From Brenneria salicis ATCC 15712 = DSM 30166 (GTDB taxonomy: Bacteria; Pseudomonadota; Gammaproteobacteria; Enterobacterales; Enterobacteriaceae), in contig NZ_QNRY01000013.1 in the NCBI RefSeq assembly GCF_003315515.1, forward strand, positions 1 through 64,000: a stretch of DNA of 64,000 bases, given 5' to 3'. Below, piece by piece: positions 1 through 64,000 of this stretch. Position 1 is the stretch's first letter; every line of letters begins with the position of its first letter. Position numbers and translations under genes: made by a program. The notes beneath the pieces were generated by a model. The model did not search any database and had not been told where the DNA came from. It saw nothing but the letters and a program-made list of their open reading frames with translations.

Positions 1-190
1 TTTTATGGATGGTTTTCTGCATCCGACGTCGTTCGGTACGGGGTATTGGTGCTATGATCGGCATCGCTCAGTCCGGTTGGTGATTTGTGATTTTTAGCGA
101 TTGATCAGATCGCTCAACTCGGACTGAGTTCCCTCAAAGTGATCTACTATTTGGAACAGCTATTTAGTGGCGGTATGCCGGGGAGGATGT

Positions 191-448
191 ATGTCTGTAA
201 TTCGCACGTGTTTGAGTCTTTTTGGCGGTGATACAGTAATTGTACGGTGTTCGAATGTATTTGAACTTCAAATGGTTAGTGGCGACCAGGGGGAACACGG
301 CCAGAATCAAACCGCCATGCCGGATATGATAAGCGTCAGTGCGGAAAATGAGATTTATTTGACGGTTCCGTATACCGGGGATTGGGATTTAATTATCAAG
401 GCAAAAAACGATACGCCGGAACATTCGATAAGCTATTTTCCTGCTTGA
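191..448 (+). CDS. Small DUF1883-like protein (hypothetical)
   Basis: Protein of about 85 residues. The ATG at 191 is preferred because a GGGAGG ribosome-binding site lies just before it; an in-frame start at 167 is also possible. The N-terminal part contains GGDTVIVRCSN and the C-terminal part contains YLTVPYTGDWDLII followed by HSISYF. This resembles the small DUF1883 fold, in which a VxVPxxGxW strand is followed by a HSISY strand. The match is by eye and the middle is divergent. No function is known. It stands alone with no operon partner in the window. Confidence 0.4.
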   Translation: MSVIRTCLSLFGGDTVIVRCSNVFELQMVSGDQGEHGQNQTAMPDMISVSAENEIYLTVPYTGDWDLIIKAKNDTPEHSISYFPA

Positions 449-710
449 TGATATTGTGGTTAGCATATTATTTGTTATGTGAATGAATATGCTGACCTTG
501 AATGTTTAGTTGTCAATAAATACGAGATTGCGCTTTTCCCTTCTATTTCGTAATCGCATCGGTACGAACAAACCCCTGGCTATCTGCATAAAAGATATAG
601 GATTAAGTATTTTTTCCAGCGATGGCGACCGCATTAATCGATCCAAAATACCTGTCGGCGCAAATGAACGGCAGGCGATTTTATCCTGTATAAAAGTATT
701 TCGGATTTGA

Positions 711-1019
711 AATCAAATCACTTCATCTGGTGACGTCGTCCTGCGTCTGTTGAGCTCAGTGCTTTCTGCTGAGCAACACTATCAAAAGATCTTGATGTTT
801 TAACCGCAACTATTGTCTGTGTTAAGGGGTGGTAGACTTAGGATCTTTTGCCATAATTATTCTCAGCCATAGGGATTTACTGCTCTGAAAATGAGAATGT
901 TGCTCATTTTTCTGCTTGTCGGCGTTAGTTGACGGTTCGTATTGAAATTATTACATGCGGTGACTAATTAGATTTCTAATTCTTTTAATCTGAATACGAT
1001 TGATATGCAGGGGGAACCT
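711..1019. other. Intergenic region upstream of the GGDEF-EAL gene
   Basis: AT-rich stretch of about 300 bases with no convincing ORF. It should carry the promoter of the following cyclic-di-GMP gene, but no clear -10/-35 pair, operator or terminator stands out. Confidence 0.4.
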
Positions 1020-3194
1020 ATGAGCCCGGCCCCAATAGGCAAAGATGAAACTGCCCGTCTTGCTGCTCTTCAAGAGTATGGCATCAACAATTATTTATTT
1101 GATACCGATCTTGACAATTTGATTAATCTGGCGGCAAATGTTTTTAATATGCCTGTCGTTTGGGTTTCCCTACTGGAATCAGAACGACAGCTATTTGTTG
1201 CCAGCCTTGGCATGCCTTTTTATGACACGCCAAGAGAACTCTCTTTTTGTCCCTATGCGATTTTGAAAAAGAGAATTATGGTGGTGCCTGACGCCCTTGA
1301 AGATCCCCGCTTTAAACATAACCCGTTCGTGACAGGCACGCCTCATATCCGTTTTTATGCAGCTATCCCGTTAAGGACGCTGACAGGTCATGCGATTGGT
1401 ACGCTTTGTATTGTTGACGTCAAACCGCATCTTAAGCTCAGCGCCAGAGATAGACATAACTTGCAGGATTTGGCCGCATTGGTTATGGATAAGCTGGAAA
1501 TGCGGCGCCTTGATCTGGCGCGCAAGGCCAGTAAGGTTCGGTTTGAAAATATTGCCAACACCTCGCCGGACATTATTATTTGCGTAGAGGGTCACGGCGC
1601 TATTACCTTCTGGAATCCGGCTGCGCAAAAATTGCTTGGCTACACGGTCGATGAAATCATCGGTTCGCATATTCATAACCTTGTCGCCGAAGAGGATATC
1701 TCGCAGTTGGATCAACTGATTGCCGATCGGCAGGCGCTGACCAAAGGTATCATGTTGGAATTGAATGTCCGGGCGAAAAGTGGTGCCTCGATGCTGGTCG
1801 AAGTGTCGGTTTCCATGTGGAAAGAGGATTCCACCGTCAGTTATGGCGTGATCATGCGCGATATTACTGAGCGCCGACGTAATGAAGAGCGCCTGTTCCT
1901 GCTGGCGCATATGGATCCGCTCACCGGGTTGGCAAACCGCTCACTGTTGTCTTCCAATCTGGAGCAGGCGCTGAAGAACAATGCCACCGCCTGTGTGATG
2001 ATGATCGATCTCGATGGTTTCAAGGATGTGAACGATAGTCTGGGTCATGCCTACGGCGACCATATCCTGGTTAGTGTCGCGAAGACGCTTCTGGCCATTG
2101 TTCGGCCTGGCGATGTGATTGCTCGTATGGGCGGCGATGAATTTGCCCTGTTGTTTCCGGGGCTGAATGACCAACTGGCGATAGCCGATTTTGCGAAAAA
2201 AATTATTCATGACATTTCGCAAGCCATTTTTGTTGATGATCACCAAATCAATATCAGCGCCAGTATCGGGATTGTACTGGCGCCGAAACATGGCACCACG
2301 GTACAGGAATTGTTGACAAGCGTCGATCTGGCGCTTTATCAGGCCAAAACGGAAGGCAAGAACTGCCATCGGCTGTTTACCCAGGAACTGCGTGAAATTT
2401 TTCAGGCAAGGTATGCTTTTCAACAGGAACTCGTGCGCGCCTACGCGCAACATGAGTTTGAGTTGTTTTATCAGCCGCAGGTGAATCTGTTGAACAATGA
2501 GATCGTCGGTGCGGAAGCGCTATTGCGATGGCGTCACCCCACAAGAGGCTTATTAGCGCCGGGTGAGTTTCTTGCCGCATTGGAGTATGGCGCCTGGGCC
2601 GGGCGGGTAGGGGATTGGGTGGTCAAAACCGCCTGCGAACAAGCCGCTCGGTGGTACAATGCAGGCGCCACTCATTTTCGCATCAGCATTAATCTGTTTA
2701 GCGTACAGTTTCGTTCCGATATTTTGGTGCAGAAGATCACCGATGTGCTGGCGGAAACCGGATTACCACCCAGTTCGCTGGAATTGGAAATAACGGAAAA
2801 CATCATTCTACGCTTCGATGAAAGTGTGTTGAAGCCCCTGAATACGCTGCGAAATGCGGGGATCGGGATCGCGTTTGATGATTACGGCACGGGTTATGCC
2901 TCATTGAGCATGTTGAAAAACTACCCGGTGACCAGGCTTAAGATTGATCAGACGTTTGTGCGCAACATGTGCGAGTCATCGACTGACGAGGCGATTGTCC
3001 GCGCGCTCCTCTACCTGGGAAAAAGCTTCGGACTGGGGGTAATTGCTGAAGGAGTCGAAACGCAGGAACAATGTGAACTACTGAGGAACCAGGGCTGTGA
3101 GGAGGTGCAAGGATATCTCTTCGGCTGTCCGATGCTCGCCGACGAGTTTACCCGATTGCTGAAACTTGATATTCCGCCCTCCATAAAGCAATAG
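1020..3194 (+). CDS. GAF-PAS-GGDEF-EAL cyclic-di-GMP turnover protein
   Basis: About 724 residues. The ATG at 1020 is preferred over an in-frame ATG at 1005 because GGGGGAA lies directly upstream of it. A GAF-type sensor occupies roughly residues 20-160, a PAS domain roughly 175-290, a diguanylate cyclase domain follows, and an EAL phosphodiesterase domain forms the C-terminus. The active site GGDEF is at 371-375. Five residues before it is RPGD, matching the RxxD product-inhibition site. EAL is at 499-501, and the downstream ELEITEN, DDYGTGYASL, KIDQTFV and EGVET motifs are intact, so both activities look possible. There is no signal peptide or obvious membrane segment, so it is probably a soluble sensor linking a small ligand or redox cue to the choice between motility and biofilm. 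It is monocistronic. Confidence 0.9.
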   Translation: MSPAPIGKDETARLAALQEYGINNYLFDTDLDNLINLAANVFNMPVVWVSLLESERQLFVASLGMPFYDTPRELSFCPYAILKKRIMVVPDALEDPRFKHNPFVTGTPHIRFYAAIPLRTLTGHAIGTLCIVDVKPHLKLSARDRHNLQDLAALVMDKLEMRRLDLARKASKVRFENIANTSPDIIICVEGHGAITFWNPAAQKLLGYTVDEIIGSHIHNLVAEEDISQLDQLIADRQALTKGIMLELNVRAKSGASMLVEVSVSMWKEDSTVSYGVIMRDITERRRNEERLFLLAHMDPLTGLANRSLLSSNLEQALKNNATACVMMIDLDGFKDVNDSLGHAYGDHILVSVAKTLLAIVRPGDVIARMGGDEFALLFPGLNDQLAIADFAKKIIHDISQAIFVDDHQINISASIGIVLAPKHGTTVQELLTSVDLALYQAKTEGKNCHRLFTQELREIFQARYAFQQELVRAYAQHEFELFYQPQVNLLNNEIVGAEALLRWRHPTRGLLAPGEFLAALEYGAWAGRVGDWVVKTACEQAARWYNAGATHFRISINLFSVQFRSDILVQKITDVLAETGLPPSSLELEITENIILRFDESVLKPLNTLRNAGIGIAFDDYGTGYASLSMLKNYPVTRLKIDQTFVRNMCESSTDEAIVRALLYLGKSFGLGVIAEGVETQEQCELLRNQGCEEVQGYLFGCPMLADEFTRLLKLDIPPSIKQ

Positions 3195-3468
3195 TCCAAT
3201 GTACATTTGATCATAGAACATCTGAGCATATCGATTTGCGGATCGATTCTGCCTGATGAGTAAGGAAGCGGTCAGAACGCAAACAGTTTTTTATCAGGCT
3301 GATGCGGCTGCTGTTTCGTGACCTTTTCCTTGTCAACAACGCCAGAGGTACTCTGTGCTGCCGTTTGTGAACAATTGCTGGCATTCCCTTCCGCCGTACT
3401 AAAAAGTGGAATGTAGATCACATATTTTCTATAGTGAATCCTTGTTGCTCTGGTTTTCGGAATTCGCT

Positions 3469-5213
3469 GTGCACGGAATATTTGAGATGTTGCTCGCGGT
3501 ATTTGATCGCGCAGCCCTGATGCTGATTTGTCTTTTTTTGCTTACGCGCACGCGGCAATTTCGGCAACTGTTGCAAAAAGAACAGTACTCGCCCCGAGAG
3601 CGTGTCACCGTCACGGCTATTTTTTCGTTATTCGCGCTGTTTGGCACTTATTCCGGCATCAATGTTGAAGGTTCGCTGGTCAATGTGCGCATTATTGCGG
3701 TGATGTCCGGCGGTATTCTATTTGGGCCGTGGGTGGGGATAGCTACCGGGGTGATCGCTGGCGTCCATCGATATCTGATTGATATTGATGGCATTACATC
3801 CGTCCCTTGTCTAATCACCAGCATTATTGCCGGTGCGACCGCCGGTTATATTAATAAGAAAGTAAAAAAAAGCAGCAATGGAGCATGGGGATTCTGGGCG
3901 GCATGCTGTGCGAATCGCTTACCATGTTGCTGGTGGTTGCCTAGGCCACGCCGATTGAACTAGGGCTGGATATTGTTTCCAAAATCGCGGTGCCGATGAT
4001 TTTGGGTTCCGTCTGTATCGGGTTGATCGTGCTGCTGGTGCACAGTGTCGCCAATGAAAAAGAAGTGATAGCCGCGCGACAGGCAAAGCTCGCGCTGGAT
4101 ATCGCCCGGAAAACCTTGCCTTATTTCCGCAATATCAATAATGACTCCTTAGCATCCATCTGCAATATTATCCGCACGGAAATCAATGCCGATGCAGAAG
4201 CGATCACTAATACCCAACATATTCTGGCGTATGTGGGGGTCGGTGAGGAAAAATATCAGATTGAACATGATATCACCAGTTCGATGACGCAGCAGGCGAT
4301 GAAAGATGGCAAAATTATTATCAAAAATAATGATGAACAGCATCTGACGCCGCAAATCCATTCGATGATTATTATTCCGCTCTGGGAACATGGACAGGTA
4401 ACGGGAACGCTGAAAATCTATTATTGTCATGCGCACAAAATTACCTATTCATTGCGAGTGATGGCTGTGGGATTATCGCAAATTATGTCAACGCAGATTG
4501 AAGTTTCCCGAACGGAACAACCGCGTGATATGGCGAATAAAGCGGAACTACGCGCTTTGCAAAGTAAAATCAACCCGCATTTTCTCTTTAATGCGCTGAA
4601 TGCTATTTCTTCATCCATTCGAATAAATCCCGATACCGCGCGCCAATTGGTGATCAATTTATCCCGCTATTTGCGTTATAACCTGGAACTGAATGATGAC
4701 TCGCTGATTGATATTAAAAAAGAGCTCTATCAGATCCGTGACTATATCGCGATTGAGCAGGCCAGGTTTGGTTCAAAACTGACGGTTATCTACGATATTG
4801 ATGACGATCTGACCTACAAGATCCCCAGTCTGTTAATTCAGCCGTTGGTTGAAAATGCCATTGTGCATGGTATTCAGCCTTTTCGCGGTAAGGGGACGGT
4901 GGTGCTTTTAGTGAAAGATCTGGGCGAACGATTGCTGGTGGCGGTGAAAGATACCGGACATGGCATCAGCCAGGAGACGATGGACCGGGTAGCGAGGAAT
5001 GAAATGCCGGGCAATAAAATTGGCTTGCTGAATGTGCACCATCGGGTTCGTTTGCTTTACGGCGAGGGACTGCATATTCGTCGTCTCGAACCGGGAACAG
5101 AAATCTATTTTTATATTCCACGCGTCGATATATCGCAGACGGCGATGCCTGAAATGAGAAGCGGCGAACAAGCATTGGATTCGACAGCCAGTTTATCAGG
5201 AGGTGAACGATGA
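3469..5213 (+). pseudogene. ypdA: ypdA-like LytS-family sensor kinase, broken by a frameshift and an amber codon
   Basis: The two reading frames together follow E. coli YpdA (about 565 residues) from a GTG at 3469 ([19 protein letters not shown]) to the C-terminus. The N-terminal membrane part is in one frame. At the run of eight A at 3864-3871 the homologous frame moves by -1; one extra A would restore it. The continuing frame then meets TAG at 3942-3944, where E. coli has Trp or a similar residue. Homology resumes as [13 protein letters not shown] and runs on through the GAF region to the kinase motif [15 protein letters not shown] and the ATPase motifs. In E. coli this kinase responds to extracellular pyruvate and acts on YpdB. 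It overlaps ypdB by 4 bases. With two independent lesions the gene is most likely dead. The part from 3990 still encodes about 400 residues of GAF plus kinase without the membrane sensor. Confidence 0.88.
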
Positions 5214-5958
5214 AAGCCATTATTGTCGAGGATGAGTTTTTGGCTCAACAAGAATTGAGTTATCTCATCAAACAGCACAGTAATATCGACATTAACGCCA
5301 TCTTTGACGACGGATTGGATGTGCTGAAATATCTACAGCACAACAAGGTGGATGCGATTTTTCTGGATATTAATATTCCGTCGCTGGATGGTGTCTGGCT
5401 GGCGCAGAATATCAGCAAATATGTTCATAAGCCTTATATCATCTTTATAACGGCGTATAAGGAACATGCGGTTGAAGCGTTTGAAGTGGAAGCTTTTGAC
5501 TATATCCTTAAGCCTTATCATGAGTCTCGTATTGTGACTATGCTGCAAAAACTGGAAACGGCATGGCGGCAGCGGCAGTTACCCGCGGCCATCGAACCGG
5601 AAGATAGCATCAGCGCTCATCGGAGTGCTCAACAGACGATTAATCTGATGAAAGATGAACGTATTATCGTCACGGACATCAATAATATCTATTACGCCGC
5701 GGCGCAGGAAAAAGTCACGCTGGTTTATACCCGGCGGGAAACGTTCATCATGTCGATGAATATCACCGAGTTCTGTAACCGCTTACCTGAAACGTTTTTT
5801 TCCGTTGTCACCGTTCTTATTGCGTTAATCTGACTAAAATTTGTGAGATTGTACCCTGGTTTAACAATACTTATATTCTGCGCCTGAACGATTTGGATTT
5901 TGAAGTGCCGGTCAGCCGCAGCAAGGTAAAAGAATTCAGGTCATTGATGCGTCTTTAA
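5210..5958 (+). pseudogene. ypdB: ypdB-like LytTR response regulator, frameshifted
   Basis: Receiver domain (residues 1-120, phospho-acceptor in FLDINIPS) plus LytTR DNA-binding domain, as in E. coli YpdB (244 residues). The frame matches YpdB until NITEFCNRLPETFF. A run of seven T at 5795-5801 then shifts it, and the open frame stops at 5833. With one more T the other frame reads FRCHRSYCVNL, then PWFNNTYILRL and VPVSRSKVKEF, ending at 5958. That matches the LytTR C-terminus. The receiver is therefore intact, but about a quarter of the protein, including much of the DNA-binding domain, is out of frame. A single-base homopolymer error in the assembly could mimic this lesion. Confidence 0.87.
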
Positions 5959-5959
5959 C

Positions 5960-5990
5960 GGCATTTCATTCCGCATTTCCGGCATCTCAT
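5960..5990 (+). promoter_or_regulatory. YpdB operator (direct repeat) upstream of yhjX
   Basis: GGCATTTCAT at 5960-5969, an 11-base spacer, then GGCATCTCAT at 5981-5990. The published E. coli YpdB site upstream of yhjX is GGCATTTCAT-N11-GGCATTTCAT, so 19 of 20 positions and the spacing agree. It begins one base after the stop codon of the ypdB remnant and about 150 bases before yhjX. Confidence 0.85.
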
Positions 5991-6141
5991 TCCCGTTTCG
6001 AACAAACACTGTCAGCCCGCTTGTATACTGGCCTCAGCCCATAAGCTGACGGTGTTCCCGGTGACATTTTCTCCCTCGCCTCAGCTTATATTTTTCGTAT
6101 TCCGAGATCATCGGACTCAATATTGATGTAGGGGAAAACCC

Positions 6142-7362
6142 ATGAATGAGAAACCTGTAAACCGAGGTTTGATTGTCGTCGGCACGATCATTGCCCAGAT
6201 GGGACTGGGGACCATTTATACCTGGAGCCTGTTTAATCAACCGCTGGTGGATAAATTTGGCTGGTCGCTGGGTTCGGTGGCGACCACATTTTCCATCACC
6301 AGTTTCTGTCTGGCGCTGGCGACGCTTTTTGCCGGGAAATTTCAGGAACGGATCGGGATTCGCCGCCTGACACTGATCGCCGGGATCGTGCTGGGGTTAG
6401 GGCTGATGGCCAGCGCCGCCAGTTCTTCCCTGATGATGATCTATATTCTGATGTGCTTCGTCGTCGGCTTTGCCGATGGCACGGCCTACATCACCACGCT
6501 GTCCAACCTGATCAAATGGTTCCCGGAGCGGAAAGGGTTAATCGCCGGTATCTCGGTGGGGGCATTTGGTACGGGCAGCCTGCTCTTCAAGTACATTAAT
6601 AGCTTCCTGATTGCCGAAGTCGGCGTGTCGGCAGCCTTCCTCTACTGGGGTATTATCGTGATGGCGATGATTATCATCGGTAGCTTGCTGCTGAAAGAAC
6701 CTGCGGCGGCGCCGGTTAACAAGGCTGCCGATCAGAGACAAGCGCATGATTTCTCGCTGAGCGAGATGCTGGCAACCAAAGAATCCTATCTGCTGTTTAT
6801 TATTTTCTTCACCGCCTGTATGAGCGGGTTGTACCTGATTGGTATTGTGAAAGATATCGGCGTGCAGATGGCGGGGATGAATATGGAAACCGCGGCTAAT
6901 GCCGTATCCGCCATTGCGATATTCAACACCGTGGGCCGTATCGTGTTAGGCTCGCTTTCCGATAATGTCGGACGTTTGCGGGTGATCACATTTACCTTGT
7001 TTACGACCATCCTTGCCGTATCGGTGATGACCTTTATGCCGCTCAATCCGGTGACGTTCTTCATCTGCGTGAGCGCTATCGCTTTCTGTTTTGGCGGCAA
7101 TATCACGGTTCTCCCGGCCATCGTCGGCGACTTCTTCGGTCTGAAAAATCACAGCAAAAATTATGGCGTGATCTATCAGGGTTTCGGCATCGGCGCACTG
7201 TCCGGTTCGTTTATCGCGGCGCAACTGGGCGGTTTTCAGGCCACGTTTATGGCGATTATCATTATGTCGGCGATTTCTTTACTGATAACACTGTGGATTA
7301 AACCGCCGAAATACTATCCGTCTGCAACTTCACTTAACACCATGATGGCGCATGCGCGGTAA
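6142..7362 (+). CDS. yhjX: YhjX-like MFS transporter, oxalate/formate antiporter (OFA) family
   Basis: 406 residues with 12 predicted membrane segments. The N-terminus (GLIVVGTIIAQMGLGTIYTWSLF) and the loop YITTLSNLIKWFPERKGLIAG are typical of the OFA family of the major facilitator superfamily. E. coli YhjX is a pyruvate-induced inner-membrane protein whose expression depends on YpdA/YpdB. Here the gene follows the ypdAB remnant directly, and its promoter region holds a near-perfect YpdB direct repeat. A good AGGGGAA ribosome-binding site precedes the ATG. The exact substrate is not settled; pyruvate or a related monocarboxylate is likely. The ORF is intact although its expected activator is broken. 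Confidence 0.88.
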   Translation: MNEKPVNRGLIVVGTIIAQMGLGTIYTWSLFNQPLVDKFGWSLGSVATTFSITSFCLALATLFAGKFQERIGIRRLTLIAGIVLGLGLMASAASSSLMMIYILMCFVVGFADGTAYITTLSNLIKWFPERKGLIAGISVGAFGTGSLLFKYINSFLIAEVGVSAAFLYWGIIVMAMIIIGSLLLKEPAAAPVNKAADQRQAHDFSLSEMLATKESYLLFIIFFTACMSGLYLIGIVKDIGVQMAGMNMETAANAVSAIAIFNTVGRIVLGSLSDNVGRLRVITFTLFTTILAVSVMTFMPLNPVTFFICVSAIAFCFGGNITVLPAIVGDFFGLKNHSKNYGVIYQGFGIGALSGSFIAAQLGGFQATFMAIIIMSAISLLITLWIKPPKYYPSATSLNTMMAHAR

Positions 7363-7393
7363 TCTTCAGCAATAGTGCAATAAGGCGTCAATT

Positions 7394-7417
7394 AACGGCG
7401 GGCTATCCCGCCGTTTT
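7394..7417 (+). terminator. Rho-independent terminator after yhjX
   Basis: A 9-bp perfect stem (AACGGCGGG / CCCGCCGTT) with a CTAT loop, ending in a short T run, 31 bases after the yhjX stop. Confidence 0.75.
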
Positions 7418-7576
7418 CGCGTTTTCTCCCGCGGTGCGAAACGACGTCCTGTGGATAATGTAAAGTTATGTGGATTTAGTAACTTAAAAGTTAAGAATGC
7501 TTGAAAATGCCACCACAACCCATACGATGTAAGTGTTGCAAACTTTAATTTTTCTGCGAGAGGAAATCAGACTTCT

Positions 7577-8458
7577 ATGATGCGTATTGCGCTTTTCCTG
7601 ATCACCAACCTGGCGGTGATGTTGGTTTTCGGGCTGGTACTCAGCCTGACGGGAATTCAGTCCAGCAGTGTCCAGGGCTTGATGATTATGGCCGGACTGT
7701 TCGGCTTCGGCGGTGCGTTTGTTTCACTGCTGATGTCTAAATGGATGGCATTACGATCGGTTGGTGGTGAAGTGATCGAACAGCCACGCAATGAAACAGA
7801 GCGCTGGCTGCTGGAAACTGTCCGTTCGCAATCACAGCAAGCCGGGATCGCAATGCCTCAGGTAGCGATTTACCATGCGCCCGATATCAACGCTTTCGCC
7901 ACCGGCGCGCGTCGTGATGCGTCCCTGGTTGCGGTCAGCACGGGCTTGCTGCAAAACATGAGCCGTGATGAAGCGGAAGCCGTTATCGCGCATGAAATCA
8001 GCCACATCTCCAATGGTGATATGGTCACCATGACGCTGATTCAAGGTATCGTGAATACTTTTGTTATCTTTATCTCACGCTTGATCGCGCAGGTGGCGTC
8101 AGGCTTTCTGTCCGGCAACCGTGATGAAGGCGAGAGCGGCAGCGGCAACCCGTTGGTTTATTTTGCGGTGGCGACCGTGTTGGAACTGGTGTTTGGTATT
8201 CTGGCCAGCATCATAACCATGTGGTTCTCTCGCTATCGTGAGTTCCACGCGGATGCCGGTTCCGCGAAGTTGGTAGGGCGTGAAAAGATGATTGCCGCGC
8301 TGCAACGTCTGAAAACCAGCTACGAACCGCAGGAAGCCAGCAGCATGATGGCGTTCTGTATCAACGGTAAATCCAAATCATTCAGTGAGTTATTTGTGTC
8401 GCACCCGCCGCTGGACAAGCGTATTGAAGCGCTGCGCTCAGGGGCTTACCTGAAATAA
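7577..8458 (+). CDS. htpX: Membrane zinc metalloprotease HtpX
   Basis: 293 residues, the same length as E. coli HtpX. M48-family inner-membrane protease that degrades damaged membrane proteins alongside FtsH. The zinc-binding HEISH motif is at residues 139-143 and the third ligand lies in [10 protein letters not shown]. Two hydrophobic segments are at the N-terminus and two flank the mid-region. AGAGGAAA precedes the start; two consecutive ATGs make the exact start ambiguous by one residue. In enterobacteria htpX belongs to the CpxR envelope-stress regulon, but I could not confirm a CpxR box here. Confidence 0.96.
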
Positions 8459-8489
8459 GGTTTCTCTCTGATAATCGCTATTACCTGCC

Positions 8490-8515
8490 AAAGGCCCGAA
8501 TTTCGGGCCTTTTTC
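8490..8515 (+). terminator. Terminator after htpX
   Basis: AAAGGCCCGAA - TTT - CGGGCCTTTTT: a strong GC stem followed by a T tract. Confidence 0.85.
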
Positions 8516-8599
8516 TTTATGAAATCCCGCTATCCGCCGTGATCACCGTTCATCAAAACGGAAAGAATGTTTTATAAAACAAAACCACGATCACGGAAA

Positions 8600-8618
8600 A
8601 ATGAAACATTGTTTCTAT
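8600..8618 (+). promoter_or_regulatory. KdgR-box candidate upstream of ogl
   Basis: AATGAAACATTGTTTCTAT matches the KdgR consensus AATGAAACANTGTTTCATT almost throughout (GAAA-N5-TTTC core perfect). It lies about 115 bases before the ogl start. Repression of ogl by KdgR is established in Dickeya. Confidence 0.85.
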
Positions 8619-8732
8619 AATGTCGATATAACAGATAATTCGCGTGAGGGAGTATGACCAGCAGCACGGATTTTCCTGATGCTACGCTCATGCGAGGTCA
8701 AATTGTTCATGATAAGCGCTAAGGATTTACGG

Positions 8733-9899
8733 ATGGCTAAAGGTAACAAGTTTCCCCTGACGTTTCATTTCTACCAGGATTCAACGACGGGCACCGACGT
8801 TGTGCGTTTAACCCCGCCAGATGTCATTTGCCATCGCAATTACTTTTATCAAAAATGTTTCAGCAATGATGGCAGTAAGCTGCTGTTTGGCGGCGCATTT
8901 GCTGGGCCGTGGAACTACTATCTGCTGGATCTGAACACGCGGGAAGCCCAGCAATTGACCGAAGGGAAGGGAGATAATACCTTCGGCGGTTTTCTGTCGC
9001 CGAATGATGATGCGCTGTATTATGTGAAGGATGGACGTAACCTGATGCGCGTCGATCTGGAAACGCTGGAAGAGAAAACCCTTTATCAGGTTCCTGATGA
9101 TTGGGTGGGCTACGGAACCTGGGTCGCGAACTCTGATTGCACCAAGATGGTGGGTATTGAAATCAGGAAAGAAGACTGGAAACCATTAACAGATTGGAAA
9201 AAATTTCAGGCATTCTACTTAACCAATCCGTGCTGCCGTCTGATTCGTGTTGATTTGACGACGGGCGAGGCGCGCACCATCCTCCAGGAAAATCAATGGC
9301 TTGGGCATCCGATCTACCGTCCGGGAGATGATAATACCGTTGCTTTCTGTCATGAAGGGCCACACGATCTGGTTGACGCCCGTATGTGGTTCATCAATGA
9401 AGACGGCAGCAACATGCGTAAAGTGAAAGAGCATGCGCAAGGCGAGAGTTGTACCCACGAATTCTGGGTGCCGGATGGTTCAGCGATGATCTACGTTTCT
9501 TATCATAAGGGAAATCCAAACCGTTATATTTGCAGCATTGACCCGGTCACCTTGCAAGATCGTCAACTGACGGCGATGCCCGCCTGTTCTCATCTGATGA
9601 GCAACTATGATGGGACATTACTGGTGGGCGACGGCTCAGATGCGCCGGTCGATGTACAGGATGACGGCGGCTACAAGATTGAAAACGATCCTTTCCTGTA
9701 TGTATTTAATATGCGGACCGGGAAGCAGCATCGTGTGGCGCAGCACAATACGTCCTGGAAAGTGCTGCAAGGCGACCGTCAGGTAACGCATCCGCATCCT
9801 TCTTTCACCCCGGACAATAAGCAAATTCTGTTTACCTCAGATGTGGATGGCAAACCCGCCCTATATCTGGCGACGATCCCTGAGTCAGTCTGGCAGTAA
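8733..9899 (+). CDS. ogl: Oligogalacturonate lyase (PL22)
   Basis: 388 residues, the family length, when started at the ATG at 8733 (MAKGNKFPLTFH). An upstream in-frame start at 8679 would add 18 residues not found in the family, and AAGGA lies just before 8733. The cytoplasmic beta-propeller lyase splits unsaturated and saturated digalacturonate into 5-keto-4-deoxyuronate and galacturonate, between TogMNAB import and the KdgF/KduI/KduD steps. The conserved stretches PPDVICHRNYFYQKC, EGPHDLVDARMWF, ESCTHEFWVPDG and VTHPHPSFTPDNK are present, including the histidines and glutamine used for Mn binding and catalysis. It is a single-gene unit with its own KdgR box and terminator. Confidence 0.97.
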   Translation: MAKGNKFPLTFHFYQDSTTGTDVVRLTPPDVICHRNYFYQKCFSNDGSKLLFGGAFAGPWNYYLLDLNTREAQQLTEGKGDNTFGGFLSPNDDALYYVKDGRNLMRVDLETLEEKTLYQVPDDWVGYGTWVANSDCTKMVGIEIRKEDWKPLTDWKKFQAFYLTNPCCRLIRVDLTTGEARTILQENQWLGHPIYRPGDDNTVAFCHEGPHDLVDARMWFINEDGSNMRKVKEHAQGESCTHEFWVPDGSAMIYVSYHKGNPNRYICSIDPVTLQDRQLTAMPACSHLMSNYDGTLLVGDGSDAPVDVQDDGGYKIENDPFLYVFNMRTGKQHRVAQHNTSWKVLQGDRQVTHPHPSFTPDNKQILFTSDVDGKPALYLATIPESVWQ

Positions 9900-9907
9900 T
9901 AATACTT

Positions 9908-9944
9908 AATAAACCGCGTCGTCACATTTATGGCGCGGTTTATT
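9908..9944 (+). terminator. Terminator after ogl
   Basis: Inverted repeat AATAAACCGCG ... CGCGGTTTATT beginning a few bases after the ogl stop, with a T-rich end. Confidence 0.7.
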
Positions 9945-10114
9945 ATCTATAAATTCATTAACCTATTAATTAAGAAAGTTCTGGCTCTGATATTTGTCAA
10001 AGTAACTTGATTATCGTCGTTGCTCCATTGCCATAATCAAAGTATTCCCTTTATACTAAAACCATTGTTCTATTTTTTTTAAAACAACAAAGACTGAGTA
10101 GGGTAACGACAGAG

Positions 10115-10906
10115 ATGGCTATAGCAGATTTAGATAAACAACCCGATTCCGTGTCGTCCGTTTTAAAGGTTTTTGGTATTTTGCAGGCATTAGGTGAAGA
10201 GCGGGAGATTGGCATTACCGAACTTTCTCAGCGTGTAATGATGTCTAAAAGTACCGTGTACCGGTTTTTACAGACGATGAAATCCCTGGGGTATGTCGCG
10301 CAGGAAGGCGAATCAGAGAAATATTCATTGACGCTGAAGTTGTTTGAGCTCGGCGCAAAGGCATTACAGAATGTCGATTTGATCCGTAGTGCGGATATAC
10401 AGATGCGCGAGCTTTCGGCGCTGACGCGGGAAACCATCCACCTTGGCGCGCTGGACGAAGACAGTATCGTTTATATCCACAAGATCGATTCAATGTATAA
10501 CTTGCGCATGTACTCGCGCATTGGGCGCCGTAATCCCTTATACAGTACGGCTATCGGTAAAGTGCTGCTTGCCTGGCGCGACAAAGACGAGGTGAATGAA
10601 ATTCTTTCCGCTGTCGAATTTACCCGTAGTACGCCGCATACCCTGAGTTCTGCTGATGCGCTGTTAACGCAGTTGGATCTGGTGCGCGAGCAAGGATACG
10701 GTGAAGATAATGAAGAGCAGGAAGAAGGATTGCGTTGCATCGCGGTGCCTGTTTTTGATCGCTTCGGCGTCGTTATCGCCGGCCTGAGCATTTCATTCCC
10801 GACGATCCGTTTTTCTGAAGAAAACAAACACGGATACGTTCAGATGTTGCATACCGCAGCCAGAAACATTTCTGAGCAGATGGGATATCACGATTATCCG
10901 TTCTGA
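10115..10906 (+). CDS. kdgR: Pectin-catabolism repressor KdgR (IclR family)
   Basis: 263 residues: winged helix-turn-helix at about residues 15-78 (ITELSQRVMMSKSTVYRFLQTMKSLGYV), then an IclR effector-binding domain with GRRNPLYSTAIGKVLLAW and a C-terminal GLSISFPTIRFSEE. It represses pectinase, transport and catabolic genes until the inducer 2-keto-3-deoxygluconate binds. Likely targets in this window are ogl, kdgM, the tog operon and kdgF, all with candidate boxes. The order kdgR-yebO near htpX is shared with E. coli. I saw no good KdgR box in front of kdgR itself. Confidence 0.97.
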   Translation: MAIADLDKQPDSVSSVLKVFGILQALGEEREIGITELSQRVMMSKSTVYRFLQTMKSLGYVAQEGESEKYSLTLKLFELGAKALQNVDLIRSADIQMRELSALTRETIHLGALDEDSIVYIHKIDSMYNLRMYSRIGRRNPLYSTAIGKVLLAWRDKDEVNEILSAVEFTRSTPHTLSSADALLTQLDLVREQGYGEDNEEQEEGLRCIAVPVFDRFGVVIAGLSISFPTIRFSEENKHGYVQMLHTAARNISEQMGYHDYPF

Positions 10907-10924
10907 TTAGGATCGCCGTCAATC

Positions 10925-10950
10925 AGCCTGTCCTTGCGACAGGCTTTTTT
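10925..10950 (+). terminator. Terminator after kdgR
   Basis: AGCCTGTC - CTTG - CGACAGGCT followed by T6, about 18 bases after the stop. Confidence 0.85.
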
Positions 10951-11049
10951 ATGCAATGCGATGACACAAAGGAGATATCGAACTTGCCGGATGCCCGGTG
11001 TTAAGATGAGTGCCGCCAATAACGGTTCGCTGCTTGTCCTGTTTGGTGG

Positions 11050-11155
11050 TTCGTTTTGAGTGGCGTTATTTTGAGTCGTGTTGTTTGAACAACATGTTGT
11101 TTGAATAGCATATTGTTTGAATAGCGAAGTTTTGGATAACGCGGTTTTGAGTGGA
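11050..11155 (+). repeat. Degenerate tandem repeat, period about 15-16 bp, before yebO
   Basis: The core TTTTGA or TTTTGG/TTTGAA recurs about seven times. The TTGA/TTGG tetramer is at 11056, 11071, 11085, 11101, 11117, 11132 and 11147, so the spacing is 14-16 bases. The central three units (11081-11096, 11097-11112, 11113-11128) are exactly 16 bases and share TTGTTTGAA. The array fills the gap just before yebO. Confidence 0.75.
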
Positions 11156-11163
11156 GTGGGTGT

Positions 11164-11439
11164 GTGAACATATTAGAAATGGTTTTTATCGCGCTGCTGG
11201 CGGTGTTGGCGCTGCTGGTTTGGTTTTTCATTAACCGGGCGAGCGTGCGGGCCAATGAGCAGATCAGGCTATTGCATAAAATTGTTGAGCAACAGCGTCA
11301 GCAACTGGATTTGTTAAAAATGCGGTTTCTGCAAGAGGCACGCCGCGCAACGGCAGAAAAGGCAGAAGATGATGCGCTGGATCTTCAGGAAAGTGACGAT
11401 GTCACGTTGGCATTTAAAAACGTCATCCCTGAACGTTGA
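11164..11439 (+). CDS. yebO: YebO family small membrane protein
   Basis: 91 residues with a GTG start. One N-terminal transmembrane helix (about residues 4-23) is followed by the signature WFFINRASVRANEQIRLL and a charged, coiled-coil-like tail. It matches E. coli YebO (95 residues), which also sits beside kdgR. The E. coli gene is next to mgrB; no mgrB could be found here. Function unknown; the topology suggests an inner-membrane anchored cytoplasmic coil. Confidence 0.82.
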   Translation: MNILEMVFIALLAVLALLVWFFINRASVRANEQIRLLHKIVEQQRQQLDLLKMRFLQEARRATAEKAEDDALDLQESDDVTLAFKNVIPER

Positions 11440-11719
11440 TTGCAGCCACGCTCCCGCGTTCGGCTAAAGTTTTTTTCAAATCAGAGCGCCAGTGCGCAAA
11501 TCCACATGAATAACGCATGTTTAGTCGGTTTATCTATTGGCGTTCCTGGCGGCAAGTGCTCGTTTATCCCTGGCTAGTTTGGTGATATTATCCTGACTGC
11601 CTGTTTAGGCCGAATGTGCTCACATAAAAGAAGCTGTGGGCCAACTTGTCGGTCAATCTGACATTGTGGGTCTGATTTAACCGTCAATCATTTGAAATTA
11701 AAGAAAATTGTTTTTGTAT

Positions 11720-11740
11720 GTGATCTTTCGTGCGGGTCAC
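11720..11740 (+). promoter_or_regulatory. thrS translational operator, tRNA-Thr anticodon mimic
   Basis: The stem GTGATCT / GGGTCAC (with G-U pairs) encloses the 7-base loop TTCGTGC. The loop has T at the place of U33 and CGT where the anticodon 34-36 of tRNA-Thr(CGU) would be. It lies 22 bases before the thrS ATG, next to the ribosome-binding site. In E. coli, ThrRS binds such an arm and blocks its own translation. Confidence 0.8.
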
Positions 11741-11762
11741 CACTGCAAATAAGGGAATTATA

Positions 11763-13691
11763 ATGCCTGTTATTACCCTTCCTGATGGAAGTCAGCGTCA
11801 CTACGATCACGCTGTTTCTCCCCTTGATGTTGCCCTTGATATCGGTCCCGGTCTGGCGAAAGCCTGCATCGCGGGTCGTGTTAATGGTGAATTGATCGAT
11901 GCCGGCGACAAAATCGAAACCGACGCGCAGTTGGCGATTATTACCGCCAAAGATGAGGCGGGTCTGGAGATTATTCGTCACTCCTGCGCTCACTTACTGG
12001 GCCATGCCATTAAGCAATTATGGCCGGATACCAGGATGGCGATTGGTCCGGTTATCGATAACGGTTTTTACTACGACGTTGATATTGATCGCACCCTGAC
12101 CCAGGAAGATATCGATCTGCTTGAAAAACGGATGCATGAACTTGCCGGCACTGACTATGACGTCATTAAAAAGAAAGTCAGTTGGCAGGAAGCGCGTGAT
12201 ACGTTTGCCGCTCGCGGCGAGATCTATAAAGTCGCTATTCTGGACGAAAACATCAGCCGTGATGATCGTCCTGGACTGTACCACCATCAGGAATATATCG
12301 ATATGTGCCGTGGTCCGCACGTACCGAACATGCGTTTCTGCCACCATTTCAAATTGCAGAAAACCTCCGGCGCATACTGGCGCGGCGACAGTAAAAACAA
12401 AATGCTGCAACGCATTTACGGCACAGCCTGGGCTGATAAAAAACAGCTTGCTTCTTATCTGCAACGTCTTGAGGAAGCGGCCAAACGTGATCACCGCAAG
12501 ATTGGTAAACAGCTTGATCTTTACCATATGCAGGAAGAAGCGCCAGGGATGGTGTTCTGGCACAACGATGGCTGGACCATCTTCCGTGAACTGGAAGCAT
12601 TTGTTCGCATGAAGCTGAAAGCGTATCAGTATCAGGAAGTGAAAGGCCCGTTCATGATGGACCGCGTACTGTGGGAAAAAACCGGACACTGGGAAAACTA
12701 CAAAGAAGCGATGTTCACCACGTCATCTGAAAACCGTGAATACAGCATTAAGCCGATGAACTGTCCGGGGCACGTACAGATTTTCAATCAGGGATTGAAA
12801 TCTTATCGCGATCTGCCGCTACGTATGGCCGAGTTCGGTAGCTGCCATCGTAATGAACCGTCTGGTTCCCTGCATGGATTAATGCGCGTGCGCGGATTTA
12901 CTCAGGATGATGCGCATATCTTCTGTACAGAAGAGCAGGTCCGTGATGAAGTCAATAGTTGCATCAAAATGGTGTATGATGTGTACAGCACCTTCGGTTT
13001 TGAAAAAATCGCGGTGAAACTGTCTACCCGTCCTGAAAAACGTATCGGCAGCGATGAAATGTGGGATCGCGCCGAGGAAGATTTGGCCGCCGCCCTGACT
13101 GAAAATGCTATTCCATTTGAATATCAGCCAGGTGAAGGGGCGTTCTACGGACCAAAAATTGAATTTACCTTACATGATTGTTTGGATCGTGCCTGGCAGT
13201 GTGGTACGGTGCAACTCGACTTTTCTTTACCCGGTCGCCTGAATGCCTCCTATGTGGGGGAAAGTAATGAACGTCAGGTGCCGGTAATGATTCACCGCGC
13301 CATTCTGGGATCAATGGAGCGTTTCATCGGCATTCTTACCGAGGAATTCGCAGGGTTCTTCCCAACCTGGTTGGCGCCGGTACAAGCGGTGATTATGAAT
13401 ATCACCGATAGCCAGTCTGATTATGTCAATGAATTGACCAGAAAACTGCAAGAAGCAGGCATTCGCGTAAAAGCAGACTTGAGAAATGAGAAGATAGGCT
13501 TTAAAATCCGCGAGCACACTTTACGGCGTGTTCCCTATATGTTGGTCTGTGGCGATAAAGAAGTGGAAGCAGGAAAAGTTGCTGTCCGTACTCGTCGTGG
13601 TAAAGACCTGGGGAGCCTTGATGTCAGCGATGTAATTAGCAAGCTGCAACAAGAGATTCGCAGCCGTAGTCTTCATCAATTGGAGGAATAA
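11763..13691 (+). CDS. thrS: Threonyl-tRNA synthetase
   Basis: 642 residues as in E. coli when started at the ATG at 11763 ([10 protein letters not shown]), with TAAGGG upstream. Order: TGS domain (1-62), editing domain (about 63-225) with [10 protein letters not shown], class II catalytic core (about 240-535) and anticodon-binding domain. The zinc-coordinating Cys of NCPGHV and the motif 2 region ([11 protein letters not shown]) are visible. It charges tRNA-Thr in the cytoplasm and heads the thrS-infC-rpmI-rplT cluster; only 3 bases separate it from the infC start. It is autoregulated through the operator just upstream. Confidence 0.98.
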
Positions 13692-14237
<546 letters not shown>

Positions 14238-14255
14238 GGCATTCAAGTAACTGAA

Positions 14256-14287
14256 CCCGCGCTGCGCATGCGCCGTGCGGGTTTTGT
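14256..14287 (+). terminator. Hairpin between infC and rpmI
   Basis: AACCCGC ... GCGGGTT with a GC-rich inner palindrome and TTTT, 19 bases after infC. In E. coli this gap is partly read through and takes part in L20 control of rpmI-rplT. Confidence 0.6.
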
Positions 14288-14314
14288 TCGCCTTATCTGA
14301 TTCGTTGTAATTAA

Positions 14315-14533
<219 letters not shown>

Positions 14534-14557
14534 GTAACCTTTTTGAATTTAGAATAA

Positions 14558-14932
<375 letters not shown>

Positions 14933-14939
14933 GTCAGTT

Positions 14940-14966
14940 AAAAGAGGGAGCCTGGCTCCCTCTTTT
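14940..14966 (+). terminator. Terminator after rplT
   Basis: AAAAGAGGGAGCC - TGG - CTCCCTCTTTTA: long perfect stem ending in a T run. Confidence 0.88.
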
Positions 14967-15075
14967 AGTCTGTGGGGTTGATGTTGGTAAGATCATGGGT
15001 TGTAGTTGACATTTGTGCGACTCATTTTTCAATAAATCGATTTCCTGTTTTATAAAATGACAAGGTAACGCAAGT

Positions 15076-15120
15076 ATGCATACTGCTATTTTCCGCTTCT
15101 TTTTTTACTTTAGCGCCTGA
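15076..15120 (+). CDS. pheM: pheST leader peptide PheM
   Basis: 14-residue ORF [14 protein letters not shown], with five Phe codons. E. coli PheM ([14 protein letters not shown]) has the same length and Phe pattern. Ribosome stalling at the Phe codons when charged tRNA-Phe is scarce lets transcription continue past the attenuator into pheST. Confidence 0.95.
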   Translation: [14 protein letters not shown]

Positions 15121-15166
15121 ACTCAGGGGGCTTTGCGCGTAAGAAAAGAAACGAAAAGTAGCGCTC

Positions 15167-15194
15167 AAGCCTCCCAGTGGGAGGCTTTTTTTTT
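15167..15194 (+). terminator. pheST attenuator
   Basis: AAGCCTCCC - AGT - GGGAGGCTT followed by a run of T, 46 bases after the PheM stop and well before pheS. It has the position and shape of the E. coli pheST attenuator. Confidence 0.9.
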
Positions 15195-15259
15195 AGAAAT
15201 ATTATGCTGATTTTTCAATGCTTTTTCTTCAGATAGCAAGAAACGGAGAAGGTCATTGA

Positions 15260-16297
<1,038 letters not shown>

Positions 16298-16312
16298 GGC
16301 GGGAATATCATC

Positions 16313-18700
16313 ATGAAATTCAGTGAACTCTGGTTGCGCGAGTGGGTAAACCCGGCAGTTGACAGCGATACATTATCTGAACAAATCACCATGGCCGGCC
16401 TTGAGGTTGATGGTATTGAACCGGTGGCCGGCGCGTTCCACGGCGTGGTGGTGGGAGAGGTGGTTGAGTGCGCGCCACATCCGAACGCCGATAAACTGCG
16501 GGTAACAAAAGTGAATGTGGGCGGCGATCGCCTGCTGGATATCGTTTGCGGCGCGCCGAACTGTCGTCAAGGGCTGAAAGTGGCGGTGGCGACAGTGGGC
16601 GCGGTGTTACCGGGCGATTTCAAAATCAAAGCAGCCAAGCTGCGTGGCGAGCCGTCTGAAGGCATGTTGTGCTCATTCTCCGAACTGGGTATTTCTGACG
16701 ATCATAACGGCATTATAGAACTGCCGCTCGATGCGCCAATGGGTACGGATATTCGACAATATCTGCAACTGGACGACAACACCATTGAAATCAGCGTTAC
16801 GCCAAATCGTGCGGATTGTCTTGGCATCATTGGCGTGGCGCGCGATGTGGCGGTGCTGAACCAATTACCGCTGAGCGAACCTGAAATTGAGCCCGTCGCG
16901 GCCACCATTCAGGACGCGTTCCCGATTCAGGTCGAAGCCCCGCAAGCTTGCCCGCGTTATCTGGGACGTGTGGTCAAAGGCATCGACATCAACGCCGCCA
17001 CGCCCTTGTGGATGCGTGAAAAACTGCGGCGTTGCGGCATTTGTTCTATCGATCCGGTGGTTGATGTCACCAACTATGTCCTGCTGGAGCTAGGTCAGCC
17101 GATGCACGCGTTCGATCTCGATCGTCTGGAAGGCGGGATAGTGGTGCGTCAGGCCCATGATGGCGAAACGCTGACGCTGCTGGACGGCAATGAAGCGAAG
17201 CTGAATGCGGATACGCTGGTGATCGCCGATAAACAGAAGGCGCTGGCGCTGGGCGGTATTTTTGGCGGGGAGCATTCCGGCGTGAATCAGGACACGCAGA
17301 ATGTTCTGCTGGAATGCGCTTATTTTAATCCGTTGTCCATTACCGGACGCGCGCGCCGCTATGGTTTGCATACCGATGCCTCACATCGTTACGAGCGTGG
17401 TGTTGATCCGGCGATACAACATAAGGCGATGGAACGCGCCACGCGTCTGCTGATCGACATTTGCGGCGGTGAAGCTGGGCCGGTCATGGATGTGACCAGC
17501 GCGGCGGATTTACCCACGCGGGCGACGATTACGTTGCGTCGTGAAAAACTGGATCGCCTGATTGGTCACGTCATTGCCGATGAACAGGTGACCGATATAT
17601 TGCAGCGTCTTGGCAGCAAAGTGACCAAAACAGCTACCGGCTGGCAGGCAGTTGCACCAAGCTGGCGTTTCGATATGGAAATCGAAGAAGATCTGGTTGA
17701 AGAAGTCGCCCGTATTTACGGCTACAACAACATTCCCAACATCGCGACGCTCGCGCCGTTGACCATGACGTCACACCGCGAAGCGACGCTGTCTCTCAAA
17801 CGCGTCAAGACGTTATTGGTCGATCATGGCTATCAGGAAGCAATTACTTACAGTTTTGTTGATCCGAAAATTCAGGCGCTGATCCATCCCGGTGAACAGG
17901 CGTTGAACCTGCCTAGTCCGATTTCAGCGGAAATGTCAGCCATGCGTCTGTCCTTGTGGAGCGGGTTGCTGGGTGCGGTGGTGTACAACCAGAACCGCCA
18001 GCAGAGCCGCTTGCGTCTGTTTGAAAGCGGCTTACGTTTTGTGCCTGACAGTAGCGCCGACCTGGGTATTCGTCAGGATTTCATGCTGGCTGGCGTGATT
18101 ACCGGCACCCGTTACGAAGAGCATTGGGATCTGGCGCGTCAGGCTGTTGACTTCTATGATTTAAAAGGTGATTTGGAAGCTGTTCTGGCGCTGACCGGAA
18201 AACTGTCCGACATCGAATTCAAAGCGGAAAGCAATCCGGCATTGCATCCAGGGCAAAGTGCTGCTATTTATCTCTGCGGGGAACGCATTGGATTTATTGG
18301 GGTTATTCACCCGGAGCTTGAGCGTAAACTGGATCTGAACGGGCGCACCGTGGTGTTCGAATTACTGTGGGATAAGGTCGCAGACCGCGTGCTGCCTGAT
18401 GCGAGCGATATTTCCCGCTTCCCTACAAACCGTCGTGACATCGCTGTGGTAGTGGCCGAAAGCGTGTCTGCTGGCGATATTTTAGCCGAGTGTAAGAAAG
18501 TTGGCGCAAATCAGTTAGTTGGCGTAAACTTATTTGACGTGTACCGAGGTAAGGGTGTAGCGGATGGTTATAAGAGTCTGGCTATCAGTCTGATCTTGCA
18601 AGATACCTCTCGTACACTGGCAGAAGAGGAAATTGCCGCTACCGTTGCAGAATGCGTAGCAGCATTAAAACAGCGATTCCAAGCATCCTTGAGGGATTGA
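16313..18700 (+). CDS. pheT: Phenylalanyl-tRNA synthetase beta subunit
   Basis: 795 residues, as in E. coli. An N-terminal tRNA-binding/EMAP-like domain (about 40-150, [15 protein letters not shown]) is followed by the B3/B4 editing module, B5 and the catalytic-like core. The C-terminal anticodon-binding B8 domain contains [12 protein letters not shown]. Co-transcribed with pheS, and 4 bases before ihfA. Confidence 0.98.
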
Positions 18701-18704
18701 ACCT

Positions 18705-19001
18705 ATGGCGCTTACTAAAGCTGAAATGTCAGAATACCTGTTTGAGAAGCTTGGGCTGAGCAAACGGGATGCCAAAGAGCTAGTCGAGCTGTTTTTTGAA
18801 GAAGTTCGTCGCGCTTTGGAAAATGGCGAGCAGGTTAAATTGTCCGGTTTTGGCAATTTTGATTTGCGAGACAAGAACCAACGTCCGGGACGTAACCCAA
18901 AAACTGGCGAAGATATTCCGATTACGGCGCGCCGTGTGGTCACGTTCCGTCCGGGGCAAAAGCTAAAAAGCAGGGTAGAGAACGCGTCTCCCAAAGAGTA
19001 A
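18705..19001 (+). CDS. ihfA: Integration host factor alpha subunit
   Basis: 98 residues: [20 protein letters not shown] start and the DNA-bending arm with [12 protein letters not shown]. Forms the IhfA-IhfB heterodimer, which bends DNA at specific sites in recombination, replication and sigma-54 transcription. It sits 4 bases after pheT in the same operon. The E. coli neighbour btuCED is absent and an ABC exporter lies next door instead. Confidence 0.98.
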
Positions 19002-19014
19002 ACGTGATAAACCC

Positions 19015-19040
19015 AAAAGGCCGCGCAAGCGGCCTTTTTT
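19015..19040 (+). terminator. Terminator after ihfA
   Basis: AAAAGGCCGC - GCAA - GCGGCCTTTTTT, 14 bases after the ihfA stop. Confidence 0.9.
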
Positions 19041-19145
19041 ACGCGTTTGATCTGTCCTAAATAGCGTTGATGCATTATGTGATTGGCGTCATGTTCAGTA
19101 CGGAATCAACGTAAACGCGAGGCACGAACCTCCTCGCGAAGGGGA

Positions 19146-20864
19146 TCAAGCTTGTCTGAACTGTGCCTGATGCAAACTGGCGTAAATCCCTCGGTGCGCG
19201 ATTAAAGCCTGATGGCTGCCTTGCTCAATGATCCCGCCGTTATCGACCACCACAATGCGTTCAGCATTCTGAATGGTTGCCAGCCGATGGGCGATAACCA
19301 GCGTGGTTCGTCCCGCCGAAAGTTCACTGAGCGATTGTTGAATCGCCTGCTCGGTAGCGCTATCCAGGGCGGAGGTGGCTTCATCCAGAATCAGAATCGG
19401 TGGATTTTTCAGGAAAATCCGCGCAATGGATAAACGCTGTTTCTGTCCGCCAGACAATTTAACGCCGCGTTCGCCAACGATGGTATCCAGTCCGTCAGGC
19501 AGATTCTCAATCAGTTCGTCCAGTCTGGCGCGTCGCGCCGCCTGCATAATTTCGTCATCGCCGGCGCCCAGTTTGCCATAGGCAATATTTTCACGAATGG
19601 TGCCGCCAAACAGAAACACATCCTGCTGAACAATACCGATCTGGCTGCGTAGCGATGTCTGCGTCATGTCGCGGATATCAATACCATCGATAGTGATGCT
19701 GCCGCTAGTGAGATCATAAAAACGAGGCAGCAGCGAACAAAGCGTGGTTTTTCCCGCGCCGGAAGGCCCGACAAAGGCGATCGTTTCGCCCGCACGAATC
19801 GACAGGTCAACATTATGGATGATTGGGCGGTCTGGCGAATAGCCAAAACCAACCTGATTGAACCGGATATCGCCTTTGAGCGTACCGACATCACGTGCAT
19901 GGGGCGCGTCTGCAATTTCCGGCACGGTATCGATCAGTTGTGTAAAGCGTTTGAAACCGGCTATTCCTTTCGGGTAGCTCTCCAGCACCGAGGTAATTTT
20001 AGCGACCGGACGGAAGAACACATCGATCAGCAACAGGAAGCCAACAAAACCGCCGTAGGTAAGTTCGCCTTTAATGACATACCAGATGCCCGCCAGCATG
20101 ACGATCAATTGAATCAGGCGAGTGCTCAGGTAGCTGAGCGTCAAACTGGCGGTCATGATGCGGTAGGCCTGAAGTTTGGTTCGGCGATAATTTTCATTGT
20201 CATGGGAAAACAGTTTTTTCTCATGCGCTTCGTTGGCGAACGCCTTGACTACCCGAATGCCGCCAACACTTTCTTCAATACGCGCGTTGAAATTGCCGAC
20301 CTGACCGAACAACTGACGCCAGGTGTCGGTCATGCGGGCACCATAGCGACTGACCAGAAACGTCATAAACGGGACGATAACGACAGTCAGCATAGCCAGA
20401 GGCAGATGTACGGTGGCCATCAGAATAAACGCGCCGATGAAGGTCATAATGGCGATAAAGAGATCTTCCGGGCCGTGATGGGCGATTTCTCCCACTTCTT
20501 CCAAATCCTTGGTGACGTGGGTAATGATATGCCCGGTTTTCATATTGTCGTAATAGCGAAAAGGCAACTTTTGCAGGTGTTCAAACGCCTGACGACGCAT
20601 ATCGGTTTCGATGCCGACGCCCAGCGCATGGCCCCAATAGTTCACAATGGCCATCAGTCCGGTATTCAGTAAATACACGGCCAATAGCGCCACTGACGCC
20701 AGCAGAATCAATGACCAGTCCTGTTCCGGCAGCAGCGTATCAATGAACGCTTTAATTGCCATCGGAAAACCCAGTTCAAGCAACCCGGCGATAATGGCGC
20801 AGCCAAAATCCAGTACAAATAACCCCTTGTAAGGAGCGTAATAAGAGAAGAAGCGCCGTAACAT
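19146..20864 (-). CDS. ABC-type exporter half-transporter (MsbA/multidrug-like)
   Basis: 572 residues, a fused permease (about six helices, residues 1-310) and ATPase. Walker A is GPSGAGKTT, the signature is LSGGQKQRLSIAR, Walker B is ILILDEATSALD and the switch region ends VIAHRLAT. The type IV exporter fold works as a homodimer in the inner membrane and moves lipophilic substrates outward. The substrate cannot be read from sequence. It is not msbA itself, which would be next to lpxK. It is transcribed towards ihfA and has no operon partner. Confidence 0.88.
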   Translation of the reverse strand: MLRRFFSYYAPYKGLFVLDFGCAIIAGLLELGFPMAIKAFIDTLLPEQDWSLILLASVALLAVYLLNTGLMAIVNYWGHALGVGIETDMRRQAFEHLQKLPFRYYDNMKTGHIITHVTKDLEEVGEIAHHGPEDLFIAIMTFIGAFILMATVHLPLAMLTVVIVPFMTFLVSRYGARMTDTWRQLFGQVGNFNARIEESVGGIRVVKAFANEAHEKKLFSHDNENYRRTKLQAYRIMTASLTLSYLSTRLIQLIVMLAGIWYVIKGELTYGGFVGFLLLIDVFFRPVAKITSVLESYPKGIAGFKRFTQLIDTVPEIADAPHARDVGTLKGDIRFNQVGFGYSPDRPIIHNVDLSIRAGETIAFVGPSGAGKTTLCSLLPRFYDLTSGSITIDGIDIRDMTQTSLRSQIGIVQQDVFLFGGTIRENIAYGKLGAGDDEIMQAARRARLDELIENLPDGLDTIVGERGVKLSGGQKQRLSIARIFLKNPPILILDEATSALDSATEQAIQQSLSELSAGRTTLVIAHRLATIQNAERIVVVDNGGIIEQGSHQALIAHRGIYASLHQAQFRQA

Positions 20865-21060
20865 GACGTTATTTTTTCGTTAAATTAATGGGGGGATCAC
20901 TATAACAGGTTATCGCGCTGAGCGGCATTCTGGCCTTCTATTCCCAACATGTATTGCACTGGAGCATGATCTTCAAGTTTGCGGTGTTGTGCTTATATGT
21001 CGTTAAAACGGGCAAGGCGGATGCCGTGACCAGCATCCGCCAGAGGGAATCAAAACCAGT

Positions 21061-21885
21061 TTAGCGCCAGAAATCGTCGAAAACCGTTACCGGTGGCCGA
21101 CGTTTATGTTCAGTTTTGCGATACCAGTTCTCAATAATCGCGGCATCTTTGGCATCGATTTTTTTACCTTCAAGGTAGTCGTCAATTTTTTCATAAGTGA
21201 CGCCCAGCGCCACTTCATCCGGCAGTGAAGGCCGATCTTCCTCCAGATCTGCCGTCGGCGCCTTGGTGTAAAGGTGAGAAGGGCAGCCCAGTTCCCGCAG
21301 GAGCGCTTTCCCTTGACGTTTGTTCAACCGGAAGATGGGGTTGATATCTGTTCCACCATCGCCATATTTAGTGAAGAAACCCGTCACGGCTTCAGCAGCA
21401 TGGTCGGTTCCCACCACCAGTCCGGCATGCATGCCGGCGATGCTGTATTGCGCTTTCATTCGTTCACGGGCTTTTTCATTACCTTTGACGAAATCGGACA
21501 GTTCAATACCGATCGCCCTCAGCGTAGCTTCACTGGCTTCCACCGCCGGTTTGATATTAACAGTCAGCACGCGGTCAGGCTGTATGAACGCGATGGCGTC
21601 CTGACAGTCGGCTTCATCGGCCTGTACGCCATAAGGCAGGCGCACGGCAATAAACTGATAACTTTCATCGCCTGTTTCACTGCGCATTTCGGTAATGGCC
21701 GTTTGGCAAAGTTTACCTGTTAACGTCGAATCCTGACCTCCGCTCAGCCCCAATACCAGCGATTTCACAAATGGGTGGGCGCTCAGATAATTCTTTAAAA
21801 AATCAACGCTAACGCGGATTTCTTTCATCGGGTCGATGGTGCTTTTGACTCCCAGTGCAGCGATGATGTCTGACTGTAATGACAT
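21061..21885 (-). CDS. nadE: NH3-dependent NAD+ synthetase
   Basis: 274 residues; E. coli NadE is 275. It converts nicotinate adenine dinucleotide to NAD+ using ammonia and ATP, the last step of NAD synthesis. The N-type ATP pyrophosphatase loop SGGQDST is at about residues 46-52. [22 protein letters not shown] and the C-terminal [10 protein letters not shown] are also present. No glutaminase domain is fused, so ammonia is the nitrogen source. It is divergent from osmE as in E. coli. Confidence 0.97.
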
Positions 21886-22112
21886 AATCTCCCCCTCCTG
21901 AACTTATTGATCCTGCGAAATAATTATTTCAATCATCAGAGTGTAAAACGAATTGGCGTGAAGAAAAAGGACAAGCGTTTTGTCAATGGTTTAATCTATG
22001 GCTGATACCTTTCTTTTATCGATGAAGTGGTTACTTCATCAGCCTGCCATTTGAAAAAGTGCCAGTTGCCATCTAGTCTTATCCAGGACCCATTAATCAA
22101 TGAGGTAATGAA

Positions 22113-22445
22113 ATGAAAAATAATCGTATAATGTTGTGTATTGTGGCGGCAGGAGCTGTCTTTCTTTCTGGGTGTTCGGCCTACAATAAAGCAGAGAGTT
22201 ATGTAAATGAACCGGTAGTGAAAGATGTTAAGGTGGGAATGACGAAGCAGCAGGTTCATCAGATTGCCGGTTCGGGTGGTATGGAGCGAAGAATGGTGAA
22301 TGCCACCGGCACCTGTAGCGATTACGTGTTGAAGAATCGTGACGGTACGGCCCAGAGCTATTTTGTCAGTTATGACGAGAACGGGTATGTCCGCAACAAG
22401 GGCTTCCAAAGTTGTCAGGCATACGACACCAACCCGCAACGGTAA
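22113..22445 (+). CDS. osmE: Osmotically inducible lipoprotein OsmE
   Basis: 110 residues. A type II signal peptide with lipobox LSGC (lipidated Cys at about residue 21) is followed by a SmpA/OmlA-like domain (VKVGMTKQQVHQIAG ... CSDYVL). It matches E. coli OsmE (112 residues) and keeps the osmE-nadE neighbourhood. The protein is held by lipid in the envelope; its precise role is unknown. Expression in E. coli rises with osmolarity and growth arrest. Confidence 0.95.
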   Translation: MKNNRIMLCIVAAGAVFLSGCSAYNKAESYVNEPVVKDVKVGMTKQQVHQIAGSGGMERRMVNATGTCSDYVLKNRDGTAQSYFVSYDENGYVRNKGFQSCQAYDTNPQR

Positions 22446-22553
22446 AGTGGTGTCCCGCATCATCTGATGCAACGTTATTTACAATCCAATGCCGGAAAAT
22501 TACTTTTCCGGCATTATTTTTTGCTTAATCGCGGGTTAGCGTTTTATCCGCAT

Positions 22554-23916
22554 TTACCGGTGCGTCAGTTTCGCATCTTCCTGCGAATCAAATACCGTTT
22601 TATCCGTTTGTTTGAGCAACTGACTGGTCACGGTGCCGGCGGTCATCGAACCGCTGACATTCAGCGTGGTGCGTCCCATATCAATCAAGGGTTCGATGGA
22701 AATCAGCAGGGCAACCAGCGTAATCGGTAATCCCATCGCCGGCAACACAATCAGGGCGGCAAACGTTGCGCCGCCGCCAACGCCGGCTACGCCGGCGGAA
22801 CTGATGGTAACAATCCCGACCAACGTGGCGATCCAGACCGGATCGAGCGGATTGATTCCTACCGTCGGCGCAACCATTCTGACCGATAGTGGTGCCGAAT
22901 GAGGCGGCAAAGCTGGCGATGGAATCAGGAACACCAATCCGGCGGGTTTGCGCTTCGATGCTTAAGGGAATAGTGGCGGCGCTGGAGCGGCTGGTGAAGG
23001 CGAACGTCAGCACCGGCCAGACTTTACGGAAGAACCGAGACGGATTGATTCCGGTGAAGGTCAGGAGCAGAGCATGTACGCCAAACATGATCGCCAGCCC
23101 CAGATAGGACGCCACCACAAAGCTGCCCAGTTTGAGAATATCTTGCAGATTGGAACTGGCGACCATTTTGGTCATTAGCGCCATCACCCCGTAAGGCGTT
23201 AACTTCATCACCAGACGAACCAGCTTCATTACCCAGGATTGCAGCGCATCAATTGCAACCAGCACGCGTTCGCCTTTCTCTTTGTCATCCTTCAGCAATT
23301 GCAACGCCGCGACACCGAGGAACGCCGCAAAAATAACCACGCTGATAATGGATGTGGGATTGGCTCCGGTTAATTCGAAGAATGGGTTTTTGGGAATGAA
23401 GGAGAGGATCAGTTGCGGTACGTTAAGATCGGTAACTTTGCCCGCATAATTATTTTCAATGGCGCTCAGCCGGGCGCTTTCCTGCGCGCCTTGTACCAAC
23501 CCGGCGGCAGTCAGGCCAAACAGGTTGGTGACGAAAACGCCGACCAGTGCCGCAATCAGGGTGGTGAGCAGCAGCGTGGAGAGCGTCAGCACGCTTATCT
23601 TGCCCAATGACGAGGCATTATGCAGTTTTGCCACCGAGTTGAGGATAGAAACGAAAACCAGCGGCATGACAATCATTTGCAGAAGTTGGACGTATCCATT
23701 GCCCACAATATTGAACCAGGCGATAGACTGGCCGATAATCCCGGTATTTTCACCATAGATAAAGTGCAATATCAGACCAAATGCGACCCCCGCCACCAGC
23801 CCCAGCAATACTTTTTTAGCCAGACTCCAGGACGGGTTTCTTGCGGCGTAACCCAATAAGATCATCAGGCTGACAAATGCCAATATATTGAATAGCAGCG
23901 GAAAATTCATCTCCAC
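22554..23916 (-). pseudogene. tcyP: tcyP (ydjN) cystine/dicarboxylate symporter, broken by a small deletion
   Basis: Reading from 23916, the frame follows the Na+-dependent L-cystine importer TcyP (about 463 residues) through [10 protein letters not shown], then leaves homology. The last part ([12 protein letters not shown] to SQEDAKLTH) continues in another frame ending at 22554. In intact TcyP about 13 codons separate the Asn of GQNGCA from the Met before VAPTVG. Here the two sites are merged at one copy of ATGGTTGCGCC (22867-22877 on the opposite strand). This is what a 38-bp deletion between two near-identical repeats would leave. The upstream frame still encodes a 411-residue product lacking the last transport helices and ending in unrelated residues, so transport is unlikely. 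Confidence 0.9.
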
Positions 23917-24319
23917 TTCTCCTTGTTTGTATAAACGTTATCTTTTTCAGTCGTAATAAACCGTAACAGGATAACAGGTCTGCTATAAGTTTGTTATTGG
24001 GGCGTCGCCGATAAGCGGAACAAAAAAATGGGACAGTCATTACATCGGAGAAAAAATGACCGTCCCGAACCGCAAAAGATAAATTAATAAATAATATTCA
24101 TACGTGGAGAGGGTAAATCAGACACAGTGCTTTAATAACACGACAACACAGACAGTAAATACTAAAAAAAACCAACTAATTTATAACTTACTTCACTGAA
24201 GTGAGAGGCCTTAATAAAGAGGTGTTTAACGTTTAATAAACATGTCAGCAAGCATGTATTAAAGATAGCATCCCTTATTACTGCTAATGGTAAGAGTTAT
24301 TTAAATAATTCTAAGGCTA
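23917..24319. other. Intergenic region between tcyP and kdgM
   Basis: About 400 AT-rich bases. No ORF is supported. In other pectinolytic genera the acetylesterase gene paeX follows kdgM at this side; no trace of it is recognisable. A short palindrome ACTTCA-C-TGAAGT near 24190 could help end kdgM transcription. Confidence 0.4.
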
Positions 24320-25036
24320 TCATAAGTTATATTGTACACCGACACGGAAACGTGTTTGGCGATGGTCGGATGTACCACTTTCTTCTACATTGCCAATGGC
24401 AGTATAGGGCTTCCAGTTTTTATCGATACTGTATGATAATTTCACATTATGTACAAAATTATAGCTTTCGTTGTCATAAAGAACACGTCCTGCTTGATTG
24501 GCTTTCTTGTATTCCAGTTCATAGTTCACCTGGAATTTCTTCAGGAATTTATAGCTGACGACACCAGTAAGAGTATATCCGGTTTCCTTGGTGTTCGGGT
24601 TTGTAGTACCCACTCTGCTATTGTAACGTTGATAATAAGGACGGTAGCGAAGCGATACCGATAAGTCATCTGTAATTCCGGCGCGGCCCCGGAGATAAGG
24701 GCGATAATTGTTGGAGTTAGATGATGAATCTAAAGAAAATCCCGGTTCAATAGAGAATGTTTTGTCGATTTTATAGACATAGCTGGCAACCACTTCTGTG
24801 CCGTTACTTACCGTCTCATGGTAGGGTTTATTCGGCGTCGAGTCATTGGTTGCCTGGCGCCATTTAGCTTCAGCAGACAGACCAAAACCATTGGCAAATC
24901 GGTGTGAAATTAATAAACGGTCGCGATGATCATTTTTCGGCGTATCTTTCATTTCATGACGATAATCAATTGTGACGGCCAATGCATTGACACTGATTAA
25001 TGAAGTAATAGCCAGAGTTAATAATTTAATTTTCAT
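24320..25036 (-). CDS. kdgM: Oligogalacturonate-specific outer-membrane porin KdgM
   Basis: 238 residues, with a signal peptide ending at VNALA (about residue 20) and a mature protein starting VTIDYRHEMKD. Alternating strands such as FGLSAEAKWRQ, LSVSLRYRPYYQRY and FRVGVQYNL form a 12-strand barrel, and the C-terminal aromatic/Leu end fits BAM recognition. The channel has many Arg and Lys residues suited to anionic oligogalacturonides. It lies downstream of togMNAB in the same direction but has its own promoter region with a KdgR box and CRP-like half sites. Confidence 0.95.
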   Translation of the reverse strand: MKIKLLTLAITSLISVNALAVTIDYRHEMKDTPKNDHRDRLLISHRFANGFGLSAEAKWRQATNDSTPNKPYHETVSNGTEVVASYVYKIDKTFSIEPGFSLDSSSNSNNYRPYLRGRAGITDDLSVSLRYRPYYQRYNSRVGTTNPNTKETGYTLTGVVSYKFLKKFQVNYELEYKKANQAGRVLYDNESYNFVHNVKLSYSIDKNWKPYTAIGNVEESGTSDHRQTRFRVGVQYNL

Positions 25037-25160
25037 TGTTATATTTCCTGTGGATAGGATAGTGCTTAATTTGAAAGACGTATTGTTGCTTTTGAAACAC
25101 GCTCTATTTTATTTGTTTTTAAATGTTGTTTTGTGATCTTGATCTTCTTGGAGGATAAAA

Positions 25161-25180
25161 AATGAAATGCAGTTTCAAAT
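25161..25180 (-). promoter_or_regulatory. KdgR-box candidate upstream of kdgM
   Basis: AATGAAATGCAGTTTCAAAT has the GAAA-N5-TTTC core, about 125 bases before the kdgM ATG. CRP-like half sites flank it (TGTGATCTTGATCTT at 25132-25146 and TGTGATTTTGATCGGT at 25181-25196). This agrees with kdgM being KdgR-repressed and CRP-activated in Dickeya. Confidence 0.8.
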
Positions 25181-25225
25181 TGTGATTTTGATCGGTTTGA
25201 ATATAATTCATTTTTTAATTTTAAT

Positions 25226-25257
25226 GAAAATCCCTGCCAGTGGTGTGGCAGGGTTTA
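25226..25257 (-). terminator. Terminator after togB
   Basis: On the minus strand AACCCTGCCA - CACCAC - TGGCAGGGA is followed by TTTTC, 23 bases after the togB stop. It separates the tog operon from kdgM. Confidence 0.75.
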
Positions 25258-25279
25258 TTACCTTTGAATAATAATTTTA

Positions 25280-26569
25280 TTATCTCATGGCCCGTTTCAA
25301 AATACGTTCAGACTGCCGCTGGAAGTATTTCGCCGTTTCTTCAACCGATTTCTGACCATAGTCGATAGATTGAATGGCATCACCAAATAGGGACACGATT
25401 TGCGGATCGTCAAAATAAGGTGAAACGCTCATGCTATGCGGCAATGATAACGCCAGATTCAGACCAGAAACTGCGGGGGAGTCATCTTTAATAACGCCGT
25501 CAGCCGTCAGTTGGGCTACCGCAGCCTTGCTTAACGGCACGCCGCGCTCTAATCCCAGCGCCTGAACGCCTTCTTTGCTGTTCAACAGGAAGTTAATCAG
25601 CAGAGACGCTTCTTTAGGATGTTTGCTTGATTTACCAATTGACAGCATTTGTGCAGGTTTAAAGAACAGACCGGCATCTTTGGCGCCCGGCAACATAGGA
25701 TAGTCGCCTAACGCCAGTTTTGCCGGCGGTTGCAGGTTGTCGGAATACTTGGTGATCGTAGAGTTCCACATATACGTGCCGCTCCACTCGCCGCTAATCC
25801 ACGGTTTCATCTCATACATATTACTCTTGCCGAAAGAGGCATAGTATTTCGCTGAAGGCATCACGTGACTATCAACCAACTTCTTATACATGCTGAAGAA
25901 TTCCACCCATTGCGCATCGGTATAAGAGAATTTTTGACTTTTCTCATCAATGGCCGGGATGTTGTACTTCTGAACCATGTAAGAGTTTAACAACGCCAGG
26001 GAGTCCTGATGCTCCAGAACTACAGGGTAGTATTGCTCGCCCAGCTTTTCTTTGAATACGTTACCGGCGTTCAATAGTTCATCCCAGGTTTTCGGATATT
26101 CCAGACCGGCTTTTTTCCAGCTTTCTGTATTGAAATAAAACACACGGGCGGTAACAGAAACAGGAATACCGTTCAGCTTGCCATTGATGGTCGTCCCCTG
26201 AAGCTCTTTAGCGTCGAACTGGGTCAGATCCAGCGTCTCTTTAACGTTGTTCAGATCGTAGAAGCCATCGCCATTTTTAGAGAAAATCGGCAGCCAGTTC
26301 CAGTTGGTCTGCATCACGTCAGGTTCCGTGTTGCCGGCAATCTGCGTCGTCAGACGAGACAAGTGTCCGTCCCAACCGGTGTACTCCGCTTTAACGGTGA
26401 TATTGGGATACTGCTGATGGAACGCTTCAATCGCCTTGAGTGTCTGTTGATGGCGGGTATTGCCTCCCCACCAGGACATTCTTAATTCAACCTGATCAGC
26501 AGCAAACGACGGTGCCGCCAATAATGCTAGTGATGAGGCTATCAGAGTGTGTAGGATCGCTTTTTTCAT
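25280..26569 (-). CDS. togB: Oligogalacturonide-binding periplasmic protein TogB
   Basis: 429 residues from the ATG at 26569 (MKKAILHTLIASSLALLAAPSFA). The frame is open further upstream, but this start gives a proper Sec signal peptide and has AGGAG upstream. It is an extracellular solute-binding protein family 1 member; the mature part begins ADQVELRMSWWGGNTRHQQTL and includes VKAEYTGWDGHLSRLTTQIAGN. It captures oligogalacturonides in the periplasm and delivers them to TogMN. It is the last gene of togMNAB, 16 bases after togA. Confidence 0.95.
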   Translation of the reverse strand: MKKAILHTLIASSLALLAAPSFAADQVELRMSWWGGNTRHQQTLKAIEAFHQQYPNITVKAEYTGWDGHLSRLTTQIAGNTEPDVMQTNWNWLPIFSKNGDGFYDLNNVKETLDLTQFDAKELQGTTINGKLNGIPVSVTARVFYFNTESWKKAGLEYPKTWDELLNAGNVFKEKLGEQYYPVVLEHQDSLALLNSYMVQKYNIPAIDEKSQKFSYTDAQWVEFFSMYKKLVDSHVMPSAKYYASFGKSNMYEMKPWISGEWSGTYMWNSTITKYSDNLQPPAKLALGDYPMLPGAKDAGLFFKPAQMLSIGKSSKHPKEASLLINFLLNSKEGVQALGLERGVPLSKAAVAQLTADGVIKDDSPAVSGLNLALSLPHSMSVSPYFDDPQIVSLFGDAIQSIDYGQKSVEETAKYFQRQSERILKRAMR

Positions 26570-26585
26570 CGGGTTACTACTCCTG

Positions 26586-27713
26586 TTAAAGAGAGATATT
26601 TTTTTCTGTTTTTGCATCAAAGATATGGCACTTTTCCATATCGAACTGGAAGAAGACCTGACGATGCAGGCCATTGCTGATAATCGACCGTGCTTCATCG
26701 GAAGCGACACGGCTGGTTAATTCAAAGCCGTCAACCTTGATATACATAAAGAATTCATGACCCATGTTCTCTACGCGCACCAGTTCTCCCTGAGAGTGGT
26801 TCGCCTCAAACGGGGTTTCGGACACGGTGACGTACTCAGGCCGGATACCGAAGAACACATCCTGATCGGCGTAAGCGCGGACTTTGTCCTGCTGTTCGCG
26901 GTTCAGCACCAGCGTGTAGTGACCGACCGTCAGACCAATTCGGCCGTCATTCTCCACCAGCTTGCTTGGCTTGATGTTCATTTCCGGCGAGCCGATAAAA
27001 CCGGCGACGAACATGTTGACGGGGTAGTGGTACAGGTTGTCCGGCGTATCCACCTGCATGATATGGCCCAGCTTCATGACGCAGATGCGGTCGCCCATGG
27101 TCATGGCTTCGGTCTGGTCGTGGGTGACGTACACGGTCGTGGCGGCCTTGCCGCTTTTTTTCAGTTGCTTGTGCAGGTCGGAAATACGGATACGCATGGA
27201 GGCGCGCAGCTTAGCGTCCAGGTTGGACAGCGGCTCGTCAAACAGGAAGACGTCAGGTTTTTTCACGATGGCGCGGCCTACCGCGACACGCTGGGCCTGG
27301 CCGCCGGAAAGCTGGCGGGGCAGGCGGTCCATCAGTTCTTCCAGTTCCAGAATTTTGGCGGCCTCGGTAACCTGCTCTTCAATCCGCTCTTTGGGCATTT
27401 TGCTGAGCTTCAGGCCGAAGGCAAGGTTCTCCTTAACCGTCATGTGCGGGTAGAGCGCGTAGTTCTGGAACACCATGGCAATCCCGCGCTCTTTGGGCGC
27501 CAGATTATTCACCACGCGCTCGCCGATACGGACTTCGCCGCCGCTGATGGTTTCCAGCCCGGCCAGCATCCGCAGCGTGGTGGATTTCGCACAGCCTGAC
27601 GGCCCGACAATCACCATGAATTCCCCGTCTTTGATGGTCAGGTCGATGCCGTGCACTGCTTTGAAACCGTTGGAATAGACTTTTTCCAGCTTGTTGAAAA
27701 TGACTTCAGCCAT
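26586..27713 (-). CDS. togA: Oligogalacturonide ABC transporter ATPase TogA
   Basis: 375 residues from the ATG at 27713 (MAEVIFNKLEK), preceded by GGGGA. MalK/UgpC-type ATPase: Walker A GPSGCAKSTT, signature LSGGQAQRVAVGRA, Walker B DVFLFDEPLSNLDAKLR, H-loop VTHDQTEAMT, then a C-terminal OB-type regulatory domain. It powers uptake of oligogalacturonides through TogMN. It is 13 bases after togN and 16 before togB. Confidence 0.96.
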   Translation of the reverse strand: MAEVIFNKLEKVYSNGFKAVHGIDLTIKDGEFMVIVGPSGCAKSTTLRMLAGLETISGGEVRIGERVVNNLAPKERGIAMVFQNYALYPHMTVKENLAFGLKLSKMPKERIEEQVTEAAKILELEELMDRLPRQLSGGQAQRVAVGRAIVKKPDVFLFDEPLSNLDAKLRASMRIRISDLHKQLKKSGKAATTVYVTHDQTEAMTMGDRICVMKLGHIMQVDTPDNLYHYPVNMFVAGFIGSPEMNIKPSKLVENDGRIGLTVGHYTLVLNREQQDKVRAYADQDVFFGIRPEYVTVSETPFEANHSQGELVRVENMGHEFFMYIKVDGFELTSRVASDEARSIISNGLHRQVFFQFDMEKCHIFDAKTEKNISL

Positions 27714-27726
27714 GATAAATCCCCAA

Positions 27727-28632
27727 TTAACCTTTAATGCCACTGCTGGTCACGCCTTGAACGAAGTAACGCTGTGCCAGGAAGAAAACAATGATGGAGG
27801 GCAGAATCGAAATGCTGGACATCGCCAGGATTTCATTCCACGGTGCGCCTTCTGTCACGTCGATGGACATTTTCAGCGCCAGCGCAATCGGGTATTTGTC
27901 CACGCTGTAGACGTAGATCAGCGGCCCGATAAAGTCGTTCATCGACCACATGAACTGGAACAATGCCACCGAGATAATGGCCGGTTTCAGGATCGGCACC
28001 ACCACATACCACAGCACCTGGAAGGAGTTGCAGCCGTCGATCTGGGCCGCCTCTTCCATATCCCGCGGTACGCCGCGCAGGAACTGGATTAGCATGAATA
28101 CGAAGAACCCCTGGGTGGCGAACGCCAGCGGCAGGTAGAGCGGCAGGTAACTGTTCAGCATGCCCATTTCGCGGAACATGATGTACTGCGGGATCAGCAG
28201 CACGGTGCTGGGCAGCAGCAGGGTGGCGATAAGGGTGGCGAACCAGAAATTCTTCCAAGGAATATCGAAGCGTGCGAAGCCGTAAGCGACGATGGTGGAT
28301 GAGATAATTGTCAGCAGCACTTTCGGGATCACGTACTTGAAGGTGTTGATCATGTAGTGACCGAAGTTGTATTCGGTGCCGGTTTTCCAGCCGTTGACGA
28401 AACCGTCCCAGGTGGCGTGCTCAGGCCACAGCCCCAGAGTGGTAAAGATTTCATGGTTCGGCTTGAAGGAAGCCGAGAACATCCAGGCCAGCGGATAGAG
28501 CATCAGCAGCCCGACGAACAGTAAAATGACATAACGGATGGCGGCGCTGGTTTTCTCTTTACGCAGTGTGCGGTGTACTTCCCGTGCGGCAATTGCCTGG
28601 GCCAGGGTCATATTGGAATGCATGTCAGCCAT
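27727..28632 (-). CDS. togN: Oligogalacturonide ABC transporter permease TogN
   Basis: 301 residues from the ATG at 28632 (MADMHSNMTLAQ), with AAAGGAGG directly upstream. A longer in-frame start inside togM is unlikely. It is a MalG-like permease with six membrane segments and the EAA loop (EEAAQIDGCNSFQVLWYVVV). It overlaps togM by 8 bases, which suggests translational coupling. Confidence 0.95.
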   Translation of the reverse strand: MADMHSNMTLAQAIAAREVHRTLRKEKTSAAIRYVILLFVGLLMLYPLAWMFSASFKPNHEIFTTLGLWPEHATWDGFVNGWKTGTEYNFGHYMINTFKYVIPKVLLTIISSTIVAYGFARFDIPWKNFWFATLIATLLLPSTVLLIPQYIMFREMGMLNSYLPLYLPLAFATQGFFVFMLIQFLRGVPRDMEEAAQIDGCNSFQVLWYVVVPILKPAIISVALFQFMWSMNDFIGPLIYVYSVDKYPIALALKMSIDVTEGAPWNEILAMSSISILPSIIVFFLAQRYFVQGVTSSGIKG

Positions 28633-29515
28633 TTTTTCCTCCTTTATCCGCGGAGTAGAACACCCAGTATTTGGATGATTTGAACGCGACCGAGGCGAAT
28701 ACGGCCACCACCAGGAACAGCACCCACGCCAGCGCCGCGCCATAGCCCATATCGAAATATTTGAAGGCGGTATCGTAGATATAGAGAGAGAACAGGTAGG
28801 TGTAATGGGTCGGGCCGCCGCCGGTGATGACGTAAGGGGCGGTGAACTCCTGGAACGCCTGAGTGGTCTGCATAATAAAGTTGAAGAAGATGACCGGAGT
28901 AATCAGCGGGACCGTCACCTTGAGGAACATCTGCCATTTTGAAGCGCCGTCGATCATGGCGGCTTCATATTGTGATTGCGGCACGTTCTGCAAGGCAGCG
29001 AGGAAGATAACCATGGCGGAGCCAAACTGCCAAACGCGTAGCAGGGTAACGGACATCAGGGCCAGCGAGGGTTCGCCCAGCCAGTTGACGGCATCCAGGC
29101 CGAAAACGGCCAGAAAGCTGTTCAACAGTCCGTCGATGGCGAACATGGCGCGCCATAGCACGGCGATGGCGACGCTGCTGCCGAGAATGGAAGGCACATA
29201 GTAAGCGGTGCGGAAGAAACCGATGCCGCGCAGTTTGAAATTGAGGACGAAAGCAATCAACAGAGCGAATATCAATTTCAGCGGAATGGTGAGGAAAACA
29301 TAGGCGAAAGTCACGCCCATGGATTTCCAGTAAAGGTCATCCTCCATGAACATGCGCTGGTAATTTTCCATCCCGGTGAATTCAGGCGGACTCATCAAAT
29401 CATACTCGGTAAAACTGAGAAAAAATGATGAAACAAAGGGGAAAGCGGTAAACACTATCAGCCCTATAATATAGGGGGAGATATAGGCTAACCCCAGCAT
29501 TCTGTTTTCATTCAT
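28625..29515 (-). CDS. togM: Oligogalacturonide ABC transporter permease TogM
   Basis: 296 residues, MalF/UgpA-like permease. It has six membrane segments and the EAA-type loop (YEAAMIDGASKWQMFLKVTVPLI) that contacts TogA. First intact gene of the tog operon. The pelW-like remnant ends 55 bases upstream in the same direction, so both are probably on one transcript from the promoter near 29800. Confidence 0.95.
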   Translation of the reverse strand: MNENRMLGLAYISPYIIGLIVFTAFPFVSSFFLSFTEYDLMSPPEFTGMENYQRMFMEDDLYWKSMGVTFAYVFLTIPLKLIFALLIAFVLNFKLRGIGFFRTAYYVPSILGSSVAIAVLWRAMFAIDGLLNSFLAVFGLDAVNWLGEPSLALMSVTLLRVWQFGSAMVIFLAALQNVPQSQYEAAMIDGASKWQMFLKVTVPLITPVIFFNFIMQTTQAFQEFTAPYVITGGGPTHYTYLFSLYIYDTAFKYFDMGYGAALAWVLFLVVAVFASVAFKSSKYWVFYSADKGGKNG

Positions 29516-29570
29516 AATGCTTACCTATTTAGTCATTGTGAAATATCAAAAATAAAATCAAAGCAGGAAG

Positions 29571-29738
29571 TTAAGCGTTTTTTCCGGGTAGTACATCAAA
29601 CCCATCAGCCATTAAAGGTATTGGAGTGGTACGGCTATGCGCCACTTTATGAACGGTTGCGATATGCCGGCACAGCATATTAATCCACTGATCAAGCTGC
29701 GTTTTCTGACTGGTGTAGAAGCTTGCAAAAATACTCAT
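29571..29738 (-). pseudogene. pelW: N-terminal remnant of a PelW-like PL2 exopolygalacturonate lyase
   Basis: 55-residue ORF starting MSIFASFYTSQKTQLDQWIN, with GAAGG 9 bases upstream. It continues ATVHKVAHSRTTPIPLMADGFDVLPGK and stops. The MADGFD stretch and the position fit the start of the roughly 540-residue cytoplasmic lyase PelW, which heads the pelW-togMNAB cluster in Pectobacterium and Dickeya. This assignment is from memory of family sequences. Everything after about residue 53 is missing; togM starts only 55 bases later. The start, ribosome-binding site and KdgR box remain, so the stub is probably still translated as a leader ORF. Confidence 0.6.
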
Positions 29739-29778
29739 GGAGTACCTTCTTATGGAACTGCGTAACCAGTTCCTTATA

Positions 29779-29800
29779 AATAGAAACGCTGTTTTGAATG
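29779..29800 (-). promoter_or_regulatory. KdgR-box candidate upstream of the pelW remnant and togMNAB
   Basis: TAGAAACGCTGTTTTGAAT keeps the GAAA-N5-TTT core with a few mismatches to the consensus. A CRP-like half site, TGTGATCAAAGTCGGA, lies at 29848-29863. Together they would give the tog operon the usual pectin-induction and catabolite control. Confidence 0.6.
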
Positions 29801-29941
29801 ATTATATGGCGCTATTAACCTTGTCGTCATGTACGCAATAGCGAAAGTGTGATCAAAGTCGGAACGTTGTTTTAATTTTTTTTAAGGCGAGATTTTGATG
29901 AGGAAAAATAAGGGGGGGGAGGAAATAACCAATTGAAAATG

Positions 29942-29973
29942 AAAAAAAAGCACAACCGGAATTGTGCCTTTTA
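29942..29973 (-). terminator. Terminator after kduD
   Basis: On the minus strand AAGGCACAA - TTCCGG - TTGTGCTT is followed by a long T tract, about 60 bases after the kduD stop. Confidence 0.8.
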
Positions 29974-30033
29974 TCATGCGGTGTGTGAAAAATGCAGCAT
30001 ATGAAAAAATTGTACCGCGGATTAAATAAACGA

Positions 30034-30795
30034 TTAGCGAGCCAGCCAGCCGCCATCCACAGCAATGGTGTAGCCGTTGATGTAATCGGACGCGCTGGAA
30101 GCCAGGAACACGGCGGGACCCATTAGATCATGCGGCAAACCCCAACGGCCTGCCGGGATGCGATCCAGAATTTCTTTGCTGCGGTCTTCGTCGGCGCGTA
30201 ACTGCTGGGTATTGTTGGTGGCCATATAGCCGGGGGCGAGCGCGTTAACGTTTATGTTGTGTTTCGCCCATTCGTTCGCCAGCAGGCGGGTCACTCCCAT
30301 CACGGCGCTTTTTGACGCGGTGTAAGAAGGCACGCGAATACCGCCCTGGAAAGACAACATGGAGGCGATATTGATGATTTTACCGCCGTGACCTTGTTTG
30401 ATGAACTGACGTGCTACAGCCTGAGACATGAAGAACACGCTCTTGATGTTCAGATTCATCACATCGTCCCAGTTCTTTTCGCTGAATTCGATGGCATCTT
30501 CACGGCGTATGATACCGGCGTTGTTAACCAGAATGTCGACTTTGCTGAATTCGCTCACCGCTTTTTCCACCAACGCGGCGTGACCGGAGATGTTGCTCAT
30601 GTCGGCGGTCAGGCTGAGAAAACGACGTCCCAACGTGGTGACTTTCTCGATAGTCTCCTTGGGTTCAACGATGTTGACGCCGACAATATGGCAACCAGCC
30701 TGCGCCAGGCCGATAGCCATACCCTGACCTAACCCCGTATCACAACCTGTGATAAGTGCAACGCGGCCCTGTAAATCGAAGGAATTTAAAATCAT
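30034..30795 (-). CDS. kduD: 2-dehydro-3-deoxy-D-gluconate 5-dehydrogenase KduD
   Basis: 253 residues, classical short-chain dehydrogenase. The cofactor motif is TGCDTGLGQG (about residues 17-26), followed by NNAG and the catalytic YTASK (Tyr/Lys). It ends with the C-terminal IAVDGGWLAR. It reduces 2,5-diketo-3-deoxygluconate to 2-keto-3-deoxygluconate, the KdgR inducer. GGAGAGAG precedes the ATG. No clear KdgR box was found directly in front, although family members are KdgR-controlled. kduI, the usual preceding enzyme, is not in the window. Confidence 0.96.
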   Translation of the reverse strand: MILNSFDLQGRVALITGCDTGLGQGMAIGLAQAGCHIVGVNIVEPKETIEKVTTLGRRFLSLTADMSNISGHAALVEKAVSEFSKVDILVNNAGIIRREDAIEFSEKNWDDVMNLNIKSVFFMSQAVARQFIKQGHGGKIINIASMLSFQGGIRVPSYTASKSAVMGVTRLLANEWAKHNINVNALAPGYMATNNTQQLRADEDRSKEILDRIPAGRWGLPHDLMGPAVFLASSASDYINGYTIAVDGGWLAR

Positions 30796-30879
30796 GGATT
30801 TACTCTCTCCAAAAGCGACAATAAGTCGTTAGCTGTTATTGTAGGGAACACCGGTCATTGTGGTAGAAAGCGATTAACT

Positions 30880-31065
30880 TCACTTGCTAACCTTAACGTA
30901 ATCCATATCACCGAAAACCTGATTCTCGCCAACCATTTCTAGCCAACCATGCCCCAGATAAAGGTGCAGCGTCTGGAGCCCACACCTGAATAGATCGACC
31001 CACGCGGTGAAAGTACCGGGCGGAACATGTGTCCGTCGCGTGGTAGTGACAACGTCACCTAAACC
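30880..31065 (-). pseudogene. Unidentified gene remnant upstream of kduD
   Basis: A minus-strand frame without a start codon reads GDVVTTTRRTHVPPGTFTAW, then VDLF, LHLYLGHGWLEMVGENQ, and ends GDMDYVKVSK before a stop at 30880-30882. An in-frame stop lies just upstream (31066-31068). The composition is protein-like and resembles the C-terminus of a secreted or carbohydrate-active beta-rich protein, but I do not recognise the family. It lies among pectin genes and is probably a deletion scar. Confidence 0.45.
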
Positions 31066-31130
31066 TTAATTGCCCGGTTCTTTCTGGTCATTTGGTGATG
31101 ATAGTTTGGTTGGGATGTGAATTCAATAAA

Positions 31131-31149
31131 AATGAAATAATGTTTTATT
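31131..31149 (+). promoter_or_regulatory. KdgR-box candidate upstream of kdgF
   Basis: AATGAAATAATGTTTTATT differs from the KdgR consensus at only two defined positions. It lies about 135 bases before kdgF. Confidence 0.8.
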
Positions 31150-31285
31150 TATTTATTGAGGAGCGTCATGATTTTGCTTATTTTGTATTTCATCTACCGC
31201 GGATGTAACTAGAATGTCTGCATCTACAGTAGCGCACTCACTCTGGTAGGTCAGGTGGATGAGACTGAGAAACTGAAAAGGAGAA

Positions 31286-31621
31286 ATGATGAGACGGTAT
31301 TTTATTGACGATGAAACGCCCTGGGAAGAACTGGGCGGCGGCATTAAACGCAAAATCATCACCTGGAGTGATGAACTGATGATGGTCTGCGTGCATTTCG
31401 ATAAAGGAGCAATTGGTACGCCGCATAAGCATGATATCCACGATCAGATCGCTTATGTCGCGGCTGGCAGCTTTGAAGTGGTAATTGAAGGGGAAAAGCG
31501 CATCCTGAAAACCGGTGATGCGTATATGGCCGTTAAAAATGAGATGCACGGTGTGGTGGCATTGGAAGACGGCAGCGCGTTAATTGACACGTTTTCTCCC
31601 AAACGGGCGGATTTCCTGTAA
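31286..31621 (+). CDS. kdgF: KdgF, pectin-catabolism cupin
   Basis: 111 residues, a single cupin domain with the metal-binding pattern HKHDIHDQ ... E ... H (first set at about residues 49-56, final His in NEMHGVV) and the family ending DTFSPKRADFL. KdgF speeds linearisation of 4,5-unsaturated galacturonate to 5-keto-4-deoxyuronate, linking Ogl to KduI/KduD. AAAGGAGA precedes two consecutive ATGs. It has its own KdgR box and is divergent from kduD. Confidence 0.93.
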   Translation: MMRRYFIDDETPWEELGGGIKRKIITWSDELMMVCVHFDKGAIGTPHKHDIHDQIAYVAAGSFEVVIEGEKRILKTGDAYMAVKNEMHGVVALEDGSALIDTFSPKRADFL

Positions 31622-31634
31622 TTACTTCAATTAC

Positions 31635-31667
31635 TGGCCGGTAGGTACCTTCCGGCCAATAGTTTTG
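31635..31667. terminator. Hairpin between convergent kdgF and hxpB
   Basis: TGGCCGG at 31635-31641 pairs with CCGGCCA at 31652-31658, then AATAGTTTT on the plus strand. It ends kdgF and may serve both directions. Confidence 0.6.
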
Positions 31668-31680
31668 TCCTGCACGCGTT

Positions 31681-32346
31681 TTAGGTAATGTGTGTGGTGT
31701 CCAACTGCTGCAACGAACTGAGTTGATGATCGGCCAGCACCCAACGTGGATCCTGGCTGAACGACGACGCCGGCACCACAATGGATCGCATGCGCGCCGC
31801 TTTGGTGGCAATCATGCCGTTTATCGAATCCTCCAACGCAACGCATTGTAACGGCGCAATCCCTAATCCCTCCGCCGCCTGCAAATAGACCTCAGGATGG
31901 GGTTTGCTATACGGCAGTTTTTCCGCGGAAACCACCACGTCGAAATAGCTTTCAAGCTGGAACATGCGTAAAACCTGTTGCAACAAGCGCGACGGTGATG
32001 CCGACGCCAGACCGATTTTGAGATTTTGCCGGCGGCAACATTGCAGCGCGTGTTCAACGCCGGGCAATAATGGACGACGCTCGTCAATCAGGGTGATTGC
32101 GCGCTCAATAATACGGTTCACGACCACCTTTTTATCGGAAGTTTTCCAGGGAGCAATGCGATACCAGAGATCAACCACCATATCGATACGTAATCCCAGG
32201 GTATCGGTCATGGACTTACGCAGTGAGGTATCAATGCCCAACGAGGCGATGACTTCAAGTTCGGCTATGTCCCACAAGGGCTCGGAATCAATCAGCAATC
32301 CATCCATATCAAAAATGGCGGCGCGAATAACAGTATTAGCAGTCAT
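31681..32346 (-). CDS. hxpB: HAD-family hexitol/hexose phosphatase HxpB (YniC)
   Basis: 221 residues from the ATG at 32346 (MTANTVIRAAIFDMDGLLIDSEPLW), close to E. coli HxpB (222). HAD motif I is DMDGLL, motif II is GLASASP, the motif III Lys is in KPHPEVYL, and motif IV is ALEDSINGM. It dephosphorylates sugar phosphates such as 2-deoxyglucose-6-P and sorbitol/mannitol phosphates. It is divergent from yniB, keeping the E. coli yniA-yniB-yniC neighbourhood. Confidence 0.94.
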   Translation of the reverse strand: MTANTVIRAAIFDMDGLLIDSEPLWDIAELEVIASLGIDTSLRKSMTDTLGLRIDMVVDLWYRIAPWKTSDKKVVVNRIIERAITLIDERRPLLPGVEHALQCCRRQNLKIGLASASPSRLLQQVLRMFQLESYFDVVVSAEKLPYSKPHPEVYLQAAEGLGIAPLQCVALEDSINGMIATKAARMRSIVVPASSFSQDPRWVLADHQLSSLQQLDTTHIT

Positions 32347-32543
32347 ACCAGCCCAGTCCCTCAAGGTAGAAAAGTCGGAAATCGATGATAATACAGGTTA
32401 ACTATATGCTAAATCATGGTTTGTAACGTGTGATGAGCGACAAAACATTGACTGATAATGAACTTAAAGTAGGCTGCTATCGGGATTTTTACAGTATACA
32501 CTGTTTGATATTAACGATACTGCGTCGCTCAAAAGGGGAACTC

Positions 32544-33092
32544 ATGACGTATCAACAGGCTGGCCTTATTGCCGTGGTTAAACGTATCGCGGGATGGATA
32601 ATTTTTATTCCAGCTCTGCTGTCTACACTCGTTTCGCTGGCCAATTATTTATACATTTATGCACAAAAAAAACAGGGGATTGATGCGGTTCTGCTGGATT
32701 TTCTGAACCTGATGATTGAAATGATTCGTTTCAACACGCCATTTCTCAATATTTTCTGGTATAACTCGCCGGTGCCTGATTTTTCTCGCTTTTTTATAAC
32801 TTCAAGCCTGATGTTCTGGCTGATTTACTTTCTGATTTTCATCGGTCTGGCGTTGCAGGTATCGGGCGCACGGATGTCCCGGCAGGTGAAAGCCATCCGC
32901 GAGGGGATTGAAGATCAGTTGATTCTGGAGAAAGTAAAAGGCAACGACAACAGCACGCGTGAAGGGCTTGAAGCGCGTGTCGTGGTTCCTCGCCATACCA
33001 TTTTTGTGCAGTTTTTCCCGCTTTATATCCTGCCGTTGATTCTGGTGGGCGCGGGATATCTGATTTTGCGTTTAATGGGCATGCCGTTGTAA
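32544..33092 (+). CDS. yniB: YniB family membrane protein
   Basis: 182 residues from the ATG at 32544 (MTYQQAGLIAVVKRI), with AAAAGGGGA upstream. An in-frame start at 32430 would add residues not in the family. Three or four membrane helices (about 14-35, 88-112, 152-176) surround a basic cytoplasmic segment with QVSGARMSRQ, as in E. coli YniB (178). The function is unknown. It converges with yniA, the two stops being 5 bases apart. Confidence 0.9.
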   Translation: MTYQQAGLIAVVKRIAGWIIFIPALLSTLVSLANYLYIYAQKKQGIDAVLLDFLNLMIEMIRFNTPFLNIFWYNSPVPDFSRFFITSSLMFWLIYFLIFIGLALQVSGARMSRQVKAIREGIEDQLILEKVKGNDNSTREGLEARVVVPRHTIFVQFFPLYILPLILVGAGYLILRLMGMPL

Positions 33093-33097
33093 CGCAA

Positions 33098-33958
33098 TCA
33101 TACGTTAAGTTGTTGTTCAATCGCCTGCTGCGCCGCCAGGATATTTTTCCCGCCGAACAGGTTGGCGCGGTTGAGCAGATAGTATATCTGATAGACCGGC
33201 TGGCGTTCGATAAAGCCTTTATCCAACGCCCATACGCTCTGATAGCCGTCATAGATTTGCGGCGGCAATTCGGGGTAGAGCGGCAACATCGCCAGATCGC
33301 ACTCGCGATCTCCCCAGTAACACGCTGGATCAAACAAATAAGCGCCGTTGTGACTATTCGCGCAGTTATTGGGCCACAGATCGCCATGCAGCAGGGAAGG
33401 CTGAGGCTGGTGGCCCGCCAGTCTTTCCTCTGCTCGCGTAATCAGGGTTTCGATATGACCAAAATGCATCCCTTTTTCGGCGGCTAACTGAAGCTGCCAG
33501 CCAATCCGTTGTTCAGCAAAGAAGATCGACCAGCGGCGTTGCCAGCAATTCGGTTGTGGTGTCGTCGACAGATCGTTATCGAAATCCAGCCCGAATTGCG
33601 GTTGGTCGCTCCATTGGTGCAGGTGCGCCAACTGTTCGCCAAGGCACCAGGCGCTGTGGGCATCCAACGGTTTTACCGGCAGATATTCCAACAGCAGGAA
33701 GCTATTATCGCGGGAACTGCCGACACCGTAGACGGCGGGCACATTAACCGTGTTACTGCGCGCCAGTAAGGTGATCTGATCGGCTTCGGCGGTGAATTTG
33801 GACAGCATTTCGCGGGTGTCGCATTTTACAAACACCTCGTGCTCACCGTATTGGACATACCATGTGGCGTGAATTTCGCCACCTGACAATTCATGACGCG
33901 CCTGGATATCAGCTGCGCCGAGGTGTTCTTCCAAAAGTCGGCTGATTGCTTGCCACAT
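33098..33958 (-). CDS. yniA: Fructosamine kinase family protein YniA
   Basis: 286 residues, the same length as E. coli YniA. Kinase-like fold: an ATP-binding strand with VFVKCD, the hinge LLEYLPVKPLD, and the catalytic loop LLHGDLWPNNCA followed by FDPACYWGDRECDLAM. Relatives phosphorylate ketosamines so that glycated proteins or metabolites can be repaired. No physiological substrate can be read from this sequence. Confidence 0.95.
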   Translation of the reverse strand: MWQAISRLLEEHLGAADIQARHELSGGEIHATWYVQYGEHEVFVKCDTREMLSKFTAEADQITLLARSNTVNVPAVYGVGSSRDNSFLLLEYLPVKPLDAHSAWCLGEQLAHLHQWSDQPQFGLDFDNDLSTTPQPNCWQRRWSIFFAEQRIGWQLQLAAEKGMHFGHIETLITRAEERLAGHQPQPSLLHGDLWPNNCANSHNGAYLFDPACYWGDRECDLAMLPLYPELPPQIYDGYQSVWALDKGFIERQPVYQIYYLLNRANLFGGKNILAAQQAIEQQLNV

Positions 33959-34188
33959 AAGGTCATCCTCTCGTTGATATTGCCAGATATCCTGATTCTT
34001 CTCGCCGCCGCGACCTGCCAGCCAAGCCGATGACGATTACCACGGTAACGCATTAAGCACAATAAAAACCGGACTTGTAACACAGTGATGACGATGGTGG
34101 TGAACGCGCTCAGCAGAAGAGTATAGACGCAGTTGAAAAATAACGCAGTTTGCCTATCGTGCGCAATCGGTACATGAAAATGGTGTAT

Positions 34189-34211
34189 CAGGGATGGGCT
34201 GGCCATCCCTG
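34189..34211. other. Perfect 9-bp hairpin downstream of sitD
   Basis: CAGGGATGG - GCTGG - CCATCCCTG, 42 bases beyond the sitD stop. The flank on the sit side is only weakly T-rich, so it may be an mRNA-end hairpin and not a full intrinsic terminator. The rest of the yniA-sitD gap (33959-34252) shows no gene. Confidence 0.5.
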
Positions 34212-34252
34212 AGTTTACGTTATGATGGGGAGGGTAGAAGGCGTATCCGCCG

Positions 34253-35113
34253 TCATGCGGTTTTCGCCGGGGCTGTCAACGCGGCGGTTTTACGCAGTTT
34301 CCACTGGTGATAAATCAGAGCCAGTACAAAAAACGATGCCTGTACCAGCACAATGCAAGGGCCGGTGGCGCCATCAATGTGGAAGCTGATTAACGTTCCG
34401 GTGACACAGGAGAACACTGAGACAGCCGTCGCCACAATCAGCATGCGGTCAAATTGCTTGCATACCATAAACGCGACGATACCCGGCGCTATCAGCAACG
34501 CGATGACCAAAATCACCCCGACCGTCTGCAATGAAGCCACGATCGTCAACGCCAACAGGCAGAGCAGGCCATAGTGCAGCAGCTTCACCGGCAGACCTAT
34601 TACCCGCGCATGGCTGGGATCGAAACAGTAGAGCATGAAATCACGTCGCTTGAGCAGGATGACCGACAAGGTAATACCCGCAATCAACACGATTTGCGTC
34701 AGTTCCTGACGGGTGATCCCCAGCACGTTGCCAAACAGAATATGGTTGAGGTGCTGGTCGGTATCGACACGGGCAAACATCACCAGCCCCAGCGCAAACA
34801 TGCCGGAAAAGATAATCCCCATGACCGTATCTTCTTTTACCCGGCTATGCTCTTTGACGTAACCGGTGGCGATGGCGCAGAAGATACCGGAAACAAAGGC
34901 CCCGATCACCAGCGGTATCCCCAACAGAAATGCCACGACGATACCGGGCAGCACGGCATGCGAAATCGCATCGCCCATCAGTGACCAGCCTTTCAGCACC
35001 AGAAAGCATGACAGCACGGCGCATACGGTTCCGGTGATGACGGCGGCGATGATCGCTCGTTGCATAAACGGGTAGGCAAGCGGTTCGGTAAACCAACTAA
35101 TCAGCATGCTCAT
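34253..35113 (-). CDS. sitD: Mn/Fe ABC transporter permease SitD
   Basis: 286 residues, ABC-3 (ZnuB/MntB) family permease with about eight helices. It carries the conserved loop LKGWSLMGDAISHAVLPGIVV and a C-terminal QWKLRKTAAL tail. With SitC it forms the channel for Mn2+/Fe2+ uptake. It is the last gene of sitABCD, overlapping sitC by 4 bases. Confidence 0.93.
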   Translation of the reverse strand: MSMLISWFTEPLAYPFMQRAIIAAVITGTVCAVLSCFLVLKGWSLMGDAISHAVLPGIVVAFLLGIPLVIGAFVSGIFCAIATGYVKEHSRVKEDTVMGIIFSGMFALGLVMFARVDTDQHLNHILFGNVLGITRQELTQIVLIAGITLSVILLKRRDFMLYCFDPSHARVIGLPVKLLHYGLLCLLALTIVASLQTVGVILVIALLIAPGIVAFMVCKQFDRMLIVATAVSVFSCVTGTLISFHIDGATGPCIVLVQASFFVLALIYHQWKLRKTAALTAPAKTA

Positions 35114-35973
35114 AGCGCATCTCCCGTTTGGTCGTGTTGCCGGGCGCGGCGGGATGCCAGCAAACCGTGTTTGGGGGCGAATAAAAACGCCAGCAGGAAG
35201 ACCACGGTTTGCAAGGTGACGATAACGCCGCCTGTGGCGCCATCCAGGAAAAAGCTCAGATAGGCGCCCACTGAACTGGTGATTGAACCCAACGCAATGG
35301 CAATCAGCACCAAACGCTCAAAACGGTCAGTGAGAAGATAGGCTGTAGCGCCGGGCGTGATCACCATCGCGATGACCAGAATGGCACCTACGGTTTGCAG
35401 TGCGGCAACAGTACAGGCGCTGAGCAAGGTGAAGAAAAGGATTTTCAGCTTCAGTGGCGAAAGACCGATCGAGCGCGCGTGGTTTTCATCAAAGAACACC
35501 GCCAGCAGGTCTTTCCACAGCAAACACAGAATGACGAAAGTGATGCCGATGATGATTTCCACCTGAAGCATATCCGCATCGTCGATACCCAGAATATTAC
35601 CGAAGATAATCGACTGAACATTAATAGAGGTCGGATTAAGTGAAATAATCAACAGACCGACCGCGAAGAAGGTGGAAAAAATAAAGCCGATAATCGCGTC
35701 TTCACGCAGCCGGGTAATATGCCGGATCAACGTCATCGCTAACGCAGCCAACATGCCGGTGAAAAACGCGCCTGCGGCATACGGAAAACCGAGCGCATAA
35801 GCCCCTGCGACGCCAGGCACCACCGAGTGCGACAACGCATCGCCCATCAATGACCAACCCTTCAGCATCAGGTAGGCGGACAGAAATGCGCAGACGCCGC
35901 CGACAATCGCGCTGACCCAGATCGCTTTGACCATGTAGTTATAGGCAAAGGGTTGCAATAGAATATCGACCAT
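35110..35973 (-). CDS. sitC: Mn/Fe ABC transporter permease SitC
   Basis: 287 residues, a second ABC-3 permease paralogous to SitD. It shares LKGWSLMGDALSHSVVPGVAG and a LFAPKHGLLASRRARQ tail, typical of SitC/YfeC. It overlaps sitB by one base and sitD by four, so translation is coupled. Confidence 0.94.
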   Translation of the reverse strand: MVDILLQPFAYNYMVKAIWVSAIVGGVCAFLSAYLMLKGWSLMGDALSHSVVPGVAGAYALGFPYAAGAFFTGMLAALAMTLIRHITRLREDAIIGFIFSTFFAVGLLIISLNPTSINVQSIIFGNILGIDDADMLQVEIIIGITFVILCLLWKDLLAVFFDENHARSIGLSPLKLKILFFTLLSACTVAALQTVGAILVIAMVITPGATAYLLTDRFERLVLIAIALGSITSSVGAYLSFFLDGATGGVIVTLQTVVFLLAFLFAPKHGLLASRRARQHDQTGDAL

Positions 35974-36863
35974 CAGTCTTTCTCCTCCTCCGGGGGGGTG
36001 AACAGCGCGGGAGGATCGCTCTTGGTTGAACCATAAAATACCGCCGGACGTTCATCATCCGTCAGGACGGTAACGGAACGAACATCATCATCGTCGTGGA
36101 GATTAGGACCGCCGAGATTAATGTGGCGCAATACTCCGCCAAAGGTTTTTTCCAGATTGCTTTGGGTGAACGTACTGTGGGTGGGGCCAGCCGCCAGCAC
36201 AGTACGGTTGACCAGAATAACATTATCGCAGAACTCAGGCACGCTACCGAGATTGTGAGTCGCCACCAGGATCAGGTGTCCTTCATTGCGCAGTGAGCGC
36301 AACAGGTCGATAATGGCGTTTTCGGTTTTAACATCGACGCCGGTAAAAGGTTCATCCAGCAACAACACGCTGCCTTGCTGCGCCAGCGCACGGGCCAGGA
36401 AGACGCGTTTTTTCTGGCCGCCGGATAGCTCGCCTATTTGACGCTGCCGCAAAGCGGAAAGCCCCACGCGCTCCAGGGATTCGGCAACAATGTCGCGATC
36501 CTGCTGACTGGGCATGCGCAGAAAATTCATTTTTCCATAACGTCCCATCATCACCACATCGGAAACCAGCACCGGAAAGTTCCAGTCTACGTCTTCCGTC
36601 TGCGGGACATAGGCAACCAGATTTTGCTTTAGAGCCTGAAAAATAGGCTGTTTATTAAGCAGCACTTGCCCGGAGGTGGGTTTGACCAGCCCCATGATGC
36701 TTTTGAATAGTGTTGATTTTCCGCTGCCGTTTACCCCGACCAGCGCACAAATCGTCCCGCCTTTCAGCGAAAAGGAGGCGCGGCGGATAGCCTGATGCCC
36801 GTTGCTGTAAGTGACGGAAACATCATTGACATCTAATGACTGTGTTGCGAGATCGCTGCTCAT
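35973..36863 (-). CDS. sitB: Mn/Fe ABC transporter ATPase SitB
   Basis: 296 residues: Walker [10 protein letters not shown], signature [15 protein letters not shown], Walker [13 protein letters not shown] and H-loop VATHN. A C-terminal acidic extension with HDDDDVRS follows, as in SitB/YfeB proteins. Drives metal uptake through SitCD. It overlaps sitA by 4 bases. Confidence 0.95.
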
Positions 36864-37774
36864 TGATTAAATCCTTTGGCGATGGTTTCCACCGTGACGT
36901 TCAGTAAATCAATATAGGTAGGAACCGGGCCTTTTGCATTTGACAGCGAATCAACATAGAGCACGCCGCCATACTTGGCTCCGGTTTCTTTACTCACTTG
37001 CTTTGCCGGTTTGTCCGAAATCGTGCTTTCACTGAATACCACCGGGATGTTCTTTTCGCGCACAGTATCTATCACGCGGCGCACCTGTTGCGGCGAGCCT
37101 TGTTCATCCGCGTTGATTGGCCACAAGTACGCTTCATTGAATTGATAATCTTTGGTCAGATAACTGAATGCGCCTTCACTGGTGACAAGCCAGCGTTGCT
37201 GGGCGGGAATGCGTGAGAGGCGCTCACGCAGCGGGGCATCGATCGCTTTGACTTTTTCCGCATAGGCTTTGGCATTGCGGTTATAGGTTTCGGCGTTGGC
37301 CGGATCGTATTTCACCAATCCCGCGCGAATGTTCTCAATATAGATTAGCGCATTGGACGGCGACATCCAGGCGTGAGGGTTCGGGTTGCCATTGTAGGCG
37401 CCTTCGCGGATGGGTTGCGGCGTGATCCCTTCGGTCACTACCACTGCGGGCACATCTTTGACATTTTCAAAAAAACGCTCAAACCAGCGCTCCAGATTCA
37501 TACCATTCCACAGTATCAACTGGGCGGACTGCGCTTTGACGATATCGCGCGGCGTGGGTTGATAGTCATGAATTTCCGCCCCCGGTTTGGTGATCGACTC
37601 TACCGTCGCAGCATCCCCGGCAATGTTTTGCGCGATATCCTGAATAATGGTGAAAGTGGTGACGACCTTAAGTTTTTCCGCCGCCTGCGCGTAACCGCTG
37701 GCTAGTAAAAATAAAGCGCATGGCAAAACAATACGTCGTAAGAGAGGAGAAAAGTTAATCTGGAAAGCGGTCAT
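36860..37774 (-). CDS. sitA: Mn/Fe periplasmic binding protein SitA
   Basis: 304 residues with a cleavable signal peptide (to about ASGYAQA, residue 31). Cluster A-I metal-binding protein: the ligands are probably His in GAEIHDYQP, His in NPHAWMSP, Glu in TSEGAFSYL and Asp in LYVDSLS. It captures Mn2+ and Fe2+ and passes them to SitBCD. It heads the operon, with a Fur-box candidate 34 bases upstream. The order and all four lengths fit YfeABCD/SitABCD rather than the zinc system ZnuABC. Confidence 0.94.
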
Positions 37775-37807
37775 GCATTATCCTTACAAAGCGCATATAA
37801 TTTACAT

Positions 37808-37826
37808 GAGAATAATTATCAATATC
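37808..37826 (-). promoter_or_regulatory. Fur-box candidate before sitA
   Basis: GAGAATAATTATCAATATC matches 15 of 19 positions of the Fur consensus GATAATGATAATCATTATC, 34 bases upstream of the sitA start. Sit operons in enterobacteria are controlled by Fur and MntR. Confidence 0.75.
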
Positions 37827-38164
37827 ATTTAAGTCAAGAAACAAAGAAAGGCTGAGGGAGGTGATGGCGTGCCCGTCGACACCAGTGATGGCTACCTGTA
37901 CATCTGTGCATATGAGCGAGAAACCCATAATGCTCCTTTGGTAACAAAAATATTGATCTAATTTAATAAATCGTAACTAGTGTTGCAACGTAAGTCTAAC
38001 GGTAACGAGTAAATCAGTCTTTTTTTGATTATGTGATGAACAACCGGTGGGCGGGCATGAAGGAAAAAACCGGGAGATAAATTAAAAAAATGCCGCCACC
38101 TGCCGATAAATTATAGGCTATAAGAATTGGGTATAAATTTTTACCGAGAAGGTATGTAAACAAC

Positions 38165-38260
38165 ATGAACACGAAATCAGAAAGACGCTGGAAACTGGCA
38201 AGTATAATTTTACTGATACTGGCGACCGTATTATTCGTTGTTATGTTACAGATTGAGTAG
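38165..38260 (+). CDS. Tiny single-helix membrane protein (unrecognised)
   Basis: 31-residue ORF starting MNTKSERRWKLASIILLILA and ending VVMLQIE. A short basic N-terminus (KSERRWK) precedes one hydrophobic helix (about residues 11-29), so it would insert N-in. GAGAAGG lies upstream, somewhat far from the ATG (about 14 bases). Small membrane proteins of this type are common near cspC and yobF in enterobacteria, but I do not recognise this one. It lies alone in the 730-base gap between sitA and yobF. Confidence 0.5.
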   Translation: MNTKSERRWKLASIILLILATVLFVVMLQIE

Positions 38261-38507
38261 CACGCCCACGATGTAGATAGCTGTTGTGGGAGGACGTAGA
38301 CCATTGTACTTCCTTGTATCAAGGAACTGTTGGTAGCGCTCATTGGATAAAGCGCTATCCAGCCTCATTTCACCCGAAATCGCTTATTACTGAAGCATTG
38401 ATGACGCTAATCTGTGCGGCATGTCCATGACTGATAAAAAATGGCTTGCCATTGATTACAGAGTGTGTAATAACACTTCTGGGTAAAACGAGGTACAGTT
38501 CTGTATA

Positions 38508-38619
38508 TGAATGGCATTTTTAGTAAAGAAGAGTTTAGTACAAACGTTAGCGTTGCACTTCTCTGCCGATCCTTATCTTAGTGCCTCAAGCAGTAACGAC
38601 TTTGGTTTGTCTGTATAAC
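38508..38619 (+). pseudogene. yobF: yobF-like small ORF with an internal frameshift
   Basis: The first frame reads MNGIFSKEEFSTNVSV and then stops at 38580-38582. The second frame continues HFSADPYLSASSSNDFGLSV and ends at 38617-38619. E. coli YobF, cotranscribed with cspC, reads [25 protein letters not shown]. The two halves therefore align, with about five bases missing between NVSV and HFSADPY. The location directly before cspC fits. The E. coli sequence is quoted from memory. Confidence 0.65.
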
Positions 38620-38657
38620 GCCTCTGGCGGTTTAAACAATTAAAGGAAATATTTGAA

Positions 38658-38867
38658 ATGGCAAAGATTAAAGGTCAGGTAAAGTGGTTCAACGAGTCTA
38701 AAGGCTTCGGTTTCATTACTCCGGCTGACGGCAGCAAAGACGTATTTGTGCACTTCTCCGCAATTCAAGGCAACGGCTTCAAAACTCTGGCTGAAGGCCA
38801 GAACGTAGAATTCGAAATTCAAGATGGTCAGAAAGGTCCATCAGCAGTAAACGTTACTGCACTGTAA
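38658..38867 (+). CDS. cspC: Cold-shock-like RNA chaperone CspC
   Basis: 69 residues, nearly identical to E. coli CspC. RNP1 is [11 protein letters not shown]2 is VFVHFSAI, and the ending is [10 protein letters not shown]. It is a single OB-fold protein that melts RNA structure, prevents transcription termination and stabilises stress mRNAs. AAAGGAAA is at the ribosome-binding position, 38 bases after the yobF remnant. Confidence 0.97.
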
Positions 38868-38884
38868 TTTATCGCTTCTATTGC

Positions 38885-38910
38885 AAAACCCGCCACGATG
38901 CGGGTTTTTT
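38885..38910 (+). terminator. Terminator after cspC
   Basis: AAAACCCGC - CACGAT - GCGGGTTTTTT. Confidence 0.88.
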
Positions 38911-39009
38911 GTTGCCTGAGATTTATCAATCAACACATTTTTGTCATATAACGTCTTATCAACCGGTATTATGCGGTATAAAAACGTTTTTTTGCGGGGA
39001 AGGGGTCTG

Positions 39010-39840
39010 ATGTCTTATCAATGCCCGCTATGCCAACAGCCCTTGCAACGGATGAGTCAGCAATGGTCGTGTGGCCGTCATAGTTTTGATTGTGCCAAAG
39101 AGGGCTATGTGAACCTGTTGCCGGTGCAATTCAAGCGCTCAAAACAACCAGGCGATAGCGCCGAGATGATGCAAGCGCGCCGAAAGTTTTTGGATGCCGG
39201 CCACTATCAGCCACTGCGGGAACGTGTCACGCAACGCTTGGATGAAATTCTGACGCCTCAAGCGAGCGCGTTACTCGATATTGGCTGCGGGGAAGGGTAT
39301 TACACGACGGCGCTGGCGGCGCGTTTGCAACAACACCGAGAAATGACAGTCTATGGGCTGGATGTTTCAAAAGCCGCAATCCAGCGGGCGGCGAAGCGTT
39401 ACCAGAATGTTGATTTCTGTGTGGCGTCAAGCCAGCGTCTGCCATTTAACGATCACTCTTTTGACGCCATATTAAAAATTTATGCTCCGTGTAACGATAC
39501 TGAATTACGGCGCACGGTGAAGCGCGGCGGCTGGTTGATGACCATATCGCCCGGGCCTCGTCACCTTTATCAGATCAAGGCTGAGGTCTACGATCAGGCA
39601 CTGCCGCATCCAGTCAGGGATGAGGCGCTGGACGGGTTTGAGTTGGTTGAACAACAAACATTGGCGTATTCGATGCAGTTGTCAGGACCGGAGGCGGCGG
39701 CATTGTTGCAAATGACGCCATTCGCCTGGCGTGCGACGCCGGAAGTCAGTCAGCGCATACAGGCTGCGCCGCAATTTGCTTGTGAAACAGACTTTATTAT
39801 CCGATTGCATCAGCGCATTGAACCGCTGGACGCTCGATAA
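39010..39840 (+). CDS. rlmA: 23S rRNA (guanine745-N1)-methyltransferase RlmA
   Basis: 276 residues from the ATG at 39010 ([13 protein letters not shown]), with AAGGGG upstream. An upstream in-frame start at 38941 is not supported by the family. The N-terminal zinc finger uses CPLC ... C..H, and the Rossmann methyltransferase domain has the SAM motif [12 protein letters not shown] (about residues 94-105). [10 protein letters not shown] and the conserved [11 protein letters not shown] follow. It methylates G745 in helix 35 of 23S rRNA. Confidence 0.95.
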
Positions 39841-39863
39841 AAGTAAGTTGAAAAAGCGTAAGA

Positions 39864-39896
39864 ATGGGCGAGATGACGATAAATCCGCCCATTTTT
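39864..39896 (+). terminator. Terminator between rlmA and mntP
   Basis: ATGGGCG at 39864-39870 pairs with CGCCCAT at 39886-39892, followed by TTTTC. It lies between convergent genes. Confidence 0.65.
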
Positions 39897-39914
39897 CAGG
39901 GAATGCGGATAAAG

Positions 39915-40487
39915 TCAGGCGACGTTGCCGATATGTTCGTACAGGATGTTGCAACCGATACCAATCAATATCACGCCGCCGATAATCTCAGCCTTTTTGC
40001 CGAGCAGTGGGCCGATATAACGCCCAATCAGCATACCTAACGTCACCATAATCATGGTCGCCATACCAATAACCATAGCCGTATGGAAGATATTGACCTG
40101 TAAGAAAGCCAGTCCAGCACCGATCGCCATCGCATCAAGGCTGGTGGCGAAGGCGGTGCAAATGAGTAGCGCCAGACTATGTTTTCCGATTTTTTCACAG
40201 TGGCAGGGATCGGTTCCCTTGATACCTTCGGTAATCATGCGCACGCCAAGAATCACCAGCAGGATGAATGCCACCCAATGATCCCATTCGATAATGTACT
40301 GGCTGGCAAAAAAGCCCAGAGCCCAGCCCATCAGCGGTGTGATGGCTTCAATGATCCCGAAGATAAAGCCGGTACGAATGGCGTCCCGAAAACGGGGTTT
40401 GTGCAGAACCGCGCCTTTACCGATAGACGCGGCAAACGCATCCATCGACATACCAAAAGCAAGAATGAGGGTTGCTGAAAGGTTCAT
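39915..40487 (-). CDS. mntP: Manganese efflux pump MntP
   Basis: 190 residues with six membrane helices in two repeats. Both carry the acidic signature of the family: [14 protein letters not shown] near the N-terminus and [11 protein letters not shown] in the second half (the Asp residues needed for Mn2+ export). It protects against Mn overload. Expression is probably controlled by the manganese riboswitch in its leader and by Fur/MntR. Confidence 0.96.
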
Positions 40488-40499
40488 GTTAAATAGCCT

Positions 40500-40725
40500 C
40501 GACTGTATGCTTGTCCATATCCACGTAGATCATCCCCAACCAGATGATGATCCCCTCGTGTCTATGGTCTCGCTTGCCCTTTGGCCGCCCGCACCACGTT
40601 TAAATCTTTCCGCGAAAAACCATATTGCAAAACCTATCCCGCGAAAGGATAAAACGAGTATGTTGATACGAGCATTTCTAACTATCGTCAGAAATCAGCT
40701 ACTCCCCAATGACGGCGCAACCTTA
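40500..40725 (-). ncRNA. yybP-ykoY manganese riboswitch in the mntP leader
   Basis: On the minus strand the leader holds TTGGGGAGTAGCTGATTTC (the GGGGAGTAGC motif is at 40698-40707), then CAACATACTCGTT and further GC-rich stems up to the mntP start. These are the features of the E. coli mntP leader, a known yybP-ykoY Mn2+-sensing element. The boundaries are approximate, because I did not fold the RNA. Confidence 0.8.
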
Positions 40726-40775
40726 ACATATTATTTATAGACTAAACAACAATAAAAGTTTTAGGGTTTATCAAT

Positions 40776-40794
40776 GCAATTGATAATCATTTTC
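40776..40794 (-). promoter_or_regulatory. Fur-box candidate upstream of mntP
   Basis: GCAATTGATAATCATTTTC matches 15 of 19 positions of the Fur consensus. It lies upstream of the riboswitch, where the mntP promoter should be. E. coli mntP is under Fur and MntR control. The gap up to yobD (to 40915) is otherwise AT-rich with no gene. Confidence 0.7.
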
Positions 40795-40915
40795 ATTTAA
40801 ACAAAAGTTAGTTGTGATCATATAAAATAACATCTGATTTCGTACGGTTAAAAGAACGCCAATACGTTGCGAATATTTTAATAATAATTTAAGTTTCCTT
40901 TGTGTAATATTTATA

Positions 40916-41374
40916 TTATTGATTTTCAATCATAAATTTATAAATCTTCTCCAGATCATCAATTTGATTAACCTTTATAAGTAATTGACGCCGTTCAAGG
41001 GCAATAACCAGAACGCCGTCCTCGGATAAATTGATGCTTTGAATACGGTTATAAGAAATAAATATATTGGCATAAAAGAATCCGGTTGATTTAAACAATA
41101 ATTTTGGATGCCGAATATAGGCAAGATACAGCGCCATGAATGCTAAAAAAAGCAAAAGAGAAGTGGTAATTACCGTACCGTTATTGACAATATTCTGATA
41201 AATAAGAATTCCCACCAAACCAATAAAAATAAGGGCATCCAGACGATTGACGCGTTTGAGCATCACGCGTAGCTGTGTTTCGCCTTTTAATCTGTCCATG
41301 ATGAATTCATCATAGATGGCATAAAGCAGTGTCAACCCGATCACTATCGTCAGAGCGATATCCGTAAGCGTCAT
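40916..41374 (-). CDS. yobD: YobD family membrane protein (DUF986)
   Basis: 152 residues from the ATG at 41374 ([10 protein letters not shown]), equal to E. coli YobD, with GGAG upstream. The frame is open further upstream but unsupported. Three membrane helices (about 5-25, 45-62, 68-85) are followed by a soluble tail with [20 protein letters not shown] and DDLEKIYK. Function unknown; the linkage to manXYZ is conserved in enterobacteria. Confidence 0.92.
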
Positions 41375-41451
41375 GAGAAACTCCATGGGCGAATATCCGT
41401 GGGCGGAAACCCAAGACCTGTAACATGAAAAATAAGGGAAATACAGGAATA

Positions 41452-41475
41452 TTGCCGGAGGACTCCCCCCGGCAA
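41452..41475 (-). other. Hairpin between manZ and yobD
   Basis: TTGCCGG / CCGGCAA with a 10-base loop, 12 bases after the manZ stop. The following minus-strand sequence is only moderately T-rich, so it may be a partial terminator or a stabilising 3' hairpin. Confidence 0.5.
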
Positions 41476-41487
41476 CAAGGTGGCGGA

Positions 41488-42330
41488 TTACATGCCAAGC
41501 AGTCCGATCCAATAACCAAAGATACCGATGGCGAAGAATCCCATGATGAGCCACAGCGCGTTGATTTTCCGCCTGAGCAGATACATACAGCCGAATGTCA
41601 GCAGCAGCGGAACCAGGCCCGGCATAAGCTGATCGAGAATCGACTGAACCGTGGTTACCGTGGTTTCGCCATTCTGGTTGGTGACTCTGGATACCACCAG
41701 CGGGATATTAACATGGGTCCATTTATTCACCAACGCGCCCATGACAAACAGCCCAAGAATGGATGCCCCCTCGGTCATCTTTTGCAGGAAGCCGCCGCCC
41801 ATATCGTTAACGATATCCACACCTTTGCGATAACCATAAGCTACGCCATAGTAGCGAACCAGCAGACGCACCAGATTAAACAGAATGAAGAACAATAAAG
41901 GGCCAAGCAAGCTTCCGCTCATGGCGATACCAGCGCCCAGCGCGGCAAACACCGGACGAGCCGTACCCCAGAATATCGGGTCGCCAACACCTGCCAACGG
42001 CCCCATCAAACCGACTTTAAGGCCGTTGATGGCGCCGTCATCGATCGGCGCGCCGTTGGCGCGCTGTTCTTCCATCGCCATCGTTACCCCAAGGACCGGG
42101 GCGGCGACAAACGGCTGCGTGTTGAAAAATTCCAGATGGCGTTTGATCGCCTGTTTACGCTCTTCCGAATTTTCAGGATAAAGACGACGAATTACCGGCA
42201 CCATGGCAAAACAGAACCCCAGCGCCTGCATACGTTCAAAGTTCCATGAACCCTGGAAAAGATTAGAACGCATAAACACCGCGCGAATATCGCTGGCAGT
42301 GAGTTTTTTGACTTCAGTTGTATCACCCAT
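41488..42330 (-). CDS. manZ: Mannose PTS permease component IID
   Basis: 280 residues, slightly shorter than E. coli ManZ. N-terminal [26 protein letters not shown] and [17 protein letters not shown] are the family signatures; membrane helices lie in the C-terminal half. With ManY it forms the channel of the mannose/glucosamine phosphotransferase system. It is 14 bases after manY. Confidence 0.96.
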
Positions 42331-42344
42331 TTATCTCACTCCCC

Positions 42345-43142
42345 TTAGTCCAGTTCATTGTCGAGATCGTTGCTGCCAGCGGCGACTGGCTGCCCCTGAG
42401 ACTTGTTGTATTTCGGACTCAGTTGGATATACAGCACCGCCATCACGATACCAATCACACCCAATGCAACCAGGTTGAAGTTGGTGAATGCCGCAGTCAC
42501 GAAGCCAAGATAGAAGAACGGCATCAGGTAGCCTGCGCGCATCATATTGATGACCATGGCGTAACCGACGACGACAATCATACCGCCTGCGATATTCAGA
42601 CCGCCGGTCACCACTTCCGGTATGGAATTCAATATGGCATGAACGGCGTCCGTGCCGACGGAAATCGCAACGATAACGGCAGGAATTGCGATACGCATTG
42701 CCTGAAGCAGCAGGGCGGAGACATGAAGCCAACTAATCGCGCTTAAACTGCCCCGTTCAGCCGCGCTGTCGGCGGCATGCTGGAAAGCGACGGTGATGGT
42801 GCGCACAATAATGGTCAGCACCTGTCCTGCGGCGGCCAGCGGAATGGCCAGCGCAATCCCCGCACCCACGCTCTGACCACCGGCAATAACCAGAATGGTC
42901 GAGATGATGGACGCAAGCGCGGCATCGGGGGCAACCGCCGCCCCGATGTTCATCCAGCCGAGAGCGATCATTTCCAGCGTGCCGCCGATAATAATCCCGG
43001 TTTTTAAATCGCCCAGAACGGCCCCGATGAGCGTACAGGCAACCAATGGACGATGGAATTGGAACTCGTCAAGAATAGAGCCCATCCCCGAGATACAAGC
43101 AACGATAAATATCAGCACAATTTGAAGTGTGGAAATCTCCAT
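42345..43142 (-). CDS. manY: Mannose PTS permease component IIC
   Basis: 265 residues, hydrophobic, with start MEISTLQIVLIFIVACISGMGSILDEFQFHRPL. The conserved LVACTLIGAVLGDLKTGIIIGGTLEMIALGW stretch is present in separate helices. It carries the sugar path of the mannose transporter. The manX-manY gap is 129 bases and holds a tandem repeat. Confidence 0.96.
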   Translation of the reverse strand: MEISTLQIVLIFIVACISGMGSILDEFQFHRPLVACTLIGAVLGDLKTGIIIGGTLEMIALGWMNIGAAVAPDAALASIISTILVIAGGQSVGAGIALAIPLAAAGQVLTIIVRTITVAFQHAADSAAERGSLSAISWLHVSALLLQAMRIAIPAVIVAISVGTDAVHAILNSIPEVVTGGLNIAGGMIVVVGYAMVINMMRAGYLMPFFYLGFVTAAFTNFNLVALGVIGIVMAVLYIQLSPKYNKSQGQPVAAGSNDLDNELD

Positions 43143-43212
43143 TGTACTTCTCCTATGGAAAACGTTTCTGAGTAAAGTAAATCGTTACACAGCGATAGTT
43201 ATTGATTGTGTT

Positions 43213-43257
43213 AATCAATGACATGTGAATCAATGACGTGTGAACCAATGACGTATT
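43213..43257 (-). repeat. 15-bp tandem repeat (three units) between manX and manY
   Basis: Plus-strand units AATCAATGACATGTG (43213-43227), AATCAATGACGTGTG (43228-43242) and AACCAATGACGTATT (43243-43257). The first two differ at one base. They fill the space between manX and the manY ribosome-binding region. Confidence 0.8.
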
Positions 43258-43271
43258 CACCAGTAATGGTG

Positions 43272-44225
43272 TTAACGAGTCATCTTGTTAATTAAATCCA
43301 TCATTTTTAGTCTGGTATCTGATGATACTTTCCTGACTTCTAACTCAATACCGAGCTTATCCAGTTCTTTAAACGCGGCAATATCTTTCTCATCGATAGA
43401 GACCGCGTTATTAACCTGAATTTTGCCCTGGCGGAACGCCATTCCTCCAATATTAACGGACGTGATTTTTACGCCGTTTTCAATCAGTGTTAATACGTCT
43501 GTCGGATTAGTAAATAACAACATAACGCAATCGCCGGCATATTTCGGGTTGTCATAAACGCGAATGGCTTTGGCGACATCCACCACATGCGCCGTCACGC
43601 CCGGCGGCGCAACCTGGGTCAGCAGCGTTTTACGCACATGATCCGCCGCCACGTCGTCACTGACGACAATAATGCGCGTGACATTGGTTTCTTTGGTCCA
43701 GCGGGTTGCCACCTGACCGTGGATCAACCGGTCATCAATACGCGCCAACCCGATCTTCATATGTTCGCCCGTTCCGCTAACCGGGGCGACAGCCTGTACT
43801 TTAGCTGGCGGTGGAGCGGCGGCGGTGCTCTGCGGCTTCAGCGCTTTAACGCCATCTCTGCCCGCTTCCAGGGCGATGGAAACCAGTTCAGCGAAAGCCG
43901 GGTTGTCATCGCGCGCCATAAAGGTTTCCGCCAGCATGGGAATATTTACCCCGGCGATAACTTCATGATTATTCTTATCGGTAACCAGACGGCTGGCGGC
44001 ATTGAACGGGCTGCCGCCCCAGGTATCGACCAAAAACAATACGCCGTCGGCGGTGTCTAATTGAGCTAATTTCTCCTGATATTTTTCCATCAATGTTTCA
44101 GCGTTTTCACCGGGGACGAAATCAATCCAGGCGACGTTGCTCTGTTCGCCAAGAATCATTTCAGCCGTTTTTAACAGCGGCCCCGCAGTGGCTCCGTGAG
44201 TGCATAACATTATTGCAATACTCAC
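43272..44225 (-). CDS. manX: Mannose PTS fused IIAB component
   Basis: 317 residues (E. coli 323). The IIA domain (1-135) has the phosphorylated His in IMLCTHGATAG (His10). An Ala/Pro-rich linker (about 136-152, STAAAPPPAKVQ) joins it to the IIB domain with RIDDRLIHGQVATRW, whose His receives the phosphate. It passes phosphate from HPr to sugar entering through ManYZ. First gene of manXYZ. A Mlc/NagC-type operator candidate lies about 210 bases upstream. Confidence 0.96.
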   Translation of the reverse strand: MSIAIMLCTHGATAGPLLKTAEMILGEQSNVAWIDFVPGENAETLMEKYQEKLAQLDTADGVLFLVDTWGGSPFNAASRLVTDKNNHEVIAGVNIPMLAETFMARDDNPAFAELVSIALEAGRDGVKALKPQSTAAAPPPAKVQAVAPVSGTGEHMKIGLARIDDRLIHGQVATRWTKETNVTRIIVVSDDVAADHVRKTLLTQVAPPGVTAHVVDVAKAIRVYDNPKYAGDCVMLLFTNPTDVLTLIENGVKITSVNIGGMAFRQGKIQVNNAVSIDEKDIAAFKELDKLGIELEVRKVSSDTRLKMMDLINKMTR

Positions 44226-44431
44226 TTGCTACCTCCTCATCACGATCAAATTGAATGTGTAATGCGTCAGGACACAGGGTTAACGCTCAGATGCTGAAAG
44301 TTAACCGTCGCGATATCCATATGGTTGTAAGCATCCAGCTTGCTTATTCATCCGGTGAATAATGTCGCCATTAATTCAATACCTTCAGCGAGCAGATACT
44401 GGCAACGACACGTAACACTACGGTTTGACGG

Positions 44432-44459
44432 ATTTATTTTACCCATCGAAAAAATAAAT
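44432..44459 (-). promoter_or_regulatory. Mlc/NagC operator candidate upstream of manX
   Basis: Perfect 9-bp inverted repeat ATTTATTTT - 10 bases - AAAATAAAT. It fits the Mlc/NagC pattern TTATTT...AAATAA known upstream of manXYZ in E. coli. CRP-like half sites (TGTGACGAAAT near 44520 and TGTGATCGATG near 44571) lie further upstream. No gene is seen in the rest of the 44226-44673 gap. Confidence 0.7.
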
Positions 44460-44673
44460 AGTGTGATGTTCCTCTAATGCTGATTAGTTAAAAGGGGTTA
44501 TGTCCGCGTTGCGCACGTTTGTGACGAAATTGTGATAGCAGCACGGTGATTTTTAGTTAAGCATCACGATGTGATCGATGTTAATTTAAGAGCATCAAGT
44601 GAATTGTCAGGTAAATAAAATGCAAACATATGCATTTCTTATGGCTGAAGGCGTTCGGTGGAAGTTGAGGTTA

Positions 44674-45327
44674 ATGCGTATGCTACGAAAATCGGTTGCG
44701 CAACAAAAAGCGCCAGATAGGGTTTTTCAGATGGGAACGGCCCATACGGTGAAAGATGATATTTATGGGTTGACGCTGGGGGTGATGTTTATCGCCGTAG
44801 GGCTAAATATGCTTAAGTTGTCCGGCATGGTCACCGGTGGGATCGCCGGCATTGCATTACTGATTTCCTATTATGTCCCGCTGTCTATCGGCCTGCTGTT
44901 TATTCTGGTCAATATCCCGTTCATGATTTTCTGTTACTTCAGCATGGGGCGCGGTTTCACTTTGAAAACCTTGATCGTCAATGTGGCCCTCGGCCTGACG
45001 ACCCAGACAATCCCACATCTGATCACCATTAGTTATATCCATCCGCTATTTTCCGCGCTGGTGGGCGGTACGTTCCTCGGCATGGGAATTCTTTCTCTGG
45101 CCCGTCACAATGCCTCTGTGGGCGGAACGGGCGTGGTCGCCATGTGGTTGTATCGGCGCTTCAATATCAATGTCGGCAAAACGCAGATGGTGCTGGATAT
45201 ATTGGTGTTCCTGCTCTCGCTGCTCAAGATACCGGGACTGTTGTTGCTCTGGTCGGCGGTCAGCGCCCTGGCGATGAATGCCATGCTGATGAACTGGCAC
45301 AAACCGGGACGCTACCAGGGCGGGTGA
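44674..45327 (+). CDS. YitT family membrane protein
   Basis: About 217 residues from the ATG at 44674; an in-frame ATG at 44731 (MGTAHTVKDDIYGL) and earlier ones are also possible. Five or six helices with the repeats LKLSGMVTGGIAGIALLISY and ARHNASVGGTGVVAMWLY are typical of the YitT/DUF161 family. The usual C-terminal soluble DUF2179 domain is absent, as in short enterobacterial members. Transport function is suspected but unproven. Divergent from manX. Confidence 0.8.
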   Translation: MRMLRKSVAQQKAPDRVFQMGTAHTVKDDIYGLTLGVMFIAVGLNMLKLSGMVTGGIAGIALLISYYVPLSIGLLFILVNIPFMIFCYFSMGRGFTLKTLIVNVALGLTTQTIPHLITISYIHPLFSALVGGTFLGMGILSLARHNASVGGTGVVAMWLYRRFNINVGKTQMVLDILVFLLSLLKIPGLLLLWSAVSALAMNAMLMNWHKPGRYQGG

Positions 45328-45480
45328 GTCTATTTTCGCACCATCAGGTCGAGGAATAAGATAACGTTCTTACCTCGCCAATCTCAGTCTGTGTACTTTC
45401 TTGAGTGATAATTGCGCCTGATCCTCGAATCAGGCTTTCAGTAAATCGATTGCTGACTTTCTTTGCCGGAGGTGACGCCT

Positions 45481-46584
45481 GTGTCCAAAACGCTCGAACA
45501 TTATCAATATTTGCATGAGATTCCTGAATTAGGATTTCAGGAGGTAAAAACATCGTCATATCTGGCAGACGTACTGGCGCGCGCGGGTTTTAACGTCACG
45601 CGCAATGTAAACGGCACCACCGGGATTATCGCCGAATTTGACAGTGGGGAGCCGGGGCCGATAATGGCGTTACGCGCCGATATGGACGCCCTGGGGCACA
45701 TCATCAATGGCGAGCCGGTGGCGCGTCATACCTGTGGTCATGATGCGCATTCCTCCGTGGTGCTGAGCACCGCGCAGGAAGTGATAAGCGAAGGGATAGT
45801 GAAAAATGGGCGGTTGAAAATTTTGTTTCAGCCCGCGGAAGAACTGGGAACGGGTGCGCTGGCGATGGTGGCCGGCGGCGCGATCGATGATGTCGATATA
45901 TTGCTCGGTTTTCATGTGCGACCGTTGGAAGAGTGTCCGCTGGGGCAGGCGGTGCCAGCTATGCTTTATTCAGCCAGTGCGACGATTGAAGCGGTGATCA
46001 CAGGGGTGCCGTCCCATGCCGCCCGCCCGCATAAGGGCATTAATGCGTTGGATGCCGCTGTGCTGGCGGTACAGGCGGTAAATAGCATCCATCTGGCGCC
46101 TTCACTGACCTATAGCGTCAAGGCGACACGTTTTATCTGCGATGCGGGCGTTACCAACTCGGTGCCTGCCGAAGCCCGTGTGTGCTGGGATCTGCGCTCG
46201 CAATTCAATCAACCGATGGATGAACTTAAGGCAAAAGTCATTAAAGCGATTGAACATAGCACGGCGGCGATTGGTGCTGCGGCAGACATTCGCGTGATGA
46301 AGGAAATGCCGGCGGCGGTGGTTGACGATGAGGTAACCGCGTTGATTGCCAGCGCCATTGTGGACGTGTTGGGGACGCAGGGGGCGACCGAGGCCAAATA
46401 TACGCCTGGCAGTGAAGATTTCTTCCATTACGGGCGTCAGCGGCCAACGATCAAATGTGGCTTCTGGGGCCTGGGGGCTAACCTGACGCCGGGTCTACAC
46501 CATCCCGATATGCGATTCGATCTTGAAGCAATGGAGATTGGCGTCCGGGTTTTTAAAACCTGTGTGAAAAAAGTACTGGGATAA
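45481..46584 (+). CDS. M20-family amidohydrolase (hippurate/N-acyl amino acid type)
   Basis: 367 residues from the GTG at 45481, which has CCGGAGG at good distance; a TTG at 45463 is less likely. The metal ligands sit in ALRADMDALG, HTCGHDAHSS, QPAEELG and the C-terminal TPGSEDFFHYG ... HHPDMRFD. Relatives hydrolyse N-acyl amino acids, hippurate or indole-3-acetyl conjugates in the cytoplasm. The latter activity would be of interest in a plant-associated host but is not proven here. The gene stands alone between a YitT protein and yoaE. Confidence 0.88.
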   Translation: MSKTLEHYQYLHEIPELGFQEVKTSSYLADVLARAGFNVTRNVNGTTGIIAEFDSGEPGPIMALRADMDALGHIINGEPVARHTCGHDAHSSVVLSTAQEVISEGIVKNGRLKILFQPAEELGTGALAMVAGGAIDDVDILLGFHVRPLEECPLGQAVPAMLYSASATIEAVITGVPSHAARPHKGINALDAAVLAVQAVNSIHLAPSLTYSVKATRFICDAGVTNSVPAEARVCWDLRSQFNQPMDELKAKVIKAIEHSTAAIGAAADIRVMKEMPAAVVDDEVTALIASAIVDVLGTQGATEAKYTPGSEDFFHYGRQRPTIKCGFWGLGANLTPGLHHPDMRFDLEAMEIGVRVFKTCVKKVLG

Positions 46585-46951
46585 GGCCGCGATCCCTGGC
46601 TGCGCAGCGGTGTATTCCTTTTGGCGGCTTATCAATCGTCAAAAAATAGACGCTACTGGGCAGCGCATTTATCAGCGGGAAAAGTGTAAGAAAATCTTTG
46701 TGAAAACGCGGGACAACCTGTTAGAGTAATCTTCCGTTAAATTGCTTAGGAGCACTGGGCATCAGCCCTTCCCATGGACTGTCACCGACAAAACGTTAAC
46801 TGCCTACCCGCTTGCGCTGGTGGTTTCCTGTACTCGGTTGGTTTTTCCGACCATTCTCTGAGTTACTCTGCTTCATCCCAATTCTTTCTATTACCATTCA
46901 ATGTAGATAATGCATTGAAGCCATCTGCTCGTTCATTTTTCGGAGTCTGAC
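46585..46951. other. Long intergenic/leader region upstream of yoaE
   Basis: About 370 bases without an ORF. Small hairpins are visible (GGGC-ATCA-GCCC near 46757, and GGTTGG-TTTTT-CCGACC near 46840). TerC-family genes are often preceded by a yybP-ykoY riboswitch, but the GGGGAGTAGC hallmark is not present. Confidence 0.35.
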
Positions 46952-48505
46952 ATGGAATTTTTGCTGGATCCTTCAATCTGGGCAGGCCTGCTGACGCTGG
47001 TGGTACTTGAGATTGTTCTGGGTATTGATAATTTGGTGTTTATCGCCATTCTTGCCGATAAATTGCCGCCCAAACAGCGTGATAAGGCCCGTATCATCGG
47101 CCTGTCGCTGGCGCTGTTAATGCGTCTGGGGCTGTTGTCTCTGATTTCCTGGATGGTCACGCTGACGCGTCCATTGTTCCACGTTGGTGATTTCAGTTTC
47201 TCCGGCCGCGATCTGATCCTGCTGTTCGGCGGGCTGTTCCTGTTGTTTAAAGCGACGACGGAGTTGCATGAACGACTGGAAAATAAATCACATGACGAAA
47301 ATGGTCCGCGTGTTCACGCCAACTTCTGGACGGTAGTGGCGCAGATTGTGGTGCTGGATGCGGTGTTCTCACTTGATGCCGTAATTACCGCAGTAGGCAT
47401 GGTCAACCACCTTGGCGTGATGATGACCGCCGTAATCATAGCGATGGCCGTGATGCTGCTGGCCTCCAAGCCGCTGACCAACTTTGTCAATGCCCACCCC
47501 ACGGTGGTGGTGTTGTGCCTCAGCTTCCTGTTGATGATTGGCTTGAGTCTGGTGGCGGAAGGTTTTGGTTTCCATATTCCGAAAGGTTATCTGTACGCCG
47601 CGATTGGATTCTCGATCCTGATCGAGTTTTTCAACCAGATTGCCCGACATAACTTCATGAAACATCAGTCGCGGCGTCCTTTGCGTGAGCGTACCGCCGA
47701 GGCGATTCTACGGCTGATGGGAGCCCGGAAAACCACCGATGAAGTGGATAACGATGAACCGCAGAAGGTGACGATGGACACCTTTGCCGAGGAAGAGCGC
47801 TACATGATCAGCGGCGTGCTGACGCTGGCGTCACGCTCGCTGCGCAGTGTGATGACGCCGCGCACGGAAATTTCCTGGGTAGATTGCGAACGTTCTATCG
47901 AAGATATCCGTTTGCAATTGCTGGATACGCCGCACAGTCTGTTCCCGGTTTGTCGTGGTTCATTGGATGAGTTGGTCGGCGTGGTGCGGGCCAAAGACCT
48001 GCTGGTGGCGCTGGAGGCGCACACCGATGTGGAAAGCTTTGCAGCGGCGAATCTGCCGATCGTCGTACCGGAAACGCTGGACGTCATCAATCTGCTTCCT
48101 GTACTGCGTCGCGCCAAAGGCAGCCTGGTAATGGTTAGCAATGAGTTTGGCGTGATTCAGGGGTTAGTGACGCCGCTGGACGTACTGGAAGCGATAGCCG
48201 GTGAATTCCCGGACGAAGATGAAACGTTGGAAATCGTGGCGGACGGCGATGGCTGGCTGGTAAAAGGCGGTACGGATCTGCATTCGTTGCAGCAAGTGCT
48301 CAACAGCAGCGATCTGGTGAGCCCGAAGGAGGATTACACTTCGCTGGCCGGACTGTTGCTGGCACACAGTGATGAGTTCCCGCAAGTGGGTGAAATCATC
48401 GAATTACACCAATTACGTTTCCAGATCCTTGACGTTTCGGAATACCGTATTGAACTGGTGAAGGTGGAGAAAATCGCCGCGCCGGTTGAAGACCAGGAAG
48501 CGTGA
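46952..48505 (+). CDS. yoaE: TerC-CBS-CorC membrane protein YoaE
   Basis: 517 residues (E. coli 518). The N-terminal TerC domain of seven helices (about 1-235) has the acidic membrane motif [15 protein letters not shown] and the matching [18 protein letters not shown]. Two CBS domains (about 290-410; [30 protein letters not shown]) and a C-terminal CorC/HlyC transporter-associated domain follow. TerC proteins are linked to Mn2+ export and metal loading of secreted enzymes. Monocistronic. Confidence 0.95.
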
Positions 48506-48590
48506 TATCGAGGAATAGCCAACGTCGCTGCTGGCGGCGTTGGCGGTTAAATCAATGCATTTACTAACAAGCGTTATTCACTAAAAACCG

Positions 48591-49955
48591 TCAGTCGCAC
48601 TGAACCTTGATCACCAGACCGCCGCGTGAGGTTTCCCGATATTTAGCATTCATGTCTTTCCCTGTTTCATACATGGTTTCAATAACCTTATCCAGCGAGA
48701 CGCGGGGTTCGCTGGTGCGGCGCATCGCCATACGCGCAGCGTTGATCGCTTTCACCGCGGCGATGGCATTACGCTCGATGCAGGGAACCTGAACCTGTCC
48801 CGCCACCGGATCGCAGGTTAACCCCAGATTGTGCTCCATCCCGATCTCCGCCGCGACGCAAACTTGTTCCGGGCTGGCGCCCATCAACTCAGCCAATCCT
48901 GCCGCCGCCATGGAACAGGCCACGCCGACTTCCCCTTGACAGCCGACTTCCGCGCCAGAGATTGAAGCGTTCATTTTATACAGAATGCCAACGGCGCCCG
49001 CCGCCAGGAAATAGCGAATATAAATACTGGGGCTTACGGGTTCGATGAAGTGATCATAGTACGCCAATACCGCCGGAACGATGCCGCATGCGCCGTTGGT
49101 GGGCGCGGTCACCACGCGACCGCCCGCCGCATTTTCCTCATTCACCGCCAGCGCAAACATATTCATCCAATCCACGGCGTTCATCGGGTCGCTGGAGTGT
49201 TTATCCGATGAAACCAACATGCGGCGCAACGCGGAAGCTCGACGTGGAACACGAAGTGGCCCCGGCAATACGCCTTCGGTGTTTACGCCGCGATCAATAC
49301 AGGCGCGCATGGTCTGCCAGATATCCACGAAGTAATTTTCGATCTCCTCGCGGCTATGCAGAGCCAGTTCGTTACGCATTACCATACCGGACACGGAAAG
49401 GCCGCTTTGTTTGCAATGCGCCAGCATCGCTTTGGCGGAGTTGAACGCGTAGGGGACGGAAACCTCAGTCAATGTAGATTGACCAAAATGCGCTTCATCA
49501 ACGATGAAGCCGCCGCCGATGGAATAATAGGTTTTACTGTAAATTTCTTTGTTTCCGGCAAAGGCGGTGATCGTCATACCATTTTCATGCAACGGCAGGT
49601 TTTCGCTGCGGAAAACCATCCCGCCTTCGCGCGGGAAATCGACTTCATGTTTATCGTCGGCCAGCAACAGCCGCTCGCTCTGTTCAACACGACGGATGAA
49701 CGCCGGAATACCATCAATATCAACCGTATCAGGCATATTGCCCGCCAGCCCTATAATGATGGCGATATCGGTATGATGGCCTTTTCCCGTCAATGACAGT
49801 GAACCATAGACATCGACGGCGATGCGCGTGACGGCGGTGAGTAACGCCTGATTTATCAATTCATCGACAAATTGCTTACCGGCTTTCATCGGTCCAACCG
49901 TATGAGAGCTAGAGGGGCCAATACCGATTTTAAACATGTCGAAAACGCTTATCAC
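48591..49955 (-). CDS. sdaA: L-serine deaminase 1 (Fe-S dependent)
   Basis: 454 residues, exactly the E. coli length, when started at the GTG at 49955 (M/V-ISVFDMFKIGIGPSSSHTVGPM). GGAG lies 6 bases upstream of it. The longer frame would add five unsupported residues. Conserved Cys residues for the 4Fe-4S cluster occur in GACGIVPA, AEVGCQGEVGVACSMAA and LTCDPVAGQVQVPC. It converts L-serine to pyruvate and ammonia in the cytoplasm. Confidence 0.96.
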   Translation of the reverse strand: MISVFDMFKIGIGPSSSHTVGPMKAGKQFVDELINQALLTAVTRIAVDVYGSLSLTGKGHHTDIAIIIGLAGNMPDTVDIDGIPAFIRRVEQSERLLLADDKHEVDFPREGGMVFRSENLPLHENGMTITAFAGNKEIYSKTYYSIGGGFIVDEAHFGQSTLTEVSVPYAFNSAKAMLAHCKQSGLSVSGMVMRNELALHSREEIENYFVDIWQTMRACIDRGVNTEGVLPGPLRVPRRASALRRMLVSSDKHSSDPMNAVDWMNMFALAVNEENAAGGRVVTAPTNGACGIVPAVLAYYDHFIEPVSPSIYIRYFLAAGAVGILYKMNASISGAEVGCQGEVGVACSMAAAGLAELMGASPEQVCVAAEIGMEHNLGLTCDPVAGQVQVPCIERNAIAAVKAINAARMAMRRTSEPRVSLDKVIETMYETGKDMNAKYRETSRGGLVIKVQCD

Positions 49956-50107
49956 GCGGAACTCCTTCAAAAGCGCAGGTGGTTAGAATAAAACGCGTCA
50001 AATCGCGCTATTGTAGTGTGGAATATATTGTGGAGTTCGCTTTTTCGCATGAAATAAACTTATGCAGACGGACAATGGAACTTATAGCAGAACACATTGA
50101 ATAACGC

Positions 50108-50713
50108 TTATGGCTTACTGGCGACATGCATGGCGAGTTGGCGAATGATGGCGGCGGTCAAGCCCCAGACAAACTGTTGTTGATACCAGGAAAGATAAAC
50201 GCGGTGACGTTTTTCCTGCCGTTCGATATCCAGCGGATAATAACGCGCCAGCGCAAAGGCATCCGCCAGCGGCATTTCGAACAACTCGGCGACTTCACTT
50301 TTATTAGCATGAAAGCGGGTCTGAGCGGAGATCAGCCCCACCACCGGCGTGACCTGAAATCCGCTGACGCTGTCCGCCGGCGGCAATGTACCGAGCACCC
50401 GGACATTCTGCGGTTGGATGGCGACTTCCTCCTGGGCTTCACGCAGGGCCGTGACGATGAGCGAACCATCTTCCCGGTCGGCCGCGCCGCCGGGAAATGC
50501 CACCTGACCGGCATGTTTGCGCAAACCCGACGTTCGTCGGGTCAACAGTAATGTCGGAGTGGCGCGACAAACAATCGGCACCAGTACCGCCGCCTTTCGT
50601 TGCTGATACACCGGAGGATGAGGCTGTAACGCATGCAACTGAAAACGGGTAATAAACGCCGCCAAATCAAATGATGTCGGCGCTATGGCGCTACTAATGA
50701 CAGAATGGGTCAC
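50108..50713 (-). CDS. nudL: CoA pyrophosphatase NudL
   Basis: 201 residues with a GTG start. The UPF0035 motif LRKHAGQVAFPGGAADRED leads into the Nudix box (G-x5-E-x7-REAQEEV). The ending YYPLDIERQEKRHRVYLSWYQQQFVWGLTA matches E. coli NudL (192). Probably hydrolyses CoA and its derivatives. The first 20 bases overlap the end of pabB, so it is translationally coupled. Confidence 0.93.
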   Translation of the reverse strand: MTHSVISSAIAPTSFDLAAFITRFQLHALQPHPPVYQQRKAAVLVPIVCRATPTLLLTRRTSGLRKHAGQVAFPGGAADREDGSLIVTALREAQEEVAIQPQNVRVLGTLPPADSVSGFQVTPVVGLISAQTRFHANKSEVAELFEMPLADAFALARYYPLDIERQEKRHRVYLSWYQQQFVWGLTAAIIRQLAMHVASKP

Positions 50714-52121
50714 GGCTTTCTACCTGCTCGTCTGGCTGAGGATCCAATAAGGGTAAAATGCGGCCAACTTTATCAAAGGTTTCCTGATATTCGGCCTGTT
50801 CCTGACTGTCCGCCACAATGCCGCCGCCTGCCCAGCAGTAAATTTTTCCCTGCTCGGTTAATAAAGTACGGATGGCGATACTGGTATCCATGGTGCCGCA
50901 GACACTAAGATAGCCAATACTGCCGCAGTAGGCATTACGTCGTTGCGGTTCCAGTTCTTCAATGATTTGCATCGCCCGAATTTTAGGCGCGCCGGTGATG
51001 GAGCCGCCTGGGAAACAGGCGCGTAGTAACGCGGTGGCAGGACACGAATCAGGAAGTCTCGCTTCAATCGTGCTGACCAGATGGTGGACAGCCGGGAAAG
51101 GTTCCACGACGAACAGTTCCGGCACGGTGACGCTGCCCGGTTCGGCGACGCGGCCAATGTCGTTACGCAATAAATCCACGATCATCAGATTTTCGGCACG
51201 ATCTTTATCCGAGCGCGCCAAACGTTCGGCCTGCAAGTCATCCGCGTGTTTATCGGCCAGTCGCGGCAGCGTGCCTTTAATCGGGCGGGTCTGGATGCGG
51301 TTCTCCGCCAGCCACAGGAAACGTTCGGGAGAGACGCTGATCACCGTATTTTCAGGCAGGCGGATGAAGGCGGAAAACGGGGCCTGATTGCCCGCCGACA
51401 GGCGCAGAAATGCCTGCCATTCATCCCCGTCATATTCCGCGCTGAAGCGTTGCGCCAGATTAACCTGATAGCAGTCTCCCGCCAGCAGGTAATCCTGTAT
51501 TTTGCGAAATCGCTCGCCGTACTCCTCGCGTGACAGGTTAGCGCGCCAGGGGCTGTTGAGTCGAAAGTCCGTCCGATTATTGGAGGCGGGCGGGGTGCAT
51601 AACCAGTCAAGCCGTTGCTGAAGCGAGCCCTGGACGATCAGGGTTAACGTCTGACGCTGGTGATCCGCGACCAGAGCCCAGTCATACAGGCCGACCACCA
51701 TATCCGGTAAATCAATATCCCGTTCCGCCTGCACGGGCAACGTCTCAATGCGTCGCCCCAAATCGTAACCGAACAAGCCGAGCGCGCCGCCCTGAAAAGG
51801 AAAGTCAGGATGTGCTGGCGCGGCGATGCCGAGGTCATCCAGTTCTTGCTGTAACAGCGTGAACGGATCGCCAGCCGCCATTTGCGTGATCCCGCCGCGG
51901 GTTATCGTCGTTTTCTCTGCGCGGGTGACGAGCGTTACCCGCGGATCGGCGACCATGATATCGAAGCGATTGTGCGGATGATCGGCGAAGCCTGAGTGTA
52001 ATAACATGGCCCACGGTTGTTGAGAAAAAGGCGCAAAACGTTTTAGCAACGCATCCGGCTGATAGGGTAACGAGTGATAGACCCAGAACGTGCCTGAGGC
52101 GGAGTGGTCGTATAATTTCAT
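50694..52121 (-). CDS. pabB: Aminodeoxychorismate synthase component I
   Basis: 475 residues (E. coli 453). An N-terminal anthranilate synthase-like domain is followed by the chorismate-binding core: RPIKGTLPR, ENLMIVDLLRNDIGRVAEPGSVTVP, HHLVSTIEARLP, CFPGGSITGAPKIRAMQII and YCGSIGYLS. With PabA it makes 4-amino-4-deoxychorismate for folate synthesis. Divergent from yoaH; its end overlaps nudL. Confidence 0.96.
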   Translation of the reverse strand: MKLYDHSASGTFWVYHSLPYQPDALLKRFAPFSQQPWAMLLHSGFADHPHNRFDIMVADPRVTLVTRAEKTTITRGGITQMAAGDPFTLLQQELDDLGIAAPAHPDFPFQGGALGLFGYDLGRRIETLPVQAERDIDLPDMVVGLYDWALVADHQRQTLTLIVQGSLQQRLDWLCTPPASNNRTDFRLNSPWRANLSREEYGERFRKIQDYLLAGDCYQVNLAQRFSAEYDGDEWQAFLRLSAGNQAPFSAFIRLPENTVISVSPERFLWLAENRIQTRPIKGTLPRLADKHADDLQAERLARSDKDRAENLMIVDLLRNDIGRVAEPGSVTVPELFVVEPFPAVHHLVSTIEARLPDSCPATALLRACFPGGSITGAPKIRAMQIIEELEPQRRNAYCGSIGYLSVCGTMDTSIAIRTLLTEQGKIYCWAGGGIVADSQEQAEYQETFDKVGRILPLLDPQPDEQVESRDPFCH

Positions 52122-52259
52122 GCTTGGCAGGTGATGTTTATTTTATTGGTTGTCTGTTTGACGATTCAGACTGGCTAGCGTATCACAAACCATAACTGCT
52201 GGTGTATGACCGGGAGGGCATGCGATGATATGCGCTTGGTTGGTAAGCAGGAATTTATC

Positions 52260-52499
52260 ATGATTGCAGGTATGCCCGCGCTGACGCATCAGCAGCAAGC
52301 AGCGGTTGAGCGTATTCAGGAACTGATGTCACAGGGGTTAAGCAGTGGTCAGGCGATTGCGCTGGTCGCCGCAGAAATTCGCGCCACCCATCAAGGTGAC
52401 AGTGTCACAGCAATGTTTGATGATGAAGACGACCAGGATAATCGTCAGGATGACGACCAGGGCACGTTTGACGATGGTGAGGAAGAGGAAGAACACTGA
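52260..52499 (+). CDS. yoaH: UPF0181 family protein YoaH
   Basis: 79 residues from the ATG at 52260 ([13 protein letters not shown]), with AGGAA upstream. The ORF opens earlier, but the family begins here. The conserved core [25 protein letters not shown] matches E. coli YoaH (59 residues). The C-terminal tail is longer and strongly acidic (DDEDDQD ... GEEEEEH). Function unknown; divergent from pabB as in E. coli. Confidence 0.9.
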
Positions 52500-52535
52500 T
52501 TGCCGTTCCTCCTCTGAGGTGACGCCAGCACACAG

Positions 52536-52880
52536 TTATATCGCGGCGATGGCTTTTATTTCGATTTTGAATTTCGGATTCATCAGTTTGGCCTGAACGG
52601 TGCAGCGCACCGGCGCGCTGCCGGACACCACCCAGGCATCCCATGCGGCGTTCATGGCGGCGAAATCGTCGGCGTCAGCCAAAAAAATAGTGATATCCAA
52701 CAGTCGGCTTTTATCCGTTCCCGCTCGTTGCAGGATCGCATCCAGTGCGGCCAACGCATTCTCAGTCTGCGCTTGCGCCGCGTCATTCAGATTCTCCGGC
52801 ACGCTGGTGTAATACAGCGTGTTGTTGTGAATAACGGCGTCGGACCAGCGTTCATCAGGATCGATTCTCTGAATTGACAT
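52536..52880 (-). CDS. yoaB: RidA family protein YoaB
   Basis: 114 residues, the E. coli YoaB length. YjgF/YER057c/UK114 fold: a conserved N-terminus (VIHNNTLYYTSVPEN), DITIFLADADDFAAMNAAWD and the signature VRCTVQAKLMNP with the Arg used for imine/enamine hydrolysis. It probably removes reactive enamines. Divergent from yoaA. Confidence 0.94.
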   Translation of the reverse strand: MSIQRIDPDERWSDAVIHNNTLYYTSVPENLNDAAQAQTENALAALDAILQRAGTDKSRLLDITIFLADADDFAAMNAAWDAWVVSGSAPVRCTVQAKLMNPKFKIEIKAIAAI

Positions 52881-53068
52881 AAGGATATTGTCTCCATCTT
52901 GGGGTAAATAACGGCGCTAAGCGTAACATACTCTTTTGCGTCATGAATCTGTTGCGGGCAGCGCGGGCGAAGATAGGGTGGTAGCGAGCGTGGCGGAGTA
53001 TTGGCATAATCGGTCCGGCGGCGTCACTGGATAACGCTGGCAGTCTGAACCCGACTAAGAGAGACAGC

Positions 53069-54997
53069 GTGATAAGTGATCGTGTAATAGATGATTTTGC
53101 CACCGATGGGGCGTTAGCCAGGGCAATTAGCGGATTCAAACCGCGCGAGCCACAACGACAAATGGCGCAGGCGGTGGTTCAGGCCATTCACGGCAAACAG
53201 GCGCTGGTGGTAGAGGCGGGAACCGGCACCGGAAAAACATACGCTTATCTGGCCCCGGCATTGCGATCGGATAAAAAAGTCATTATTTCGACCGGTTCGA
53301 AAGCCCTTCAGGATCAGCTTTACCGTCGGGATTTGCCCACGGTGGCCCAGGCGCTGAAATACCAGGGCAAACTGGCGTTGCTGAAAGGCCGTTCCAATTA
53401 CCTTTGTATCGAACGACTCGAACAGCAATCGCTGGCGGGCGGGGAGTTGTCCGCGGAACTGCTCAGCGAGTTGGTCCGCTTGCGAGGCTGGTCTTCTGCA
53501 ACCACGGAAGGTGATGTCGCCACCTGTGACGGCGTGGCGGAAGACAGCCCAATCTGGCCGCTGGTAACCAGCACCAACGACAACTGTCTGGGCAGCGACT
53601 GTCCGCATTACAAAGACTGCTTTGTGGTAAAGGCACGCCGTAAAGCAATGGATGCGGATATCGTAGTGGTGAATCACCATCTTTATCTGGCGGATATGGT
53701 GGTTAAAGAGAGCGGGTTTGCCGAATTGATCCCAGAAAGCGAGGTGGTCATTTTCGATGAAGCTCATCAGATCCCGGATATCGCCAGCCAGTATTTTGGT
53801 CAGCAGCTTTCCAGCCGCCAACTACTGGATTTGGCAAAAGACATCACCATTGCCTATCGCACGGAAGTACGGGACGCGCAGCAACTCCAGAAAAGCGCCG
53901 ATCGCCTGAGCCAGAGTACCCAGGATTTTCGTTTGGCGCTTGGCGATCCCGGTTTTCGCGGCAACCTGCGCGACGTGCTTAACCAACCCCATCTTCAGCG
54001 TGCGCTGGTGCTGTTGGATGATGCGCTGGAACTGTGTTATGACGTCGCCAAACTGTCGCTGGGTCGCTCTGCGCTGCTTGATGCGGCCTTTGAGCGCGCC
54101 ACCTTGTACCGCAGTCGCCTGAAACGTTTGCGCGATGTGCAGCAGCCGGGTTACAGCTACTGGTATGAGTGCAATTCCCGCCACTTTGTGTTGGCGTTGA
54201 CGCCGCTGTCCGTTGCCGATCGTTTCCGGGAATTGATGAAAGAAAAGCCCGCAGCCTGGATATTTACTTCCGCGACGCTCTCCGTTAACGAACAACTGAC
54301 GCATTTTACCGAACGATTGGGCCTGGACGCGGCCAATACTCTGTTGCTGCCCAGCCCGTTCGATTATGCGAGTCAGGCGTTGCTTTGTGTGCCGCGTTAT
54401 TTGCCGCAAACTCATCAGCCGGGTGCGGCGCATAAGTTGGCAGGTTTATTGCGACCGTTGATTGAGGCTAATCAGGGACGTTGTTTTATGCTGTGCACCT
54501 CGCATCAAATGATGCGCGATCTGGCCGCCGAATTCCGCGCCACCCTGACCTTGCCCGTTCTGTTGCAGGGAGAAACCGGCAAAGCGCAGTTGCTGTCTCA
54601 GTTTGTGTCGGCGGGGAATGCGTTGCTGGTGGCGACCAGCAGTTTCTGGGAAGGCGTGGACGTGCGCGGCGACGCGCTGTCCTGCGTGATCATCGATAAA
54701 TTACCCTTTACTTCGCCTGATGACCCGTTATTGAAAGCGCGTATCGAAGATTGCCGTCTGCGTGGCGGCGAACCGTTCGACGACGTCCAACTGCCTGATG
54801 CGGTGATCACGTTAAAACAGGGCGTTGGCCGTTTGATCCGCGACACGGATGATCGCGGCGTTCTGGTGATCTGCGATAACCGACTGGTGATGCGTCCGTA
54901 TGGCGAGGTTTTCCTTAATAGCCTGCCGCCCGCTCCTCGTACCAGAGATATGGCGCAGGCCATTGCGTTTCTTACCCGCAAAGCATCACTGACTTGA
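53069..54997 (+). CDS. yoaA: DinG-family XPD-like helicase YoaA
   Basis: 642 residues with a GTG start. Walker A is EAGTGTGKTYAYLAP. Four Fe-S cysteines fall in YLCIERLE, VATCDGVAEDSP and GSDCPHYKDCF. The DEAH box is VVIFDEAHQI, and motif VI is LKQGVGRLIRDTDDRGVLVICD. It is a 5'-3' helicase that in E. coli partners with the HolC (chi) subunit to repair stalled forks. Intact. Confidence 0.95.
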   Translation: MISDRVIDDFATDGALARAISGFKPREPQRQMAQAVVQAIHGKQALVVEAGTGTGKTYAYLAPALRSDKKVIISTGSKALQDQLYRRDLPTVAQALKYQGKLALLKGRSNYLCIERLEQQSLAGGELSAELLSELVRLRGWSSATTEGDVATCDGVAEDSPIWPLVTSTNDNCLGSDCPHYKDCFVVKARRKAMDADIVVVNHHLYLADMVVKESGFAELIPESEVVIFDEAHQIPDIASQYFGQQLSSRQLLDLAKDITIAYRTEVRDAQQLQKSADRLSQSTQDFRLALGDPGFRGNLRDVLNQPHLQRALVLLDDALELCYDVAKLSLGRSALLDAAFERATLYRSRLKRLRDVQQPGYSYWYECNSRHFVLALTPLSVADRFRELMKEKPAAWIFTSATLSVNEQLTHFTERLGLDAANTLLLPSPFDYASQALLCVPRYLPQTHQPGAAHKLAGLLRPLIEANQGRCFMLCTSHQMMRDLAAEFRATLTLPVLLQGETGKAQLLSQFVSAGNALLVATSSFWEGVDVRGDALSCVIIDKLPFTSPDDPLLKARIEDCRLRGGEPFDDVQLPDAVITLKQGVGRLIRDTDDRGVLVICDNRLVMRPYGEVFLNSLPPAPRTRDMAQAIAFLTRKASLT

Positions 54998-55093
54998 TGA
55001 CTGACGGAACAAGGGCCTGAAAGGTGACGGCGATGGCGGCGGATATGCTATTATGCGCGCCGTTGAGATTTATTTACCCCGCCTGAGGTTGGC

Positions 55094-55792
55094 ATGTCTA
55101 CGCGAATTCTAGCGCTTGATACCGCGACGGAAGCCTGTTCTGTCGCGCTCTGGAATGATGGTGAAATTCATTCTTTATTTGAGGTTTGTCCCAGAGAGCA
55201 TACTCAGCGTGTGCTGCCAATGGTGCAACAGGTGTTGGCCGAGGGTGGCCTCACGCTTGGTGAACTGGATGCAGTGGCGTTTGGTCAGGGGCCGGGCAGT
55301 TTTACTGGCGTGCGGATCGGCATCGGTATCGCTCAAGGGCTGGCGCTGGGCGCGGAACTGCCGATGATCGGCGTTTCCACGCTGGCGACGCTGGCGCAGG
55401 GCGCATTTCGTCGGATTAATGCTACTCAGGTGTTAGCCGCCATTGATGCCCGGATGGGCGAAGTCTACTGGGCGCAATATCAGCGTGATGCTGATGGCGT
55501 CTGGCAGGGCGATGCTTCCGAGGCTGTCCTGACGCCCCTACAGACGCAAACGCTGACGGCTGCGTTGCAGGGCGAATGGGTAACGGTGGGAACGGGCTGG
55601 CAAACCTATCCCGATCTGGTGGTTCACGCCGCGCTGACCCTACGGGATGGCGACATGCTGTTGCCGCGAGCCGAGGACATGTTGCCGCTGGCGTACCGGC
55701 AATGGCGAGCCGGACAAGCCGTAAGCGTTGAACTGGCCCAGCCGCGTTATCTGCGTAACGACGTGGCCTGGAAAAAACTGCCGGGACGCTGA
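55094..55792 (+). CDS. tsaB: tRNA threonylcarbamoyladenosine factor TsaB
   Basis: 232 residues (E. coli 231). ASKHA-type fold starting [15 protein letters not shown], with [23 protein letters not shown] and ISTL-like core; the C-terminal [15 protein letters not shown] is typical. It assists TsaD/TsaE/TsaC in making t6A37 on ANN-decoding tRNAs. It follows yoaA by about 100 bases and precedes the Slp-like gene as in E. coli. Confidence 0.95.
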
Positions 55793-55931
55793 GATCCGTC
55801 TTTGCTGAGACCATCTTTGCTGAAACTTCGGTCGCCGCGTTCCACGTCCCGGATGGTCCCGGCCAGAAGAAAACAGCAACTTATTCGATGCGATATAGTC
55901 TAATGAACGGACATTGAAGAAGGGGCATGTG

Positions 55932-56546
55932 ATGATTACGATTTCAATGCATGTGAAGCCTCACAACCTGTCAGTGCAGGCCGTGCGCGGTCTTGTCGTT
56001 GCCGCCGTGTTACTACTGTCTGGCTGCGTCAGTGTGCCTGAGGCGATAAAAGGAACGTCCCCAACGCCACAGGACGATCTTGTGCGGGTAATGAATGCGC
56101 CGCAATTGTATGTCGGGCAGGAGGCGCGTTTTGGTGGCCGGGTGGTGAGTATCCGTAATGAAGTTAACCGAACCCGATTGGAAATCGCCAGCCTGCCGCT
56201 TGATAGCGGCGCCAGACCTCGGCTGGATCTCCCTTCCGAGGGGCGCTTCATTGCCTATGTGAATCGTTTCCTGGAACCGATCGATTTTCAGAATCAATTG
56301 GTTACTGTCGTCGGCCTCATTACGGGATCGGAGCACGGTGCCATCGGTGACAAACCGTATCGCTTTGTCGTGGTGGACGTACAGGGATACAAACGTTGGA
56401 ATGTGGTGCAGCGGGTCGTCATGCCGCCTGGCGCTTATGGCCCGTGGGGATGGGATGCTCGCTATGGCCATGGCTGGGGGCCCGGATGGGGATTCGGCGG
56501 CGGTTGGTATGGTCCTGCGCAAGTTGAGGATGTTGTAACAGAATAA
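55932..56546 (+). CDS. yeaY: Slp-family outer-membrane lipoprotein (YeaY-like)
   Basis: 204 residues from the ATG at 55932 (MITISMHVK), with AGGGG upstream. A signal peptide with lipobox LSGC (Cys at about residue 32) is followed by the Slp domain ([22 protein letters not shown] ... YKRWNVV). The C-terminus is rich in Gly, Trp and Tyr ([16 protein letters not shown]). E. coli YeaY/Slp are starvation- or sigma-E-linked lipoproteins of unknown function. Confidence 0.9.
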
Positions 56547-56749
56547 ACGCTGTTGCAGATGAAGAAATTCAGGCGACTAAGGTTGCCTGATTTTTTTTGA
56601 ACTAATGACTAACATCAAATCAGTGATCGGCCTCGCAACCTGGAGATTAATTGTTAATTAACTGATTATTTTAGTTAAAGTAATGTTAATAAATGTTCAA
56701 TGCCGAGGTGCTTGCGATGCCATTAAAAAAATATCTTGGGAGTGACGTC

Positions 56750-58438
56750 TTGGACAAAATCTGGCTGTCTCGCTATCCGGCCTCGGTGCCTGCGGAAATC
56801 GACCCGGACCGTTTTGCCTCACTAATCGATATGTTTGAAAGCACGGTAACGCGCTATGCCGATCAGACCGCATTCATCAACATGGGTGAGGTGATGACGT
56901 TCCGCAAGCTGGATGAGCGTAGCCGGGCCTTTGCCGCCTATCTGCAAAATCGGCTTGGCCTGAAGAAGGGCGACCGTGTTGCCTTGATGATGCCCAATCT
57001 GTTGCAGTATCCGGTGGCGCTGTTTGGCGTACTGCGGGCGGGGATGGTGGCGGTGAATGTGAATCCGCTGTATACCCCGCCGGAACTGGAGTACCAATTG
57101 AAAGACAGCGGAGCCAGCACCATCGTTATCGTATCCAATTTCGCGCATACGCTGGAAAAGGTGGTGGCGAATACGTCGGTAAAGCACGTTATTCTGACTC
57201 GCATGGGGGATCAGCTTTCTACCGCCAAAGGCACGCTGGTGAATTTTGTCGTCAAATATATCAAGCGGCTGGTGCCAAAATATCATCTGCCGGATGCTAT
57301 TTCGTTTCGTCGGGTCATGCAAGAAGGACGACGCCTGCAATATGTGAAGCCGGACATCATCAATACCGATCTGGCTTTTTTGCAATACACCGGCGGCACG
57401 ACAGGCGCTGCCAAAGGCGCGATGTTGACCCATCGCAATATGCAGGCGAATCTTGAACAGTGTAAAGCGGCTTACGGCCCCGTCCTGCAGGAAGGACAAG
57501 AACTGGTGGTGACGGCATTGCCGCTGTATCACATTTTCGCGTTGACCGTGAATTGTCTGCTGTTTTTTGAACGGGGCGGAAAAAATCTGCTGATCACCAA
57601 TCCTCGTGATATTCCGGCGGTGGTCAAGGCGTTGAGCCAGTATCCGTTTACGACCATCACCGGGGTGAACACGCTATTCAATGCCTTGCTGAATAACAAG
57701 GCATTTTGCGAACTCGATTTTTCCACGCTGCGATTGTCTGTCGGCGGTGGGGCGTCGGTACAGCAGGCGGTTGCCGAACGTTGGGAAAAGCTCACGGGTA
57801 AACATCTGCTGGAAGGTTATGGGTTGACGGAAAGTTCGCCATTGGTATCAGGCAATCCCTATGATATGACCTCGTATAATGGCAGCATCGGATTACCGGT
57901 TCCTTCCACCGATGTGCGCATCATTGATGATAATGGCAATGATGTCGGCCCCGGCGAATCCGGTGAGCTATGGGTCCGCGGTCCGCAGGTGATGCTGGGT
58001 TATTGGCAGCAACCCGCGGCAACCGATGAAGTGCTAAAAGATGGTTGGTTGGCGACAGGTGACATCGTCACTTCTGATGAGCAAGGCTTTTTGCGTATTA
58101 TTGACCGCAAGAAGGATATGATCCTGGTATCCGGCTTTAATGTTTACCCCACGGAAATTGAAGATGTGCTGACTCGTCATCCAAAGGTTTCCGAATCCGC
58201 GGTGGTGGGTATACCCAGCGAATTATCGGGTGAGGCCGTGAAAGCGTTTGTGGTGCGCCGCGACCCGACATTAACGAAAGAAGAGTTGATTACGCATTGT
58301 CGCCGCAACCTCACTGGCTATAAAGTACCGAAAGTAATTGAATTTTATGATGATTTACCCAAATCAAACGTCGGGAAAATTTTGCGCCGGGAATTGCGCG
58401 ACGTTCAGCCTCAGGCAGCAAAGGTGGTTAACGCCTAG
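56750..58438 (+). CDS. fadD: Long-chain fatty acyl-CoA synthetase FadD (TTG start)
   Basis: 562 residues from the TTG at 56750 ([18 protein letters not shown]). That matches the E. coli start (MKKVWLNRYPADVP), length and TTG codon, and GGGAG sits 6 bases upstream. An ATG at 56693 would add an unsupported extension. Adenylate-forming motifs are [38 protein letters not shown] and the FACS signature [21 protein letters not shown]. It activates imported fatty acids at the inner membrane for beta-oxidation. Confidence 0.95.
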
Positions 58439-58577
58439 TTCCGCGCGGATGGCGATGATTTATCAATAAATCGTCTGCCAGAAGCCGACAGGACACGTTA
58501 TCATGACTATCGTCATGGAGCGGATTGGCGGGCAAACCACATCCGCAACTGCGTCATCTGGCCCGATTATTCTATTT

Positions 58578-58604
58578 ACGCCGGTTTGTCCGGCGTCACT
58601 TTTT
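58578..58604 (+). promoter_or_regulatory. rnd leader hairpin with U tract
   Basis: ACGCCGG - TTTGT - CCGGCGT, then CAC and TTTTT, 30 bases before the rnd start. E. coli rnd mRNA also has a terminator-like stem followed by a U run that is needed for translation of the UUG-started gene. Confidence 0.6.
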
Positions 58605-58634
58605 CTATTAATCAGCAATCAAGAGAATGATGTT

Positions 58635-59756
58635 TTGAATTATCAGTTGATCACCACCAATATCGGATTAAAACAAGTTTGTACACAAGCGCGTCTGCAT
58701 CAACAGATTGCGTTGGATACCGAGTTCGTCAGAACGAGAACGTACTACCCCCAGTTAGGGTTGATTCAATTGTATGATGGGGAACAGCTTTCGCTTATCG
58801 ATCCGCTGACGATCACCGACTGGCTGCCTTTTCAGGCGTTGTTGCGTGATGAGCGGGTCACCAAGTTTTTGCACGCCGGCAGCGAGGATCTGGAAGTGTT
58901 TTTCAACGCTTTTGATCTGTCTCCCGCGCCATTCATCGATACCCAGATCCTGGCCGCGTTTTTGGGTAAACCGCTCTCCTATGGTTTTGCCGCGTTGGTG
59001 GCTGAGTACATGGACGTGACGCTCGATAAAAGCGAATCACGCACTGACTGGCTGGCCCGTCCGCTGAGTGAAAAACAGTGTGACTATGCTGCCGCGGATG
59101 TGTTCTATCTGTTACCGATGGCCATCAAACTGGTCGAGGAAACCGAGGCCGCCGGGTGGACAAACGCTGCGCGGGATGAGTGTCGTCTTCTGTGCCAGCG
59201 TAAGCAGGAGATTCTGGCGCCCGAAGCGGCGTATCGCGAGATAGGAAACGCCTGGCAACTGCGTGGCCGCCATCTGGCCTGTCTGCAACGCCTGGCTGAG
59301 TGGCGTTTGCGTAAAGCTCGTGAGCGAGACCGCGCGGTAAATTTTGTGGTGCGAGAAGAAAATCTGTTGCAGGTTGCCCGGTGCTTACCGTCGTCATTAG
59401 GGGAAATGGATGCTCTGGGGTTGAGCGGCCCGGAAATTCGTTACCACGGTAAAACGCTACTGGCGCTGGTGGCGCAAACCAACGGTATTGCCGAGGCCGA
59501 TTGCCCGCCGCCGGTTATCAACCTGATTGATTACCCCGGCTATAAGAAAGCCTTCAAGGACATTAAAGCAATGGTGCAACGCTACAGCGAGAGCAGTGGA
59601 TTATCGGCTGAACTGCTGGCTTCACGGCGTCAGATCAACCGGGTGCTTAACTGGCACTGGAAATTAACCGGGCAGGACGCTGTACCGGAAATGCTTTCCG
59701 GCTGGCGCAATAATTTATATGGCGATGCCTTACGGGAGATTCTCAAGGAATGCTGA
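58635..59756 (+). CDS. rnd: Ribonuclease D (TTG start)
   Basis: 373 residues from the TTG at 58635 (M/L-NYQLITT), as in E. coli (375, UUG start). An upstream ATG at 58503 would add 44 residues that read like translated leader. The DEDDy exonuclease has LDTEFVRTRTYYP (motif I), KFLHAGSEDLEVF (motif II) and CDYAAADVFYLLP (motif III). Two HRDC domains form the C-terminal half. It trims the 3' ends of tRNA precursors. Confidence 0.95.
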   Translation: MNYQLITTNIGLKQVCTQARLHQQIALDTEFVRTRTYYPQLGLIQLYDGEQLSLIDPLTITDWLPFQALLRDERVTKFLHAGSEDLEVFFNAFDLSPAPFIDTQILAAFLGKPLSYGFAALVAEYMDVTLDKSESRTDWLARPLSEKQCDYAAADVFYLLPMAIKLVEETEAAGWTNAARDECRLLCQRKQEILAPEAAYREIGNAWQLRGRHLACLQRLAEWRLRKARERDRAVNFVVREENLLQVARCLPSSLGEMDALGLSGPEIRYHGKTLLALVAQTNGIAEADCPPPVINLIDYPGYKKAFKDIKAMVQRYSESSGLSAELLASRRQINRVLNWHWKLTGQDAVPEMLSGWRNNLYGDALREILKEC

Positions 59757-59872
59757 ACGACGCTGATTGAAATTAATTTGCGCCTGACAGTAAAAGACCA
59801 CGGCTGTTTTATGATGGCGCACAGAGGCGAAACCCCTGCAAAAATGAGCAGGGGAGATTAACAGCGGAAAAA

Positions 59873-60142
59873 TTATTTGGGCGTTTCTTCCGTTTCCGGC
59901 AATGTGACGTTTAACTCAAGCACGGAAATATCATCGCCTTTTTGCTCAAGCTGAACGGTGACCATTTCTGGGTCAATCTGTACATATTTACAGATGACCT
60001 CCAGGATATCCCGTTTTAATTGCGGCAGATAATGAGGTTCGCTATCACCCCGACGTCGCTCCGCGACAATAATTTGCAGCCGCTCCTTGGCAATATTGGC
60101 TGTCGTTTTTTTGCGGGACAGAAAGAAGTCGAGTAATGCCAT
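59873..60142 (-). CDS. minE: Cell-division topological specificity factor MinE
   Basis: 89 residues (E. coli 88): [30 protein letters not shown] contains the membrane-binding helix and the anti-MinCD region. The topological domain follows ([24 protein letters not shown]). It drives pole-to-pole oscillation of MinCD. It starts 3 bases after the minD stop. Confidence 0.97.
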
Positions 60143-60145
60143 AAT

Positions 60146-60958
60146 TTATCCCCCAAAAAGTCGTTTAAGGAAACTTTTCTTCTCTTCTTCAATAAAGCGG
60201 AAGGGACGATCTTCGCCTAATAGACGGTCTACCGTATCCGAATAGGCTTTGCCTGCATCCGCCTCCGCATCCAGAATGACCGGCTCGCCCTGGTTTGATG
60301 CGCGTAATACTGATTGATCTTCAGGAATAACGCCAACTAACGGGATCCTGAGAATTTCCAGCACGTCTTCCATACTCAGCATATCACCGCGGCTTACGCG
60401 ACCAGGGTTATAACGGGTCAGCAGCAGGTGTTCCTTGATCGGCTCTTCGGAACGTTCCGCCCGCCGCGATTTCGACGACAAAATGCCAAGAATACGGTCT
60501 GAGTCACGCACGGAAGATACTTCCGGGTTGGTGGTGATAATCGCTTCATCGGCAAAATACAGCGCCATCAACGCGCCGGTTTCGATCCCGGCCGGGGAGT
60601 CGCAGACGATGAAATCAAAATCCATTTCGCCCAGATCGTTGAGCACTTTTTCGACGCCTTCGCGGGTCAGCGCATCTTTATCACGCGTTTGCGAAGCAGG
60701 CAGAATGTACAGATTATCAGTACGCTTATCTTTGATCAGCGCCTGATTCAGGGTCGCATCACCTTGAATAACATTAACAAAATCATAAACCACGCGACGC
60801 TCGCATCCCATGATCAGGTCGAGGTTACGTAAACCGATGTCGAAGTCGATAACAACGGTCTTCTTTCCTTTCCGGGCTAAACCGGTAGCAATGGCCGCGC
60901 TTGAAGTGGTCTTGCCAACGCCCCCTTTACCCGATGTAACAACAATGATGCGTGCCAT
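60146..60958 (-). CDS. minD: Septum-site determining ATPase MinD
   Basis: 270 residues, as in E. coli. The deviant Walker A is VTSGKGGVGKTTSSA and switch II is VCDSPAGIETGA. The C-terminal membrane-targeting helix is EEKKSFLKRLFGG. It recruits MinC to the membrane and is displaced by MinE. The gap to minC is 155 bases, wider than the roughly 25 bases of E. coli, and contains tandem repeats. Confidence 0.98.
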   Translation of the reverse strand: MARIIVVTSGKGGVGKTTSSAAIATGLARKGKKTVVIDFDIGLRNLDLIMGCERRVVYDFVNVIQGDATLNQALIKDKRTDNLYILPASQTRDKDALTREGVEKVLNDLGEMDFDFIVCDSPAGIETGALMALYFADEAIITTNPEVSSVRDSDRILGILSSKSRRAERSEEPIKEHLLLTRYNPGRVSRGDMLSMEDVLEILRIPLVGVIPEDQSVLRASNQGEPVILDAEADAGKAYSDTVDRLLGEDRPFRFIEEEKKSFLKRLFGG

Positions 60959-61063
60959 AAATGTTTCCTTGTCAAAGGGTTCAGAACGTATCCCGGCAGG
61001 CGGTTTTCATTGTCACGGTCAGTGACACGTACATCTGCCAGCATAGGTGCTAGTCTAGCGATT

Positions 61064-61144
61064 GTTCAAAGCTCGTGTGTTTAAAACGATGTCCGTTTAA
61101 AACGTTTGTCTGTTCAAAACGAGTGTATGTTTAAATCATTGTCC
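61064..61144 (-). repeat. Degenerate tandem repeat, period 15-17 bp, between minC and minD
   Basis: On the plus strand GTT(C/T)AAA recurs at 61064, 61079, 61095, 61112 and 61129. Two units share GTTTAAAACG and one has GTTCAAAACG. On the opposite strand this reads as GTTTTGAAC/GTTTTAAAC units. The array covers the last codons of minC and extends into the minC-minD gap. Confidence 0.75.
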
Positions 61145-61797
61145 AGCAGGTTCAGGTTTATCCTGGCAGTCTGCCCGACATAAGAAGCGGGTATCTGATC
61201 GCTCAGCCAGTAACGTCCGGCGATAGATACAAGCTCAGCGGCCAGATGCGTACAGAATATCTGGCTGTGCACATCGCCAGACACGCCAGCGAGGGCGCGG
61301 CCGCGCATCATGCCATAAATATGAATATTACCATCAGCAATCACCTCCGCGCCTGCGCTGACACTGCTGGTTACAATCAGATCGCAATTCCGGGCGTAAA
61401 TCTGCTGACCGGAGCGTATCGGCGTATTGATGACCTTGGTTTTAACTGCGGCTGGAGCCGCCGCTACGGATTCGGGCGGGCGGCGTTGCGCTTTACCTTC
61501 ACTCAGCAAAGGCAGGCCCGCCTGCGTAATGGCCTGTTTCAGTTGTTCGTCTTTACAGCCGCTGACGCCGACGACATGCAATCCGGTCGATGCGATAGCC
61601 TGTTGTAATTTTATCCAGTCGGTTTCCGCCGTCAATGCGGCGACATTAATGACAACGGGTGCATTTTTCAGAAAAGCGGGCGCCTGCTCGATCTTTTCCT
61701 GCAATGCCTGATAAATTACCTCTGGTTGGGGATCATGCAAATGAACAACCGATAAGGTAAAGCTGCTGCCTTTTAATTCTATTGGCGTTTGTGACAT
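61114..61797 (-). CDS. minC: Septum-site determining protein MinC
   Basis: 227 residues (E. coli 231). The N-terminal FtsZ-inhibiting domain (1-105), an Ala/Pro-rich linker (about 108-122) and the C-terminal beta-helix ([33 protein letters not shown]) that binds MinD are all present. It blocks FtsZ ring assembly near the poles. Its last codons lie within the tandem repeat array, yet the ending [12 protein letters not shown] is still family-like. Confidence 0.96.
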
Positions 61798-61933
61798 CTA
61801 TCCTGACTCAGTTTCCGCATCTTTTAATCCCCAGAGTAACATTTAAAGCATGATATTCCAGAGCGCTGCAAGCATGTTATAGTCACAATTATATACAGGC
61901 AAGACGCCATTCCCATTAAACAGAGTAAAAAAG

Positions 61934-62191
61934 ATGTTTTGTGTGATCTATCGAAGCACCAAACGTGACCAGACCTATCTTTATGTCGAAAAAAAAGACG
62001 ATTTTTCCCGCGTCCCGGAAGAATTGATGAAAAGTTTTGGTACGCCGCATTTAGCCATGTTATAGCCGCTGGATGGCAGTAAAAAACTGGCGAATGCTAA
62101 TATTGAAAAGGTAAAACAAGCGCTTAGGGAACAGGGCTTTTATCTACAGGTTCCGCCTCCGCCGGAAACGTTATTAAAGACGCTTTGGTAA
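61934..62191 (+). pseudogene. ycgL: ycgL with an in-frame amber codon
   Basis: The frame from the ATG at 61934 reads [20 protein letters not shown], then [17 protein letters not shown], then TAG (62063-62065). It continues in the same frame as [20 protein letters not shown] to PPPPETLLK and stops at 62189-62191. E. coli YcgL reads ...[29 protein letters not shown]... So there is one internal stop codon where Leu is expected, and the C-terminal tail may be shortened. It keeps the minC-ycgL-ycgM-ycgN order. Confidence 0.85.
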
Positions 62192-62566
62192 ATGTAAAAA
62201 AATAATACCGGTGTTTATTTTCAGATAATGCCTTAGTCATAATCTTACGGCGCAACATATTCAAAAAAGCAAGCACCGCGAATAAACCGGGTTTCTGGTT
62301 GAAATAATCCGCGCTGTATTTAATCCGTATCATCAGTAGTGACTTTACTCACTATTGTCAGCGATAGAAATCCGCCGGTTTGTCTTATACTGTGACGCTT
62401 ATAGCAACAAGGTGAAACTGTCGTCAGAGAGTGACGACACACGCTGGCGAGAACGCTATTTACCACGATGAGGTTTACAGGATTGCATTTTATATGATGG
62501 TATTTGAGCATGATGCTATTGTGATAAATACCGTAGTTACCCAACAGACAGGGCAGGAGAATATCC
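62192..62566. other. Intergenic region between ycgL and ycgM
   Basis: 375 bases, no supported gene. A perfect 8-bp hairpin TGTCGTCA-GAGAG-TGACGACA lies at 62419-62439 without a T tract, so it is more likely a binding site or leader structure than a terminator. Confidence 0.4.
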
Positions 62567-63223
62567 ATGTACCAACACAGAGACTGGCAGGGTGCGCTGC
62601 TTGATTTCCCAGTCAACAAAGTAGTATGCGTCGGCAGCAACTACTCGGAACACATCAAGGAAATGGGGAGCGCCACGCCAACCGAGCCAGTGTTGTTCAT
62701 CAAACCGGAAACGGCGCTGTGTGATTTGCGTCAGCCAGTCGCTATTCCTAAAAACCTGGGCGCCGTCCACCACGAAGTTGAACTGGCGGTACTGATCGGC
62801 ACGCCGCTGAAGCAGGCAAATGAAGAGCGCGTTGCGCGGGCCATCGCCGGTTATGGCGTCGCGTTGGATCTGACGCTGCGTGATTTGCAGTCCGAATTTA
62901 AAAAGGGCGGACAGCCCTGGGAAAAGGCCAAGGCGTTTGATGGCGCTTGTCCCATCTCCGGGTTTATTCCGGTCGCCGAGTTCGGTGACCCACAGCAAAC
63001 AGAACTCGGCGTGAGAGTGAATGACGAGGTTCGTCAGCAGGGCAACACCCGTGACATGATTACGCCGATCCTGCCGCTGATTGCCTATATGAGCCGCTTT
63101 TTCACGCTACGGGCGGGGGATATCATTCTGACCGGCACGCCGAAGGGCGTCGGGCCTATTCAGTCCGGCGATATGCTGAAAATAACCGTCAACGATCGCA
63201 CTTTGAACACCCGTGTCATCTAA
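62567..63223 (+). CDS. ycgM: Fumarylacetoacetate hydrolase-family protein YcgM
   Basis: 218 residues (E. coli 219): MYQHRDWQGALLDFPVNKVVCVGSNYSEHIKEMG. It has the FAH metal site (FIKPETAL, HHEVELAVLIG, GVALDLTLRD) and the C-terminal LTGTPKGVGPIQSGD. Relatives are oxaloacetate decarboxylases or tautomerases and acylpyruvate hydrolases; the exact substrate is not fixed. Confidence 0.95.
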   Translation: MYQHRDWQGALLDFPVNKVVCVGSNYSEHIKEMGSATPTEPVLFIKPETALCDLRQPVAIPKNLGAVHHEVELAVLIGTPLKQANEERVARAIAGYGVALDLTLRDLQSEFKKGGQPWEKAKAFDGACPISGFIPVAEFGDPQQTELGVRVNDEVRQQGNTRDMITPILPLIAYMSRFFTLRAGDIILTGTPKGVGPIQSGDMLKITVNDRTLNTRVI

Positions 63224-63323
63224 GTCTCTGGCTATCCGCCCGCTGTGGGCGGGTAGCAACGCTTGTTCCCGTCAGCTAAACCCGTTATACAGAGCGCCCA
63301 AGAAAGATTAACTGGAAAAAAAA

Positions 63324-63770
63324 ATGACTGAACGCCCTTTTTGGCAGTACAAGACATTGTCAGAGATGTCCGATGATGAATGGGAGTCGCTGTGCGATGG
63401 CTGCGGTCAGTGCTGTTTGAATAAACTGATTGATGAGGATACGGAGGAAATTTATTTCACCAACGTAGCCTGTAATCAACTGAATATAAAAAGTTGTCAA
63501 TGTCGTAATTATGCGCGGCGTTTTGAATATGAACCTGACTGCATCAAGCTGACGCGCGAAAATCTGCTGACCTTCAACTGGCTGCCCGTCACCTGCGCCT
63601 ACCGTCTGATTAATGAACAGCAGGCATTACCGTCCTGGCACCCGCTGGTTACCGGTTCCAAGGCGGCGATGCATGGTGAGCGTATCTCGGTGCGCCATAT
63701 CGCGGTGCACGAAAGTGAAGTTGTTGACTGGCAAGGTCACATTTTGAACAAACCGGCGTGGGCCAGATAG
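63324..63770 (+). CDS. ycgN: UPF0260 family protein YcgN
   Basis: 148 residues. A cysteine cluster [12 protein letters not shown] (about residues 26-37), further Cys in [16 protein letters not shown] and VTCAYRL, and the ending [16 protein letters not shown] match E. coli YcgN (153). The CxxC-type cluster suggests metal or Fe-S binding. Function unknown. It follows ycgM by 100 bases. Confidence 0.94.
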
Positions 63771-63843
63771 CGATCCGGCCTGTGCAATTTCAAATATGCT
63801 GTATAATTTTAATACAACGGCAAACAGCACAGGAGGACAACAA

Positions 63844-64000
63844 ATGATTAACTTTGAAAAAATCATTATGGAATACAGCGAGCAATATACTGATTTTGCT
63901 GCCTCCACGATTGCTTTTATGGAAAGCCAACAGAAAGTGATCAACGCTGATGAGGTATCGAAAAAGATTCCTAAAGAGAAGAGACAATTTTTCAAGGAGA
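63844..64000 (+). CDS. Divergent DNA polymerase III theta-subunit-like protein (partial)
   Basis: The ORF runs off the window after 52 codons. AGGAGG lies 7 bases before the ATG and TATAAT at 63802-63807. The segment YTDFAASTIAFMESQQKVIN, then ADEVSKKIPKEKRQFFKE, lines up with HolE residues [20 protein letters not shown], then AEAVEREQPEHLRSWFRE. The D-x-AA-x-x-x-AF-x-E pattern and spacing are kept. The N-terminus and many surface residues differ strongly from the usual HolE, so this may be a second, diverged or plasmid-type (Hot-like) theta. It is too short here to be sure. Confidence 0.5.
   Translation, partial: MINFEKIIMEYSEQYTDFAASTIAFMESQQKVINADEVSKKIPKEKRQFFKE

Follow-up and report, generated by a model that had tools for sequence, protein, structure and literature searches.

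The analyzed region of Brenneria salicis, a plant-associated bacterium, very probably captures the YpdA/YpdB (PyrS/PyrR) two-component system for pyruvate shortly after its loss, a loss specific to the lineage of a single Brenneria species. In the window, i.e., the entire 64,000-nucleotide stretch studied here (contig C13 of a 3.9 Mb draft assembly in 93 contigs), both regulatory genes are broken while the predicted YpdB operator and the adjoining target transporter gene yhjX are whole, and the lesions are absent from all eight aligned relatives; the first-pass annotation, which had described the pair as decaying with its operator and target preserved, is thus borne out. The sensor kinase gene ypdA has lost its frame and carries a nonsense codon, the regulator gene ypdB has lost the frame for half of its DNA-binding domain, and the operator and yhjX most likely linger for want of time to decay. 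Taken together, this looks like ordinary gene loss.

The Broken Regulatory Genes

The lesions were defined by an alignment of nine rows, namely the window and eight relatives. The nearest relative compared is B. izbisi (G003, hereafter the sister), with which the window is collinear at 93–94% identity; the available portion of PMC9730526 gives B. salicis as the closest relative of B. izbisi, with an ANI of about 94.5%, and places other Brenneria below 87%. In this alignment all eight relatives remain in frame at all three lesion places, and the ypdA start codon is GTG in every one of the nine rows. The window copies of ypdA and ypdB are relics orthologous to open sister genes, with 95% and 96% protein identity, respectively, and an identical gene order. 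Across nine genomes of the genus, five have both ypdAB and yhjX and four have neither; ypdA and ypdB are open in G001, G003, G005 and G007, the other genomes of the genus with the cassette. The coordinates of the features discussed below are collected in Table 1.

Table 1. Features of the broken ypdAB pair with its operator and target, of two further broken genes in the window and of the BtsS/BtsR-type genes elsewhere in the genome; coordinates are those of the window unless prefixed by a locus.
Feature	Coordinates	Strand	Description
ypdA 5' relic	3469..3963	+	GTG start at 3469; membrane sensor 5TM-5TMR_LYT, profile 2-107 of 169; thereafter out of frame, with a stop at 3961-3963
A8 run, first ypdA frame loss	3864..3871	+	one base lost and one substitution relative to relatives
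In-frame TAG of ypdA (original frame)	3942..3944	+	TGG in 8/8 aligned relatives
ypdA 3' open stretch	3990..5213	+	GAF, His_kinase and HATPase_c; without the membrane sensor
ypdB truncated ORF	5210..5833	+	207 aa; receiver domain whole, LytTR profile 2-49 of 98 only
T7 run, ypdB frame loss	5795..5801	+	one base fewer than in 8/8 relatives
LytTR C-terminal half relic of ypdB, other frame	5797..5958	+	100% protein identity to sister residues 197-249
Predicted YpdB operator	5960..5990	+	GGCATTTCAT-N11-GGCATCTCAT; two 10-base direct repeats, 11 bases apart
Candidate -10 box of yhjX	6024..6029	+	TATACT; presumed promoter element, the same in every row except that of G030 (eight of nine)
yhjX	6142..7362	+	uninterrupted MFS transporter ORF of 406 aa
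TcyP-like transporter (named by eye)	22681-23916	-	38-base deletion relative to sister; ORF shortened from 466 to 411 aa
YcgL-like small gene (named by eye)	about 61934-62188	+	nonsense codon where the sister ORF has its codon 44
BtsS-type kinase, own genome	L045:1217-2935		572 aa, whole; adjoins an asd-like gene
BtsR-type regulator, own genome	L044:2190-2960		whole; adjoins an aroF-like gene (read from its translation)

The domains expected of the YpdA kinase (5TM-5TMR_LYT, GAF, His_kinase and HATPase_c) are all recognizable, but the frame loss and the TAG codon split them so that they no longer lie in one open frame; domain profiles recover a full His_kinase and most of HATPase_c in the 3' stretch. 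The initial reading of this gene as a -1 frameshift at the A run followed by an in-frame TAG stands as far as one base has been lost and the TAG is present. However, the change is not a plain contraction from nine to eight adenines: a G interrupts the run in every one of the eight relatives, a substitution accompanies the lost base, and an A9 run occurs in none of them, such that the proposal that reads with nine adenines would restore ypdA was mis-stated. In ypdB, by comparison, the -1 shift within the LytTR part lies exactly where it had been placed, with the two parts of that domain now in different frames. The equivalent place has eight thymines in the sister and G030 and an interrupted T stretch in the six other relatives. 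Long stretches of thymines at this place, which falls within the DNA-binding domain, could be prone to mutation.

The Operator and yhjX

The predicted operator begins a single base after the end of the ypdB relic, as first noted, and matches without mismatches the pattern (with Y at one place per box) compared with the letters given for the E. coli YpdB operator in the accessible part of PMC4847170. Allowing up to two mismatches, this is the single match in the whole genome, with no further copies; within the genus, the pattern occurs only in the five of nine genomes holding ypdAB and yhjX (with one mismatch in G007), and a backwards control pattern has no matches in the nine genomes. Hence, the match is not a product of chance. 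Downstream, yhjX is a full open reading frame, in keeping with its original description, whose product is recognized by the MFS_1 profile (E=1.2e-40) and is 96% identical to its sister orthologue. No clear -35 box accompanies the candidate -10 box by eye.

All 20 bases of the operator boxes are identical between the window and the sister, against 7 differences in the 151 bases of the rest of the intergenic region. The chance of seeing 20 of 20 bases unchanged in the absence of any constraint is 0.39. Over longer distances, the boxes are the same at 20/20 positions in a Pectobacterium (with 29/151 differences elsewhere) and differ at 1/20 in G007 and 2/20 in Brenneria sp. 4F2. Such long-distance conservation speaks for past use of the operator and not for its present use.

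Timing of the Loss

Several measures of sequence divergence bear on the age of the lesions. The dN/dS between window and sister is 0.059 for ypdA (577 codons), 0.040 for ypdB (248) and 0.098 for yhjX (405). Changes were further assigned to branches by parsimony with three alternative outgroups, G005, G001 and G007. With G005, the nonsynonymous to synonymous counts on the window branch are 14:51 for ypdA (a count that keeps stop codons and so includes the TAG), 5:16 for ypdB and 11:23 for yhjX, versus 7:22, 3:20 and 6:24, respectively, on the sister branch. For ypdA and ypdB combined, the window and sister branches have 18:48 versus 8:51 with G001 and 17:48 versus 9:56 with G007. The relaxation of the pair on the window branch relative to the sister branch is not significant with any of the outgroups (P=0.83 with G005, 0.078 with G001 and 0.124 with G007), and neither is that of yhjX (P=0.40, 0.22 and 0.77 in the same order). 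Given the lack of significant relaxation in these counts, the loss of ypdAB appears to have come late in the time since the split from the sister.

The nonsynonymous share of ypdA and ypdB is nevertheless higher on the window branch with all three outgroups, and a one-sided test with G001 gives P=0.047; the pair may possibly have spent some time free of constraint. Assuming a neutral ratio of 2–3, the pair would have been unconstrained over an estimated 2–12% of the window branch, with 95% upper bounds of 8–24% depending on the outgroup and the ratio; on a rough reckoning, three lesions are somewhat many for so short a time. A separate feature of these counts is the excess of synonymous changes in ypdA (3469-5209) on the window branch with G005 as outgroup (51 versus 22, P=0.0009), which is absent with G001 and G007; a possible source of it would be exchange involving the lineages of the sister and of G005. 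With the loss being recent, and with unchanged boxes expected at the above probability even without constraint, the survival of the operator says little about its current function, and yhjX has probably been an orphan for too short a time to have decayed.

Control of yhjX and the BtsS/BtsR-Type Genes

Since the sole known activator of yhjX is gone and its promoter is without a clear -35 box, the gene is most likely no longer induced by pyruvate and would likely be the next to decay. A different possibility, raised in the first-pass annotation, is that the operator and yhjX are retained as another LytTR regulator, e.g., BtsR, now drives the transporter, or that it has come under new control. 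A search for another intact ypdAB or btsSR in the genome gave a mixed answer: it has no second YpdB, the one LytTR match besides the ypdB pieces being of the BtsR type, but the BtsS- and BtsR-type genes are both whole, with full domains. Moreover, the BtsS-type kinase retains the residues R73, R100, C111 and S114 of the pyruvate pocket, which are offset by one from the E. coli BtsS pyruvate-binding residues Arg72, Arg99, Cys110 and Ser113 listed in the available text of PMC10653868. Two CstA-family transporter genes are also whole in this genome.

Against such a switch of control, the BtsR-type operator lies upstream of one of these CstA-family genes, whereas the region containing the yhjX promoter (5801-6142) has no BtsR box of the form ACC[AG]CT[CT]A, not even a single one. 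The scan for these boxes covered 16 of 20 CstA-family loci (the other four being pieces in G007), up to 500 bases upstream of the profile match, and the loci fall into two groups that we tentatively named btsT and cstA, the former name resting partly on the BtsR box itself; the repeats are found in 6/8 loci of the btsT group, that of the present genome included, with two lacking an exact match, and in 0/8 of the cstA group. Further, yjiY DNA with the BtsR site, from E. coli, was the no-binding control for YpdB in the part of PMC4847170 available to us, which indicates that the operators are not interchangeable in that direction. Finally, the unchanged boxes relative to the sister are expected in any case. 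Control of yhjX by another regulator is hence without support and we regard it as unlikely. The more specific version, in which yhjX has been taken over through the old operator, either by BtsR or by way of signaling from the kinase fragment, and an operator hand-over is caught in the act, is more improbable still. Under the favored reading of a recent loss, pyruvate sensing and uptake would now fall to the BtsS/BtsR-type genes and the two CstA-family transporters.

The genomic setting of these genes differs from that in E. coli, where btsS and btsR are adjacent. In the present genome they lie on different contigs, and in G001, G002, G005 and G007 they are likewise unlinked, being far apart by coordinates; the sister BtsS-type gene is situated between asd-like and glgB-like genes (names read from the translations).

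Authenticity of the Lesions and the Fate of the Remnants

The frame losses of both ypdA and ypdB are in or at homopolymer runs of a draft in 93 contigs. Thus, two of the three lesions sit at A or T runs, and either of them alone could be a read error, leaving the possibility that sequencing or assembly faults conceal genes that are intact in the organism. However, the TAG arose by substitution, and besides the lost base a substitution also separates the ypdA run from that of the relatives. A comparison of the 62 sister ORFs of at least 80 aa with the window also speaks against a general problem of quality: 49 are whole in the window, and among the 13 that are not, four are mid-gene breaks, namely ypdA, ypdB, a TcyP-like and a YcgL-like gene, the last two broken by a deletion and a nonsense codon, neither of which is a run error. 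The remaining nine are taken as five start-codon differences (the least sure of which has a stop at residue 53 of 535), two short doubtful ORFs and two in a stretch special to the sister. In the reverse direction, 50 of 62 window ORFs are whole in the sister. Among the other 12, six differ solely close to the start or at the final codons, the window copies of ypdA and of the TcyP-like gene account for two, and the last four are short, of doubtful status and interrupted by stops in the sister. This comparison reveals no clear breaks of recognizable genes in the sister stretch. The window lineage has thus broken genes by several types of mutation, and error as the explanation of the ypdAB lesions is very unlikely. 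Separately, at about 29563-29786 of the window the sister is ~1.5 kb longer, with a 560-aa ORF of which ~66 residues are kept in the window.

If the lesions are genuine, the runs might still allow some expression, either at a low level, should slippage occur at A8 and T7, or through on/off switching of ypdB by changes in run length. The A8 run has the form of a -1 slippery site, and the ypdB run is eight long in the sister and G030. Nevertheless, in the very frame that slippage would reach, translation would meet the TAG at 3942 further downstream and ypdA would not be rescued, while the lack of such a T run in six of the eight relatives indicates that it is not a conserved device; we give this reading even less credence than sequencing error. 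The least likely alternative is that the remaining pieces are functional, with a candidate soluble GAF-kinase fragment starting at 3990 and signaling to another regulator: the open stretch with its full His_kinase and most of HATPase_c is compatible with this, but its low divergence is common to ypdA, ypdB and yhjX alike, which fits recency.

Distribution and Relationship to Known Systems

To place the loss in a wider context, we surveyed 392 genomes of the family with cut-offs of E<=1e-50 for ypdB and E<=1e-80 for yhjX, counting broken genes with long pieces as present. Among the matches listed, ypdB is found in 193 genomes, yhjX in 192 and both in 191, i.e., the two co-occur in 191 of the 194 genomes with strong matches to either. 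Ranking ypdB by its best piece lets a broken copy with a long piece, such as that of the window, pass as whole, and the number of broken copies is accordingly a lower bound. Ten genomes had a ypdB match worse than 1e-100, of which eight were examined closer; the two left out, G329 and G388, share their genus with the open G262. At least five other genomes (G193, G347, G392, G403 and G415) have ypdB frame changes on one contig, though errors are possible in G193 and G403, which are 91% and 87% complete, respectively; in G074 and G342 ypdB is split over contigs, and in G262 it is open but divergent. The rest of the circuit is in differing states in these five: ypdA is broken too in G347, G392, G403 and G415, and is open over residues 1-554 in G193; yhjX is without stops in G193 and G392, has a stop in G403, is in two pieces by match count in G347, and has no match at the cut-off in G415 among the matches listed. 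In another genome, G034, ypdA is partial, ypdB absent and yhjX in pieces. Going by their gene content, these genomes look like stages in the loss of one circuit. Such repeated loss is consistent with the account in the available portion of PMC5552118, where BtsS is the sole kinase of this kind in most strains that have LytS-type kinases and YpdA is mostly an addition.

The window would then represent an early and clean stage in the loss of a one-target circuit, in which the regulator pair goes first and the target and its operator linger. With other genomes of the family at other stages, having both regulator and transporter broken or the transporter gone, the order in which a one-to-one circuit decays could be studied. 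It also offers a caution: the persistence of a whole operator and target next to a dead regulator does not have to mean new control. By title, our literature searches returned no paper on a ypdB pseudogene and nothing relevant on pseudogenes of the B. salicis genome.

The closest known counterpart is the E. coli YpdA/YpdB (PyrS/PyrR)–yhjX circuit, which, as presented in the accessible parts of PMC5552118 and PMC4847170, has in common with the window the domain order, an operator with 11-base spacing and the family of the target transporter; it differs in that both regulator genes are broken here. The second is BtsS/BtsR–btsT, likewise a LytS/LytTR pyruvate system, whose genes are whole here with a BtsR-type operator at a CstA-family gene; its operator (an ACC[AG]CT[CT]A-N13 repeat) and target are different, and its genes are on separate contigs here. 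BtsS-only species such as Salmonella, as described in the available text of PMC5552118, seem to represent the end state toward which the window lineage is headed, but here the relics, the operator and yhjX are still present. The gene order also varies between these organisms: ypdAB adjoins yhjX in the window, and the coordinates of the two are far apart in many genomes of the family among the matches listed. They are apart in E. coli as well. Beyond yhjX, the window continues at 8679-10906 with an oligogalacturonate-lyase-like gene followed by a KdgR-like regulator (both named by eye).
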